Both the position numbers and the translations under genes were made by a program. From Patiria pectinifera (lineage: Eukaryota > Echinodermata > Asteroidea > Valvatida > Asterinidae): a stretch of DNA of 64,000 nt. The notes under the pieces are model-generated. The model was given only the letters and a program-made list of their open reading frames with translations. It did not search any database and had not been told where the DNA came from. This document shows positions 1-64,000 of this stretch, piece after piece. The stretch lies in contig CM057141.1 of assembly GCA_029964075.1 (NCBI GenBank), positions 15,376,001 through 15,440,000 on the forward strand. Reading direction: 5' to 3'. The first letter of the stretch is position 1. Every line of letters starts with the position of its first letter.

Positions 1-501
1 TAAGATGTCTCAAAACTGCCAAACTCACTGGTTTGACTGGAATCCTGCTGCTGCACAATTTTAACGTGTAACGTGTAAGGTCAGCCACTCCACGAGTTAA
101 CCTTTAACCTTACTAGACTGTTTGCCTGTCACATGTAAACACGACAGGGCATGAATCTCCCAATATATTTTAGCCAATACTGTGCCCGTGGGCAAATGAA
201 CACTTAACCTTACCAGAATGACAGATTCTCAAGATAACTCGAGCATTTTAGTGCACTCAATACACAAACAGGAATGTGTTTAAATTTTTTTTTCCTTTTT
301 CATGTCTATAAAATCTTTTGTCTTGAATTTTATTTTTTAAGGGCATCTGCATCTGCACTTCCTAGAAAGGCACCTATGCTGATGTTTACGCTGTAAATCT
401 TTGTACTCGGTATTCCGGAGTTGCAGGGGCCCCACCACCTCCCTAGGTCAGCTTTCTTGGTCCTTTATGAGATCAGTTAAAAAGAAGAGGCAAAAACTCA
501 C

Positions 502-589
502 CGGGCAATTGAGTTGCTGTATCTGGTTTGATGAGTGGCTCTCCAGGATGAGTTGACTGTGTCTTACATGAGCTAGCTTTAATCTTAAC
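502..589 (-). CDS. candidate internal exon, unrecognised gene
   Basis: On the minus strand an 88-nt open stretch sits between a CATGCAG acceptor and a G|GTGAGT donor, the best splice pair near the left edge. In phase 0 it encodes 29 residues beginning VKIKASS; phase 2 is also open (LRLKLAH), so the frame is undecided; phase 1 stops immediately. It probably belongs to the same leftward gene as the exons at 3.7, 5.6 and 10.1 kb. Those end in phase 1 at 3726, which cannot join directly to this exon, so at least one more exon must lie between. No protein family is recognised. Confidence 0.35.
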
Positions 590-759
590 CTGCATGACGC
601 CCTTTTTAAAATAAAAATTTATTTACATTACGGTGGCATCAATTTTGCCAGTGTTAATATATATTTTCTTTTACTCTGCAGACCATCCAAATAATGCCAT
701 AATTGATCATAAAATTGATCTTTGGGGCTACAGTTAGTTTTAAGCAAGTCTACACCAGC

Positions 760-870
760 CTTGTGGTCTGGAGCATTAAAGATATAGACCATCATTTGTA
801 AATTGTGCATTTTGTTTGTTTGAAGCAACATTAGTGCTCAAATTCTAAAGAAGGGTGCTGAACAACTAAC
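760..870. repeat. dispersed repeat, copy 1
   Basis: The reverse complement of this stretch closely matches 31834-31950. Shared words include ATCAGGTTAGTTGTT, GCACCCTTCTTTAGA and GTTGCTTCAAAC. It therefore looks like a dispersed repeat, which argues against the 67-codon open frame that overlaps it being a gene. Confidence 0.6.
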
Positions 871-1209
871 CTGATGAAGTTTCAGCTCAGCTTCAGCTGT
901 ATATTTCGAGAAAAACAGCATTCTAGGATCTCGATTTCAAATCAAAAGTTGCTGAATCATGTTTTGAATTGGGCCTGAATTCAGCGCCGCAGACACGTAG
1001 TCACTGAGCTGATTGCAGCTACGCGCTGCGCGCACCGATCCGACGAATTATAGAAACCGCGCGTGTGTGCGTCGTGCCAACGCTTGTGCCCACTTTGCCT
1101 ATTGAAAAAACCGAACTACTAACGAAAATTTCCAACGGTGCTTCTTAAGACGCACCGTTGGAAAGGCCTTCTTTCGCTGATTTCTTCAAAATGACAGCTT
1201 GGCAGAAAG

Positions 1210-2193
1210 CAGAGATGAAACTGGCATATGGCAAAAAAATCGGAAAATAGGCCGAACAAATACATGTCCGAAATCTGGGCCGCGCTGCAGTTACACACAT
1301 GTATGCATGTACAATACACTAAATGCCCAATTTCCGGACACCAACTTCTGCTTTATTTTCGATTCAAACAAAATTTTACGATGAAAAAAAAAATGGTCAG
1401 TGTTTTCAATGCATAAAATGCCTGAATTCCGGTTAGAGTAATGGAGTCATCAATAAAGAAGTTCACTTCTTACTTGAAAAAGTCGAGAGAAAAGTCCGAA
1501 AGACAAGGGCACCTTTCATAGACAGTGCTTCAATCATGTCCATGATTCAACCACACAACTCCACTACTCCACTTGCATTCAAACATGGGATAAAAAAATC
1601 AAGCATTATCATCTTTCTCTTCCAACAAATGCCAGTGAAATGTTTTGATAATGCTCTCTTCGCTATCCTCGAGATAATCATCATGATTTTTAAAGCATTG
1701 CATTTTGTGCAACTAAATCTGAAACCTCCAAAAATTGCACAACATAATGATTTTATCCACTGGCACTGGATCGTTCACAAGGCTATCCGTTCCCGACTGG
1801 CCATGTGCTAGCGGACGGTACGGTGCGGTACGTACGCTGGTACCATTGCATATTCGCACGCACGTGCGACACAGTGATTTTTCCATGTCACCTGTCAATG
1901 TTTAACCTTTTGTCCAGCCGGAGAAGGCTCCGATCAGTGTTATGCCCTGTGTTTCTACCGTTGAAACACTCCAATAACGACTGGTGAAAGAGATTAAAAC
2001 TACGTTCGCGATGATTTTAACGTGCCATTTCCATCGACTTTTCTCCGAAATTATGGTTGAAATAAAATGACATTTTGTGAAAAAATCATTAGAAAATCAA
2101 ATTTTTTGGGACGCACTGTAAAAAAATCGGAAATTTCGTTGGAAAATTCAAAAAGTCGTATTTCCGATTAAAATCGGAAAAGTTTCATCTCTG
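1210..2193. mobile_element. hAT-like non-autonomous DNA transposon (984 bp)
   Basis: The ends are inverted copies of CAGAGATGAAACT. A perfect 6-bp direct repeat AGAAAG flanks both ends (1204-1209 and 2194-2199). A terminus starting CAG is typical of hAT elements, though the classical hAT duplication is 8 bp. The interior has no transposase frame; its subterminal parts are rich in AAATCGGAAA-like words. Superfamily assignment is an inference from the termini only. Confidence 0.5.
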
Positions 2194-2768
2194 AGAAAGA
2201 ATAATTTCACAGGGAGTTTAGTCCCTTTACTATCTTTCAACCAAGTATGTTTTTCAACAATACATACGCCAGCTATGTTTTGGATGGCTGCAAATGATGG
2301 ACTATAGCTTTAATACGAGCGCGTGAGGTACCATACATGTATGTACATTGTACAGAATTTTTCGGCTCGGCCTGCCAGATTCGCCAAGTCTGGATTTGAT
2401 TCAGCTTCTTAATACCGCCCTCTATCACTGATACAGCTTAACTGCACGCGCCGGGGAAATAATCCAAACCAGTCTGGAGGTAATTCTGCAGGTTGTAGGT
2501 TCGAGTCCAGCCTTGGGATATGGAGTGTGTCTGTGTCTTTAGGCCTATATGTACACACTTGCAACCACGTCCCTTTACCTTCTTTGTGTGTTCTGTAGAC
2601 TGTTCAACATCCCAGCTCCTAGCTCTCAATTCTATCACTCGAAGTAGTTGCATCCTAGTAGTCGGTCTCTTACTGGTGTCCAGGACTAGGATGCGTAGTG
2701 TCTGAAAGATCTGATCCATATCAGCTAACCACAGACAGAAAGGTTACACATGTTTAATCAGGCTACAG

Positions 2769-3458
2769 TGCGATGCAATTGCAAGAAGGAAGCAGAGTAG
2801 GGCCCCATCACCACATTCTCCATCTTTTGCTCAAGAAGTATACAGCCATCATGATGAGTACACCTCTAAATAATAAAGATACAGCTATTTGGGATGCCCT
2901 CAGGCAGGATGCTGCTCTTCAAGATACTGGGGAAGAGACCAGCACCCAATTTCACGAAACTCATCGTACCTTACGATGCATCGCAGCGCTGCGACGCGTT
3001 GTATCCCTACGATGCGTCGCAGCTGTGACGCGTCCTGCGATCCATTTCACAAAACACGTCGTAAGTGCGAAGCATTGTAGGTGTGTTTTTAATACAATTT
3101 ATAGTAGAACTTACGACGCGTTCAACACACCGCAACTTTCGTGAAATGGATGATACGACGCGTTGCGAGTTGCGACGTGTTACACGTCGTAACTCGAGTG
3201 GAGACGCGTCGCAGCGCTTCGTGAAATCGGGTGCTGCACTGAAGGGGATTTCAGCAGTAGTAATGACGATTCCTGATTAAACCAATCCAAGAGGATGGGG
3301 TCGGATGTTTTAGAAGCCAATGAAACTGCAAATGCCGTACTGGGGAATAGAGCTGTCAGTGACATAATAGAGTCACAGGCGTTGCTAGACAATTTTGAAT
3401 CTGTGGGTTCCATCATGAAATTTGCCAACGGACCGTCACGCAAAATGAGTGTGATTTA
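2769..3458 (+). pseudogene. disrupted coding exon, unrecognised protein
   Basis: After a possible acceptor (GGCTACAG) a protein-like frame starts AMQLQEGSRVG and runs to the edge of the 295-bp TIR element at 2941. Beyond that element, about position 3249, an acidic/serine-rich frame (GDFSSSNDDS) continues, meets an in-frame TGA at 3277-3279, then stays open to TAA near 3459 (from SKRMGSDVLEAN to FANGPSRKMSVI). Taken together this looks like one exon broken by a transposon and one stop, or a retrocopy. It lies on the strand opposite to the leftward gene whose intron may hold it. I do not recognise the family, and the join across the insertion is inferred. Confidence 0.35.
2941..3235. mobile_element. 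CpG-rich MITE with ~18-bp TIRs
   Basis: The two ends are near-perfect inverted repeats: AGCACCCAATTTCACGAA at the left, and its complement with one mismatch at the right. The interior is unusually CpG-rich and full of variants of CGACGCG and GATGCGTCGCAGC, so the element can fold on itself extensively. No coding capacity. It interrupts a protein-like open frame. The target duplication is ambiguous (GCAC is possible). Confidence 0.65.
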
Positions 3459-3725
3459 ATGACTTCCACCCACCCAATGATCCCTTTAACTCCACTTCTA
3501 ATTTCCTCCACAGATAAATGCATGGTTAATTACGTTCATAAGACCAAACAAAAAAGGCCTGCAAAATGACACTTGCATGTAGACAAGTCTAATCCACAAG
3601 TAACATGCAGTCAGTCAGTCTATAATTGCAATCATCCCTTTATTACCACCTGCTGAAGTATCACTTGAGAATTCTCTTTAGGCAATCCTGTACAATGGAC
3701 CAATATTGTGTACACATGTACTTAC

Positions 3726-6700
3726 ATTTAACATAATTCTCCAGTTCTTTACCGTAAGCCTTCAGCAGAAAACAGAGATTGGCAACGGCAAATTCAAAAT
3801 GACGAGGATTTGCAACGGTCAAGGAGGAATGGCAGTCCTGAAGAGACTTCCATAAGCTGTGTGTGTCTTTGCAGTTTGACGTCTTGGATGGGGGCTGAGA
3901 CGAAACGGGGATGGGCTGTTTGGAGTGAGTGCAGCATGCCTTCATCTCTTGCTTCAATGTCTTGGGGTGAAAAGAAAAGAACAGTTTCCGAAAGGATGAT
4001 TACAAGACTTACGTTTTCAAAAAGCATGTGTTTTAAAAAAGTGTGCAGTTATCTGGTAAAAACCATGACTGTTTTGTACATTATGGGCTCTGTGCGCCAA
4101 TAAAAGAGGGCGCCCTTTTACCAAGCAACGACGTCCCATGGGCGGGACATTTAGCTGGTTGACGCGCACCGTTCCTTGTGTGTGCCGCACGTACACCAGG
4201 GGATTTGTACTATGTACACACAGTGGTACGGCCGCGCGTCGCGGCAAAATTGCAGTCAGGCAAGATGGCGTTGGTCGGTCGGTCACCCCAACTGTTCCTT
4301 CTTTGCCGGTGAGGGGGTACTTGTGAACGGAGCGGATATGGCAATTGTGTACACATAGTTACAGGGCCCGATCATACTATGAGAAAACGGAAGTCCACTT
4401 TTAGCTTGTTTGACTTACATGCATCAACTATAGTAAGGCCATTCAAAATGGATTTTTAGGTTTTCATCACTGCCCGCCCCGATTTTCATGCCCGCCCCAA
4501 TGTTTAATATTTTTAATTTTTTTTGCAAGAATGGATTTTGAACTATTTTCTCCCATAAGGAGTATTTTATCAGAAACATTTTCTCACATATACTCCGGCA
4601 ACTCCGTTTTTCAACATCGCATGGCGCATAAATGCATGAGCCATGCATGCACATATGATTATGCGGACACTGGTTCCCACCGCCGTCTGAGACGTGGCTA
4701 GACAAAGCAAGAATAATGAAAGGGGTGAAAGCCAGCGTTGCACAAGGCCAAATCATGACCGAACAGATTTTGAAGAATCAGACGTAACAAATTTCTGACG
4801 CAAACAGCTAGCGTTGGAAATAATCGAAACTATCAAAAATCTTTAATCCTAAGTTCACTACCATGGGCTCCATTTGGCATCAGAGTTCAATGACACTTCC
4901 TTACCCTGGCTCCTCTTGACACCAAGTCATTTTACACAAATGGCTGCATTGTGTGAATATAAATAATGATTTTCCCTGCCCATCCCCAATGCAATGTTGA
5001 TAGTAGCCTTTCGCCAAGGCCATCGTGGCTTAACTTGCCAGCATCAGACAAAGCGGTGAAAACGCGAAGCGACTGGAGCGGGAGACCACACACAAAGGAG
5101 CCTATAGACTGGCCAGTCATCATACTGAGGCAAGGCTTTTACTGCAGTTGATCGCACATGGAAGCTGAGACATACGTGAATTGATACATTAACCCCAACC
5201 CCTTGGGCATATTTACTAGAATATATCCTGAATCTGCCAAAATCCATCAATTTTGCCGTGCAAAAAGATTTTGGTGGCCAGCGATTCCATCAGAATGCAC
5301 CAGTTAGCCGGGAATAAATCTCAGCTGTTAAGATCCTGAATCCATCAAAGTCCCCCAACTGCTCAATATGGAGACTGTATCTTGAATCCATCAAAATACT
5401 GCGGTACAGCTAGTCTTCATGTCCTGAATCCATCAAAATCCCCCAACGTTTTCAATACGGAGGTATCCTGAATCTGCCGAAATCACAAATTTGTTGAACT
5501 TTCATGACAAATCAGATTTTGAGGGGAAATACTGTTAGTTTTGAAATGAAATTTCAAAAAGGCAGAATTCTGATTAAAATAAAAAAACTAGATTTCATAG
5601 CTGTTTAAACAAAAAAGAAGGAAATACTGATTGTTCATACCTCTGCTTCTACAGTTTTACCCAAGCCTTGTAATTTCTTTGGGCTTCGTGGTCCGAGAGA
5701 CCCTGGAATGGTGTTGGCCCCTTTGCCAATCAATGAACGAGCAGAAAAACCACTGGTGTTCATGCATGCCATGTTGCTAGCTGCCTTGCCTGAATCACTC
5801 AACATCTGTAGGAAAAAAAAGGGAAAAAATAATTCCTTTGTAAATACAACTCACACCAGTACGACCATACATGGAGTGTGATCTAGTTCACTCCATACTT
5901 TGGATTCACTGAAAAAAAACTTTATATCAACAAACTTCAACTTATTTATGAATATTATGAAATAAAAATTGGGTCTACGTAACACTCAGTTTACAGTTGT
6001 AAGGAGCAACTTATGTCAACCCAAACAGCTTTTTGTTACAAAAAGGCAAACTTCATTGTGTTCATTTGCCACTGGCAAGTACTAGACTTTAATACAAACA
6101 TGTACATGTACATCAAATCTAAAAAATAATGTGTAGTGGGGATTAGCAAAACTATACATTTTTGAAAACGTTATGATCTGCTGAATCCAAAAACCAATGT
6201 TTCCATTTTTTTCTGACGCCATTATGTCCGCCATTTTGTGAGTAGTGTGGGCACCGCTCACGAATGGCAGTCTGAAACAGGTGTTATTATTAGTAAGATT
6301 AAAAGGGATACGTGACTAAGAACATTTTCACTATAATTCATAAAACCCTCCTATATTGGTAACTATCACAAATTATCAAAAATCTGGCCTCCACCTCTCT
6401 CGGTAGTAGGCCATCAGCCAGGGGGTTTGGTCAGTATCAAATGAGGGGAATAACGGTCATTGTGATTTTTGGCAAGGTATGCAGCAGTAGTTTGATAAAA
6501 TGGCATACCACATATACTTATTTGGCGACCATTTTAAAACAAGAGAAGCAATTTTAAAAGCGATAACACCCAAAAAACTGTCACCGCTCACACTACAAAG
6601 TTATCACACATTTTCCAATTCTAGATGTGTATACCTTGCAAAAACTTGCTATGAACACTGCTCTTTTTGACCATTTGATAACTGTGGCACAATTTTTGTT

Positions 6701-9700
6701 TTGGCCTTTAACTTTTGTTCAGGCTGGTCACCAAGTACCACAAATCCCTCAGGATTACAACCGTGTAACTAGTCCAGTCAATTTAGAACAAAACAGGGCC
6801 TGACCTAGAACAAATTGCAATGGAATTTATTTTAATGCTATCACGCTAAGGAAATATCACTATTTAACATACTGAAAATCTAATTTCATCAAAGGAGTGG
6901 AAAAGTGATTTTATTCACTTTTTTGCTTCTATTTTTTAACCATCTGTAAACAGTCGTATGGAGGGCGTCATGTTTTCTTTAGTGTCCATTACCCATCAGC
7001 AAATCTGTTTACATCACGTATGAGACTTTGCGAGACACAACTGATCACACCAATTATAAAAATGTATGGTAATTTACACTGTCGCCAAATACTATAGGAT
7101 ATTTTCTTGAAAAAAATTCAAGAAATTTGAGATTTTTTTTTCTGCCCGAATTATTTTTTGTTTAAAATAAATCTCTTTGTGCTCAATGAATCATTTGTTT
7201 CAGGGAAAATCTTTGCATAAACAGGTTTACTTGAAACAAGGCCAGGCAATGATATACAAAAAGAGATCCTTTTCATGTTAAAATTTAAGTGTCTACGCCA
7301 ATAGGCCGGAGTCCAATTTTAAATATCAGGGAAATTATCCGAAATCCAAGATTCGTGAGTTCGTTTTGTGATGAGTTAGGTCATTGGCATAAGTTATAAA
7401 TAACCTAAAAATTGTAAACAAAAAATTAATGTATACTAAAAAAAACTTACTGAAGACAAATTAACTGGATTGAAATCTTGCAGTGAAAATTTAGCTGAAT
7501 TCTGGGCTTTAGAGACAAAAAATTGGGCAGTGTCACAAGTGTATTACCTCTAAAAATAACGATGACGTCACATGTCCCGTGACCAACCAACTCACGTGTA
7601 TTATTAAAGGGACACTAGGTCCTGGAACAGCCCAAATTGGGCTACAAAACACGCTTTGAATGAGATGATGATAATCAGAAATAACATTTAAAAGTAGGAT
7701 ATAAACATCCACACAACTATCATTTCAAAACCGGGCGTTTTTGTGTTATTGCTGTATTATGCATGCGAGCACGAATTTCCGGGGTCCACTTTTGCGACCC
7801 CAGAAATTCGAGCTGTTTGGATGCTAGTTGTGATTTCATTCGTACGCGTAAAGTGTTCGCCTTTTGCGGACGTTCAAGAAACCACAACTTTTTGCATTGG
7901 TGATTGGTCACCGTGCGCTGTTCCCAAGACACACAACGTGTATAGCGTACACTGAGAACACGAAAAACGTATTCGTACTCCGTCATGTCCGATGTATACA
8001 AGCGGTTTTTTTTCGTCTTTTCTCGGGAACGGTAAGACATTAGGTTGGTTTCCTTTCAACCAGATGTTTGAAATAGGCTAAGTAAACAATCCAAAACATA
8101 ACATTTTCGGGGATTTCGGGACCTAGTGCCCCTTTAAGTTTTCAGAAGTTTTGATCTCTTTTAGCATTGTCAAGTTTCTGACATGTTTTGGCTAAGTTCT
8201 TGAACAGTCTTGTAGGAATTATCACTTGAAGTTTTGAGATTGTTTGTTTGAATTTGACAAGTGATAGATCAGGAACGTTAGAGTTCTGTTATTTTTGTAG
8301 GAAAATTGTGTTGTCACAAGAAGGTTGAATTGTTGACTTGGTTTTCTGTGTTTTATTTCTCCATGGTTTTCTTGACTGATTTTATTTAAGTGGTTGATTA
8401 ATGTATGTTATGATTGCCTTTTGATTATTAGATTGGATTATTTGTTGGTTTTTGATACTTGCTTTATTTTCTTTCGAAATCTGCTTTTAGTAGTTGGATG
8501 GAACATGTGGTTTCTTCATTACCCTTATTTTTTATTGAAGCCAAGAGGAGTGGTTTTCCTACAGACTTCTTTCTGATTAGTTTGCTATGTTTATTCATTA
8601 GTTAGACTTGTTCAAGCTGTTCATTTACTGTAGACTTGCCCTTCCTTTACTTTGTATTTAGCCACCTGTTTCATTTAGTTCACTTAATCTTTTTGGACCT
8701 GTACAAGTTTATTGTTGAGGATTGTGAATTTAATAGCCCCTTGTTGATTAGCTCTAGCTTGTTTGGAAGGAAGTGGCCACAGATAGACCTTATCTTGCTC
8801 ATTAAATATTCACAAGAGATTTTGGTGTTCTTGCTAAGACTGTTTATCAGGTCCACATGACATTGTTTATGTTACTCTAGACCTAGTGTAGCTTGAGTTT
8901 GTTTGCATTGTTTATTTGTTTATTATGTTTTTTTTTCTTTAACTTTAAGGTCCACTTATTATTACACACTGTGTTGGTTTTATGGTTTTAGTTTTGTTGG
9001 TTTTTAAGTTTCACTTTTTGGTTTTAAGTCTTCAGTTTCTTAATTTGAAGTTTCAGGTTTTAGGTTTTATTCTTTGCTTTTAGTTTCTGAGGTTTTTTTG
9101 GTTGAAGGTTTTGTAAATAATTCCTTTTGGTCCTTTTTGGTTTGAAATCTAGAATTGTGTCCCTTGTCTCTATTTATTCTAATTTCCTCGCGCCTTTTCC
9201 TTTTAAAATCCTGAATTTAGTTTAGTTTTTTTTTAGTAAATCCCCATTGAATCTTTAGTTTTTACTACTATGAGTAGGACTCTACGAATCGCCTTTTTTA
9301 ACATTTTAATATTTTTAAACATTTTTAACAAGGATGTTTCTCGAATTGAAGGTGAAATTTCTCTTTTCTTCCAAAAGGTATGTAAACCTAACCACCACCA
9401 TTTGTATTTCCAATTCCCACTGAAGCCTACAGGGTCGCATAAGGCAGTTTGAAGACTGTTTTGGGGGTGAAATCTGAAGATTTTGATTGGGGGTACGAGT
9501 GAAAATGGTCAAAAAAAGTATTAGGCCTAGTAACGCAATAAGGCTATGTACCTAGGCATGCTAGGACTCTACTATCACCCGACCATGTCCAAATGTTAAA
9601 AAAGGCTATTCTATCGTAGAGTCCTAGTTACTCGGACTAAGTTTTTACGAGTTCCCCAGACTATGTGACTAGGTCTAGGCCCTATCTATAGATTGTTTAT

Positions 9701-10089
9701 AAATTTGAACCTTAAGTAACTAAGCCAAGGCAATAAGTGTTCATACTTATCATAGTGTATTTCGAGTAATTCTGGGAAATTCGGCAGATTTTTGATAAAT
9801 CTGACAGTGACGGATTTTTGAAGTGAGTTTGAACAGAATTTTGCCATGACCTTCCTACAATCACCCTGCCCATGCCCTGTACACATTATCACAGTTGTAA
9901 CATGGCGTCTGGATACTTTCTTGCCAAATGCACGTATCACGCACTATTTACAAACAGGCTGTATACATACAGACTCTCTCGCAAGTTGTAGTCTCGCCAT
10001 AGAAAGTCATTTACTACAATTACAGCCCTGTTTGTAATTCACCCATATCCTGGCAATTTTAGGATCTAGCGAAGCCTACTTACCTCCAT
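3726..10089 (-). CDS. 5' part of an unrecognised multi-exon gene
   Basis: Three minus-strand exons join in phase. Exon 1 coding is only ATGGAG at 10084-10089, ending in an ideal GAG|GTAAGT donor. Exon 2 is 5641-5805 (165 nt, phase 0-0, beginning MLSDSGKAAS, acceptor CCTACAG, donor GAG|GTATGA). Exon 3 is 3726-3960 (235 nt, phase 0 to 1, acceptor after a pyrimidine tract, donor T|GTAAGT), ending LCFLLKAYGKELENYVK. The predicted N-terminus is Ser/Lys-rich, possibly disordered; the third exon looks helical and carries several cysteines. No signal peptide is visible. The gene continues toward the left edge, perhaps through the exon at 502-589. Further exons in the 4.3-kb first intron cannot be excluded. 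Family not recognised; the exon chain is inference. Confidence 0.4.
4095..4310 (+). promoter_or_regulatory. possible CpG-rich promoter and short first exon
   Basis: A GC-rich island in AT-rich DNA contains GCGCCAAT, an AATAAAAG TATA-like word and GGGCGGG. It is followed by CAAGATGGCG, which resembles the YY1-type initiator/translation-start context. That ATG (4265) opens a 15-codon frame (MALVGRSPQLFLLCR) ending at a good donor, CG|GTGAGG. It could be the first exon of a plus-strand gene, but no downstream exon was identified. Confidence 0.25.
5226..5490. repeat. degenerate ~45-bp tandem repeat
   Basis: Variants of TCCTGAATCCATCAAAATCC recur about five times (near 5226, 5333, 5380, 5421 and 5466), often followed by CCCAAC and an AATAC/TATGGAG segment. 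Copies are diverged. No coding potential is visible. Confidence 0.6.
5820..7600. other. AT-rich sequence without a recognised gene
   Basis: This is probably intron 1 of the leftward gene. Both strands are stop-rich. I see no convincing exon, only short words such as GTACATGTACAT at about 6105 and a CCGCCATTTTGTGAG stretch at 6228. Confidence 0.5.
7618..8133. mobile_element. MITE with TTAA target duplication (516 bp)
   Basis: TTAA occurs immediately outside both ends (7614-7617 and 8134-8137). The termini are inverted: AGGGACACTAGGTCC at the left against GGACCTAGTGCCCCT at the right. TTAA duplication is the hallmark of piggyBac-type insertion, though some other superfamilies also use TTAA or TTA. 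The interior has an inverted GAATTTC/GAAATTC pair around GGGGTCC but no transposase. Confidence 0.7.
8140..9270. other. strongly T-rich, strand-asymmetric non-coding stretch
   Basis: For over 1 kb the plus strand is dominated by T and G (many TTTTG, GTTTT and TTTAG words), with little A or C until about 9270. The few open frames (encoding Phe/Leu/Ile-rich peptides at about 8394 and 8636) are what this bias would generate. It lies in the presumed first intron of the leftward gene, where the transcribed sense strand would be A/C-rich. Confidence 0.5.
9690..9870. repeat. partial copy of the hAT element at 51981-52465
   Basis: The run GTGTATTTCGAGTAATTCT followed by GGCAGATTTTTGATAAATC closely matches the right part of the 52-kb element, and the similarity stops at CACCCTG, the same terminal sequence. 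No left terminus was found here. Confidence 0.5.
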
Positions 10090-10260
10090 GCGCTGTCTTG
10101 CTAGCTCTCTTACTCGGTACGGCCGGCGATCTTTGGGTACAACGCAACCACAACTTGGCGAAACTAAAACTGTTTCGATCAACCGCCGGCCGGCCACGTG
10201 TTATACTGTAGAGCGCCCTATCTCGCGAGCACGATACGATATGCGACGAGACGGGTGTTG
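10090..10260 (-). promoter_or_regulatory. CpG-rich promoter region of the leftward gene
   Basis: The DNA just upstream of the ATGGAG start is rich in CpG and GGCCGGCC-type words, unlike its AT-rich surroundings. It contains TCTCGCGAG at 10221-10229, a palindromic element known from TATA-less promoters in animals, and CCACGTG. No TATA box was seen. The transcription start probably falls within this stretch; that is inference from composition and position. Confidence 0.4.
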
Positions 10261-10520
10261 AATCGCATCAACGCAGCTTGTGAAATAACTATTGTCCAAT
10301 TACATGATATACAAATTTATGGACGCGGAACGCGCAAAATCTGAGACAAACAAAATAAAACTATTTTAGTTCAGTTTACAAAAACTCCACAGGGTTTTCT
10401 AAGGGGCGTGGCTAACTCGCAAACGGACTATCGCCAAGCCGTTTGCGAGTTAGCCACGCCCCTTAGACAACATGGTGGAGCCTCGCCGTTTGCGAGTTAG
10501 CCACACCCCTTGGATGGACA
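10260..10520. repeat. R1-family repeat carrying a perfect 28-bp inverted repeat
   Basis: Words such as ATCAACGCAGCTTG, ATTGTCCAATTACATGAT and AAATCTGAGACAAACAAA recur here and in the copies near 40.2, 49.3, 59.0 and 63.5 kb. The terminal word GGGGCGTGGCTAACTCGC is present in both orientations: 10399-10426 and 10439-10466 are a perfect inverted repeat around a 12-nt loop. A third, diverged inverted copy follows at 10484-10513. Confidence 0.7.
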
Positions 10521-11807
10521 ACCCTGCGGTTCGTTGGTGTGACGTCAGTTCAGTTTAAACCACGCCCACTTGCCATTTAAGAAGCATTGGAACCACTTGA
10601 AGTGCAACCCGAAGCTATAATATGGGCGTTATCAATCACGGGTGCGCGCCGGTGTGTGACGTTTTTACTCACGAACCGGATAGGGAGATTGGGGTACCCC
10701 TTCGTCTCATATCGTGCTGGGTATGATACGCGCCTTAGCCAATCGGAATCGACTAAGTTTACCGTAAATCGTGACGTCATTTAATTCCCAAATCAGGACT
10801 TAAACTGTGATTGGTCAAATCGAATGCAGTGTTTTGTAATCAATCATTGATCTCCATCCGGTTCGTTAGTAAAAAAAAAGGTCCTACACTCGCGCGCACC
10901 ACTCAGAACCGGTGTCATATGAAAATCCGACTCCTATGAAAATCGGACCCCTTTTTCCCTTTTATTGGTAAAAGGGAAAAAGGCTTGTAAAACGGCTTTA
11001 CTCAACTCCGGGAAGAGGGGCCAGGAATTGCCTCAGATTGCACCACAGAGCATCTAGAATCCAAAATTTCTCGGGGCCCTTAAGCGGGCCCCGGACCCCA
11101 CGCCGAAAGACATTCGCGCTCCGCGTATTTGTCGTCGGGGCAGGGCAGATGCCCTATACGCATCCTTGCAACAGTTTACAAACTAAGTCTATACAATTCC
11201 AACCTCGACCCCAGGGTGTCGAGCAGTACGCGCCCATCACTACCTGCTCTCTCACCCTGGTATTGGATCATTTGCATGTGCAAGATTTTTGAACACGTAT
11301 GCAAATGAGGAATAGTCTGGTGCCTGCATGTGCGTTACATTATCGTTCGTTTTTGTATGTGGTGTCTGGGGTAAAAAACAGAGTCAATTCGTCGCAGCGC
11401 GAGCACAGCGTGAGTTACGAAAACGCGATTTATTTAATTAAACTGTTACGACCTTATCGAGACAACATGCAGTATCACATCTTACTATAATTCCAGGAAT
11501 CTCTGTCTGTCTGTCTGTCCGTCGATTATCTCCAGAACCGGGCACCGTATGAAGTTGAAAATCGGCGGGTATATTTTTCGGGACAACAGAATGTGCAGTG
11601 CAAAGTTTGAAGTTGTTTGGACCAGCGGTTCTCGAAAAAGCTGCAAAAAGCAGTATTTTCTGAGGCAAACGTGGCAGTATATAGCTTAGAACATAACACC
11701 CGCACGCACTGCCGTTTTTTTCAATTGTTTACGTCATGTTTAAGCTAAAGCGCGCGTGCTCAATATGACGCAAACAATGCAAAAAGGACGGGCACGCGCA
11801 CGTGCAT

Positions 11808-12188
11808 CAGGCGCGGTTCTAGAACCAATATTTTTTTTTGGGGGGGGGGGCTAGCACGGTGGATCCAGAATTTTTTCAGGAAGGCGTGCTGAAATGTTGA
11901 CCGGTTATTTTTTCCAAACACTAAGGCCTCCGAAAATCAATAGTGGGCGCTCATGCCATATTTTCAATGGGGAACGCCAATAAATCCTAAAATCATTCAC
12001 ACTATATTAACTAATGCACCCTTGTCACGGCTATTTCTTCTTTAGGGGGAGAGCGTTCGCTAGTACATCACAATCCTTCTTTTTGCTAATGCAATTTTTT
12101 TTTTTACGGAATTTATTTTGGGGGGGGGCTAGACAAAATTTTTGGGGGGCTACAGCCCCCCCTAGCCCCCCCCGTAGAACCGCGCCTG
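11808..12188. mobile_element. hAT MITE with perfect 8-bp TSD (381 bp)
   Basis: Both ends carry CAGGCGCGGTTCTA in inverted orientation. The 8-bp duplication ACGTGCAT is perfect (11800-11807 and 12189-12196). A CAG terminus plus an 8-bp duplication is diagnostic of hAT. The interior has G-runs and C-runs that can pair (GGGGGGCTACAGCCCCCC at about 12145) and no coding frame. Confidence 0.85.
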
Positions 12189-12827
12189 ACGTGCATTGCA
12201 GGGCGATACATTGTCCAGTATGGGTGAATACTAATGGATCAATGGGTGAAAAGCACTGCATACCATGTTTTCGTATGTACGGGCACATCATTTTTGCAGT
12301 CGACTGAGCGACCATTGTAGGTGGTCGAACTTCAAACTTGGCAAAAATTGTGACGTAAGTGTGCATTCAACCTGTGAAAACAACACCATTCAATCGCGTG
12401 CGTTGTTTGCACGAGCAGTTCTCCAAAACTCTGCAAGTATATGTGCAACCTATACCAGCGGCAAAGCAATTTGCGTTTCCCGAACATGCACATTTTAGAC
12501 GGGCACGTGCATTGTAGGGCGATACATTGTCCAGTATGGGTGAATAGCACTGCATACCATGTTTTGGTATGTACACGGGCACATTATTTTTGCAGTCGAC
12601 TGAGCGACCATTGTCGGTGGTCGAACTTCAAACTTGGCACAAACTTTGACGTAAGTGTGCGTTCAACCTGTGAAAACAACACCATTGAAACGCGAGCGTT
12701 GTTTGCACGGGCAGTTCTCCAAAACTCTGCAAGTATGCAACCTATACCAGCGGCAAAGCAATTTGCGTTTCCCAAACATGCACATTTTAGACGGGCACTG
12801 CACTAGTCTATACTACAATTCAAGGAA

Positions 12828-12829
12828 TC

Positions 12830-12895
<66 letters not shown>

Positions 12896-12896
12896 C
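12828..12896. repeat. (CTGT)n microsatellite
   Basis: About 17 uninterrupted copies of CTGT lie inside the second Helentron-like unit. The third unit has a shorter run (about 13531-13568) and the first only three or four copies (about 11503-11519). The variable length at the same place in every unit marks it as part of the element. Confidence 0.9.
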
Positions 12897-13530
12897 GCCG
12901 ATTATCTCCAGAACCGGGCACCGTATGGAGTTGAAAATCGGCCGGTGTATTGCTCGGGACAACCGAATGTGCAGTGCCAAGTTTGAAGTGGTTTGGACCA
13001 GCGGTTCTCGAAAAAGCTGCAAAAAAAGCTGTATTTTCTGAAGCCTAGCGCGCCAGAATATAGCCTAGAACTCCGCGCACTGATGTTCTTTTCAATTGTT
13101 TACGTCATGTTTGAGCAAAAGCGCGCGTGCTTATGACGCAACAATGGAAAAGAGGTCGGGCACATTGTAGGGCGATAGCACCGCGCACCATGTCTTCGTA
13201 CGTGAGTGGCATGCACGGGCACGGGCACATGCATTTTGTAGTTAACTGAGCAACCATCACTGCACTGTATGTAGGCGGTCGACTGAGCAACTCTAATACA
13301 ATATGGTACCGCCCTACGCCTTACAGTTGTAGGGCGATACCATATTGTCCAGTAGGGGTAAATATCAGTGCCGGGGGTTGACGACATTTTGTGCGTTTAA
13401 CTTGCGAGTGTGCGTTCACACCATTGAATAATGTGCGTTATTTGCACGAGCTGCAGTTCTCAACTGCCCCTTCCGAACACGTACATTTTCGACTGGCCCT
13501 GCACTAGTCTATACTACAATTTAAGGAATC

Positions 13531-13568
<38 letters not shown>

Positions 13569-14980
13569 CGCCGATTATCTCCAGAACTGGGCACCGTATG
13601 AAGTTGAAAATCGGCGGGTGTATTGCTCAGCACCACCGAATGTGCAGTGTCAAGTTTGAAGTGGTTTGGACCAGCGGTTCTCGAAAAAGCTGCAAAAAAG
13701 CAGTATTTTCTGAAGCCTAGCGCGCCAGAATATAGCCTAGAACTCCGCGCACTGATGTTCTTTTCAATTGTTTACGTCATGTTTGAGCAAAAGCGCGCGT
13801 GCTTGATATGACGCAACAATGGAAAAGAGGTCGGGCACATTGTAGGGCGATAGCACCGCGCACCATGTCTTCGTACGTGAGTGGCATGCACGGGCACGGG
13901 CACATGCATTTTGTAGTTAACTGAGCAACCATCACTGCACTGTATGTAGGCGGTCGACTGAGCAACTCTAATACAATATGGTACCGCCCTACGCCCTACA
14001 GTTGTAGGGCGATACCATATTGTCCAGTAGGGGTAAATATCAGTGCCGGGGGTTGACGACATTTTGTGCGTTTAACTTGCGAGTGTGCGTTCACACCATT
14101 GAATAATGTGCGTTATTTGCACGAGCTGCAGTTCTCAACTGCCCCTTCCGAACACGCACATTTTCGACTGGCCCTGCACTAGTTTCATATTAATATGAAC
14201 AAATTGGAAAAGGAAAGGAATGTTTTTGAGAAGGCATGGACGAATGATCGTGAAAACACGTACTGCACGTTGTGAATAACAACACCAAGTACACGATCAA
14301 AATCCATTACTAGCCAATTGCGATATCGAATCAGGACACTATCCAGGGTTTACTATTGGAAACACGGTTGGAAATAAAGTAAGCACTGGGGACGAGGTTG
14401 ACACAATTCCTTTTCAAAAATAAGCACGAAAATAATTATACAGACGAAAATACTTGGTTATAGGCCTACAAGTGAAGAACATAAGAAACTTAAAAGGCTT
14501 GTTAACAAATTAAGAGTATAATATAAACCAATGAAAAAAATCCTTATAATCTTAAAACGTTTTGCTCAAATAACTCAGGGGAAAAGGGGCCAGGATTCCC
14601 CTCAGAATGCACCACAGAGCATCTAGAATTCTAAATTTTCCGGGACCCTTAAGCGGGCCCCGCGGACCCCACGCCGTAAGACATCCGTGCTCCGCGTTAG
14701 GCTTCTCGGAGCAAATGCCCTAACGCATCGTTGCAACAGTTCACAACCTAAGTCAATACAATTCCTTTTCCCAACTAAAATGCAAGAAAATATAAAGACG
14801 AAAATACATGGTTTTCGACTTTCAAGCACACAAAGTAACTTAAAATTTGTAAAAGCAAGAGTATATATTTTTTTAAAATCCTTATAATCTTCAAAACTTT
14901 TGCTCAAGGAGCCAGGAATCGCCTCGGATTGCACCTAGAATTAAAAATTTAGGATTTTGGACATCCCCCATACCCCAGTC

Positions 14981-15167
14981 GCCGGTGTAACGTGAATATC
15001 CGACTCCATGAAATATGGACTCATTTGGTAGTATTGCGCATGCGTAAGTATGATAATATCCTATTTATAGCCGATAGGAGAGTTACTTGTCACGTGTGAG
15101 GGATTAACCAATAATAGGGAAAAGGAGCCCGATTTTCATAGGAGTCGGATTTTCATATGACACCGGC
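14981..15167. mobile_element. short MITE with ~38-bp TIRs (187 bp)
   Basis: Left end GCCGGTGTAACGTGAATATC and right end (inverted) GCCGGTGTCATATGAAAATC are variants of one terminal repeat. The left half of the same terminus is also found at 10909. Flanking duplications are not clear. Confidence 0.6.
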
Positions 15168-15435
15168 ACAGATAAACGCCACTGATATATGCACGGCATC
15201 ATTTTGGAACTCGTCAGTGTCTTTTTTAGTTCTCGGTGTAATCATTCTTGCTTGGGGAAAATTTCGTTTGCGAAATGCTACCCTCGATCGTAAATCGTGA
15301 CTGTGTGGTCCCACTTTACAGGCGGCACTGGGTGGGGGGCTCATTTTCTCAGGGAGGGAGTTTCAAATGTTTTTTTTTTTTAAATTATTTGACCGCGGGT
15401 GTCACAGGGATTGAGAGGAGGTTGGATGGATGGGA

Positions 15436-17403
15436 TCATGGCTTGCTGATGACTATTGCATCCAAGTCAATGTTCAGCAGTAGGCCTATGGCCTCACTTT
15501 TGCTCTCGGAGCAGTCGCTGCTTGCAAGATACTCCATCATGGATCTCTGTACGTCTTCGGCCGCCGCCTCCTTGAAGTGAACGGTTTGGGTCAGGAAATC
15601 CACCAGCAGGCTGCCTTCCTCGGAAGCTTCGTCGAAGCACTTGGTGATGTCCAAGAACTGGGGTTTGTGAAAATGAGTGTACGGGATGCCCCGGCTGTCC
15701 AGAACGCTGCGTACGAGAGCCGCGTCGGTGTACACGAATCGGTGTCGGAAAGATTGCAGGCGATTCCAGAAACGCGCGTGACCGCTTTTATCTATTAAAA
15801 AAAAATAAAAATAGAGATTTTGGCCTGAAGTCGTGTTTCATGATTCCCGCAGTTGGAAAAAAATATAGTAAGGCCCAATCGGACGAAGAAGTTTACCCAT
15901 TTTTCACAACGACTGGAAAATAACAACGGGAAAAAAATGTGTAAATCAGAAGAAGATTAGCGGGAAACATACAACTTAGTCAAAGTATTGACTGGTTTTC
16001 CTAGTAAGTTAAAGCGCAAAGTTTCATACTATGACTATAGAAAAAGTACTTGCATTTGACTCCAATTTTAGTTATAACTATTTTTTCTACATAGTCAATA
16101 ACACTACTCTACTGGAAAATCTATTCAGATTGACTGATTTTCAGTTGCACTCAACTGACCCAAATTGCTAGTCAAAATGTTTCGGGACCGCAATGGAAAA
16201 AAGTCTTTAAATTTCTTTTTTTTTGTTGCGTTATCCCTGATTTTTCCACTGTATGTGGGACTGTGACTCTCTATGTTTAATTTTTAATTTACAGTTGTAG
16301 ATAATTATTATTATTTTTTTAATCCTAACTAATCTGTATCATTATTATGTGGAAATTGCGAGTAGGGCCTAAATCATATCAAATAAAGAAACTAGTCAAA
16401 TCTGACTATTTTATTTTTTTTAGAGTGTAGGCCTATAGGGGCACTATTCATGGTGGCATTGCGCAAAACAAATTATCCACTTTCTCCATTGTTTACTGAA
16501 CTTTTAAGATTTTCCTTTAATTTTGAAGTCCAACGAAACAAAGATCTTTTGTAAATTACCTGATCTCAGAACGACCAGCATTATTCCGCCCGGTTCCAGA
16601 CGGTCGTACAAATACATCAACGAACTCTCGTCTACATAGTAAATGGAGTGAATCGCACTGATGAAATGAAACTTCGCAGAATCTCCCGCCTTTTCGTACT
16701 GCTGAATCGTCTGCTGCCGCCACTCATAATAGAGACCTTGCAGTTCATGTACCTCGGATTGTGCGCGAGCCTTGTATTGGTCTAAAAGCCTTGGATTCGG
16801 CTCAACTACACGTTTGTTGATTCGTGGGAATCGCTTCGAGAGCATATTCAACACCGGAGAGTCCATTTCCCCTAAAAAAAAAATAAAAAATAATATTTGG
16901 AGAGTTGATTTCAAAATGACAGAGGAAAAAATCCGTCGATAATTGGAGTAAAATTAATGTAGACATTGTTAATAAAATTAATGAAAACAAAACATTTATT
17001 GACATTTCTCGATCTCTGGTAATTTTGTAAGTGCGTTCACGTGTTTTGGACTGTGTTCACGAGTAAACCGGCGTTAGGCCAAAAAAATTTATTCTGCTTC
17101 CGGTTTCATTACCTACCCTATTCTGACAGCCCCTACCCTAATTTTGTTTGTGAGAAAAATGAGCACAAAACACCCAAAAACCATCAATTTCTACCCTTAC
17201 CCACCTGATCCACTGCCCACTCCCAGGACCCGTACCTCTTCTTGTCCGTCCAGTGTGAGTTTACCAACCACTGCCTCGCCGAGCACACCGTCCACCCACC
17301 CAGGGAACACGCTGAATTCAGAACAGCGATCGCGGAAGATTTTGAACGACTTGACGTAGTGGTCTGGATCATCCGTCAGATCGTGCCATAATCTTGGCTC
17401 CAT
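15436..17403 (-). CDS. histamine N-methyltransferase-like methyltransferase
   Basis: A complete three-exon gene of 288 aa (human HNMT is 292). Exons are 17205-17403, 16560-16871 and 15436-15791, with G|GTGGGTAAG and G|GTAATT donors and TTTTTTTAG and TAATAG acceptors; both junctions keep phase 1. Exon 1 ends in the SAM-binding glycine motif VLGVGSGSG and exon 2 completes it (EMD), with VVEP (Glu90) for the adenosine ribose. HFISAIHSIYYV aligns with HNMT motif IV, and the C-terminal LLVDFLTQTVHF and AIVIS segments are also family-like. Compared with human HNMT from memory, Glu28 is kept (Glu29), but Gln143 is His141 and Asn283 is Ile, so the substrate may not be histamine. No signal peptide; cytosolic. 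No AATAAA was noticed close downstream. Confidence 0.85.
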
Positions 17404-18008
17404 TTTCGGACCCGATCGCTGACTAATAAATTAATAATGCGACTCTTATTTTTGGTGCGGACGTGCCTAGTACGTAACTGTTCCCATTTACTAGGCATAG
17501 GCAAAATACATTCAAGGTCAGTATGGCTAAAATGTGATAACATTTTGTAATATTGGATGTACTTTGACCTGGTTCCCGCGACAAGCCCTACCCGATAACA
17601 AAACAAGCTGATTTACCCGATCATAGATCGAGTATATAGGGCGTATTTTAAAATGTGGGGAGTAATGTAAATGGGGGATTTAGTTGAGAAGACATGCAGT
17701 TATAGCAGATAGAAAATCAATAACCCTATTAACTGATTAGGCAAGGAGATTATTAATATCATGTAACAGTAATTCAAAGTCAATTCAAAGCTGCAGAAAT
17801 TCACTTCCAAGCTTTGTTAATGTTGGGAAGTGTAAATATCTGGGAAGATTGGTTTTGGAAGAGTGACTGGTGTTAAAAATGAAATCTTGAGAAATATTGC
17901 CAAGTTGTCAATATATACATGTACATATAGATATGTCTCCGTGGGTACCTGCATTCACGGTGTTGCAGCTAAAGACCAATCTGGGCACGCTATCAATTAT
18001 ATCATGAA

Positions 18009-18122
18009 GAGGCCCCCTTCAATGGCGAAAGCATGCGCTAGAGCTATTGTTCCGATAAACCGTCAGGGGCAAGTACTTTGTACAATAGTGTGCAGAGTGG
18101 TTTCACCATTGAAGGGGGTCTC
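18009..18122. repeat. inverted repeat with 22-bp arms
   Basis: GAGGCCCCCTTCAATGGCGAAA and TTTCACCATTGAAGGGGGTCTC are inverted with two mismatches around a spacer of about 70 bp. It could be a small MITE or a hairpin-forming transcript. No flanking duplication was recognised. Confidence 0.6.
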
Positions 18123-18204
18123 GTGAAAGTTTACAGGCATGCACGTGCAATTAAGGGGGCTCTTTGAACCAAAAAATAGTCTGTCCGTCGATCTGTGATA
18201 AATC

Positions 18205-18460
18205 ACGATACGCGATATCGCGTCGAGGAAGGGATTTGAATTCCGCGTTTCTGAGATTATTATGACGGTAACGTTGTAATCGAGGAGTATGTTATAAAAT
18301 TATCACCGTAACGCGTTATCGAGGAATGGATTATCTTTGAATTCCGTGTTTCTGTGATCACGGTAACGCGATATCAAGTTGAATTCCACGTTTCTGTGAT
18401 GAATTATCACGGTAACGCGATATCAAGGAAGGGATTATCGTTGAATTCTGCGTTTCTTTG
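18205..18460. repeat. ~55-bp tandem repeat
   Basis: Four to five diverged copies combine TATCACGGTAACGCGATATC, GAGGAAGGGATTATC and TTGAATTCCGCGTTTCTGTG. Copies differ in length. No coding potential seen. Confidence 0.7.
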
Positions 18461-19139
18461 GATGTATTGTCTACTATCTTCGTGGTTCAACATCAACCAC
18501 GTACGGCTGGGATCTATCACTGGATACGAGAAGCCCACGAACATTGAAGGCGGTGCGGCAATAGAGAGCGCTGCTGTGGCTGGCGTGGAAATTTATTGAT
18601 GCCTTGATTTATTGATGCAGCAGTTTATAATTACAATTATTGCTTGATCTAACAAAAAATCTGTTAAATCATCCAGAATTAGCCTACACTAAACATTAAA
18701 AACAATTATACTCACATAAAGATGTTATACGATTTTCTCTTTGAAAAAGCAAAAAAGAAATAAAATGTAAAAAAAAATATAAAACAAATATATAAAATTT
18801 TCTTTAAAAAAAAAATGAGTAGGTTAATATTTTTTTAAAATTGGCCGCGTGTCTAGCCTAGCTTCCATTAAGTTACTTTACTTTGTAGTCGTACACGTCA
18901 GGGAATCTCAACGCTAGGAACATGCCTGCCTATCCCCGCTAGTATAGTATTCAAGGGTTTGTTTAGTGATTGAAGCATGTTCAAAACAAAATCTGCTAAT
19001 AGGATCACCGATTTTACAGAATTCTTCTAACAATCTGGTACAAATTTCCTTATGCTCTATAGATTTTCTGCTGGATTAGCTTTTTTTCAGGAAGTCTGTC
19101 AAGTCTAGCCAAAAATCGGTTAAAACGTTATCTTGTGCG

Positions 19140-19245
19140 GTACGAGAAGACGTCACCACTTCTGACCAATGAGAGACAGGCCACGCGAGCCACGCGTGCT
19201 ACGTCACGGATACTTCCTGGAACGCCCTCCCATCTTATAAAAAAT
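19140..19245 (+). promoter_or_regulatory. CRE/CCAAT/TATA promoter
   Basis: In order: GACGTCAC (CRE-like) at 19149, GACCAATGAG (CCAAT box) at 19162, TACGTCACG (second CRE-like) at 19200, and CTTATAAAAAAT (TATA box) at 19233. The spacing suits a start near 19265 on the plus strand. The region is CpG-rich in AT-rich surroundings. These are motif matches by eye. Confidence 0.5.
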
Positions 19246-19463
19246 AGGGCATTTTTTTCTCCCGAAACTGATGCTACTCCATCTGGAAATGAAGACTATT
19301 CCATCATATTTGTTTCTTTTTCTGTAATTGACAATTTCCATACGTGATGAAATTTTTGGCATTATGTTTTATATTTATATAGAATGCGGAGAAATACACA
19401 CTTAATACTTCGGCCCAAGGCAGCGCAAAGACCAGTACGGAGCAACAGCCAGTGATATAAAAC

Positions 19464-19841
19464 ATGACACTTTTCACCTCCATATCATTACGCCATGGAA
19501 AATTACCGAGAACGGGGCCGGGTCAACGGACACTGTACTGGCGCAGGCAGCTCGCAATGTCTTCCCGCTATTTTTGGTCAGTCACCAAAAAATTGCCTCG
19601 AATTTCACAAGCACAAGTTGATACTTTAACCTCCGAGTCTGCCGTCCAGCTTCAAGCCTCCAACGCGGAATCTTGTACATCATACCCTGGAGTCTTCACG
19701 GCTTTCACGGGCGCAAAAAAACATCACATTTGGACGCTTGGAGTCTTGCAAATCGACCAGAAAACCTGCCTCATGTACGGGGTCACTGCAAAGCTTCGAC
19801 GCAGACATGTTGCGTCGTCGTCACGCATATTGAAAGACTGA
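19464..19841 (+). CDS. hypothetical 125-aa protein downstream of a TATA promoter
   Basis: This is the longest plus-strand frame following the 19.2-kb promoter, starting MTLFTSISLRHGK and ending RRRHVASSSRILKD. The assumed first exon would run from about 19265 to about 20049, where a GTAAGT donor occurs; a GTGAGT follows at about 20083. The peptide is basic and Ser/Thr-rich with no recognisable domain, signal peptide or TM helix. It may only be an open stretch in a 5' untranslated exon. Family unknown. Confidence 0.3.
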   Translation: MTLFTSISLRHGKLPRTGPGQRTLYWRRQLAMSSRYFWSVTKKLPRISQAQVDTLTSESAVQLQASNAESCTSYPGVFTAFTGAKKHHIWTLGVLQIDQKTCLMYGVTAKLRRRHVASSSRILKD

Positions 19842-20059
19842 CTTGAACTTTGCTGTAGGCCTACAGAACTTGTCATAACTTTTGTTTTATAGAACTGAAC
19901 TGGACTTCGCAAAGTATTCCTTTGAATGCTCATTTTGTGCTGAACTGAACTGAATGGACACATGGAATATTTGTGAACTCATAATTTTGTCGAATGATCT
20001 GAATGACGTTTTTGGAAAATACTGAAGTCAAGCTTTTGGAGTTCGTCGGGGTAAGTCCA

Positions 20060-21070
20060 ACTTTAATTAAGGAACTATCGAGGTGAGTGAAAATTTATCT
20101 TCTCCTCCCGTCACATAGAACCAAAAGAGGAAAAAGCGTCCCAATATTCTGCACTTTGAGCAATATGGTATATGATATATCCGCCTGCATTTTAGACTTC
20201 ATTTCGAAGAAAGGTGGATCCAGAAAATATTCATTCTTTTCTTTGACTTTGATCCTTGAATCGCATTTAAGTAAAAAAAAAAATATGTAATGTTATCTGC
20301 AATAAGCATAATGTATTGCATTCTGTACATGAGGTTGTATTTTGCATTGTTGAATATTGTGCGATAAAATTCGGCAATTCTCTTTAATTAGCTAAAGAAA
20401 ATTGGAATATCGACAAGCACGAAATAATCATGTGTGTTTGTTGCCAACGAAATCGCGTCCATTTTAGCCTACATTGAGTTAGTCTTTTTCATTGCTGAAT
20501 AACCTATTGTACGTTGAAATTCCTTTCCTGTAGGCGAAAGCCCTTTTAATTTAGAGTTATTAGCATGTGAATACCTGCCAATTTGTTTGTCAAAATCATA
20601 CATGCACATGCCTTTTGGTGCATTGGGCATTTCACGCATTGTGTCAAAAGCTAGCTCGTGGTGGAGTCTGCACGTGAGCCGCTCGTGGCCGGCGCAGTGT
20701 GGGCGTGGTAATAGATTCCGGTGATTCTTATTGGTTGAAAAGTTGAAAGGCCGCGCTCGCGGTATGCGGCCAGGTGCACGTTTTTGCTACACTTTCAAAG
20801 ACATTCCAGCAAGGCAGGGGCTTATGGGGATTTACTCAAAAGTTGGAGTAATCATGTTTAGATTTTCGTTGGAGGGTTCCTTGGAATTTGGATTGCCTCT
20901 TTGTTATGATTGTATTAAAATTACAGGTTTAAAACTTACCAGAACAAAATAGTTTCGAACTTTTATGTAATTATTTAAAGATGAAATGAAAAACCTGAAC
21001 ACCATAAAGGAGTCAACAACGGATTTTATCATAAACCTGAATATATTTAATGTAAGCACACTATTTTGAG
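20060..21070. other. no clear gene; short GC-rich patch
   Basis: Mostly AT-rich. Around 20650-20790 there is a CpG-rich patch with TTATTGGTTG (an inverted CCAAT) and GGGCGTGG, perhaps promoter-like. A 73-codon frame at 20731 lacks any recognised domain. Confidence 0.4.
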
Positions 21071-21077
21071 AATTATA

Positions 21078-23230
21078 GGGCGGTATTCCAATGGACCAAA
21101 ATCAAATTATTTTTTTTGGACAATGTATCCACGGATCTCAAATTTGTATAAATTGCTCAAAATAATTAACTTTACACCATTAGCTTCAGGGTAACTTGTA
21201 TACTATAAATACTACTATAAGTTCAAGAGGACAGCAGAAGAAAAATATTGAGAGCTGAATGATTATGATTGTATAAATAGAGATGTTATAACAGATAGCC
21301 GACGGAATTATTTGAAACTCAAATGAATTGGAGAAGATCTGTTGTTGTGATCGAGACCAGCGAGATTCGACGTTTGGAAGAAGGCAAATAAGGCAAAGTT
21401 ATGATTGTATTAAATGAATGCTTACGGTTCAGGTTAAGGCGTAGGATTAAGGCGGGGTAGGTTGGGGTATAGGCACATGGCGCGCGTAGGCAGCCGAGCA
21501 CACCAGCAGCAGCGTAAGGGAGCTTGACCTGGCACAGCCATGGTGTAAAAAATTAACTTATAAAATTATTTTAACAAAACAATTTAAAAATTACCTTTTC
21601 GGGGCACAGTAAAAATCGTCGGGCAAATCGTAGCTTGATCCTTAAAAAAAAATTAACGGTAGTCAATTAAAAATCTGCATCGAGGTAGTGCATTGTAATG
21701 GAAAAATACAATGTTATCAATATTTAAAAATTTCTTTTTTAATATTAATTTTGGTTTTTGAAATAGGTAGACACACGTTACTGAGCTATGGGTTGATAAA
21801 TAGGAGGACATCGTTGGGGTAGTTTTTGCGATGTTATAATTGTATGTATGATATCGTCTTCCCGAGAAAGTGTTCTTGGTGATATATTGTAGGTGAGATG
21901 CCGTCTTCCCGAGAAAAAAATATTTCCCGGGTTGATGATATCTTGTAAATAAGACATCGTCTTCCCGAGACAATGTCATCACGGGTAGGTGATATCTTGT
22001 TTGTAGGGTGAGATGTTGTCTTCTCGAGAAAAAAATCTCTGGTCGATGGTATCTTGTAGGTGAAATATCCTCTTCCCAAGAAAGAAAACATTTCTCGGGT
22101 TGAAGATATCGTGTTGGTCAGATGTCATCTTCTCGAGAACAAAAAGTATCTCCGGTGGATGATGTCTTGTAGGTTAGATATCGTTTTTCCGAGATAATAT
22201 TTCATCACGGATTGGTGATATCTTTTAGGAGAGATGTCGTCTTCTCGAGGAAATAAAATATTTCTCGGGTTGATTATATCTTTTGGGTGAGATGTTATCT
22301 TCTCGAGAAAATGAAATACTTCTCGGGTTGATGGTATCTTGTAAGATATCGTCTTCCTGAGAAGATTATTCACTGGTTGACGATATCTTAATTTTCCTAT
22401 TTTCCGATACCAAATCAGTTAATTATTTCATTAAAACGGATGATAGATGTCTACCTTCCGTGATAAAAAAAAAATGATTTTATCAACTCATAACTACTAC
22501 GGAGCTCTTTTAAATATAATTATTGTAAAAAAAAAATTAGTCCTTTACTGAATCAAAATCATTAAAACAGCTTTTCTAACTGGAAAATAAAATGAAAATG
22601 TATGTCCGAAGTTTAAATCTTAAGTTCAGAAAAACTCGATGAGGTTTCCTGTTTCGAGGGATACCAATGAATAAAAATTAAGGCAAAGCTATATATGTAG
22701 CCAAAAAAAATATCAAACTTAAAGTGCATAAAGAGCAGGTGGTAATAAAATAACAATACATCAATAAATAAAATTTTAAGAAGCTTTAGCGTGCTGCAAA
22801 AAGCGAGCAAATTGCAGCTTGCGAGACAATTAGGAACTTTGGGAATCGGGGAGGGAACGAACGTATTTAATTTATACCAACGCTATCCTGACAATGCCTT
22901 TGTGCATTGGCAATAATAACGCCAGTTGAAGTATGAAGAAAATTAAGTTTTAACGTTTGGGGTTTTATTTGAATAATACAAACTGAAGGATCAGCGATGA
23001 AGACGGACCCTCGGAGATGTTATCATATCAACAGAAATCAATGTCAATGGCATTGCCTGCGGCCGCATCACAACCATATTAAGTTTGCTGATTATTTTTG
23101 TGTTAAGCCGAAGTACTTACCTTCAAGAAATAATGGTGTAAAGATGTTCACTATGCATTCCTTTTCAAACTTTTGCGAAATAAGTCTGTAAACTGTTGTG
23201 TTGAATAATGTCCATTGGAATACCGCCCTC
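21078..23230. mobile_element. 2.15-kb TIR element carrying a tandem array
   Basis: GGGCGGTATTCCAATGGA at 21078 and its inverted copy TCCATTGGAATACCGCCC ending at 23228 are perfect 18-bp termini, with TATA next to both sides (21074-21077 and 23231-23234). The interior contains a 56-bp tandem array and several short frames but no transposase I can recognise. TA or TATA flanks suggest a Tc1/mariner-like or similar cut-and-paste element; uncertain. Confidence 0.55.
21849..22390. repeat. ~56-bp tandem array, about ten copies
   Basis: The unit is roughly GATATCTTGTAGGTGAGAT, then GTCTTCTCGAGAAAA and ATTTCTCGGGTTGAT. The CTTCTCGAGAA part is palindromic. Unit length varies by a base or two, so minus-strand frames through it encode repetitive peptides (SPREDD/SYKIPSTRE-like) that are by-products of the repeat. 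Confidence 0.85.
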
Positions 23231-23254
23231 TATAGGTTAAAGTATATGATTGAG

Positions 23255-23991
23255 AAAGGCGACACCCTTGATGGGTGCTACTATTGAGAAAAGCGACACC
23301 ATTGATGGGTGCTACCATAATCTCACCCTTGATAAGTGCTACTTTTGAGAAATACAACACCCTTAATGTTACCATTGAGAAGGACGACACCCTTGATGGG
23401 TGCTACTATATCGCCCTTGATGGGTGCTACTATTGAGAAGGACGACACCCTTGATGGGTGCTACTATTGAGAAGAACGACACCCTTGATGGGCGCTACAC
23501 CATGTACTGTATTGATTAACACGACACCCTTGATGGGTGGTACTAAGGCAACACCCTTGATGGGTGCCGTACTAGTGAGAAGAACGACACCCTTGATGGG
23601 TGCTACACGACACCCTTGCTGGATGGTACTAAGGCAACACCCTTGATGGGTGCTACTATTGAGACGAACGACACCCTTGATGGGTGCTACTACTGTATTG
23701 ATTAACACGACACCCTTGATGGGTGCTACTATTGATTAACACAACACCCTTGATGGGTGATCGAGAAAGACCTCACCCTTGATGGGTGCTTCTATTGATT
23801 AACACGACACCCTTGACGGGTGCTACTATTGATTAACACAACACCCTTGATGGGTGATCAAGAAAGACCTCACCCTTGATGGGTGCTTCTATTGAGAAAT
23901 ACGACACCCTTGATGGGTGATTCTATTGATAAAGACGATACTCTTAATGGATACTTTTATTGAGAAATATAACACCCTTGATGGGTGCTAC
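23255..23991. repeat. minisatellite of ~23 palindromic units
   Basis: The core CACCCTTGATGGGTG is itself an inverted repeat (CACCC/GGGTG around TTGAT) and recurs about 23 times, separated by variable spacers of about 8-30 nt built from GCTACTATTGAGAA, ATTAACACGA or AAGGCA. Five or so copies are mutated (for example CACCATTGATGGGTG). Frames through the array encode peptides such as THQGC and APIKGV, explained by the repeat. Confidence 0.9.
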
Positions 23992-24480
23992 ATTGCCAAC
24001 AAATTAATTCAGTATAGAATTATTAATGTATAAAGTTGTAAAACCAGTAAGAGATTATGTTTTGTAGAGAAGACAAAGAGAGTTAAAGATAATAATTATA
24101 TTTTCCAAGGAACCTCTCCGCACGATTAATAGTTCATCAGACACAATCTTACCAAGCACCAGATGGGAAAGGAATAAAAATCCCGCCGCTTGGATGTGCA
24201 AATAAATTTGAAATAATTTGTTTCTTAATGCCAACGTTTTTGGGTGTCAGTAATGTACGATTCCGAAAATAATCACGTTTTCGAAATGAGCACTAGCGCG
24301 CTCTCGGTTCGATTGAAAACGCCTTTCAAAAAAGATAACGTATAAAATTAAGAGGCAAAAATCTTCAAAGGAAAAATGAATCAATGAAGAGAAATTATAG
24401 GAGCGTAAAAGTGAAATCGAAAAAAACCCCTAAATGCCAATCATTTTGTTCGATAAGAGTAGACTATCCATATCGACCTT

Positions 24481-25060
24481 CGGGTATATTAAAACAGCAA
24501 ATATATCGTTCGTTAACGATTACGAGTGAGTTCGTGTTGAGTTTGAGCGCGAACAAAGTTAGCGTCAATCATTACATTTTGTCAATCATTTGTTCGATTT
24601 GTGAATCGGAAGAAAATAAGACATGGACCGGCGGGTATGGATTGAAACAACAAATATATCGTTCGTTCACGATTAACGAGTTCGCGTTGAGTTCGAGTGC
24701 GATCAAAGTTAGCGTCAATCATTAGATCTTGTCAAGCATTTGTCAATCATTTGACCGATTTGTGTATCGGAAGAAAATAAGACGATGAACCTGCGGGTAT
24801 TGATTAAAACAAAAAATGTATCGTTCGTTCACGATTTACGAGTTCGTGTTGAGTTCGAGTGCGAACAAAGTTAGCGTCAATCATTAAATCTCGTCAAGCA
24901 TTTGTCAATCATTTGACCGATTAGTGTATAGGAAGAAAAAAAGACGGTGTATATCGACCTGCGGGTATATTAAAACAACAAATGTATCGTTCGTTGATTA
25001 CGAGTTCGTGTTGAGTTCAAGTGCGAACCAAGTTCGTGTTCGAGCTCAAGTGCGAACAAA
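24481..25060. repeat. ~160-bp repeat, four copies
   Basis: Units start with GCGGGTAT...TTAAAACAA near 24481, 24632, 24793 and 24962. They share TATCGTTCGTTCACGATTA, GAGTTCGTGTTGAGTTCGAG and GTCAATCATTTG. The fourth copy decays into short repeats of AAGTTCGTGTTCGAG. No coding role seen. Confidence 0.8.
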
Positions 25061-25129
25061 GTTACAAGAGTACAAGTAACGTACAAGAACGAAATGTGTA
25101 CACGACTACGAGTGTCTGCAGAATAATTG

Positions 25130-26260
25130 ATAGGGCCATGTGAAATTATGATTGGGCCATGCATGTGTATGATTGGGCCAACTGCAGCACCTGCTATTTA
25201 GGAAGGATTTTTATGTCGAAATCATGATGGGGCCATGTGTAGTAAATCGTTCTGCTTCTCTTCCAATTTGCACCATCTGTACACTTTTGTTTAATCATGT
25301 CTACTGCTTGACATTTAAAGACAATGATTGTGAGCTGTAGCAGGGTCAATGTTTGTACGGAATATTTTTTTTCCGTTTGTAACAATTCCGAATGTTAGAT
25401 ATTTAGGGCCATGTGTACGAATCAAACTTTTTGATTCTAGTCGCGTCTATCATACATTTTCTCGTCGTTCCATATTGATTGTCATCGTGAAAAAAATCCT
25501 AGGGCCATGTGTACAAAACTGTCATTGCCGTTTTGAAGATATTTCTGCCAAACCCAATTTTTCTTGCGTTATCTTCTGTACTTAGGCCCTATATGTGACA
25601 GATTATTTACAGGATGCCAGGGCCATGTGAACATGTCTTACTTTGTTTTTGTAGAAAATCTTTCCAATTTATTATGCGAAACATTTAGGGCCATATGAAG
25701 TAGTGTAGAGATCTTCTATTCCTCCGTTCTGTAGAAATTTCTACAATTTTCTTGAAAGCTGCTTGTGCATTCATCCCGTCTTGAGTGCAAATCATCGTGT
25801 AACTGTAATATGCTCTAGGGTCATGTGTTAAGTATCCATAGCCATTTTGAAGCTTAAAAAAAGCTCAAATGTTGGATCTAAGTTTTCTTGTATACTCTGT
25901 ATATTCCTCACCTGTTGTAACTTCACCGTAGTTAATGGAGTGGATACTCTATAGGGCCATGTTTAAGAATCTACTATTTGTCCATGTGACAAACATTTTC
26001 TTGGAGATCTATTGTTTAAAAAAGCTCTACGTGTATAGGGCCATGTGCAGATCCTACAGATACATCGAAACATTATGTAGCGGTCGTGAAACGTAATCAG
26101 AATGATGGTTTCAACGACTCCACGATTATTTTGTGACATGAAATAGTCTCTGATCCTTGTCGAAATGTGTCTTATGGACATGAAGTATTGTTTGTGATAT
26201 TTTGTTCTTCCATAATATCCGATTCGCAAAGATCGATAATTGCCTTTTGTGTTAGGGCCA
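25130..26260. repeat. region punctuated by a recurring GGGCCATGTG word
   Basis: TAGGGCCATGTG or close variants occur near 25132, 25154, 25229, 25405, 25500, 25619, 25686, 25816, 25952, 26036 and 26253, all in the same orientation, separated by 20-220 nt of AT-rich sequence that I could not align between intervals. It may be a very old tandem repeat in which only this word survives, or a set of spaced binding or processing sites. Confidence 0.6.
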
Positions 26261-26599
26261 TTGTGTCAATTTTGTTTATTGTAACTCGGGTGTAATGACA
26301 CCTGTAGCGTCGGATACACCTTGTAATCGCTCTGTAAAGTGTATAGCCTGAATTTACAGGATGAAACAATGTGCATGAATTAATTTAACAACCACAACAC
26401 CAGTGGAGGATTTGATTGATGGTACATTTGAATTCTGATAAGTCCGATCACAGCTGGTCGGCAATGTGAATGTTGTTTCCCATTGAACCGCGTTGCGCGT
26501 CAGTGGATGCGCGTTGCTTTGCGCAAACTGGAATATCATCTTCGCGAGCAGTAGGCCAAATTATCTATTTGACTAATTCTTTCTCAACGGTTGAATCAA

Positions 26600-27650
26600 T
26601 TACAGTGGTCAGGTAAGGGCCACTAACTGGATTATTTTCACTGTCTGTATGTAAGATACTTTGCATCCAATTAGGCTTAGAGATCTAAGTAGCGTAGACC
26701 TAAACTAAGTTTCCCTTTTTTCCTCTATGGTTGTATCTTTAAAGTGGTCAGGTGAGGACTACTATTACGTTTCCTTCTCTTTATACCACAGCACTGGTCA
26801 CAAATTTGATCAGGAATCCACTGTACATTGTAGTTACAAAACCTAGCTCCGCTAGGAAGACTTCTTTTATTTTCAGCAACTTGCAATTAGATTAGGAGGA
26901 CCGGCAAGCCAGAGTGCTCATGCCAGGAGCTGCTGATACGGAGGAACCGGAAGCAGGGAGGAGGAACACCGGATGACTGAAGACCCTGCTTGCCGGGCAT
27001 CCCATTACTGATTTCCCAGGTAAAAATATTAATGTTATTTTCCTTTCGAACAATGTCTTAGGGTGGTTTAAATTGTTCTGATTATTTTGTCTGCGATTAA
27101 TGATACCTTATTTTTTTTAATACGATAAATCTAGAGGAAAATAAATTTAATGTGAAATTAATAATCACTTAACAACTTCACAAAAGAAGAGCAACAGGCG
27201 CATTATTGTCCCGCACACATTTTCTTACATGTGTTCCTTCTAATCTTCTGGCAGAGATGATCGACGGTCTGCAAGATGAGATGTCATTCCGGACGAAGAT
27301 ACGACTTCTGAATCCCAAGGAACCGGAAGCACGGAGGAGGACCGACGGAAGGACTGATGACCTGCTTGCAGAGCAAGTCTTCACCAATTCTTGAGGTAAT
27401 TTAGCAAAAGGGATTTAGATGTATTTTTCATTTATTCATTTTCTATTTTTGTCTTAGTCTTCGGGAAGTGGCATATCGAACTTTTTATGACAATCTTTTT
27501 ATCGATAGTTAGGTTGTGCTTCGAATGTGAAATGTAAAATAATAAAAAGGACCTATTTCTGTTATCTTTGCAGATTCCTCTTGTTTCATGTAAGCAGCAT
27601 AGACGATAACGGAGTGCAGTTGTTCACAAAGGCAAGGACACGAATTTTAG
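26600..27650 (+). ncRNA. possible spliced non-coding transcript
   Basis: Exon-like blocks with good plus-strand splice sites but no conserved frame: CAG|GTAAGG at 26612, TTTTCAG at about 26876 to CCCAG|GTAAAA at about 27019, a block ending TTGAG|GTAATT at about 27396, and CTTTGCAG at 27573. The second and third blocks share GGAACCGGAAGCA.GGAGGAG and a CTGATGACCTGCTTGC-like tail, as if one exon had been duplicated. Each has stops in all frames or only a short frame. Purely inferred from splice motifs. Confidence 0.25.
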
Positions 27651-28990
27651 CATCACTCGACTGAGTTTTACAATAGTCAGTAGCTCCTGAAAAGTTCCCA
27701 AGTCCGTTTCTAAATGGACGCCCCGCGCACAAAAAGATAATTCAGATGGGTATTCAATGGGGTAGGAAAACAATGGCATCAAGTGGATTTGGGTTTGATA
27801 GTGTTTCATTAGGAATCCCTGAAATTTGTTTCAAAGAATGTAATCGAAATAATTGTATATCATGAGAGATGATAATTTATTTCAGTGCCGTTCGAAACTG
27901 CTATACCACTGGCAGGCCTCCACGTACATGTACATGTACATGTACATGTAATAAGGGTGCAGACCAGTAAATGGGTCCGAAATTGCCTGCGCCGGCCAAA
28001 TCAAAATCTTCGGTATTTGAGCATGCTGTGGGCCATGAACTTGAGGGTTTGTAAAAAATATGGGTGGAAACCGTGCACAGGACTTGGAGCTTGCAGTTCT
28101 GTGTAATTTTGATGTAATTTGGACCCTAAAAGCGCTCTACTTTGCAATGGAGTGTAGGCATCGTTTTTCAAAATGGCGATGGGCTTCAGGACTATTTTCA
28201 GGGGTGATCATTTCAGATGGAAATTTCTCCTAAAAGTCATCAGTTGACCCCCCGAAAATTGAAAAGAAAATGAAAGATGATGAAATAAGCTTTAATTTGA
28301 TGTGTGTCTCGAACACCTTGGAGAGTTGTGAGTATTTTTCCCGAATTTTTGAAGTGGGAGCATTTACCATTGGGGTCAATGGAAGTTTATTTACTGGTCT
28401 GCTACCATAAACGCGTGTGGGGGATATATCCATTGATCTACACGTACACACACTCTCAGTGTAGTACTAGTGGAGTAATGTATGGAGATCAATGGAGTAA
28501 TCGCGCGATGGGAACTAGACTATTCAATTGTTGGGGAAACCGGTTTACATTGCTACCTGACTATACTATTGTGTTTGTTCTGCAAAAATATTGCACTGCG
28601 TACCTGCGTTTGCGGAGCACAACATTCTTCAGCAGTCCCCGCAGCATTGTTTAGATTGTGGCCGTCTAGATCGCTCCTTGCTCTATTGCTCCAAGTAATT
28701 AAAACGTAAGGTATTTTTTGGGTGTAAACTGGTTAAAGTTACTGTCAGAATGAGAAGTATAGTTACATTTATCTTCTTGTATAAATGTTAATTGTTCGGA
28801 TGAGGATTTTGGCTAACTTCTTGCATGTCTTTGTTGTTATTTGTACCGACAATGACCGACAAAATGACCGAGTAACAAAACAGTCAGTACAATATATGGT
28901 GGGCCTAGAGACAAAGACTTTATCACTTTACTGTATAGCTTGAAATTTCCAGCTTTCTTGGCTCATTACATTGGCCTAAATAGTCTGAGT
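27650..28990. other. no recognised gene
   Basis: AT-rich intergenic DNA upstream of the receptor gene. It contains a 27-bp GTACAT microsatellite at 27924-27950, which is fully self-complementary. A 116-codon frame at 28304 has no recognisable domain. Confidence 0.5.
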
Positions 28991-28993
28991 AAC

Positions 28994-29153
28994 TTGGACC
29001 CAACTTATCGCCTTTTTAACATTCGGACATGGTCTGGCGATAGTTAGCTTGAGTAACTCCAGCTGACATGCTCATATTCATTCACATGCTACATGTGAAT
29101 GAATATGAGCATGTCAGCTGGAGTTACTCAAGCTAGGCGATAGTGGGGTCCAA
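28994..29153. repeat. perfect 44-bp-stem hairpin inside a longer inverted repeat
   Basis: 29045-29088 and 29092-29135 are perfectly complementary with a CTA loop (…CATTCACATG-CTA-CATGTGAATG…). Outside it TTGGACCCAACTTATCGCC (28994-29012) pairs imperfectly with GGCGATAGTGGGGTCCAA (29136-29153). Either strand would fold into a 91-nt perfect hairpin. Confidence 0.9.
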
Positions 29154-29610
29154 GCAAATCCTTGTATGCCGAGCAACACAATTCTGTCATTGACCCAAAA
29201 ACCCAACATTGCTCAACAAAAACATCAGATTTCACCCTCAAATTTGGCCCATAAATTACTAGATACGCCACCTGAGCTACAAGTAGACATCAATGACTTA
29301 GATGGTTGTACTGAAGTTTACTTACGATCCGGATGAAAAGTGAAATTTCCCGTTCAGTCCCGTTACACTGTCAATTCCTAAAAATCCATATTTCGTGATA
29401 ATTTGATCATTTTGTTTTATGATGTTTGCAAATGTTGTATCTTCCCTTTAAGCCCACAAATGAACCACTCGGCTACAACTCCAAAAACAAATCACCACCA
29501 TTCTTGTCGTCATTTGATGGCTTGATGGAGAAATTTCACATTGTTTCCTCATTGCAGGCAGTCTTCTCAGTTTTCAAGCAGAGCGTCGGTCATTGGGACC
29601 AATTGTAGCG

Positions 29611-32600
29611 ATGCATCTCCTTTTCATAGCAACTGTGTTACTGACACTTAACTTTCAAGAATCATTCACAAGCAAAACACTGCCTGGTATTGGTAAGTAG
29701 GCATTTTTTGGAAAGGAGTACAGTTTTGTGCATGTAATCCGTTTAATTTCTGAGGGTCTAGACATTCAGGTGTGCAGAGCCACCCTACAAACATATATCC
29801 ATGCATGTGAATTTTATGCGACCCCGCGCGCCAGCCAATCGGAGACCCATTTTAGAAGTTGTGACATCATTTAGAGCAGAAATTCGACCAAAGCTGTTGA
29901 TTGGTCAATAGCTGCCATGTTTAAGTCATACAACATCAGGTAACCAAAGACGGGATAGACAGTGTCCACTGAATGGCTAGTCCGAAAATTTGGGACTCTC
30001 AATTCTGTGTATGAGAGTCCCAAAACCTAAGCCTTAAGGTATCCATATTGTGCAAAAGTTTGTGCTGCATAATAAAACCAGTGTGAATCAAATTTGCCAG
30101 CTTCTTACTCACTACAGTTTCTTCAATAATCCCCGAAACTTTTGCCTCGCAAAGTTGCTGTTGTGAGCATTGCATCACCAAAAACTCAGCATTTAATCCT
30201 AATTTTGCAGGGAGTTATCGAAATCCAAACGCGAAACATCACGTTGATGTGTACTGCAATGCATTGTGCAAAAAGACTCCTCAGCTAAAACATTTTCATC
30301 ATGTAGATAAAACAGCGCCCTCTTGTTGATCTGAGTGAATGCAGAATGTTTCATTTTTTAACAGAGGGCGCTATGTTCATTTGGCCATCGATTAAAAAAA
30401 CAAGTAAGCTGCAAGGTTCTTCTTACACCTACCCAGAATACCTTGGGAATCACACCACCATTTCTAAAGCATGGAGAATGATGTGGATGGTTTTTGAACT
30501 GTCAAAAACTTGCCTTAAAATTGGATTTAAGGTCACAAATTTCGCAGGTGACATGCTTGCAACTATATCATTTTGATGTATGTGTTGTGTGGGCATTAAT
30601 TAGCCTAATGGTGAGTAAAAAAAACGTCAGTAGTAATTTTGCATGTTTTTATGCACTCACGGTCCCAGTCTACTGAATGGCCATAATCTGGAGGTCAAGA
30701 CGCAGTGTTGATTTTCATAATCTGCATGTATATCAGTCTGTTCCATAGACAAAAGTAACCCGACGGAAAATACCAGACTAAGCCTTACCCAGTTTTTAAT
30801 ATCCAAGTTTGAGCAAAAAAATTTGGCAGAAAAGTTGAAGTCATTTTTATTGGTACATGGACTTTCTTGGGAAAGAATGTTGCAACCTTACGCCACTTTT
30901 TTCTTCATATATCATCTCAAAGAAGGTCAGTCATTGCAAAAATGTTGAAAAACATGAATCTGGGACTGACAGACTTTTCGAATTTTGTTAGGAAATACTT
31001 AGAAAATGTTCTTGACTCTCCGTAGACTTTCTTGCATAGATGATGGTTGTCTTATGCTGTACGACGCAGACTTTTTTGAAATGGACAATCAGTTGTCCTT
31101 AAAACGCTTTTTCTTGAACTGCTTTCAGATGCCTCAGTGAGGTTAGTAGGAGGCACGACACGTTGCAGTGGACAGGTCCAAGTTTACCAGGGGGAATGGA
31201 TGAACCTCTACCGCACCCACTGGGGCGAGGCGGAGGGGCACGTGGTGTGCCGTCAGCTCGGCTGTGGGGACCTGGTCTCCCCTAATGCCAACTACAAAGA
31301 CAAGGCCAGCGCGTACCCGGTGTGGAGCGAACTAGTTTCCTGTAAGGGAGACGAGCTGACACTAATGAACTGTAGTCACAGCAGGAACGCAAGTGATAGT
31401 CTTGGGCCAGAGACGTATAGGGCGGCTGTTGCTTGCCATCAAGACGACCTAGAAAATGCACCAGGTAGGTTAGGGGAAAAAAGGGTAAAAGAACCAAGTA
31501 AATACACCTTTCGCATTAAGGGTAGAGTACATCACTTGCAGCTATCCAAAAGGTAACTGACAAAATTTTTGATGGAAAGTTTACTTGGTTTAAAGATGGA
31601 AATGGCACTTAACTCTCTGTTAAATTATTCTTTCTGGCATGCTGTCATTTTGAAGAAAACAATAAAAGAAGGTCATTTCCAAAGATGTGTCATTTGCTAT
31701 AATTTGTCGGTACAGTGCGTGACATTGCGTAGCTACAATCGGCTGAATGAGAACTTGTCCGGGACTCGGCAACTTTCAAATTGAAATCGAGATCCTAGAA
31801 TATTGTGTTTTTTTTGGAATATACAGCATTCACTTAAAACTGCATCAGGTTAGTTGTTAAGCACCCTTCTTTAGATTTTGAGCACTTTTGTTGCTTCAAA
31901 CGGAAAAAAATGCACAAATGACAAATGATAGACTCTACCTTTAAGGTGGAGTTTGAGGGCAATGGTTTTCTATTGCTTGCTAGGATAGGCATAAGTAAGC
32001 CTTTTGTGCATTCATTGTGGATAAATTCAAATAACAAAGAAAACTCTAGGTCTATAAGAAGATGCTAAATGGGCTTCCTGGAGTGAATTTAACACTCTTG
32101 CATATTTTGTGTAGATGATATTCATGTTTTGGAAGAGTGTGAAAAATACATGTATGTGAAGAGTGTGAAATTTGACACTTTGCGTGCATGTTAGGTCTGG
32201 TTGTTATGAATGCTGTCTCAAAACATCCGTAAGACATTAGGAAGTCATAAAGGTTTGGCATGAAAAGCCATCACACTGTGATAATATCCAAAACATGATA
32301 TATAAAAAAAATTATGATTAGAGGAGGATCTCCCTTAATCCCTTTAGTGCTAAAAGTAAAGGCAAAGGGGGACGAACCTGTGTTCACAGGAGTGCCCATC
32401 TCCCTTTCGAAGCAATTGGGCCAGGCTCGAGTCCATGAAATGCTGCTGTGGGGGGATCGCCACAGCATTGTGTACTGCTGGTACCCATTTAACACCTGGG
32501 TAGAGAGGAGTAATTGAGGTAGAGTGCCTTACTCAAGGGCACAACACGAATGGCAATGGTGGGGCTCAAACCCACAATCTCACCATCATGAACCCTGTGC

Positions 32601-35600
32601 CCTACCGCTAGACCACACATGCCCACAAGTTAGCTAAGGCTGGTTGAACGCAAGTGATTATTGCATTTTTTTGGTGGTTTCATAATACCAGAGTCCATGG
32701 CAGTCCGCCTTATCAACGGAACCACTCCCAACTCAGGCCGGGTCGAGATCTACTACAACGGCGAGTGGGGGACCATCTGTGGACTGAACAGCTGGTCGCT
32801 CACCGACGGCCAGGTGGTGTGTCGCCAGCTAGGATACGCATCCGCAGTGGCCGTCAAGGGTTACATGGAGCCATTCGGTCGCGGCTACGGATCCATCCTG
32901 TTGTCGTTTGTGGATTGCGACGGGCACGAGGAGAAACTGGGCGACTGCCGTCACGAGGGATGGTACCAGCACAACTGTGACCATTACTATGATGTCGGGG
33001 TCATCTGCAAAACATCAAGTACGTGTCTGTTTAGTTTCCGCCTTGCGCTTGCCAGTGATAGAGACCTGTTGCATTGGCGAAAACAAACTCCCTGAATCCT
33101 GCAAAATCCCGCGCCAATGACTGTCAGTATGTTGAGGCTTTTTTTTTGGCCAGTGACATCCTGGAGCAGTTCGGAAGACTTTAAGCATAATCCAGGCCTA
33201 TATTTATGCATGGCTGAGCAAAAACAACACAAGGTCCGGCCCAAGACCTTGACAAAGTGCATCCTACACAATCAGTAACGCACTTTTGCCATGTAACCTC
33301 AATCCTCCAAATTCCTCCACTTTTGCAAAGAGGATTTTGAAGGATTCAGGGCGATTAGGGTTAATGAATTAGTTCAGTTCAGAAGCCATTTTGGATAATG
33401 ATGTCTTAAGATGTATCAAAGGTTGATGCTTACCTTAAACTTGGTTAATTGCAGAAAGTACCACAAAAAAACCAATACGACTTCATTTTGTAAACAGTTG
33501 GAATATCGAATTAGCTTATAGTATTATCAAGCTACTCCAGAATTTGAATAACTCGGTGGATATTTTGTAACCATGAGACAAATCTCTGATGAAATTTCCC
33601 CCAATCCAGATGAAACTGGCATCCGACTTGTCGACGGCCCGTCGCAATATGAGGGGCGAGTGGAGCTGTACTACAACGGCGAGTGGGGTACAATATGCGA
33701 CGATGGCTGGGGCATAGAGGACGCGCGTGTTGTCTGTCGTCAGCTGGGCTACGGGCCGGCCATTTCAACCGGGAGGACTTACAGCCAGGGTCAGGGTGCC
33801 ATACTGCAGTCTGATGTGAATTGTCATGGTTGGGAAACCTCGATCATGGACTGTGACATGCCACGCTGGTACCCATCTACAGCGGGTTGCCATCACCATG
33901 AGGACGCCGGGGTGAAATGCGACGTACCAGAAGGTATAAACGAATCCGATTTTGAAATTAGAGTGATGGTTTGGTGTGCCTGTAATCATGGTAATGGGGC
34001 GCTTCCATGCCTGAGCGCTCTTTGCAGGTGCATTCTGTTAATAGCGTTTTGCTCCAAAAAGGAAAGTCATGTTATGCGTAAGTTTAGCAATTGCAACTTA
34101 ATAACATGTACCTATGGAAAGTTGAAGCCAATTGCCGTGGACGTGTGTGTAACAGTCCACCTTAGTCACATAATTTGGGTGGGGCCTTAGCAGCCTAATG
34201 TCAATTTAAACGAACTACCTATTTGGGAGAAGAAACTCTGAAACAAAATGGCAAATCCTTCATAAAATTATTGATTCAAAAAGGTTTGCTAAAATATAAA
34301 TACATACTTTCAACATGTCATAAATACTGATGTGGTAATTAACAACATCTTCTTACAGAATTTAGTTGAAAATCTCTGCCAGCACGTTTTCATTTTCAAG
34401 CTTCTTTTTAAAAATAGACATAATTACCAATGCCTTGGTGGATATATGGGCTATGTAAGACTCTGGTATTATTAAGAGCCTTACTTAAAGAATGCTACTT
34501 TTCAAATAAACCACTGAGGAATACTGACTAGGCACATTCACATTATCATTTATGAATCTGCCAGATTCATATCCAGGAGTCTGACTCCTTTTCTGGCCAC
34601 TCTTCTGTCACTACCCACAGAACCATTGGTAACATCACTTGTAACACCTCTAATGTCATATATCTCATTTCTTGCAGGGTCTGTGGAGTGCAGTATGTGG
34701 GTGAGACTAAGAATACGCTCAAGAAGCGTTTCTATGCCCACCGGTCAACGGTCAACTCCAAGAAACTAGACACCCCTGTTGGTCATCACTTCAACCTGCC
34801 TAACCACTCCATTTCTGATATGATTTTGCAGGGCATTGAATCTCTTGGCCATCGCAAGGACTCAGTTCGCCTCAGCAGAGAGAAAGTGTGGATGAATCGT
34901 CTTCGAAGTATTCAACCACATGGTCTCAACATCCAACTTGGAAATGATTATAAATCCTTTTCTTCCTCCATTGTCTTCTGTTACAGATAATCCACCTGGT
35001 CTTCCTTGTTTGTGTTTACCCATCTTCCCCCATCTTTCATCCCTTTCCACCTCCATACTGTTTCCCCCCCCCTCATAATCCCCCTTCACTCTCACACTCT
35101 TTTGTCCGCTCCCACTCCCTGTGACCTTTGATCCTTCCCCTTTCTGGTCCCTCCCCTGTTTATACCAGACCCCTTGTGGTTTGCCACCTCCCTTTGTTTC
35201 TTTGTTCTCTCATCCACCCTCCCCTGCATCTTTCCACACCTTTCCCACCTAATCCTCCTTTTGTGTTTCTTCTTTCAGCCCTGCATGTTTGTGTGCACCC
35301 CCATGTTAATGTATGTACCTCTGTCATTTCTGTTTTAGCCTCTGAAGAAGAACTTGCTAAGTTCGCAACGTCAGGCCACATTAATTTTTAGATTTAAAAA
35401 AAAAGAAGTAAAGTTGAACAAAGACTGCTGACTGAAGTAGGGTTTGAACTTGTGACCTCCGGATTGCTGTTCCAGTGCTCTACCAACTTAGCTGCCTGAA
35501 ACCGTGCTACAACAGGGCTGGGCAGCTAAGTTGGTAGAGCACTGGAATGACAATCCGGAGGTCGTTGGTTCCAACCCAACTCAAGTCAATTTCCTTTTTA

Positions 35601-38600
35601 AAACTTTAAAAAAGGGACACTAATTTGTCTCTTTCGCATCATTTCACAATGAGGTGTTGTTTATACTCTCGTACTAGAAGCTAACATTCCCACTTGTTTT
35701 TTTCATATTTGCTTAGATCCTTCAGTGAGAGTCCGCCTGACTCACAGCTTTTTGGATTCGGAGGGTCAAGTGGAGGTGTACCACAATGGGGAGTGGGGAA
35801 CTGCTTGCAGTAATTCCTTTACCATATGGGAAGCGGATGTCGTCTGTCGCCAGCTCGGCTACCGAAAAGCACTCAAGGTGGGGCGGAAGGCGTGGAATTT
35901 GCCCGTCTTTTGTATGATTGTTGGCATAGCTACATTTGTAGCGAGTAAAAGAAGGCATAAATAGAAACTGATAAATTGAAAATCAAAAATCAGTAAATGG
36001 GTGTTTTTTTTCACTCTGCCTATTTATTTGCATGTGCGCTTCTGATAATTTTGTTCAAAAACAATTTACCACTGGGTAATTTTTCTAAATTCCGGGTCCA
36101 CGATTTTTTCCTGTCCCACTCCCTGTCACATGCGACATTTAACAATTGTTGACTGCTGTGATGTGGAATATGACATTTTTAACACCCGAGGGGTATGCCG
36201 AGGGTGCTTCGCGCCCCGAGAGGTTAAAAAATAGCATATCCCACAATGCAGCTATTAACCAGTTCGCGCTGGAGGCCGTGTATATACACAAAAGTTTTGC
36301 GGTATTCGGAACGGATGACAGATAAATACGCAGGGAGCGAGGCCGGAAATATCTGTCAGCGACCCGCTCGCAGCGAGCAAGACCAGAAATATGAGCGTGC
36401 TGCCGAGGGTGATGGCTTCAACCCCAAAGTAATCCCACGCCTCGTTCCATTTTTGTCAACATAATCCCGGCGCGAACTGGTTAAGTGCTGTAGTTTTGTA
36501 CAAAATTCAATGTCTGGCATTAAACAAAGATTATTTCATAAATCCCAGAAGTTTTTAGTTTCTTACTGACCAAACTTTAAATTTTTTTGTTTGTTTAGGT
36601 CTTGGAACCAGGCCGCTACGGTGATGCAGAATTGATCATTCTGGACAATGTGCAGTGTGACAGAGCATCCAAAACGCTGGCAGATTGCCAAGGGTCGGTG
36701 TGGTACCCAACGCATTCGGATTGCCTATTGCAACACACAGCAGGCGTTATGTGCGACATCAACGTAATACCAGACACAGGTACTGTATGACTTGATTTGT
36801 TTATTATAATATTATTATTATTATGGTTTATTTATTTGAATTAAAAGCAGCCCACAGGCTGAAAAAAATTCAAATTTACAGCAGGTCAGGTATTTTAGTT
36901 AAAAAAGTACTAAACATACAATCAATACATCTTTAATTGTAAATTAAAAGGTACAAATCATGACGGAAGAAATTAATTATTATCATTACTTCTAAAAACA
37001 TGCTAGGACAAGACATTGCTGATTAAACCTGAAGTTTGTGTGTGTGTGAAAAGTTTGTCACCTTGGACTTCTTGTATGGCATTCACTATTAGCCTAGATT
37101 CAACATGGGCTCCGTGCACAAGTACCCCTTCAACGGCCAGAACAGGAGAGTTGGGGGAGACCTAGACTGATTCCCAGTCCATCCACTGCGTATTTCGAAC
37201 GATTCAAAGTTATTGGGGGCTGGCAGAAGTCTGGGAGACCATCGCAAGTTGAATTTGAATGTCTTCGCGCGCCGATGACGCCAGAGGCTCACGCTTGAAG
37301 CACGCGAACCAGTAGTGCAGTACATACACGCAGTGTCCCGTCCAAGGGGCTCTCAAACGTGGTTAAAACGCGCCCTCTTTTGTCGGCGTACGGTGCCCAT
37401 AGCGCAGTGCTGCAGTCGAGTCCATCACAAGTCCGGTCACAGTTAAACCCACAATTCCTGACACAAGTAACAAGGGGTGACGAATAACAGGAGAATTCCT
37501 TTGACACGTTTATTTGAAAAGCCTGTGACTTGACTTGAGACTGAAGGACTTGTGATGGAGTTGTGAGGACTTGGATGTGCTCGACTCAACCACAACACTG
37601 CCATATTGGCACAATGAATAAAGCTGCACATGCATAACACTGTCGTCTTCGCATTGTTACCGTTGATTCCTAGGCTATCCTGTACGTAGGAACTCCTTTC
37701 GGTGGCCTAAGCTTGCACGTGTAGCGTCAACTCAATGCCTTAAATGAAATAAGTAGAACCATTTGTCAAAACAGTGAGTGGGTTTGGTGAACGAAATTGC
37801 AAAAATTTATTATAACGGTCGTTTTGAAGGCCGGGTTTTGTTAAAATGTGGAAATGAGCTCAATTTGCAACGGCTGAGACAGCTGCCATACATGTAGCAT
37901 TACGAATGCCATCTGTAGACGAGCTAGGTGTGATTGTACTGTTATTACAAAAAAAATGTTCTCACAGGAATGGAGGCTTCACAGCGATCAAGCACCACAT
38001 CAAGAAAGCAAAGCCAAAGAACGTCTAAATTAACTAAAACCCTCCAGGTAGATTTTGGGCCAAAGATTTCCTTAACAATAACCATGGTTGGTGTAAATAA
38101 AGTCGTTTGGAAGCTTCAGGAGGGTTAGTGGCCTGCACCCCCAAAAGAGCATTGCACATATGGAAGCCTTTACTATGTAGGCCCCTCCATAACAAATTTC
38201 CTTCTGTTTCTTAAGGGTCGAATATAACGCCTGTTCTGGCAATTAGGTCCAAACTCAAACAAGTAAGATTCTTCAATTGTGTTGTTGTTCTTTAAAATCA
38301 TTGCTTTTTGTTATGCATCTGTGCAGTGTCGTCAGTAAAAGTGCGTCTGACAGGGGGCGCCATTGAGAGCGAGGGCCAAGTGGAACTGTTCTACAGCAAC
38401 CAATGGGGCACGGTGTGCGCCTCGGGCTTTGACATGAATGCCGCCACGGTGGTCTGTCGACAGCTGGGTTACAACAACGCCATGTACCTGACAACGGCCG
38501 AGGAGTTCAGCGACGGGAGCCGACCGCTCCTCTTAGACAGTGTCAACTGTCGGTCGGGGACGGAGGAGAACATCGCCCGGTGTGGGCCTCTGGAGTGGTA

Positions 38601-41149
38601 CCGCCACGACTGGCATAACTGTCAGCCCGCAGAAACCGCAGCGGTCGCCTGCCATGGATCCAAGATTGGCGGTGGTAAGTTTTTCACCAGTTTTTTTTTT
38701 CAAGCACTTGGAAAATTCTGCACACTTGGGAAGCCTTTGTCCTTGGGCAAGACACTTTATCACTTATTGCCTCTCCCCATCCAGAAATATAATAGGCATC
38801 TGTGATGGCCGAGAGGGTTGTTGTGTTTGAAGAACCCTTTTCTGGCAAAAAGTATATATTTATAATGTTTACTCCCCTCAGAACTGAATTGGGCCTAAGA
38901 ATGTTTTACCAGTCCGATAACCATCACTAATAATGATGTGCTTTAATTTTAATTTTAACTTTGTGAAAGACTAGTTGTCTTGATTATTACGATCAAATTA
39001 CCATGTACAGGGTGGTTTAAAAAAAATAGTGGTTTTGGTTGTGTCATTTGTTACAGAGTGAAAGGCTATGGTTGCCAATCAAGGCAGGTGGGAAAAAAAA
39101 GAAGAGATTTCACTATGAAAAGTTCCGCAATGCTCTAAATAGACCCTTTCATAAAATTGGTCACTGCTCAGTCAACCGTGAATGTAAGGACATGATCAGG
39201 GTGTCATTTTAAAGAGGAGATTCAACCCTTACAGAGGATATCTCCCTTTGATTTACACGTGCCCTACTTCTGTTCCAATTAGCAATAATATCTCGGTTTC
39301 GTTGTTTTTTTTTATCCATCCTGTATATCTTGAATTGTCGGTTTTGCTGTCTTATTCATTCATTGAAGACCCAGTCCGAATATTTCTAAGCCTGTTTTTT
39401 ATCTCTTCTTCTTTTCTTCACGTCTGATACTCGTTAGACATGGAAGTTGTCGTTCGCCTCAGCAACGGGACCCAGGTGTCCAATGGAAGAGTTGACGTCT
39501 ACCATCATGGTCAGTGGGGGTCTGTCTGCGGTGCGGGACTCGGCAGAAAGGAAGCGCAGGTCATATGCCGCCAGCTGGGCTATAGGAGCGGGGAACCGGT
39601 GGAGCAGTTTGGAATGTACGGGAGCGGTGCAGAGCAAGTCAGCATGTGGGCTCTGACGTGCACCGGTGAGGAGATGCTGGTGGATATGTGCACAGACATT
39701 GAGTGGTACGACGGGAGCAAACATGTCTGCGACAAGCATCAGACAGCCGGTGTCGTGTGCAAACAAGCAGGTGAGCAAAATCAAAAGAAAACGTAACCGT
39801 GAAATGTCCAAATCAATCACAATATCAAACATGATTTTCTCTAAACTTGGCTTTGCTGCTGTGGGCAGATTTCACAAAGTCAAAATCAATCGCAAATATG
39901 AAACTTGATTTTCTCAAAACTTGGCTTTGCTGCTGTGGGCAGATTCATCACTTTATCAAGATGACGTTGTAGTGACACGAGAAGTACTTCTGGTTCGGTG
40001 GTTTTGGCTTAATTTCTGGTTGTGTGGCGTAACACCAGTCTGTCATTGGACACCTAAGTCCTACTTATGATGCCAAAAAAATTCATGTGTTTTTCTGAAG
40101 TTGGCCTCAATAAAACACCTCTGACTGTGGTCTTCCTTGTGGGTTTCTGAAAAAAAAACAGCCCCAAGGAAATTTTATATGTATATATAGCCTGAATTAC
40201 AAAAACTGGGAATGGGCAACTCTGTTGACCTATCGTAGTAGAATCAACGCAGCTTGCTAAATATTGTCCAGTTACATGATTTTCAAATAGACGCGCGAAA
40301 TCTGAGACAAACAAAGCTTATCGTACAAAATTCCATAGGCTTGTCTGAGGGGCGTGGCTTAGTCGCAAACGGCGATAGGTCAATTCGGGTGATTCACAAT
40401 GCAGTGCTCCACCAAGAGTTTGCCATGGAAAGTCCATTTTCCAGCTTACGGTCAAGAAAACATGGCCCATTTGAATGAGTGTCAGTAGACGGCTTGAGCT
40501 AATTTGTTATAGATAGGGGCATAGCGCGCTCTGCCGCCTCACAAAAAAACACCAAAAGGGCAAACAGATACTCGAATCATACGCTTACGAAACTACTGAC
40601 CGGGAAAACTAACTTTTCAAATGTCCATGCAGCGAATTTGTCGACCATCTCCTACAATGCACTGAGGAAAATGAACTCTCCGTGGGAAACTCTTGGTGGC
40701 GCACTGCATTGTGAATCACCCAAATTATTTAAACGTTTCATTTTAATATTGTTCTGCAATGAACAATCTCTTAACATAAGTACATGTACATGTGATCATC
40801 CTTATTGTATACTCATACTTTTTGATGCAGGATAATGCTGTTCCCACAATGTAGAGACATGGCTTTGTTTATATTGAAAATTGCACAGACATTGCAATGA
40901 CCAAATAATTATTTTTCAAACTTTTTTGTTTGTGTCTCGTACTACTTTGCAGACGGCAAGAGTAAATCACCCACGCCAGGCCCGCCGGTGTATGCGGTAG
41001 TCATCATCATCCTGCTTTCTATAATCGCCGTAGTGCTGCTTGTGGTTCTCAGCTACTGTGTCTTTCTGAAGCGCTCAAAAAGGAACGCTGCAGCTACACA
41101 AATGAGGTACGCTGTCCTGGACAAGCAAGACAATTCCACAGCGTACTGA
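29611..41149 (+). CDS. six-SRCR-domain transmembrane receptor
   Basis: Exons: 29611-29692 (signal peptide MHLLFIATVLLTLNF), 31129-31464, 32692-33018, 33610-33933, 35717-35877, 36599-36779, 38327-38674, 39438-39770 and 40953-41149; 762 aa. All junctions are GT-AG and phase 1 except phase 0 at 35877/36599, where one intron splits SRCR4. SRCR domains have WGT.C, VVCRQLGY and VxC motifs. SRCR2-6 have the six-cysteine group A pattern. SRCR1 has C1, C3, C4, C5, C6 and C8 but lacks C2 and C7. After SRCR6 come a Lys/Pro-rich stalk, one TM helix (VVIIILLSIIAVVLLVVL) and a 30-residue tail with YAVL (a YxxPhi sorting motif). Type I cell-surface receptor, likely for microbial or modified ligands as in other SRCR proteins. 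A CATTGCAG acceptor at 29557 suggests an untranslated exon upstream. Confidence 0.88.
31834..31950. repeat. dispersed repeat, copy 2
   Basis: Matches the reverse complement of 760-870 at about 85% by eye, through GCATCAGGTTAGTTGTT, GCACCCTTCTTTAGA and GTTGCTTCAAAC. It lies in an intron of the receptor gene. Confidence 0.6.
32270..32625 (-). mobile_element. tRNA-derived SINE
   Basis: Read on the minus strand, it starts with a tRNA-like head: GGTCTAGCGGTAGGGCA resembles the A box and GGTTTGAGCCCC the B box. A body follows with TGCCCTTGAGTAAGGCACTC and TACCCAGGTGTTAAATGGG, a type seen in SINE and LINE tails of many deuterostomes, then an A/T-rich tail. It lies in the intron between SRCR1 and SRCR2. 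Confidence 0.65.
34556..35398 (+). mobile_element. Penelope-like element fragment (GIY-YIG endonuclease)
   Basis: An open frame at 34556-34990 encodes the end of a Penelope-like polyprotein: NVIYLISCRVCGVQYVGET followed by TLKKRFYAHRS and PVGHHFNLPNHS. These are the GIY-YIG nuclease features of Penelope elements (YVGET core, downstream Arg/His, FNLPxH). The reverse transcriptase is missing, so this is a 5'-truncated copy. The pyrimidine-rich 3' flank ends with TCTGAAGAAGAACTTGCTAA, typical of Penelope 3' regions, and an A-run. It sits in the intron before SRCR4. Confidence 0.8.
35434..35580. repeat. head-to-head pair of tRNA-like sequences
   Basis: GCAGCTAAGTTGGTAGAGCACTG (A-box-like) and a GGTTCCAACCC B-box-like word lie on the plus strand at about 35519-35577. 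A closely similar tRNA-like sequence lies inverted at about 35437-35495. The anticodon-arm stems CTGGA/TCCGG are intact in both. Acceptor stems do not pair, so these are SINE heads or tRNA pseudogenes. The pair forms a long palindrome. Confidence 0.6.
36259..36480. mobile_element. 222-bp MITE with TTAA duplication
   Basis: TTAA flanks both sides (36255-36258 and 36481-36484). The termini CCAGTTCGCGC and GCGCGAACTGG are perfect inverted repeats. This is the pattern of piggyBac-type insertions. It lies in the intron that splits SRCR4. No coding capacity. Confidence 0.75.
37968..38123 (+). CDS. possible cassette exon of the SRCR receptor
   Basis: Bounded by a TTCTCACAG acceptor and a G|GTTAGT donor, 156 nt, open throughout and phase 1-1, exactly the class needed to be included between SRCR4 and SRCR5 without changing frame. 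It would add 52 residues starting GMEASQRSSTTSRKQSQRTS, a basic Ser/Thr-rich linker, with no cysteines. An earlier donor CAG|GTAGAT at 38048 would break the frame. Including it gives an 814-aa receptor. Whether it is spliced in is unknown. Confidence 0.4.
38720..38800 (+). repeat. SINE/LINE tail fragment
   Basis: TTGTCCTTGGGCAAGACACTTTATC followed by TATTGCCTCTCCCCATCCAG matches the conserved tail class also present (on the other strand) in the SINE at 32.3-32.6 kb. Short and diverged. Confidence 0.45.
39812..39943. repeat. two-copy tandem duplication (~65 bp)
   Basis: Two neighbouring copies share AAATCAATC.CAA, then ATTTTCTC.AAACTTGGC and TTTGCTGCTGTGGGCAGATT. They lie in the intron just after the SRCR6 exon. 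Confidence 0.8.
40225..40383 (+). repeat. R1-family TIR element
   Basis: Starts TTGACCTATCG and ends CGATAGGTCAA (inverted), with the family words GAATCAACGCAGCTTG, AAATCTGAGACAAACAAA and GGGGCGTGGCTTAGTCGC between. Only about 160 bp long, so a MITE. Related copies are near 10.3, 49.3, 59.0 and 63.5 kb. Confidence 0.7.
40387..40721. mobile_element. 335-bp MITE with long TIRs
   Basis: GGGTGATTCACAATGCAGTG at the left is repeated inverted at the right, and similarity extends about 45 bp (through CCACCAAGAGTTT). AATT occurs next to both ends. It abuts the R1 element and lies in the last intron of the receptor gene. A half copy is at 59968-60062. Confidence 0.75.
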
Positions 41150-41452
41150 CGAGGTTTGGAAGAGCATCTCGGATGGAGTGGGCCAAACACATGAGGTAGT
41201 GAGACCAGGAGGTGCCTATTTGTATTCAAACGGTCGCATGGACCTCATGGATTCTCCTCTGGAGTATGTATATGATCCAGGATTCACTTTGACGTGGGTC
41301 TGGATATTTTTTGTATGTTTGAGGGTCGGACTGAGGTTCTATGGTTGCCATCAGTTAGATGGCGCCTCAGATCTGTCCCGACGGTGAAGTGAACCTCAAT
41401 GAATACCTCAAGTCTCGACCTCCCAGCAGAAAAGATTGAGGTTAGCGCTAGC

Positions 41453-41458
41453 AATAAA
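41453..41458 (+). other. poly(A) signal of the receptor gene
   Basis: AATAAA lies about 300 nt after the stop codon, following a 3' UTR without other features. Position and orientation fit; no cDNA support. Confidence 0.5.
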
Positions 41459-43335
41459 CCTTGGCCCCACCACATTTGGTGCTTCATTTTGGAAGCGCGT
41501 AGAATTTATTTGGTACAACTAATTTGACAGTGACGTTGTATAGTTGAAGACTACTACTGTTGTGTAAACCCGATTTGTGTTTGCGATTTTCGGGATAGGT
41601 CGGTTAGTTAAGCCATCTTGTGAAAAACCCGAAATTAACTAGAAACAAAAAAAACGAAACAGTTTGAAAACTCACGTGGTGCAATATTGTTGCAGAGTCC
41701 CTGTGCCCGGTACTGCGCGCGTACTACCTTATGTTAACATAATTTGCTAAGCAATTTCTTCTTTGCTTAGAGCCTTTACAAAATTTTGCCCCTGGGCTTG
41801 AGTATTAGGCTAAGATAAAAAAAAATGTGTAGGGCTGTGCTTTGTGGATTTCAACAAAAGTGTGGCATTTGACCCCCAAAACGCACAACTTATACAATAA
41901 TAATAACAAGATTTATTGCGCGATTTTCGCAAGTTTCAATGCGCGTCTAAGGACCACCCCGGAAGATAAGGTACAGATTTTGTGAAGAGAACGGATTAGT
42001 TTTCAATCTACGCTTAAAGTTGTCAAGAGAACTGATATTACGGATGTTGTGTGATAAGGAATTCCACTATCCGGGACATTTTTCATTGTCCGGTACATTT
42101 TTCATCATCTCTGTGAGACCGCTCACATATTTTGAATAATTGAATCGAAAAATGCTATTTCAAATATTAGGTTGATGATCAAATGTTTGAATATTCGTTA
42201 TATTTAACACATCTTGCCCATAAAGTACTAATTTTAGTTGTATATATATACTTATCTTCAAGTTTACTTGGATCCTCGATCCTGATTGGTCGATCCATGG
42301 CAACAAGCCGTGCTACATATAGCCATGTAGCACGGCCATGGTCCATACCGCACTTCGCGTATTGCAAACACGGATCCGCTGAGAAGTTTGTGTAGGCTTA
42401 CAGCGTGCTTGTTCCATCCTTAGTGTGCGTCATGTTTGCTTGAAGATAAATTCATATCTCGCTTGTGCTTGCGCTCGTGGAACACGGAAAATGTAGTGCG
42501 TCATGTCCCATTCCGTGTTCCACTCGTGCTCGCGGGATACCTAAGAGTTGAGTTGTGGATACACATACCAGTACATGTATTGTAGTCCAGCAATATGCAT
42601 ATGGTGGTGCACGTACTGTATTCCAGTATTGCCCATTTTTCGCCGAGTGATTAATGGACAAGAAGGCAAATTTTAACCAACACCCTTTAAAGTAAAAGCT
42701 AAAACCAAAAATAAAATTGACAGGGTCATTTAAAAATACATACTTCATCAAGTGACAGCATTGTTGGTAGAATAACTTTATTACTTATTTTAAAATGAAA
42801 ATCTGAAAAATGTATCGCAGGATGGTACTAATTTTCGAAACACCACTCTTAGTTTTTTATAACCTATTAAATGTTTTGTACTAAATCAACTCAACCATTA
42901 AGACATTTGAGGTATTGAATTCTTTCAAATACCAACATGTATAAAGTTGGATATTTTCTGCTTTTTATTGTGTATATATATCTTTTGTATGTATTTATTA
43001 TTTGTTGTACTATGTGCTACATGTATTCAGTAAATGTTACTGTGTACTATTAGTGTTTTATAGCAGTAGATGGCAAGATTTTTAGGCACAATCTTCAACT
43101 GTAAAATGGTATTGCTCAATTTGAGATTTGAGGTGCTGTTTTAAATTCACACAATCTAAAAGAAAGCATTTGTAGCCCAGTTCAAGGGAATATACATCAT
43201 TTGCTTTTGCTGTAATTTTCAGAAATGTATGGAATTGGGGGGTTGGAAATATATAGCAAATATAGTTACACTGACTTTTTTGAGGTTTTGGGTTCGAAAA
43301 TGCTATAAAAACCAAGAAAAACAATCATTTTCCTG

Positions 43336-43418
43336 TAGTCTGGTTCCCTGACTCCATATAAGAAGAAACAGAGCAGTTTACATACATTGGGGAATTGTAA
43401 GGTCAGGGAACCAGTCTA
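43336..43418. mobile_element. 83-bp mini-element with 17-bp TIRs
   Basis: TAGTCTGGTTCCCTGAC and GTCAGGGAACCAGTCTA are perfect inverted termini around a 49-bp centre. Too short for any gene. Confidence 0.6.
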
Positions 43419-43509
43419 GCTGGCTTGTACCCGTTCATAGGTGTGTTATCGATTGCAAACAAGTGCGATGGTCAATTGGGGCCAGTATTTGAAAAAAAGC
43501 CAGTTTTTC

Positions 43510-43537
43510 CCAACGCTGGTCGGCCGACCAGCGTTGG
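43510..43537. repeat. 28-bp perfect palindrome
   Basis: CCAACGCTGGTC followed by GGCC and GACCAGCGTTGG reads the same on both strands with no loop, which is rare by chance. Surroundings are AT-rich. Confidence 0.9.
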
Positions 43538-44351
43538 AAATTGATACAAAAAATACCACTTTTCTTGAAAATGACGTATACCAAGTGCCATGATTTTACA
43601 GGATGCTTTACACTGTCATTCACCAACAGTCCAGCAAGGTATTTCAAAATGATTTGGTAGTTTTATTTTTTGATGTTTGCAAATGTTGTATTTTCCCTTT
43701 AAATGCCAATATTCCTGTTTTTAATTATGTGCATTGTGTTACACCAATCGTGTTACGCCTAGCGGGCGTAGCTAGTGTTCTCACCATATGGGGGAGGGGA
43801 GGGGGTTGGATGTTACAATAAGGGAGGGCCAATTTCAAGTGGGGGGGGGGACTGGGGGCTATTCTTTTTTTTTCTTTTTTTTGGGGCGGGGTGCGCCCCC
43901 ATGCCCCCGCCGCTGTTTACACCCAAACTGTTCACATGGATGCAACTTGCAGCACACAAAGACATGCTACGTTTGTGTGTCCATTCCCATGAGCCGGAAG
44001 ATACAGTATTCCACTTCAGGTTTTGGTGATCCCCCTCTCTCCCAATCACTCAGACTGAGGCAATGTAGGGGGGGGGGGGAGGGGTGTTCAACCCCCGAAG
44101 TGGAAGTAAGGTCAGTAGATACAGGAATTGGGAACAAAGTCATGAACAAATATGAAACTTAACAGGGCTTCAACTTCTAGTTGATGCATGGAAATGTTTC
44201 TCCATTGTACAACTATCAGTTCATCTGAGTTACACAATGCAGACCAGATATAAAAAGAACATAGACAGTAATTAATCAAGTTCGGTTTACTAATTTTAGA
44301 ATGTCAAGATAAGAATGAAATCTAAATTTTGAAAGGGTTTTACCACGTATT

Positions 44352-45204
44352 AATAAATACCTTGGAGAGTTGATGGTTTCTGATTGGTCGAGACTCGATC
44401 ACGTGGCCGGTCATTATTGGTGATAATGGACCGGCTTCAAAGATCAAGCGAATAAATGGCCCCTGAACCAGCATTGATCAAGCCCCGTTCAGCCCCATGC
44501 AAGCCAATGATTGGTCAAAATATAGTAACAGTCCTGCGGTAACTTTTAACAATTGAGCACTGCACATGCGCTCAACCCCCATCGCGTGAGACTGACGCGC
44601 GTGTACGCCCTACAGTTGCTAGGGATGCGTGCGTGCGCGCGCGTAAGGAAGTTTTGAAACGACATCGCACAGCAGTGCAGTATATACTGAGGATGTTTAC
44701 GACGAAAGCGTAGATCAACGATTTATTTTCTTTGAAACACTTCACCCACCGACATATTTACCTTTCCTAAACCAAGCATCTTTGTAATTCCGAACACAAG
44801 GAATGTGAAAACGAGATTTCAGCTTCCTCCATCAGGTAAAAATATGAAAACATTGTTGTAGGCTAATTTGTTTCGCTACGGCAGCAGTTTCTGTGAGTTT
44901 ACGTCGTTATAGCTGTTAGTGTTAAGCTAAAATATGGCCCATGAACATGAACACAAAAAAGTCTGGAAATATCGCCGGAAAAAAGTCACAAAATTGGAGC
45001 ATTTTAACTGTTTATTTCGTTATAAAGGTATTTATTAATGGGAATAACAGTGTGAGGATCCGGTCTTCACTGCGTGATAATGACCGGGTGTGGGGGTGAC
45101 CGCTGTTAATGGACCTCGACTTCGTCTCGGTCCATTAAAAGCGGTCACCCCACACCCGGTCATTATCACGCAGTGAAGACCGGCTCCTCACACTGTTATT
45201 CCCT
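44352..45204. mobile_element. 853-bp insertion with promoter-like interior
   Basis: Copies B and C read ACCACGTATTCAAATGC, whereas copy A has 853 bp after CGTATT; TATT flanks both sides (44348-44351 and 45205-45208). The interior has CACGTGGCC, CCGGTCATTATTGG, a CpG-rich stretch, TATATACTGA at 44681 and a plausible donor CATCAG|GTAAAA at 44835, like a promoter with an untranslated first exon. AATAAATACCTT near the left end recurs inverted at 45026. No long frame. Confidence 0.7.
45040..45203. repeat. 164-bp near-perfect hairpin
   Basis: Arms of about 75 bp run from GGGAATAACAGTGTGAGGA to its inverted copy TCCTCACACTGTTATTCCC, with only three or four differences, and a loop around TCGACTTCGTCTC. 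It forms the right end of the 853-bp insertion. Confidence 0.9.
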
Positions 45205-46881
45205 TATTCAAATGCATATAACCCTACACATATATTTTTGTATTCAAAATTATTGTATTCGTTAATACATTGCACTGAGTTTTGTAGGGCAACTTAAAAG
45301 AAATCTTCAAATTTGACGTTTTTATGTAAATGTAATGATAATAAGAGAAACTTCAGTGTGGGAAATACATGTAGGTGGCTTTGGAGTGAAATTTTGTTCG
45401 TACACAGTTGGCGTTAATTCTTCATGGAACGTAAAAAGGGCGGTGATTTCCAATGATAATTGGCAGGGTGGACATCCGGTCGGTGACCAATAATGCATTA
45501 TGCACATAGACAACTCCGAGGGGGAACAGAACCCCTCTCAACCAGGATTTGGTTTTTTGGGGCTCAAAAAAAAAAATCAAATTTTGTTAGAAGTAAAAAT
45601 TTTTGAAAATAAATTTGCCCAAAATTTTAGGCCGCAGAAAAAAAAAATGTTTTTTTTTTTTAAATATTTTTGTTGTGGGGGAAGGACTATTTTGACGTTG
45701 GTAGCGCCACTGACACCCCTATTATACTACTCGAAAATAGGCCACATACATATCACCAAGGTTAAATCGTGGAACTAACATTAAAAAATAACAAATTGAC
45801 AACCTCTGGGGGGGGGGGGACTCGAGCCCCCCGAGGGGCCCCCCCCCCCGGGTGCGCCACTGCAGTAGTATCTGAAAAGATATTTTAAAAAAACCCCAAG
45901 AAACAGACAACTGTACAAGAACAAAAACACCGGGACCGGGTACGGGTATTAAGGCATACAATTCTCTTTTAACAAAAATCTGTTTATAGTCGACATACAA
46001 TAAATAGGCCTCAGTTCCGTCTGTGCATTTACGTATTGCATGTGACCAATACTCCTGATAATACACGATTCAGATACATGAAACATTTCGGGCAAGCCCT
46101 GGAATAGACTGATTTAAAAAAAAAAGGACAAATCATCACTTTTAATGGCAAACAATGTCATCCCGCGATTAAAAGAATTGGTAAAGTACTGTTATCAATG
46201 AATGTACATTGTACACATGTAGTTTTATTTTCAACTCCTACCAAGTTCCCGTTGTACAACACTCGATACCAAGACAAGTTCAGATTCAGTCCACTTCTTA
46301 CTGAGAAAAAAAAAATGATGTAAGGAAAAGGACATTCTGATGGAGGAATTCTTTTTTAAAATTTTTAATCAGCAAACAAGAACTTGACATGTTGGAAATC
46401 ATTCCTTTGAGTGCAAAATCCAAGCCAAACAACAGGCCTATGAATAAGTTGCACTGTGCGTCCAATCACTTTACTGAATGCAATCGAATATTGGCTTTAA
46501 ACAATTGAATTTTTGATGAAACAAATCAGAATTATGCATTGTTCCATCTTCACGTTATTTTGCTTTTTAATCATGATTAGTTAAAACAGTCATACTTTCG
46601 ACAGCTTTCAGAGTCTAAGATCAAATACGCTTTAAAAACAGGTGTTTTATTACGGAAACAATTTGTTTAAAATTCCGTAAAATACCTACACGTATATATG
46701 TCTGCATACTTCTGATGTAAGAAACATCGAAAAACAATTTTTTTTGATTAAGTTGTTTTTTTTATCGTTTTTTTACCCCCCCCCATCAAATTAATAGCAA
46801 TATGGCTTCGCACCTCTTTTCCCTTTTATTTTTGGTTTTCCGGGGGGGGGGGCCAAGTCCCCCCCCCCCTTTGCCCCCTTT

Positions 46882-48900
46882 AAGGTCAGTAGATACAGGA
46901 ATTGGGAACAAAGTCATGAACAAATATTATGAAACTTAACAGGGACTTCAATCTCTAGTTGATGCATGGAAATGTTTCTCCATTGTACAACTATCGGTTC
47001 ATCTGAGTTACACAATGCAGACCAGATATAAAAAGAACATAAACAGTAATTGAGTTCAAGTGCGGTTTTCTAATGTTAGAATGTCAAGATAAGAAAGGAA
47101 TCTAAATTTTGAAAGGGTTTTACCACGTATTCAAATGCATTATAACCCGACACATATATTTTTGTATTCAAAATTATTGTATTCGTTAATACATTGCACT
47201 GAGTTTTGTAGGGCAACTTAAAAGAAATCTTCAAATTTGACGTTTTTATGTAAATGTAATGATAATAAGAGAAGCTTCAGTGTGGGAAATACATGTAGGT
47301 GGCTTTGGAGTGAAATTTTGTTCGTACACAGTTGGCGTTAATTCTTCATGGAACGTAAAAAGGGCGGTGATTTCCAATGATAATTGGCAGGGTGGGCATT
47401 CGGTCGGTGATCCATAATGCATTATGCACATAGACAACTCCAAGGGGGAACAGAACCCCTCTCAACCAGGATTTGTTTTTTGGGGGCTAAAAAAAAATTC
47501 AATTTTTTTAGAAGTAAACATTTTTGTAAAAACAAATTGCCCAAAATTTTTGGCCGCAGAATTTTTTGTTTTTGTTTTGTTTTATTGGTCGGGGAAGGAC
47601 TATTTTGACGTTGGAGGCGCCACTGACACCCCTATTATACTACTCGAAAATAGGCCACATACATATCACCAAGGTTAAATCATGGAACTAAAATTAAAAA
47701 ATAACAAATGGACAACCTCGGGGGGGGGGGGGGGCTCGAGGCCCCCCCCCCCTTGGATGCGCCACTGCAGTAGTATCTGAAAAGATATTAAAGAAAACCC
47801 AAGAAACAGACAACTGTACAAGACAACTAACAAAAACACCGGGACCGGGTACGGGTATTGAGGCATACAATTCTCTTTTAACAAAAGTCTGTTTATAGTC
47901 GACATACAATAAATAAGCCTCAGTTCCGTCTGTGCATTTACGTATTGCATGTGACCAGTACTCCTGATAATACACAATTCAGATACATCAATCATTTCGG
48001 GCAAGCCCTGCTGGGTTTGCATAAAAGGGAATGGACTGTATTAAAAAAAAGAGGACAAATCATCACTTTTTATGGCAAACAATGTCGTCTCGCGATTAAA
48101 AAGGAAAAACTAATTGTGGATTCATCACTCGCGGTTGCTAATTTTGGGTCGGGTCATTGGTAACATACTGTTATCAATGAATGTACATTGTACACATGTA
48201 GTTTTATTTTCAACTCCCACCAAGTTCCCGTTGTACAACACTCGATACCAAGACAAGTTCAGATTCAGTCCACTTCTTACTGAGAAAAAAAAAGGATGTA
48301 AGGAAAAGGACATTCTGATGGAGGAATTCTTTTTTTTATATTTTTAATCAGCAAAAAAGAACTTGACATGTTGGAAATCATTCCTTTGAGTGCAAAATCC
48401 AAATAACAACAATGTCCAAGCCAAACAACAGGCCTATAAATAAGTTGCACTGTGCGTCCAATCACTTTACTGAATACAATCGAATATTGGCTTTAAACAA
48501 TTGAATTTATGATGAAACAAATCAGAATTATGCATTGTGGCCATCTTCACGTTATTTTGCTTTTTAATCATGATTAGTTAAAACAGTCATACTTTCGACA
48601 GCTTTCAGAGTCTAAGATCAAATACGCTTTAAATACAGGTGTTTTATTACTGAAACAATTTTAGTTGAAAATTCCGTAAAATACCTACACGTATATAATT
48701 ATGTCTGCATACTTCTGATGTAAGAAACACTGAAAAACAATTTTTTTTGATTAAGTTGTTTTTTTTTAACCGTTTTTTTACCCCCCCCCCATCAAATTAA
48801 CAGCAATATGGCTTCGCACCTCCCTTTCCTTTTTTCCCTTCTTTTTTTTTTGGTTTTCCGGGGGGGGGGGGCAAGTTCCCCCTTTTCCCCCCCCCCCCCC
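46882..48900. repeat. tandem segmental duplication, copy B
   Basis: Second copy of the segment at 44107, without the 853-bp insertion. It retains the G-run/CTCGAG/C-run at about 47720 and ends in long G and C runs (48860-48900). It lies just downstream of the sulfotransferase stop codon. Confidence 0.9.
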
Positions 48901-49027
48901 CGACGCTCATGGCTTGTACCGATTCGGAAAGAAGACTAATCGCAAACCTTGATTTTGATTGATTTCTCTGTAAACAAATATTGGTGCCGATTAACTTTAC
49001 AGGATTTCTTTCAGGTGTCGATTGATT

Positions 49028-52000
49028 TTACTGGATTTCTTTCAGGTATCTAATGTCGGTGTCAGCCAACTTCTGGAGTTGTGATTTCACGAAGGCTACG
49101 TCCTCATCGGAACACTCTTTGATTGCTTCATTGCTCAGACCTGTAAACGGGAGGAAAGATGAAACAGTTGCTGATACTTTTCATGTACAAAAATACATCA
49201 CTTTTCTATTATCATTCTGGTTTATTAAAAATTTGAAACAGGCAGCCACAAGGCTGACATTGCAAAATTACATATATACGAATGGACGTGGAACGTGTAC
49301 AATCTGAGATGAACGAAACAGAACACACACAAATTCCATAGGGTTGTCTAAGGGGCGTGGCTAACTCGCAAACGGCGATGGGTCAATATGAAACTTAACA
49401 GGGACTTTAACCCCTAGTGCTACATGTATTCAGTATAGGCTACAGTTGATATATATAGAAATGTTTCTCCATGTGCAACTATCAGTTCATCTGAGTTACA
49501 CAATGCAGACCAGATATAAAAAGAACATAAACAGTAATTGATCAAGTTCGGTTTACTAATGTTAGAATGTCAAGATAAGAAAGGAACTCTAAAATTTGAA
49601 AGGGTTTTACCACGTATTCAAATGCATATAACGCTATACATATATTTGCTGATACTTTTCATGTACAAAAATACATCACTTTTTTATTATTATTCTGGTT
49701 TATTAAAAATTAGAAACAGGCAGCCACAAGGCTGACATTGCAAAATTACACGGAGTGAAAAGGATAAATTCAAACAATTAAACCAAACATTTAAACAAAA
49801 TAAACTTGTAAAGTAACATTAGGTACATAAGTGAATGTACTAAAAGATCTTGACCCATCTAATATTTAAAAGCCAACAAAAACAAACGAACAACTGACAA
49901 TAGACAAACACACGAACAGCAGACCATGGGACAGATTCATAAAGATGAACTAAACTTACACAGGGCAGCCAGACAAACACTGAACCGACCGACCAACTGA
50001 TTAACAGATAGGCACAGATAGACAAGCTGACGGACTGACCGAGACAAGCTAAGACACGGCCCGCCTGACAAACAGACTCAGGCAGACATACAAAACGAAA
50101 ACAAACGCATCCATTACGACATCAAACTTTCAACAAACAATCACGAGATGTTTTGACTGCAAAACAAGATCTTCTGACAATGCGTTCCGGAGCTATTAGA
50201 AAACATTTTTTTTGATGGGAGGGGGAGACCGGGGGTATTGTCCTCCCCGGTCCTGATATGCCAAAACAAAATCCTAAAGATTTCACCGCCCGAAAATATA
50301 TGGAAATTTGACATTTAGGCTAGGAAAGCCCAACTGCATTTTTCTAGCGATATTACTGTGCTTCCGAACCAAAAATGAATTGTAAAACAGTCTGTATTCC
50401 ACCGCAAGCAAAATATGTTCCCTTCCTATTTAGATTACAGTGCAGTATTTATACAGTATGTCCTCAAAAAAGTGTCCGTCTGACTATTTGGGTTTTTTGT
50501 TTTAAATAACTACAAAATCATGAAGTCGATTTTTAATTTTTGTTGATTGTGCAGATACTCCTTATAACCCTATATGAGTTTCATTTTATTTCAGTCACGC
50601 ATCACTGAACTTTAGGCCAAGGATAAGGAGTATCTGGGAAAAAAAAATCAATATTGACTGCATAGTTTTATAGTTATTTTAGAAATAGTCAGACGGACAC
50701 TTTTTGGGGACAAACTGTAGAGGAATCTGAGCCCCATTTCAAAAACGGGGCTTTGCGACATCGTACCTGTGCCTATGATTATAGTCTCCAAACCAGTGCC
50801 TTTGTTCGGTGGAAACTGAGCTTGCATAGCTCCCATGACCCCAAGGGTAGAACGCTCCTGAACCCAGTCGAGTTGTCCTTGCGAAAGAGGGCGTTCCAGG
50901 AAGTTTGCTATCGAGGCAACGGTTGGTTGGAACCTCTGGGCACGAAATCAGGATATTGATACAAAATGCAATACTTCAAAGGTACAATTATCATCTGAGG
51001 AGATCCTGCCCGTTTCCGAAAAAGTCTGACGTTTTCCGAATATTATTATGTACGTTGACAGCCGGATATTTGCGTTAGCTGTTTTTTCCCCCGGATGTAA
51101 AATGGTTTTATTCACTCCGTGACGGCGAGTAGTCTATGAAATAGACTATGGCGGAGCCATGGTCTATGATATTTGAGCAGATTCGCTGATTAATTATGCA
51201 AGACAACCGCCAGTTGACCTGTAGATTTTGACCAATCAGCGGGCGCTTTCTATTTCGGGTCTTCGGTCATTCACCTGTTGTCGCGTCATAGGCAAGGATA
51301 CAAAAATCTAGACACAGCAACAAAGGCTGTGGTCTTTATTATGTTACGCGATACGCGCGCCCGGCCGTTGTTGTATTACAAACCATTGCATTCGAATTGA
51401 CCAATCAAACATTGAGTCCTGATGTGGGAATGACGTCATGGTTTAGTAAAATCGACTCTGATTATCTGAGGCGTGGGATCGCATAAATATGCATGCTTAG
51501 ACATATCAGACGTTATACGGGGACTGGGCTCCGTGGATAACCGATGATACGAGGGGTGTATATTTAATTTTTAAAACTACCATGCTCTTTCAAGCAATCT
51601 AAGGCAATTTGAGAATATTTAGGAACTTTGTGCATTCTGTTTATTATTTAGGCCCCATTTTACCAGTTTAATGTTAGTCAGCGACTGACCATGTTTTTTT
51701 TTGTTTTTTTTGGGTTTTTTGGTGGGGATAGGCACCCCAATCCGCCACTGGATCTATGGAGGGCAGGAAGCTGTCTTGAACACATTGATTTCAGTAAGTC
51801 TATTATATTAAATTCTTGGTTTTTTTCAAACTCGTATAAGAATCGTGAGAAATGGAGGGGAACAAATTAACGGGCTGGGGAACACTTTGACCTAGGTAAT
51901 TCTGTCCCCGGACAGCTTTACCGGGGGACAAAATTACCGTCTACACCGGCCTTATCCTTCATGAGCTGCTGGATCTCAATCAGGGTGACCGTTTTAGCCG

Positions 52001-55000
52001 ACTTTCGGCTTCGGCAAACTTTGACAGAATTGTTGTTAAAACACGAGTTTGACAGAAAATTTGACAGAATGGATTTATTTGGACAGATTTCTGGCAGAAT
52101 TCCGCAAAAATGGTTATTTGACAGAATAACAGCAAATTTGAACAAAAAATTGTGCATTCGTTTAAAAAGCTTCAATCCTTTCAAACAAACCCTTGCATAA
52201 TGGGACAGGTCGGCTGGTCTAGGTGCCGAGGTTCACTGGGTTTACGGACTTCGTCGTGGCCGGATCCACGCTTTGCCCGAAATTTATTAATAATTTCACA
52301 ACATCTTTATGTGACTAGATTGTTTATTATGTACTTTGAACTTTAATTATAAGTGTTTATAGTGTATTTCGAGTAATTCTTGGGAATTTGGCAGATTTTT
52401 GATAAATCTGACAGATTTTTGATGTGCATTTAGCAGAATTTGGCTCTGGTCTTACGGTCACCCTGATCTCAATCCTGTCTCAATACATGACTTTAATTTT
52501 TATATAACACGTAAAGTATACAGCTTACCTCTTTGAGGTCTTCATAGTAAACGAAGAGAACATTTTTGAGATTTCGTCTCTCCCAAAAACTTCTTACATG
52601 AATGATCCAAGTACCCAAATGTGCTGGTTTGGTGAAAAAAAAATGAAAGGGTTATTAAAATGTATTGTTTTTTTTTAATCAATTGTGACTTTTCAAAAAA
52701 TATATTTTGAGATAAAAAATAATTAGGAAACATAGCCTATGACAATTTAGAGAAAATTGTAACGTCCTTTAAATTATCTCGGTAAGTCAAAGCGAAACAG
52801 CGGATAAGTCATCTACGACGAGGAGGTAGTGAGCATTCCTTTTGTTCACTATCGACAAATAGACAAATCGTCATCGGCACAACGAACGGACACTCACGCG
52901 TGTAGGTGTCAGTTCGTGAATACCAAATTATCAACAATTTCCGTTTCACGAACCGACACCCGGTAGTGCGCGCGCATCGGACGCTGGTGCAAATAGGAAG
53001 ATTTTCGTTTTCACGAAATGACACCCAAGCATGATGCGGCAATACAGAACAGAGAAAAACGGTTTGAACGGTTTTACACGAATGTAATCCATCCGTATAC
53101 TTGTGTGTTTACACAAAAATTTAATTAAAAAGCTTTTTAATTGGTGAAATTAAGGTCAGTGTCAGTTCTTGAAACCGAAAATGTAGGCCTACAGGGTGCG
53201 CTCTAAAAGTGCCGCACTGTGGCGGATGTCACTATATCCTGGTTCTGTAATTACGCGCGCGTGCATGCGCACTCACGCGCAACTGGAGTGTCAGTTTGTG
53301 GTCCCCCCCAAAAAGGACGTACAGTCTGTTGTGGTGCCCGATCTTGAATCTGCGGCCCCTCAACCGCTTCATAAAACCGTTTCGTATGGACACAGTCAGA
53401 GTTGTCCTCGACTCTCTTCCGGTCCCTTGCTTTGCCGCCTTCCTGGATCTCACGGACGCATATTTACACGTTCTAAACCACCCGACCACACCAGGTTCCT
53501 TCGGCTTTTCTACGAAGGTACCACAAACAAGTTCCAAGGCCCCTCAGGTCTTCCCCAGAATTGTGAAGACGCCGGCCAGTGCCCTCCATTGTCAAGGCCT
53601 ACAGGTGTTAATGTACCTCGACGATTGGCTCTTCATCGACGAATCGCGGGCATCAGCTGCTCACGTCCGCAGTCCGCCAGACCTACTCCCTTGCCGAGGG
53701 CCTGGTTTTCCTCATCAACGAGTCCAAATCCAAGCCAATCCTGTCAACTGTCCACTTATCTAGATGCCGTCCTCGGTCTTCAACGGGGCGCGGCTTACCC
53801 GACACAGGAGTGAATCGCCAATGTTTGTCAATGCGCTTATTCCCTCCTCATAGAACAACCAAGGCTCCAGCGCTGGTTTGGTTGCGATTCCTCAGCCTCC
53901 TGGCGAACGTTACGTCCATGGTCCTACCCTGTATCCTAGGTGGTACCGTGTTCACTGCATATCCAGCCACATCGCCGGTGGTGGATCCAACCGGACAATA
54001 TCACGCAGGGCCTTTGCTTACAAGCCTCTCGACCTACCGTGACCATCACGACAGATGCGTCTCTGCTGGGTTGGGGCGCGGTGCTGAAATCTCACCAAAT
54101 GGCGGGTTCATGGACTTAAGCAGAGACCACCCACCACATCAACTTTCTTGAACTGACAGTATTCAACACCCTTCACCGCTTTCAAAGCATGGGCCTGCCT
54201 GGTAAATCTGTTCTCATCCCGCTACGACAACACGACTGTGTCACCGTGGGGCAACCTGTCTGCCTACGCTTTTCCACCGATCTCCCTATACTTCCCAAAG
54301 TACGCGGGAAAATTGAGCAAGACCCATGCATGAAGGGTCCTCCTGATTGCCCCTTTTTGGCCTCGTGGTTTCCACGACTTGTCCGCCTTCTCTACCATGT
54401 CCCGCTCCTCCTCCTACAACGGCCAGACATTCTTCGTCAGCCTCTCAGTCGGGTCTGCTTCAGCCCGATCCGGCGAGCCTCCACCTGACGTGCTGGCCGT
54501 TGTCCAGCGTTCCTTCAGACACGCTGGGCTTTCTCAAGAGGCTGCCGCCATCGCGGCCCGTAGTCGGCGTCAGTGCAGTCAACCCGAACTGTTCACGCGA
54601 GCCGATTACAACATTTCTATGGTTCAGACGGCGTGCGGTGGATCCCTTCCCTACAACTCTTTTTCTTCTCCATCTCTTCCAGTTGGGTCTTGAGGTTCGC
54701 ACAGTCAAGAACTATCGCTCCGCAATTGCGCCTGTTCATCCAGGTTGCTGGGAGGGATCTTCGATATTCGATTGCACCGCCCTCACTCACCTTCTCTGAG
54801 GCATGTATGTTTCACGACCCCCCAATGGACACTCTACAGTCATGGGATCTTGATCTGGTCTTACAAGCTCGCGTCGGCCCCCTTTTGAACCTCTGTGTCA
54901 GGCTACTCTTCTGAAAATTTCCTAGAAAACGGCCTTCCTCGTGGTGACAGCAACAGCCCGCCGCCTGAGTGAATTCCAGGCCCTGACCATTATGTCAAGG

Positions 55001-58000
55001 ACCGTTGGGAGCCCGCTGGGGTCCGCCAGATCCCCCATGGCTCTTTCCTCACAAAGAACCAGTCGGCGACATTCTCCCCGCTTGATATTTTTGTTCCTGA
55101 CTTAAACTCCTCTTCTGTTCCAGAAGACAAGCTCTGGTGCCCTGTCCAGGCCCTCAAGTGGTACCTCCATTGGACTGCACTGATCCGCGGTGACCACCAG
55201 GCTCTGTTCGTTCATAACCACGATTTCACCGCATCGTCCAGCATCCCGCGATACGATGGGTCGTGACGGCCATACGACTGACGACTGCTACCCTGGACAA
55301 AGCCCACGAAGTTCGGAGCGTGGCGACTTCTTGGGCCTTCTTCAAAGGAGTACTCCATGCGGACATCATGCAAGCGGCATGTTGGAAATCCTCCAACACC
55401 TTCACCTCCTGTTATCTCAGGGATGTGTTGCATGCAGACGGCAGAACCGGTCGCGCAGCCCTCTCTACTGCCCCAGCGGCGCAACCGGATCCGGTTCCTC
55501 CGATCCTCCGCTGGCGCCCTGCAGTATCGACCAGTGACGGCTTATCCCATTAAGGTGATAGCTGATTCCTCTGGTTTACCATAAGGCCAAAAAAAAGAAG
55601 TCTCCGGTTTCTGGTATGGAGCTTGCCCCAAAAGTGGTGCGGCGACGCGGCTTTTTTTTTTTTTTACCTGTTTTTTTTTTTTTTTGGCTTCAAATGTCGG
55701 CTGATGACTGCAAATGGTGCCCGACTAAACTTAGTGCAAATATATGGGAGTCCAGAGAGGCCACATAAATCTTATTCTCGATCATAACCCCTTCTAAAAA
55801 TACGTTAAAATTGTGCAGCAGCAGAATTCCAGTCAAACCAGCGAGTTTGGCGGTTTTGAAACATCATCTTGTATTGAAAAAAAAAACGTTTTCATTTTGC
55901 CGACGCGCATGGCTACGGCGACGCGCGCGCATACCAGAAACCGGAGACTTTTTTTTTTTGGCCTAAGTGGGTTTAATCATGTTGGCTCAGGGCTCACGCT
56001 TCTTCGCGGCCCACCTTCATCGTGCACTCTCATCTCGTACGCAAACCCACCCACGTACAACGGTGCTATTCTGCAGTAGCAATACTCTACATGTACGGTG
56101 AGCGCAGTAGAATTCCCCCACAGAAGTGTGGGCCGATTCTACTAGCGAATACTTACCCTTACATTGCCCACCACCCGCTGTGGGCACTTTGGGCACTTTG
56201 GGCAGTACATCTTAGTGAATGGCTAGCGCCCTCTATGTAATATGCATAATGAAGCAATACTCTACGGGTAAGTAGTATTCGCTAGTAGAATCGGTCCCCA
56301 CTTTGACGCATGTAACAATATCAACAAAAGTAGTATGCAGTGGTCTAGCACAAACGACAAACGTATGACAATAGCGTCGCAACAACAAGTAGTCTGAACA
56401 CGATATCAGTGTTTGCCTATGAAAAATGAATGTTTGTCTGACTGACTGACTGACTGGCGAAGCCGCCTCCCCCGCCGCGCAACGGTCGAGGTGAAGCATG
56501 ACATCGCCCTTGTAAAAAAAAATCATACTTAAGTATTACTGTTTTACTTACTCTGTTTGGGATCAAAAGACATTTTCAAATATGTAGAAAACGGTGGGAA
56601 ATCGCTGAAGATTCTCGAATTCAATCTGAATCCAGATTTCTTGACGTCGATTGGGTTTCGTATCACGTAGATTATCTAGGCAGTGGTTGAGAAAGAGGAA
56701 TCGTTCTTCAAAGATGAACTGTCACTACGGTTATCAAGTTTCAGATGAAAATCGTGATTTCTTGTGGAATTGTTATCTTTCTAGCCATAAAAAATCATTT
56801 TTTTTATCGAGACATGAATGAACACATTTTCGAATAGTAAATGCAGTCGTAAGGGGTATTTTTTTTTCATTTGACTCGGGTCAGGCTCAGGCGTTACTAC
56901 GGCGGATGGACATGCCCCATTTAAATCTTGAATTGAACAGAAGTATGATTTTTTTCACAACTTTATGAAAAATGTGTGCACCCCCACGTTCCCCTCAGAA
57001 GTTCAACCCTAGTTATGCCACTGGGTACGTCTTTAATGTCAAATCTACTTCACAATCATAGTTCATGAAAATGAGGATTCCTGGCCCGTTGAGCTATACT
57101 CACGCAGCGAAACTAAAACTCACAAAACGTTCACAAGGATAGGAGTAATACTCGTCAGGTACCTTGACTCCATCGGTGTTCCAGAATGACTTTGGCACGT
57201 GCGTAGCTGGGAGATGAGTGTACAGGACCCTTGGGCGATCGGTCGGCAGTTCTGCTACCACCTGGTACCCCATACGTCGCGGCGCGTCGGGATTTGTCAC
57301 AGCAGATATCAATACTGCTTCGAAAACCGGAGAGGTGAGAGATTGAGAGTCGGTTCCCAAGATGAGGTTGATAATGCGTAGCATCCAGTGTGTACCTGGG
57401 GGAAAAAAGAGGACCGGCAGCTGGGTTGTAGAATAAATGCTGATGAGCAAACACGTTACTTAAAAAAAACATTATACAAAAATGCTTCAAACTGTGCGAA
57501 AAATTTTCCCCAAAATGCTGACTTTATTCCATCTATTGAATCAGAAAATACGAACCGTTACTTTTACGTGAACGTGTCTGGATTGAATAGTGCTACAAAG
57601 TTTCCTTTTTTGTGGGGGGGGGGGTTGCTGAAATACAATAAAATATACCTCTAACCCCGTCCAGTGGTGGATCTCGGGGACGATTGCCAGGGGCGTCAAT
57701 CGCCTCTCAAAAATGCCCCCCCCCGTCTACCACCGATTGACGCCCATGATGATTGCAACACCCCCCCCCTTCCCCCTTCAGCAGCTGACTTATGTAATGA
57801 TACTAGTAAAATGGGGCCAAAATAATAAATGGAATGCCAAAGTTCCTAAATGTACTCTGGAAATGCCCTAGCATGTAGGAGAAAGCATCGTATATTGTAA
57901 AATTTACCCTAAGATGACGCCTTCACTCAGCCACCTTCATATCAATCCTCCCCCTCCCCGTTTCCTGAAAGCTAAATCCAAGTATAGCCTTATACGCGCA

Positions 58001-59369
58001 TTATGCCTATGGCGAAGACCTTTGTTTCTCTTCTTTTATTTTCCTTTGTTCCTATTAAAATCTCGAACTCTATAGCCTTTACACTTGTGGGGTAGATTGA
58101 TTTCGAAAGACTTCCTTATGGGTTCTATTGTTCCATTGTGATTTATACCCAATAAGGAACCCTGTACATGTACACCTTTGTAAACACCTTCAATGGTGGA
58201 CCTCCTATTGCCCCTATTTTGTGTATAATTCCATATGTTTTGTCCACACACCTCAAAAGTGGACCTTCGGTCAATCGTGGACCTAATTGTCCTCTTTTGT
58301 TCAAGGTCCACTACTACCCCCCACACCCAGTCGTGTTATCATACACTTATGATGACCTCCTACTGTTCCCTTCTTTTGTTTCCATTGTTTGCACTTTTTC
58401 TCAACATCTCCCACAAGGTTTGTACACGAAAAACTCCCGAGGACTTAACTGAAGTCCTCGGGTTATTGCTATCACAAATCCCCCATTGTCCCAAGTGCAG
58501 TCGTAAAAGATAACAAGATCAGATGGTCCTGTCTTTGCCTCTGATGTTGCTGCTGCATGAAATCAGTGTATTGAAGGCTCTACTCCATTTAAAAAATAAA
58601 CTATTCATAATTCTTGTGGGATCCACTGTACTAGATTTAATCGTTTGCAATAATGCACAGGTGAGATAGTACTTAACTTGTCCGGCCCGACAGCACTATA
58701 GCACGTAATGATCAAACTGGGTCTTCATGTACGTGCACGAACCAATGTTTTCGGTGTTGATGTTTTGATAAACATTTATTGTTTTGAAGTTTGGATGGAA
58801 TTATTTCCTTAAGGCTCTATGTATTACCGAAAATGAATCAGTTTGAATGAAATATAGGCCTACCATTTTTATTCGGGGCGAGAAAAAAAGTGGGAGGAGG
58901 GAGGGGACAAATAATGTGATGTCCAACCATTTTAAGAAGTGGGGAGGGGCATTTCGCCCGTCCCCCACCGATTGACCTATCACCGTTTGAGAGTTAGCCA
59001 CGCCCCTTAGACAACCCTATTGAATTTTTGTACGATAAGTTGTGTTTTTCTCAGATGTTGCGCGTTCCGCGTCCGTCTTTCTATTCTGTATCTGTGGTGT
59101 AATTGGACAAGCTCCGTTAACGCGATTCTATCGCGATAGGTCAATTATTGACGCCCATGTTCCTGTACATGCAAGGTTTTATAACCAATATGCTTTTGCT
59201 TATACGTACCACTCCTCGCAGTTGATGCCACACATATATCGGATGGGCGGGCTTGAAAAGTTTCAATTTCATCCCAACAATCAGGAGGAATAAAACTTGA
59301 ATGAAATGTCACACCTCTATGAACGTACAGAAGTTTCTCCCAATTTTCCATCCTCAAAGGTTCGGCCAT
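49028..59369 (-). CDS. cytosolic-type sulfotransferase (SULT family)
   Basis: Six exons: 59210-59369, 57163-57395, 56552-56675, 52529-52623, 50767-50935 and 49028-49140. All are GT-AG with consistent phases (1, 0, 1, 0, 1), giving 297 aa, the usual SULT length. SULTs transfer sulfate from PAPS to small hydroxyl or amine substrates in the cytosol. Visible: RPSDICVASTARSGTHW (PAPS loop, PKSGTTW in most relatives), VLYTHLP with the catalytic His (His114), IIYVIRNPID with Arg137 and Ser145 at the PAPS 3'-phosphate spacing, LGTWIIHV and LFVYYEDLKE. Odd: Lys of the PAPS loop is Arg, and the usual C-terminal RKGxxGDWKNxF is reduced to NKGTG, so activity or substrate may differ. The start ATG is the first in-frame ATG in exon 1 (GTGAACATGG). 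Introns contain DIRS, hAT and mariner-type elements. Confidence 0.85.
49270..49386 (+). repeat. R1-family copy, partial
   Basis: GACGTGGAACGTG.A.AATCTGAGA, AAATTCCATAGGGTTGTCTA, GGGGCGTGGCTAACTCGC and CGATGGGTCAAT are the family's right half. The left terminus is missing. Confidence 0.6.
49386..49750. repeat. segmental duplication, partial copy C, plus LINE-tail repeat
   Basis: 49386-49650 matches the start of copies A and B (ACACAATGCAGACCAGAT, GGGTTTTACCACGTATTC). Then 49650-49750 repeats 49168-49266 (TTCATGTACAAAAATACATC and GGCAGCCACAAGGCTGAC). The latter resembles the 3' tail of a non-LTR retroelement; a diverged relative is at 36825-36880. Confidence 0.75.
50454..50717. mobile_element. 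Tc1/mariner-like MITE (264 bp)
   Basis: Flanked by TA on both sides (50452-50453 and 50718-50719), the duplication of Tc1/mariner elements. The ends CAGTATGTCCTCAAAAAAGT and, inverted, CAGTTTGTCCCCAAAAAGTG share about 34 bp. It ends 49 bp from sulfotransferase exon 5. No transposase. Confidence 0.8.
51981..52465. mobile_element. hAT MITE with perfect 8-bp TSD (485 bp)
   Basis: CAGGGTGACCG and its inverted copy CGGTCACCCTG form the termini. ATCTCAAT is duplicated exactly outside (51973-51980 and 52466-52473). The interior is full of TTTGACAGAA-like words. It lies 63 bp from sulfotransferase exon 4. A partial relative is at 9690-9870. Confidence 0.85.
53290..55560 (+). mobile_element. decayed DIRS-type retrotransposon
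   Basis: Domains in order, in shifting frames: a reverse transcriptase with LRPLNRFIKPFRMDTV, FLDLTDAYLHV and the catalytic MYLDDWLFID; an RNase H piece (TDASLLGWGAVL); then a tyrosine recombinase with VRTVKNYRSAIAPVHPG, ATARRLSEF (first catalytic Arg), HEVRSVATSWAFF (His-x-x-Arg) and CYLRDV (Tyr). A tyrosine recombinase instead of an integrase marks the DIRS order. Several frameshifts and stops make it non-functional. It is in intron 3 of the sulfotransferase gene, opposite in orientation. Terminal repeats were not defined. Confidence 0.85.
55585..55963. mobile_element. PIF/Harbinger-like MITE (379 bp)
   Basis: TAA flanks both ends (55582-55584 and 55964-55966), the 3-bp duplication of PIF/Harbinger elements. 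Termini of 34 bp (GGCCAAAAAAAAGAAGTCTC and onwards to TTTCTGGTATG) are inverted with one mismatch. It adjoins the end of the DIRS copy. No coding frame. Confidence 0.8.
55967..56550. other. intron sequence without recognised elements
   Basis: Contains GTAGAATTCCCCCACAGAAGTGTGGG and a partly inverted GATTCTACTAGCGAATACTTACC / GTAAGTAGTATTCGCTAGTAGAATC pair (about 56134-56293), which suggests another small TIR element of about 160 bp. Confidence 0.45.
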
Positions 59370-59474
59370 GTTCACTTTGTCACAAGCACTACTTGCTATT
59401 GCTTGCTACTGAAGTGTATTATCTGATTTTATAAGCTCAAACAGGTGACCGTTGATCATTGTGATGGCGCTGTT
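57246..59474. repeat. tandem duplication containing sulfotransferase 5' end, copy 1
   Basis: Near-identical to 61407-63932 in the same orientation. It covers most of exon 2, intron 1, exon 1 and about 105 bp upstream of the start codon. Similarity stops sharply inside exon 2 at one end, and after GACCGTTGATCATTGTGATG at the other. Intron 1 contains an 11-bp-stem hairpin (CCCGAGGACTT / AAGTCCTCGGG, 58436-58463) in both copies. Confidence 0.9.
58971..59145 (-). repeat. R1-family copy
   Basis: ATTGACCTATC at the left and GATAGGTCAAT at the right are the inverted termini. The interior has GAGTTAGCCACGCCCC and AATTGGACAA in reverse orientation to the 40-kb copy. It is inside the duplicated segment; its twin is at about 63436-63609. 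Confidence 0.7.
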
Positions 59475-59967
59475 CATAATTCACTCACAATCATCAGCGC
59501 AGCCAAATAAAAGGCCGGTGATAGCTCATTTCATTTGGCTCTCCTGAAAACGAAGCCAAAGGTTTTACCGCACATGCATAATTATTCGGATTCAATGATG
59601 GAGTTTTGCCACTTTAATTTGTGATGAAGACTACGAGATGAGGCAATTATCTATCAAAATATTACTACTCCGTGACTTTTGTATAGCATGATCGTAGCTG
59701 CTATCGGCTGAATGCGAACGTGTTCCGGATGCTGATTTCGGGCGCAATTCAAAAATAATTGTGACTCGTTCCAACTGTCCGTGTGTACTTGCTCTTGTTT
59801 CTTTTCTGCGTGAGTCCATCCAAGACATCTCGCCACAAGCCTAGGCTTCTAGAAGATGCCTCCATACCTATATATATATTTTCGCCTCTTACACCTTATT
59901 CAGTTGCTTATATTCGTGTATTCTATCTCCCTATATTTCTCATTTGGTATGGAAATAAACGTGTGTT

Positions 59968-60062
59968 TGATTTGAATTCGGGCGATTCACAATGCAGTGC
60001 GCCACCAAGAGTTTGCCATGGAGAGCCCATTTTTCAGACAAAAGATGGTCCATTTGCATGAG
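59968..60062 (+). repeat. half copy of the 40.4-kb MITE
   Basis: GGGCGATTCACAATGCAGTG, CCACCAAGAGTTTGCCATGG and CCATTTGCATGAGAGTCAG match the left half of 40387-40721. The right half is absent. Confidence 0.65.
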
Positions 60063-60074
60063 AGTCAGAAGAGA

Positions 60075-60160
60075 ACCAACCTCGTGCCCCGTGGGTACGA
60101 TCATGCAGCGCCATATTGTTTCCCATCATGCCTTGCGCGATCGTAACCCCTGGAATTGTG
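60075..60160 (+). repeat. dispersed repeat, paired with 61104-61180
   Basis: AACCTCGTGCCCCGTGGGTACGATC, GCAGCGCCAT and TTGTTTCCCATCATGCCTTGCGCGATC occur here and at 61104-61180. The pair brackets the TIR element at 60581-61096. Confidence 0.7.
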
Positions 60161-60580
60161 TAATATAAAAGTGCCAAAATACGGTACATTATAATTAGGG
60201 CTGCAGTTTATCCGTTTTACGTGCCGACGCCATCTTAAAATGTTAAAAGTTGTGATTTTGAAGAATCAATCCTTTCAAACACAACGTGTGGACGTTGTGT
60301 TAATTAGCAAAGATTTGTATTAAATGTACGTACCCCTTTCGTGCCTTTACAACCACAGATACAGGGTTTTTTTTTTTACCGAAAAACGCGGCTGACATAA
60401 TCCATATCGTACAGGCATCATGACTTTTGAATCCTAATTTTTTTTTTCGTACGTGACGTTACGTGCAAAGCACGCGAGCGCATTATGGGGGCGCCCGGCG
60501 TGCAATCTTCGAAATGCGCGCGCAGTACGCTGTGAGTAGCCATTCAGCGTAATTTACGTCATCATCACAGCCAGGGGTCA

Positions 60581-61096
60581 GTCAACCTCGTCCCCAGTGC
60601 TTACTTTATTTCCAACCGCGTTTCCAATAGTAAACCCTGGATAGGAAACTTTCTTCCTGTATCCTGATTGGATACCGCAATTGGCTAGTAATGGATTTTT
60701 ATCGTGTACTTGGTGCTATATATTCACAACGTGCAGTACGTGTTTTCGCGATCATTCGTCCACGCCTTCTCGAAAATACTAATTTCCTTTCCAATTTGCT
60801 CATATTAATATGAAATATGATACTGCATGTTGTCTTGATAAGATCGTAACAGTTTGATTTCAAAAATCGTGTTTTCGTAACTCACGCCGTGCTCGTGCTG
60901 CTACGAATTGACTCTGTTTTTACCCCAGACACCGCATACAAAAACAAACGCTAATGTGTAACGCATATCCAGGCACCAGACTGTTCCTCATTTGCATACG
61001 TCTGCAAAAATCTTGCACATGCAAATGATCCAATACCAGGGTGAGAGAGCAGGTAGTGGTGGGCGCGTACTGCTCGACACCCTGGGGACGAGGTTG
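60581..61096 (-). mobile_element. TIR element with 7-bp TSD, uninterrupted copy
   Basis: GTCAACCTCGTCCCCAG and CTGGGGACGAGGTTG are the inverted ends; GGGGTCA is duplicated outside (60574-60580 and 61097-61103). The reverse complement matches 11200-11480 plus 14184-14402 and lacks the 2.7-kb Helentron-like array, so it preserves the empty site. No transposase. Confidence 0.8.
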
Positions 61097-61406
61097 GGGG
61101 TCAGTCAACCTCGTGCCCCGTGGGTACGATCTTGCAGCGCCATGTTGTTTCCCATCATGCCTTGCGCGATCAGAAGAGGAAATTGAAACGGATAAAATGT
61201 AGAAAAAGACAGAACACCATGCCACAACCCAAACCGAAGTATGCGGATTTCCTGTCACCAGGGGATCGGTGTTAGGTACCCCCTGAAGACATCGGTGATG
61301 TCTTGACCTTTCCAGGGGTCAGGCGACTTTAACCCTACCTAAGCTAACAGGACGAGTTCAAAACTGATCTGACACGGGTAGGGGAGGAGGAGGTAAAGAA
61401 TAGATA

Positions 61407-63833
61407 GCAGTTCTGCTACCACCTGGTACCCCATACGTCGCGGCGCGTCGGGATTTGTCACAGCAGATATCAATACTGCTTCGAAAACCGGAGAGGTGAG
61501 AGATTGAGAGTCGGTTCCCAAGATGAGGTTGATAATGCGTAGCATCCAGTGTGTACCTTGGGGAAAAAAAGAGGACCGGCAGCTGGGTTGTAGAATAAAT
61601 GCTGATGAGCAAACACGTTACTTAAAAAAATATTATACAAAAATGCTTCAAACTGTGCGAAAAATTTTCCCCATAATGCTGACTTTATTCCATCTATTGA
61701 ATCAGAAAATACGAGCCGTTACTTTTACGTAAATGTGTCTGGATTGAATAGTGCTACAAAGTTTCCTTTTTTTGTGGGGGGGGGGGGGTGCTGAAACACC
61801 ATAAAATATACCTCTAACCCCGTCCAGTGGTGGATCTCGGGGATGATTGCCAGGGGCGTCAATCGCCTCTCAAAAATGGTCCCCCCGTCTACCACCGATT
61901 GACGCCCATGATGATTGCAACACCCCCCCCTTCCCCCTTCAGCAGTTGACTTATGCAATGATACTAGTAAAATGGGGCCAAAATAATAAATGGAATGCCA
62001 AAGTTCCTAAATGTACTCTGGAAATGCCCTAGCATGTAGGAGAAAGCATCGTATATTGTAAAATTTACACTAAGATGACGCCTTCACTCAGCCACCTTCA
62101 TATCAATCCTCCCCCTCCCCGTTTTTTGAAAGCAAAATCCACCCCTGCAGCTGCCGTCACCCTACGATTGACGCTCATGGGGGAGGGCGGTAAGTTACTT
62201 AAAGCCCAGTTTCCATATCGACGTGAGAATCGCAAAGTTAAACGCAAACAGGACCCAAACTACAACGCAGACATATGGAAATTTCATCCGGAAGTGTTGC
62301 CAACAGCTGTAGCTGTCTGCGCAGTCTGCGTAGTTTTTAGGAAGACCTCCTATATGTTTTGTACACGATCGTCAATCGTGGACCTTCGGTCTATTGTGGA
62401 CCCTATCGTCCTCTATTGTTCAACGTCCACAATTTGAATATGCAAACAAGTATAGCCTTATACGCGCATTATGCCTATGGCAAAGACCTTTGTTTCTCTT
62501 CTTTTATTTTCCTTTGTTCCTATTAAAATCTCGATCTCCATAGCCTTTACACTTGTGGGGTAGATTGATTTCGAAAGACTTCCTTTATTGTTCCATTGTG
62601 ATTTATACCCAATAAGGAACCCTGTACATGTACACCTTTGTAAACACCTTCAATGGTGGACCTCCTATTGCCCCTATTTTGTGCATAATTCCATATGTTT
62701 TGTCCACACACCTCAAAAGTGGACCTTCGGTCAATCGTGGACAACCGTTGTCCTCTTTTGTTCAAGGTCCACTACTACCCCCTACACCCAGTCGTGTTAT
62801 CATATACTTATGAGGACCTCCTATTGTTCCCTTCTTTTGTTTCCATTGTTTGCACTTTTTCTCAACATCTCCCACAAGGTTTGTACACGAAAAACTCCCG
62901 AGGACTTAACTGAAGTCCTCGGGTTATTGCTATCACAAATCCCCCATTGTCCCAAGTGCAGTCGTAAAAGATAACAAGATCAGATGGTCCTGTCTTTGCC
63001 TCTGATGTTGCTGCTGCATGAAATCAGTGTATTGAAGGCTCTACTCCATTTAAAAAATAAACTATTCATAAATCTTGTGGGATCCACTGCACTAGATTTA
63101 ATCGTTCGCAATAATGCCTAGGTGAGATAGTACTTAACTTGTCCGGCCCGACAGCGCTATAGCACGTATTGATCAAACTGGGTCTTCATGTACATGCACG
63201 AACCGATGTTTTCGGTGTTGATGTTTTGATAAACATTTAAAAATTGTTTTCAAGTTTGGATGGAATTATTTCCTTAAGGCTCTATGTATTACCGAAAATG
63301 AATCAGTTTGAATGAAATATAGGCCTACCGTTTTTATTCGGGGCTAGAAAAAAGTGGGAGGAGGGAGGGGACAAATAATGTGATGTCCAACCATTTTAAG
63401 AAGTGGGGAGGGGCATTTCGCCCGTCCCCCACCGATTGACCTATCGCCGTTTGCGAGTTAGCCACGCCCCTTAGACAACCCTATGGCATTTTTGTACGAT
63501 AAGTTGTGTTTTTCTCAGATGTTGCGCGTTCCGCGTCCGTCTTTCTATTCTGTATCTGTGGTGTAATTGGACAAGCTCCGTTAACGCAATTCTATCGCGA
63601 TAGGTCAATTATTGACGCCCATGTTCCTGCACATGCAAGGTTTTATAACCAATATGCTTTTGCTTATACGTACCACTCCTCGAAGTTGTTGCCACGCATA
63701 TATCGGATGGGCGGGCTTGAAAAGTTTCAATTTCATCCCAGCAATCAGGAGGAATAAAACTTGAATGAAATGTCACACCTCTATGAACGTACATAAGTTT
63801 CTCCCAATTTTCCATCCTCAAAGGTTGGGCCAT
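61407..63833 (-). pseudogene. truncated sulfotransferase duplicate
   Basis: Exon 1 (63674-63833) is intact, with the same start and G|GTACGT donor, and differs in a few residues (MAQPLR, TTSRSG). Exon 2 keeps its acceptor (start 61556) but breaks off at 61407, losing 83 nt that encode the catalytic VLYTHLP region. No later exon follows before the complete gene. The intron has extra sequence at about 62140-62450. It is probably a dead partial copy. Its exon 1 ends in the right phase to splice to the complete gene's exon 2 at 57395, so it could act as an alternative first exon. Confidence 0.75.
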
Positions 63834-64000
63834 GTTCACTTTGTCACAAGCACTACTTGCTATTGCTTGCTACTGAAGTGTATTATCTGATTTTATAAGC
63901 TCAAACAGGTGACCGTTGATCATTGTGATGCATATGGCGCTGTGTTACAACTGATAATGTAGTAACCAACCGATAACGTATCACCAACCGATAATGTATC

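Follow-up and report, generated by a model that had tools for sequence, protein, structure and literature searches.

The segment at 10909-15167 of the window (the whole 64-kb stretch of DNA analysed here) is a real nest of non-autonomous mobile elements inserted one inside another. A hAT-type MITE lies within the first unit of a Helitron-type block, the block interrupts a MITE with terminal inverted repeats (TIRs) that begin CAACCTCG, and this TIR MITE interrupts one unit of a ~355-bp tandem repeat. Our reading, with a probability of about 0.88, is that unrelated non-autonomous DNA elements of an animal genome inserted here step by step. It is a genuine, readable and ordinary piece of genome history, made of known kinds of element. 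Nested MITEs are already known; the value of the present locus is that the ends and target rules of three families of short elements can be fixed together, which would be useful for annotating the genome. No sign of a host function was noticed for the nest in the sequence.

The layers were delimited by comparing 10500-15300 with the whole window. In this self-comparison, 11199-11491 matches 61097-60804 (90%), 14183-14402 matches 60815-60581 (87%), 10988-11200 matches 14553-14765 (82%), 12772-13516 matches 13473-14192 (93% with gaps counted) and 10909-10972 matches 15166-15104 in inverted orientation (92%). Chance is a poor explanation of these alignments, because they score 76.8 to 912 bits whereas the best off-diagonal score in 20 synthetic windows with the same base-to-base frequencies was only 36.8 bits. 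For the target duplications (TSDs), random pairs drawn from the window were exactly equal in 246 of 2,000,000 draws of 7-mers and in 108 of 2,000,000 draws of 8-mers. Wherever the first-pass annotation had given coordinates, the junctions fall within one or two bases of them; the corrected positions are 11480-14182 for the Helitron-type block, 11200-11479 and 14183-14400 for the two halves of the TIR MITE, and 11808-12188 for the hAT-type MITE.

Interrupted sites and order of insertion

The tandem repeat is present on both sides of the TIR MITE. On the left, a partial unit (10988-11199, + strand) ends in the target copy ATACAATTC (11191-11199). On the right, self-comparison and pairwise alignment define a full unit at 14403-14757 (+ strand, phase arbitrary), followed by a partial one at 14758-14960 (+ strand, right limit approximate). 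The full and right partial units are identical at 149 of 203 aligned sites (local alignment, 68% over 206 columns). The right unit retains the uninterrupted MITE target, AATACAATTCCTTTT, with ATACAATTC at 14756-14764. Joining the left part, 10988-11199, to 14410-14560 gives a sequence identical to 14553-14920 at 267 of 340 sites. The earlier claim that the TIR element sits within one unit of a tandem repeat, with the neighbouring unit as the uninterrupted site, is thus borne out.

The TIR MITE itself measures 498 bp in two halves. The left one (11200-11479, + strand) is defined by self-comparison and by an insert-free copy at 60.6 kb, the right one (14183-14400, + strand) by self-comparison and pairwise alignment. 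That second copy (60583-61096, - strand) is devoid of the Helitron-type block. Alignment of the joined halves with its reverse complement breaks within one or two bases of the junctions given in the first-pass annotation, with 460 of 496 sites identical and 5 gaps (20 columns). The 60.6-kb copy had been taken as the state of the element before the array arrived; it does represent the element without the block, but as a sister copy and not as the nest locus before insertion. Solo copies of each layer were sought within the window at E up to 1e-3: the TIR MITE has one, and the other layers have no match beyond the nest.

The inverted ends of the TIR MITE span 15 bp and match at 14/15 positions in the nest and 15/15 at 60.6 kb. 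In the nest, its flanks ATACAATTC / ACACAATTC, the latter read at 14401-14409 (+ strand) from the printed junction sequence, match at 7/7 or 8/9 positions. The 60.6-kb copy is flanked by GGGGTCAGT on both sides (9/9), so a 9-bp duplication is likelier than the 7-bp one first proposed, even though seven of seven bases do agree in the nest; a 7-bp duplication with two extra bases at the right end also fits there. A TSD of ~9 bp is a Mutator-like (MULE) feature. With its 15-bp inverted ends and 7-9 bp TSD, the element may be a Mutator-like MITE, a candidate label that follows the TSD length.

The hAT-type MITE (11808-12188, + strand) is 381 bp long, and the earlier description of a hAT MITE with an 8-bp TSD inside a rolling-circle unit is confirmed. 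Its inverted ends, CAGGCGCGGTTCTA, match at 14/14 positions, and ACGTGCAT flanks it on both sides (11800-11807 and 12189-12196; 8/8). The 8-bp TSD and short TIR are those of a hAT MITE, and the inverted ends begin with CAGG, which we take to be the hAT end motif. The hAT label is a candidate one, given on TSD length and this end motif to the single copy in the window. The second core repeat of unit 1 carries the uninterrupted site, GGGCACGTGCATTGTAGGG, with ACGTGCAT at 12505-12512. A point against the nesting scheme is that unit 1 carries six more bases (ACGCGC) before the site, which are absent from the second core repeat. In units 2 and 3, the site takes a form that lacks several bases.

Together, the interruptions and the paralogous empty sites give the order ~355-bp repeat, CAACCTCG MITE, Helitron-type block, hAT-type MITE. 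The empty sites of the MITE and of the repeat were examined by alignment, and that of the hAT-type MITE was read from the printed sequence; all are paralogues and not earlier states of the nest locus itself. No gap opened at the junction even with joins off by one or two bases, and the alignments were then redone with exact joins. The first-pass view that the order of events can be read directly holds for these four layers, but its single arrival of an array and its outer enclosing layer are not established.

Divergence decreases in the same direction, with 73 of 340 sites different between ~355-bp units, 36 of 496 between MITE copies and 11 of 672 between units 2 and 3 of the block (Fisher p = 4e-9 for the repeat versus the MITE copies, and 1.5e-6 for units 2-3 versus the MITE copies). 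This ranking agrees with the nesting order, divergence between paralogues being a mix of age, subfamily differences and exchange.

The following history is proposed. The ~355-bp tandem repeat was already in place when the TIR MITE entered one of its units with a target duplication of 7-9 bp, presumably by cut-and-paste. Helitron-type DNA next entered the MITE, at an insertion point between A and T that is visible in the sequence and shows no target duplication, probably by a rolling-circle route. Judging from divergence, the spread of the MITE family most likely came before the tandem copying, by unequal exchange or by reading through the 3' end, that gave the pair of units 2 and 3. The hAT-type MITE entered unit 1, either before or after this doubling.

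The 60.6-kb copy of the TIR MITE has neighbours of its own. It adjoins a sequence at 61106 that opens with the same nine bases, CAACCTCGT, and a second copy of this sequence lies at 60077. The two (60077-60188 and 61106-61216) are direct copies, 81% identical over 115 columns, which start with CAACCTCGTGCCCC, the first nine bases of the MITE; a 9-bp target copy separates the MITE from 61106-61216. Further on, the 94 bases at 61407-61500 are 100% identical to 57246-57339, 4.2 kb away, in a match cut by the end of the query. This identity may reflect a recent duplication or a young repeat.

Outer inverted pair

An inverted pair brackets the repeat block. Its left arm (10909-10972, + strand) starts with CCGGTGTCATATG and is identical to the inverse of its right arm (15104-15166, - strand) at 59 of 63 sites, with one gap, as defined by self-comparison and pairwise alignment. 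The outer TIR pair of the first-pass annotation therefore exists as an inverted pair, but it has no clear TSD, and its right arm is also part of another sequence. This sequence (14982-15166, + strand) is a MITE-like, self-inverted stretch of 185 bp whose right half is the right arm. It aligns with its own inverse at 63% over 193 columns (E 2e-6); between its halves, 58 of 79 aligned sites are identical and 27 further columns are gaps. Its inner end carries the same end motif as the outer pair, with 4 mismatches in 26, and its flanks contain no exact duplication longer than 3 bp.

As a whole, 10909-15167 could be a single transposon bounded by ~64-bp TIRs, in which the tandem repeat forms the interior and the other elements are passengers. 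We consider this a serious but tentative reading, somewhat short of even odds. The arms are near-identical, inverted and positioned at both limits of the repeat block, and by eye the nine bases beyond them agree at 6/9 positions (CACTCAGAA / CACAGATAA), an agreement reached by 1.3% of 400,000 random pairs, with no correction for how length and ends were chosen. However, with ends placed up to three or four bases from the arms, the flanks show no exact duplication longer than 4 bp, the best being CAGA with asymmetric ends. In addition, the right arm doubles as half of 14982-15166, which carries this end motif too, so the pair is equally well explained by two independent MITE copies of which the left is truncated.

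Just outside the left arm, 10641-10900 is a possible separate inverted repeat that stops 8 bases short of the outer pair. Its ~50-bp arms align at 77% and 38.3 bits, hardly more than the synthetic maximum, and a second copy of its interior (10731-10840) is present at 51375-51473 (75%, 74 bits).

Composition and identity of the Helitron-type block

The block lies in the TIR MITE without target duplication: the filled MITE reads CACA/TC...CTAG/TTTCATATT and the block-free copy CATA/TTTCATATT. It comprises three units on the + strand. Unit 1 (11480-12806, TC...CTAG) measures 1327 bp including the hAT-type MITE and has two internal core repeats of ~300 bp, identical to each other at 271 of 289 sites. 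Unit 2 (12807-13507) measures 701 bp. Unit 3 (13508-14182; 675 bp) ends with CTAG before T. Units 2 and 3 are identical at 661 of 672 sites with three gaps, the largest of which is in the microsatellite; seven of the 11 differences fall within alignment columns 100-200.

Unit 1 is of another kind. It shares a 5' block with unit 2 (230/261 identical, 31 different) and unit 3 (229/264, 35 different), and its last bases are common to both. On the other hand, its core differs from the other units by 46-60% in three 100-column bins, and overall only 438 of 624 aligned sites are identical between units 1 and 2. The unlike core and the 31 differences in the 5' block rule out a uniform three-unit array. 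Judged by sequence, unit 1 is another subfamily than units 2 and 3, and the block a mixture; a single arrival as an array is not established. The three-unit array of the first-pass annotation survives as a block inside the TIR element, but not as an array of like units. The shared 5' block of units 1 and 2 is also somewhat more diverged than the MITE copies (31/261 versus 36/496, p = 0.04), so some of the differences in the block may be older than its insertion. Between the two core repeats of unit 1 (18/289 different), divergence does not differ from that between MITE copies (p = 0.66). Both parts of the block have precedent, since the part of PMC4067079 drawn on here reports tandem Helitron arrays, ascribed to a bypassed termination signal, as well as distantly related Helitrons directly adjoining one another.

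Units 2 and 3 could also have arisen in place by unequal crossing over or slippage, with no rolling-circle step. Their near identity favours such an origin, and the clustering of differences in columns 100-200 hints at patchwise exchange. Their junction, CTAG/TC, is exactly end to end, as read-through predicts, but exchange between adjacent units also preserves it. We hold an in-place origin to be plausible, at rather less than an even chance.

As to the kind of element, the portion of PMC4067079 used here characterises canonical Helitrons by TC...CTRR ends, insertion between A and T and a palindrome ~11 nt from the 3' end, and attributes subterminal inverted repeats, a 3' palindrome and a preference for TT to Helentrons and HINEs. 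According to part of PMC7492417, oyster HINEs carry a short microsatellite and tandem core repeats and lack a TSD. The ends found here follow the canonical Helitron rule, with CACA/TC...CTAG/TTTC in the nest versus CATA/TTTC at 60.6 kb, at one site only, where a TT reading is also possible; a single shared T is all that separates the two readings. No subterminal inverted repeat rose above shuffles in units 1, 2 and 3 (191, 99 and 190 of 200 shuffles as good; first 45 versus last 130 nt, ungapped), and folding of the 5' end is weak or absent (-0.5, -0.7 and 0 kcal/mol, respectively). Where canonical Helitrons have a palindrome of 16-20 nt, unit 3 carries an imperfect 3' stem that stops 11 nt before its terminus (z -3.4, 0/200 shuffles as good); unit 2 has a weak one at the same distance (z -1.8, 7/200), and none was found in unit 1 (z -0.3, 66/200).

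Helentron-type units (HINE/DINE-like, T^T), with unit 2/3 inserted at the T^T of the 3' end of unit 1 and the block growing by successive insertions, are an unlikely alternative. As in HINE, DINE-1, bivalve Pearl and Cg_HINE, so far as the consulted portions of PMC4067079 and PMC7492417 describe them, there is a TCTG-type microsatellite near the 5' end, with internal tandem core repeats, no TSD and tandem units. If the ends are taken to be C...CTAGT at T^T, each of the two insertion points agrees with TT, and the different subfamily of unit 1 is in line with successive insertion. Unlike those elements, the units lack a detectable subterminal inverted repeat, have a 3' stem only in unit 3 and weakly in unit 2, and show TC...CTAG at A^T, which fits the one testable MITE junction. 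The Helentron-like label of the first-pass annotation is thus not supported by the ends. We chose the label Helitron-type and assigned no branch: the ends fit a canonical Helitron, and a T^T Helentron reading is possible. More doubtful still is the idea that a rolling-circle element landed at the 3' terminus of a resident of another subfamily and then doubled, such that element ends would be preferred landing sites and mixed arrays would grow stepwise.

Precedents and surroundings

No general view is altered by the nest, as tandem Helitron units are already known (PMC4067079, in the part consulted). Deriving a chronology of transposon activity from nesting is likewise an established approach (TinT, PMC3014933; interruption analysis, PMC2517846). 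As far as the sections used here describe them, those methods also take activity order from nesting, but they use many nestings genome-wide, whereas the present case is one locus. The end sequences of the elements had no match in a full-text search of the paper library used. Pattern scans of viral_contigs for relatives gave 0 matches, which is uninformative for an animal repeat.

About 0.3 kb from the nest, an ORF at 15436-15837 (- strand) matches residues 177-290 of a 292-residue histamine N-methyltransferase (E 8e-8); a Pfam scan with a cut-off of E 0.001 assigned it no family. Given its strand and the C-terminal position of the match, the nest probably lies just downstream of a methyltransferase-like gene.

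Elsewhere in the window, overlapping ORFs at 53187-54799 resemble, on visual inspection, the decayed remains of a DIRS-type reverse transcriptase; the sole piece scanned, 53251-53763, had no Pfam match. The ORF at 34556-34990 contains a GIY-YIG domain (Pfam E 1.5e-6) and may belong to a Penelope-like element. The ORF at 33552-34190 matches an SRCR domain, and other ORFs in the window look alike by eye. As a guess from the methyltransferase and SRCR matches, the host could be amphioxus or a different invertebrate deuterostome. At gathering scores, Rfam returned one match only, outside the nest: a tRNA at 35516-35588 (47.2 bits).
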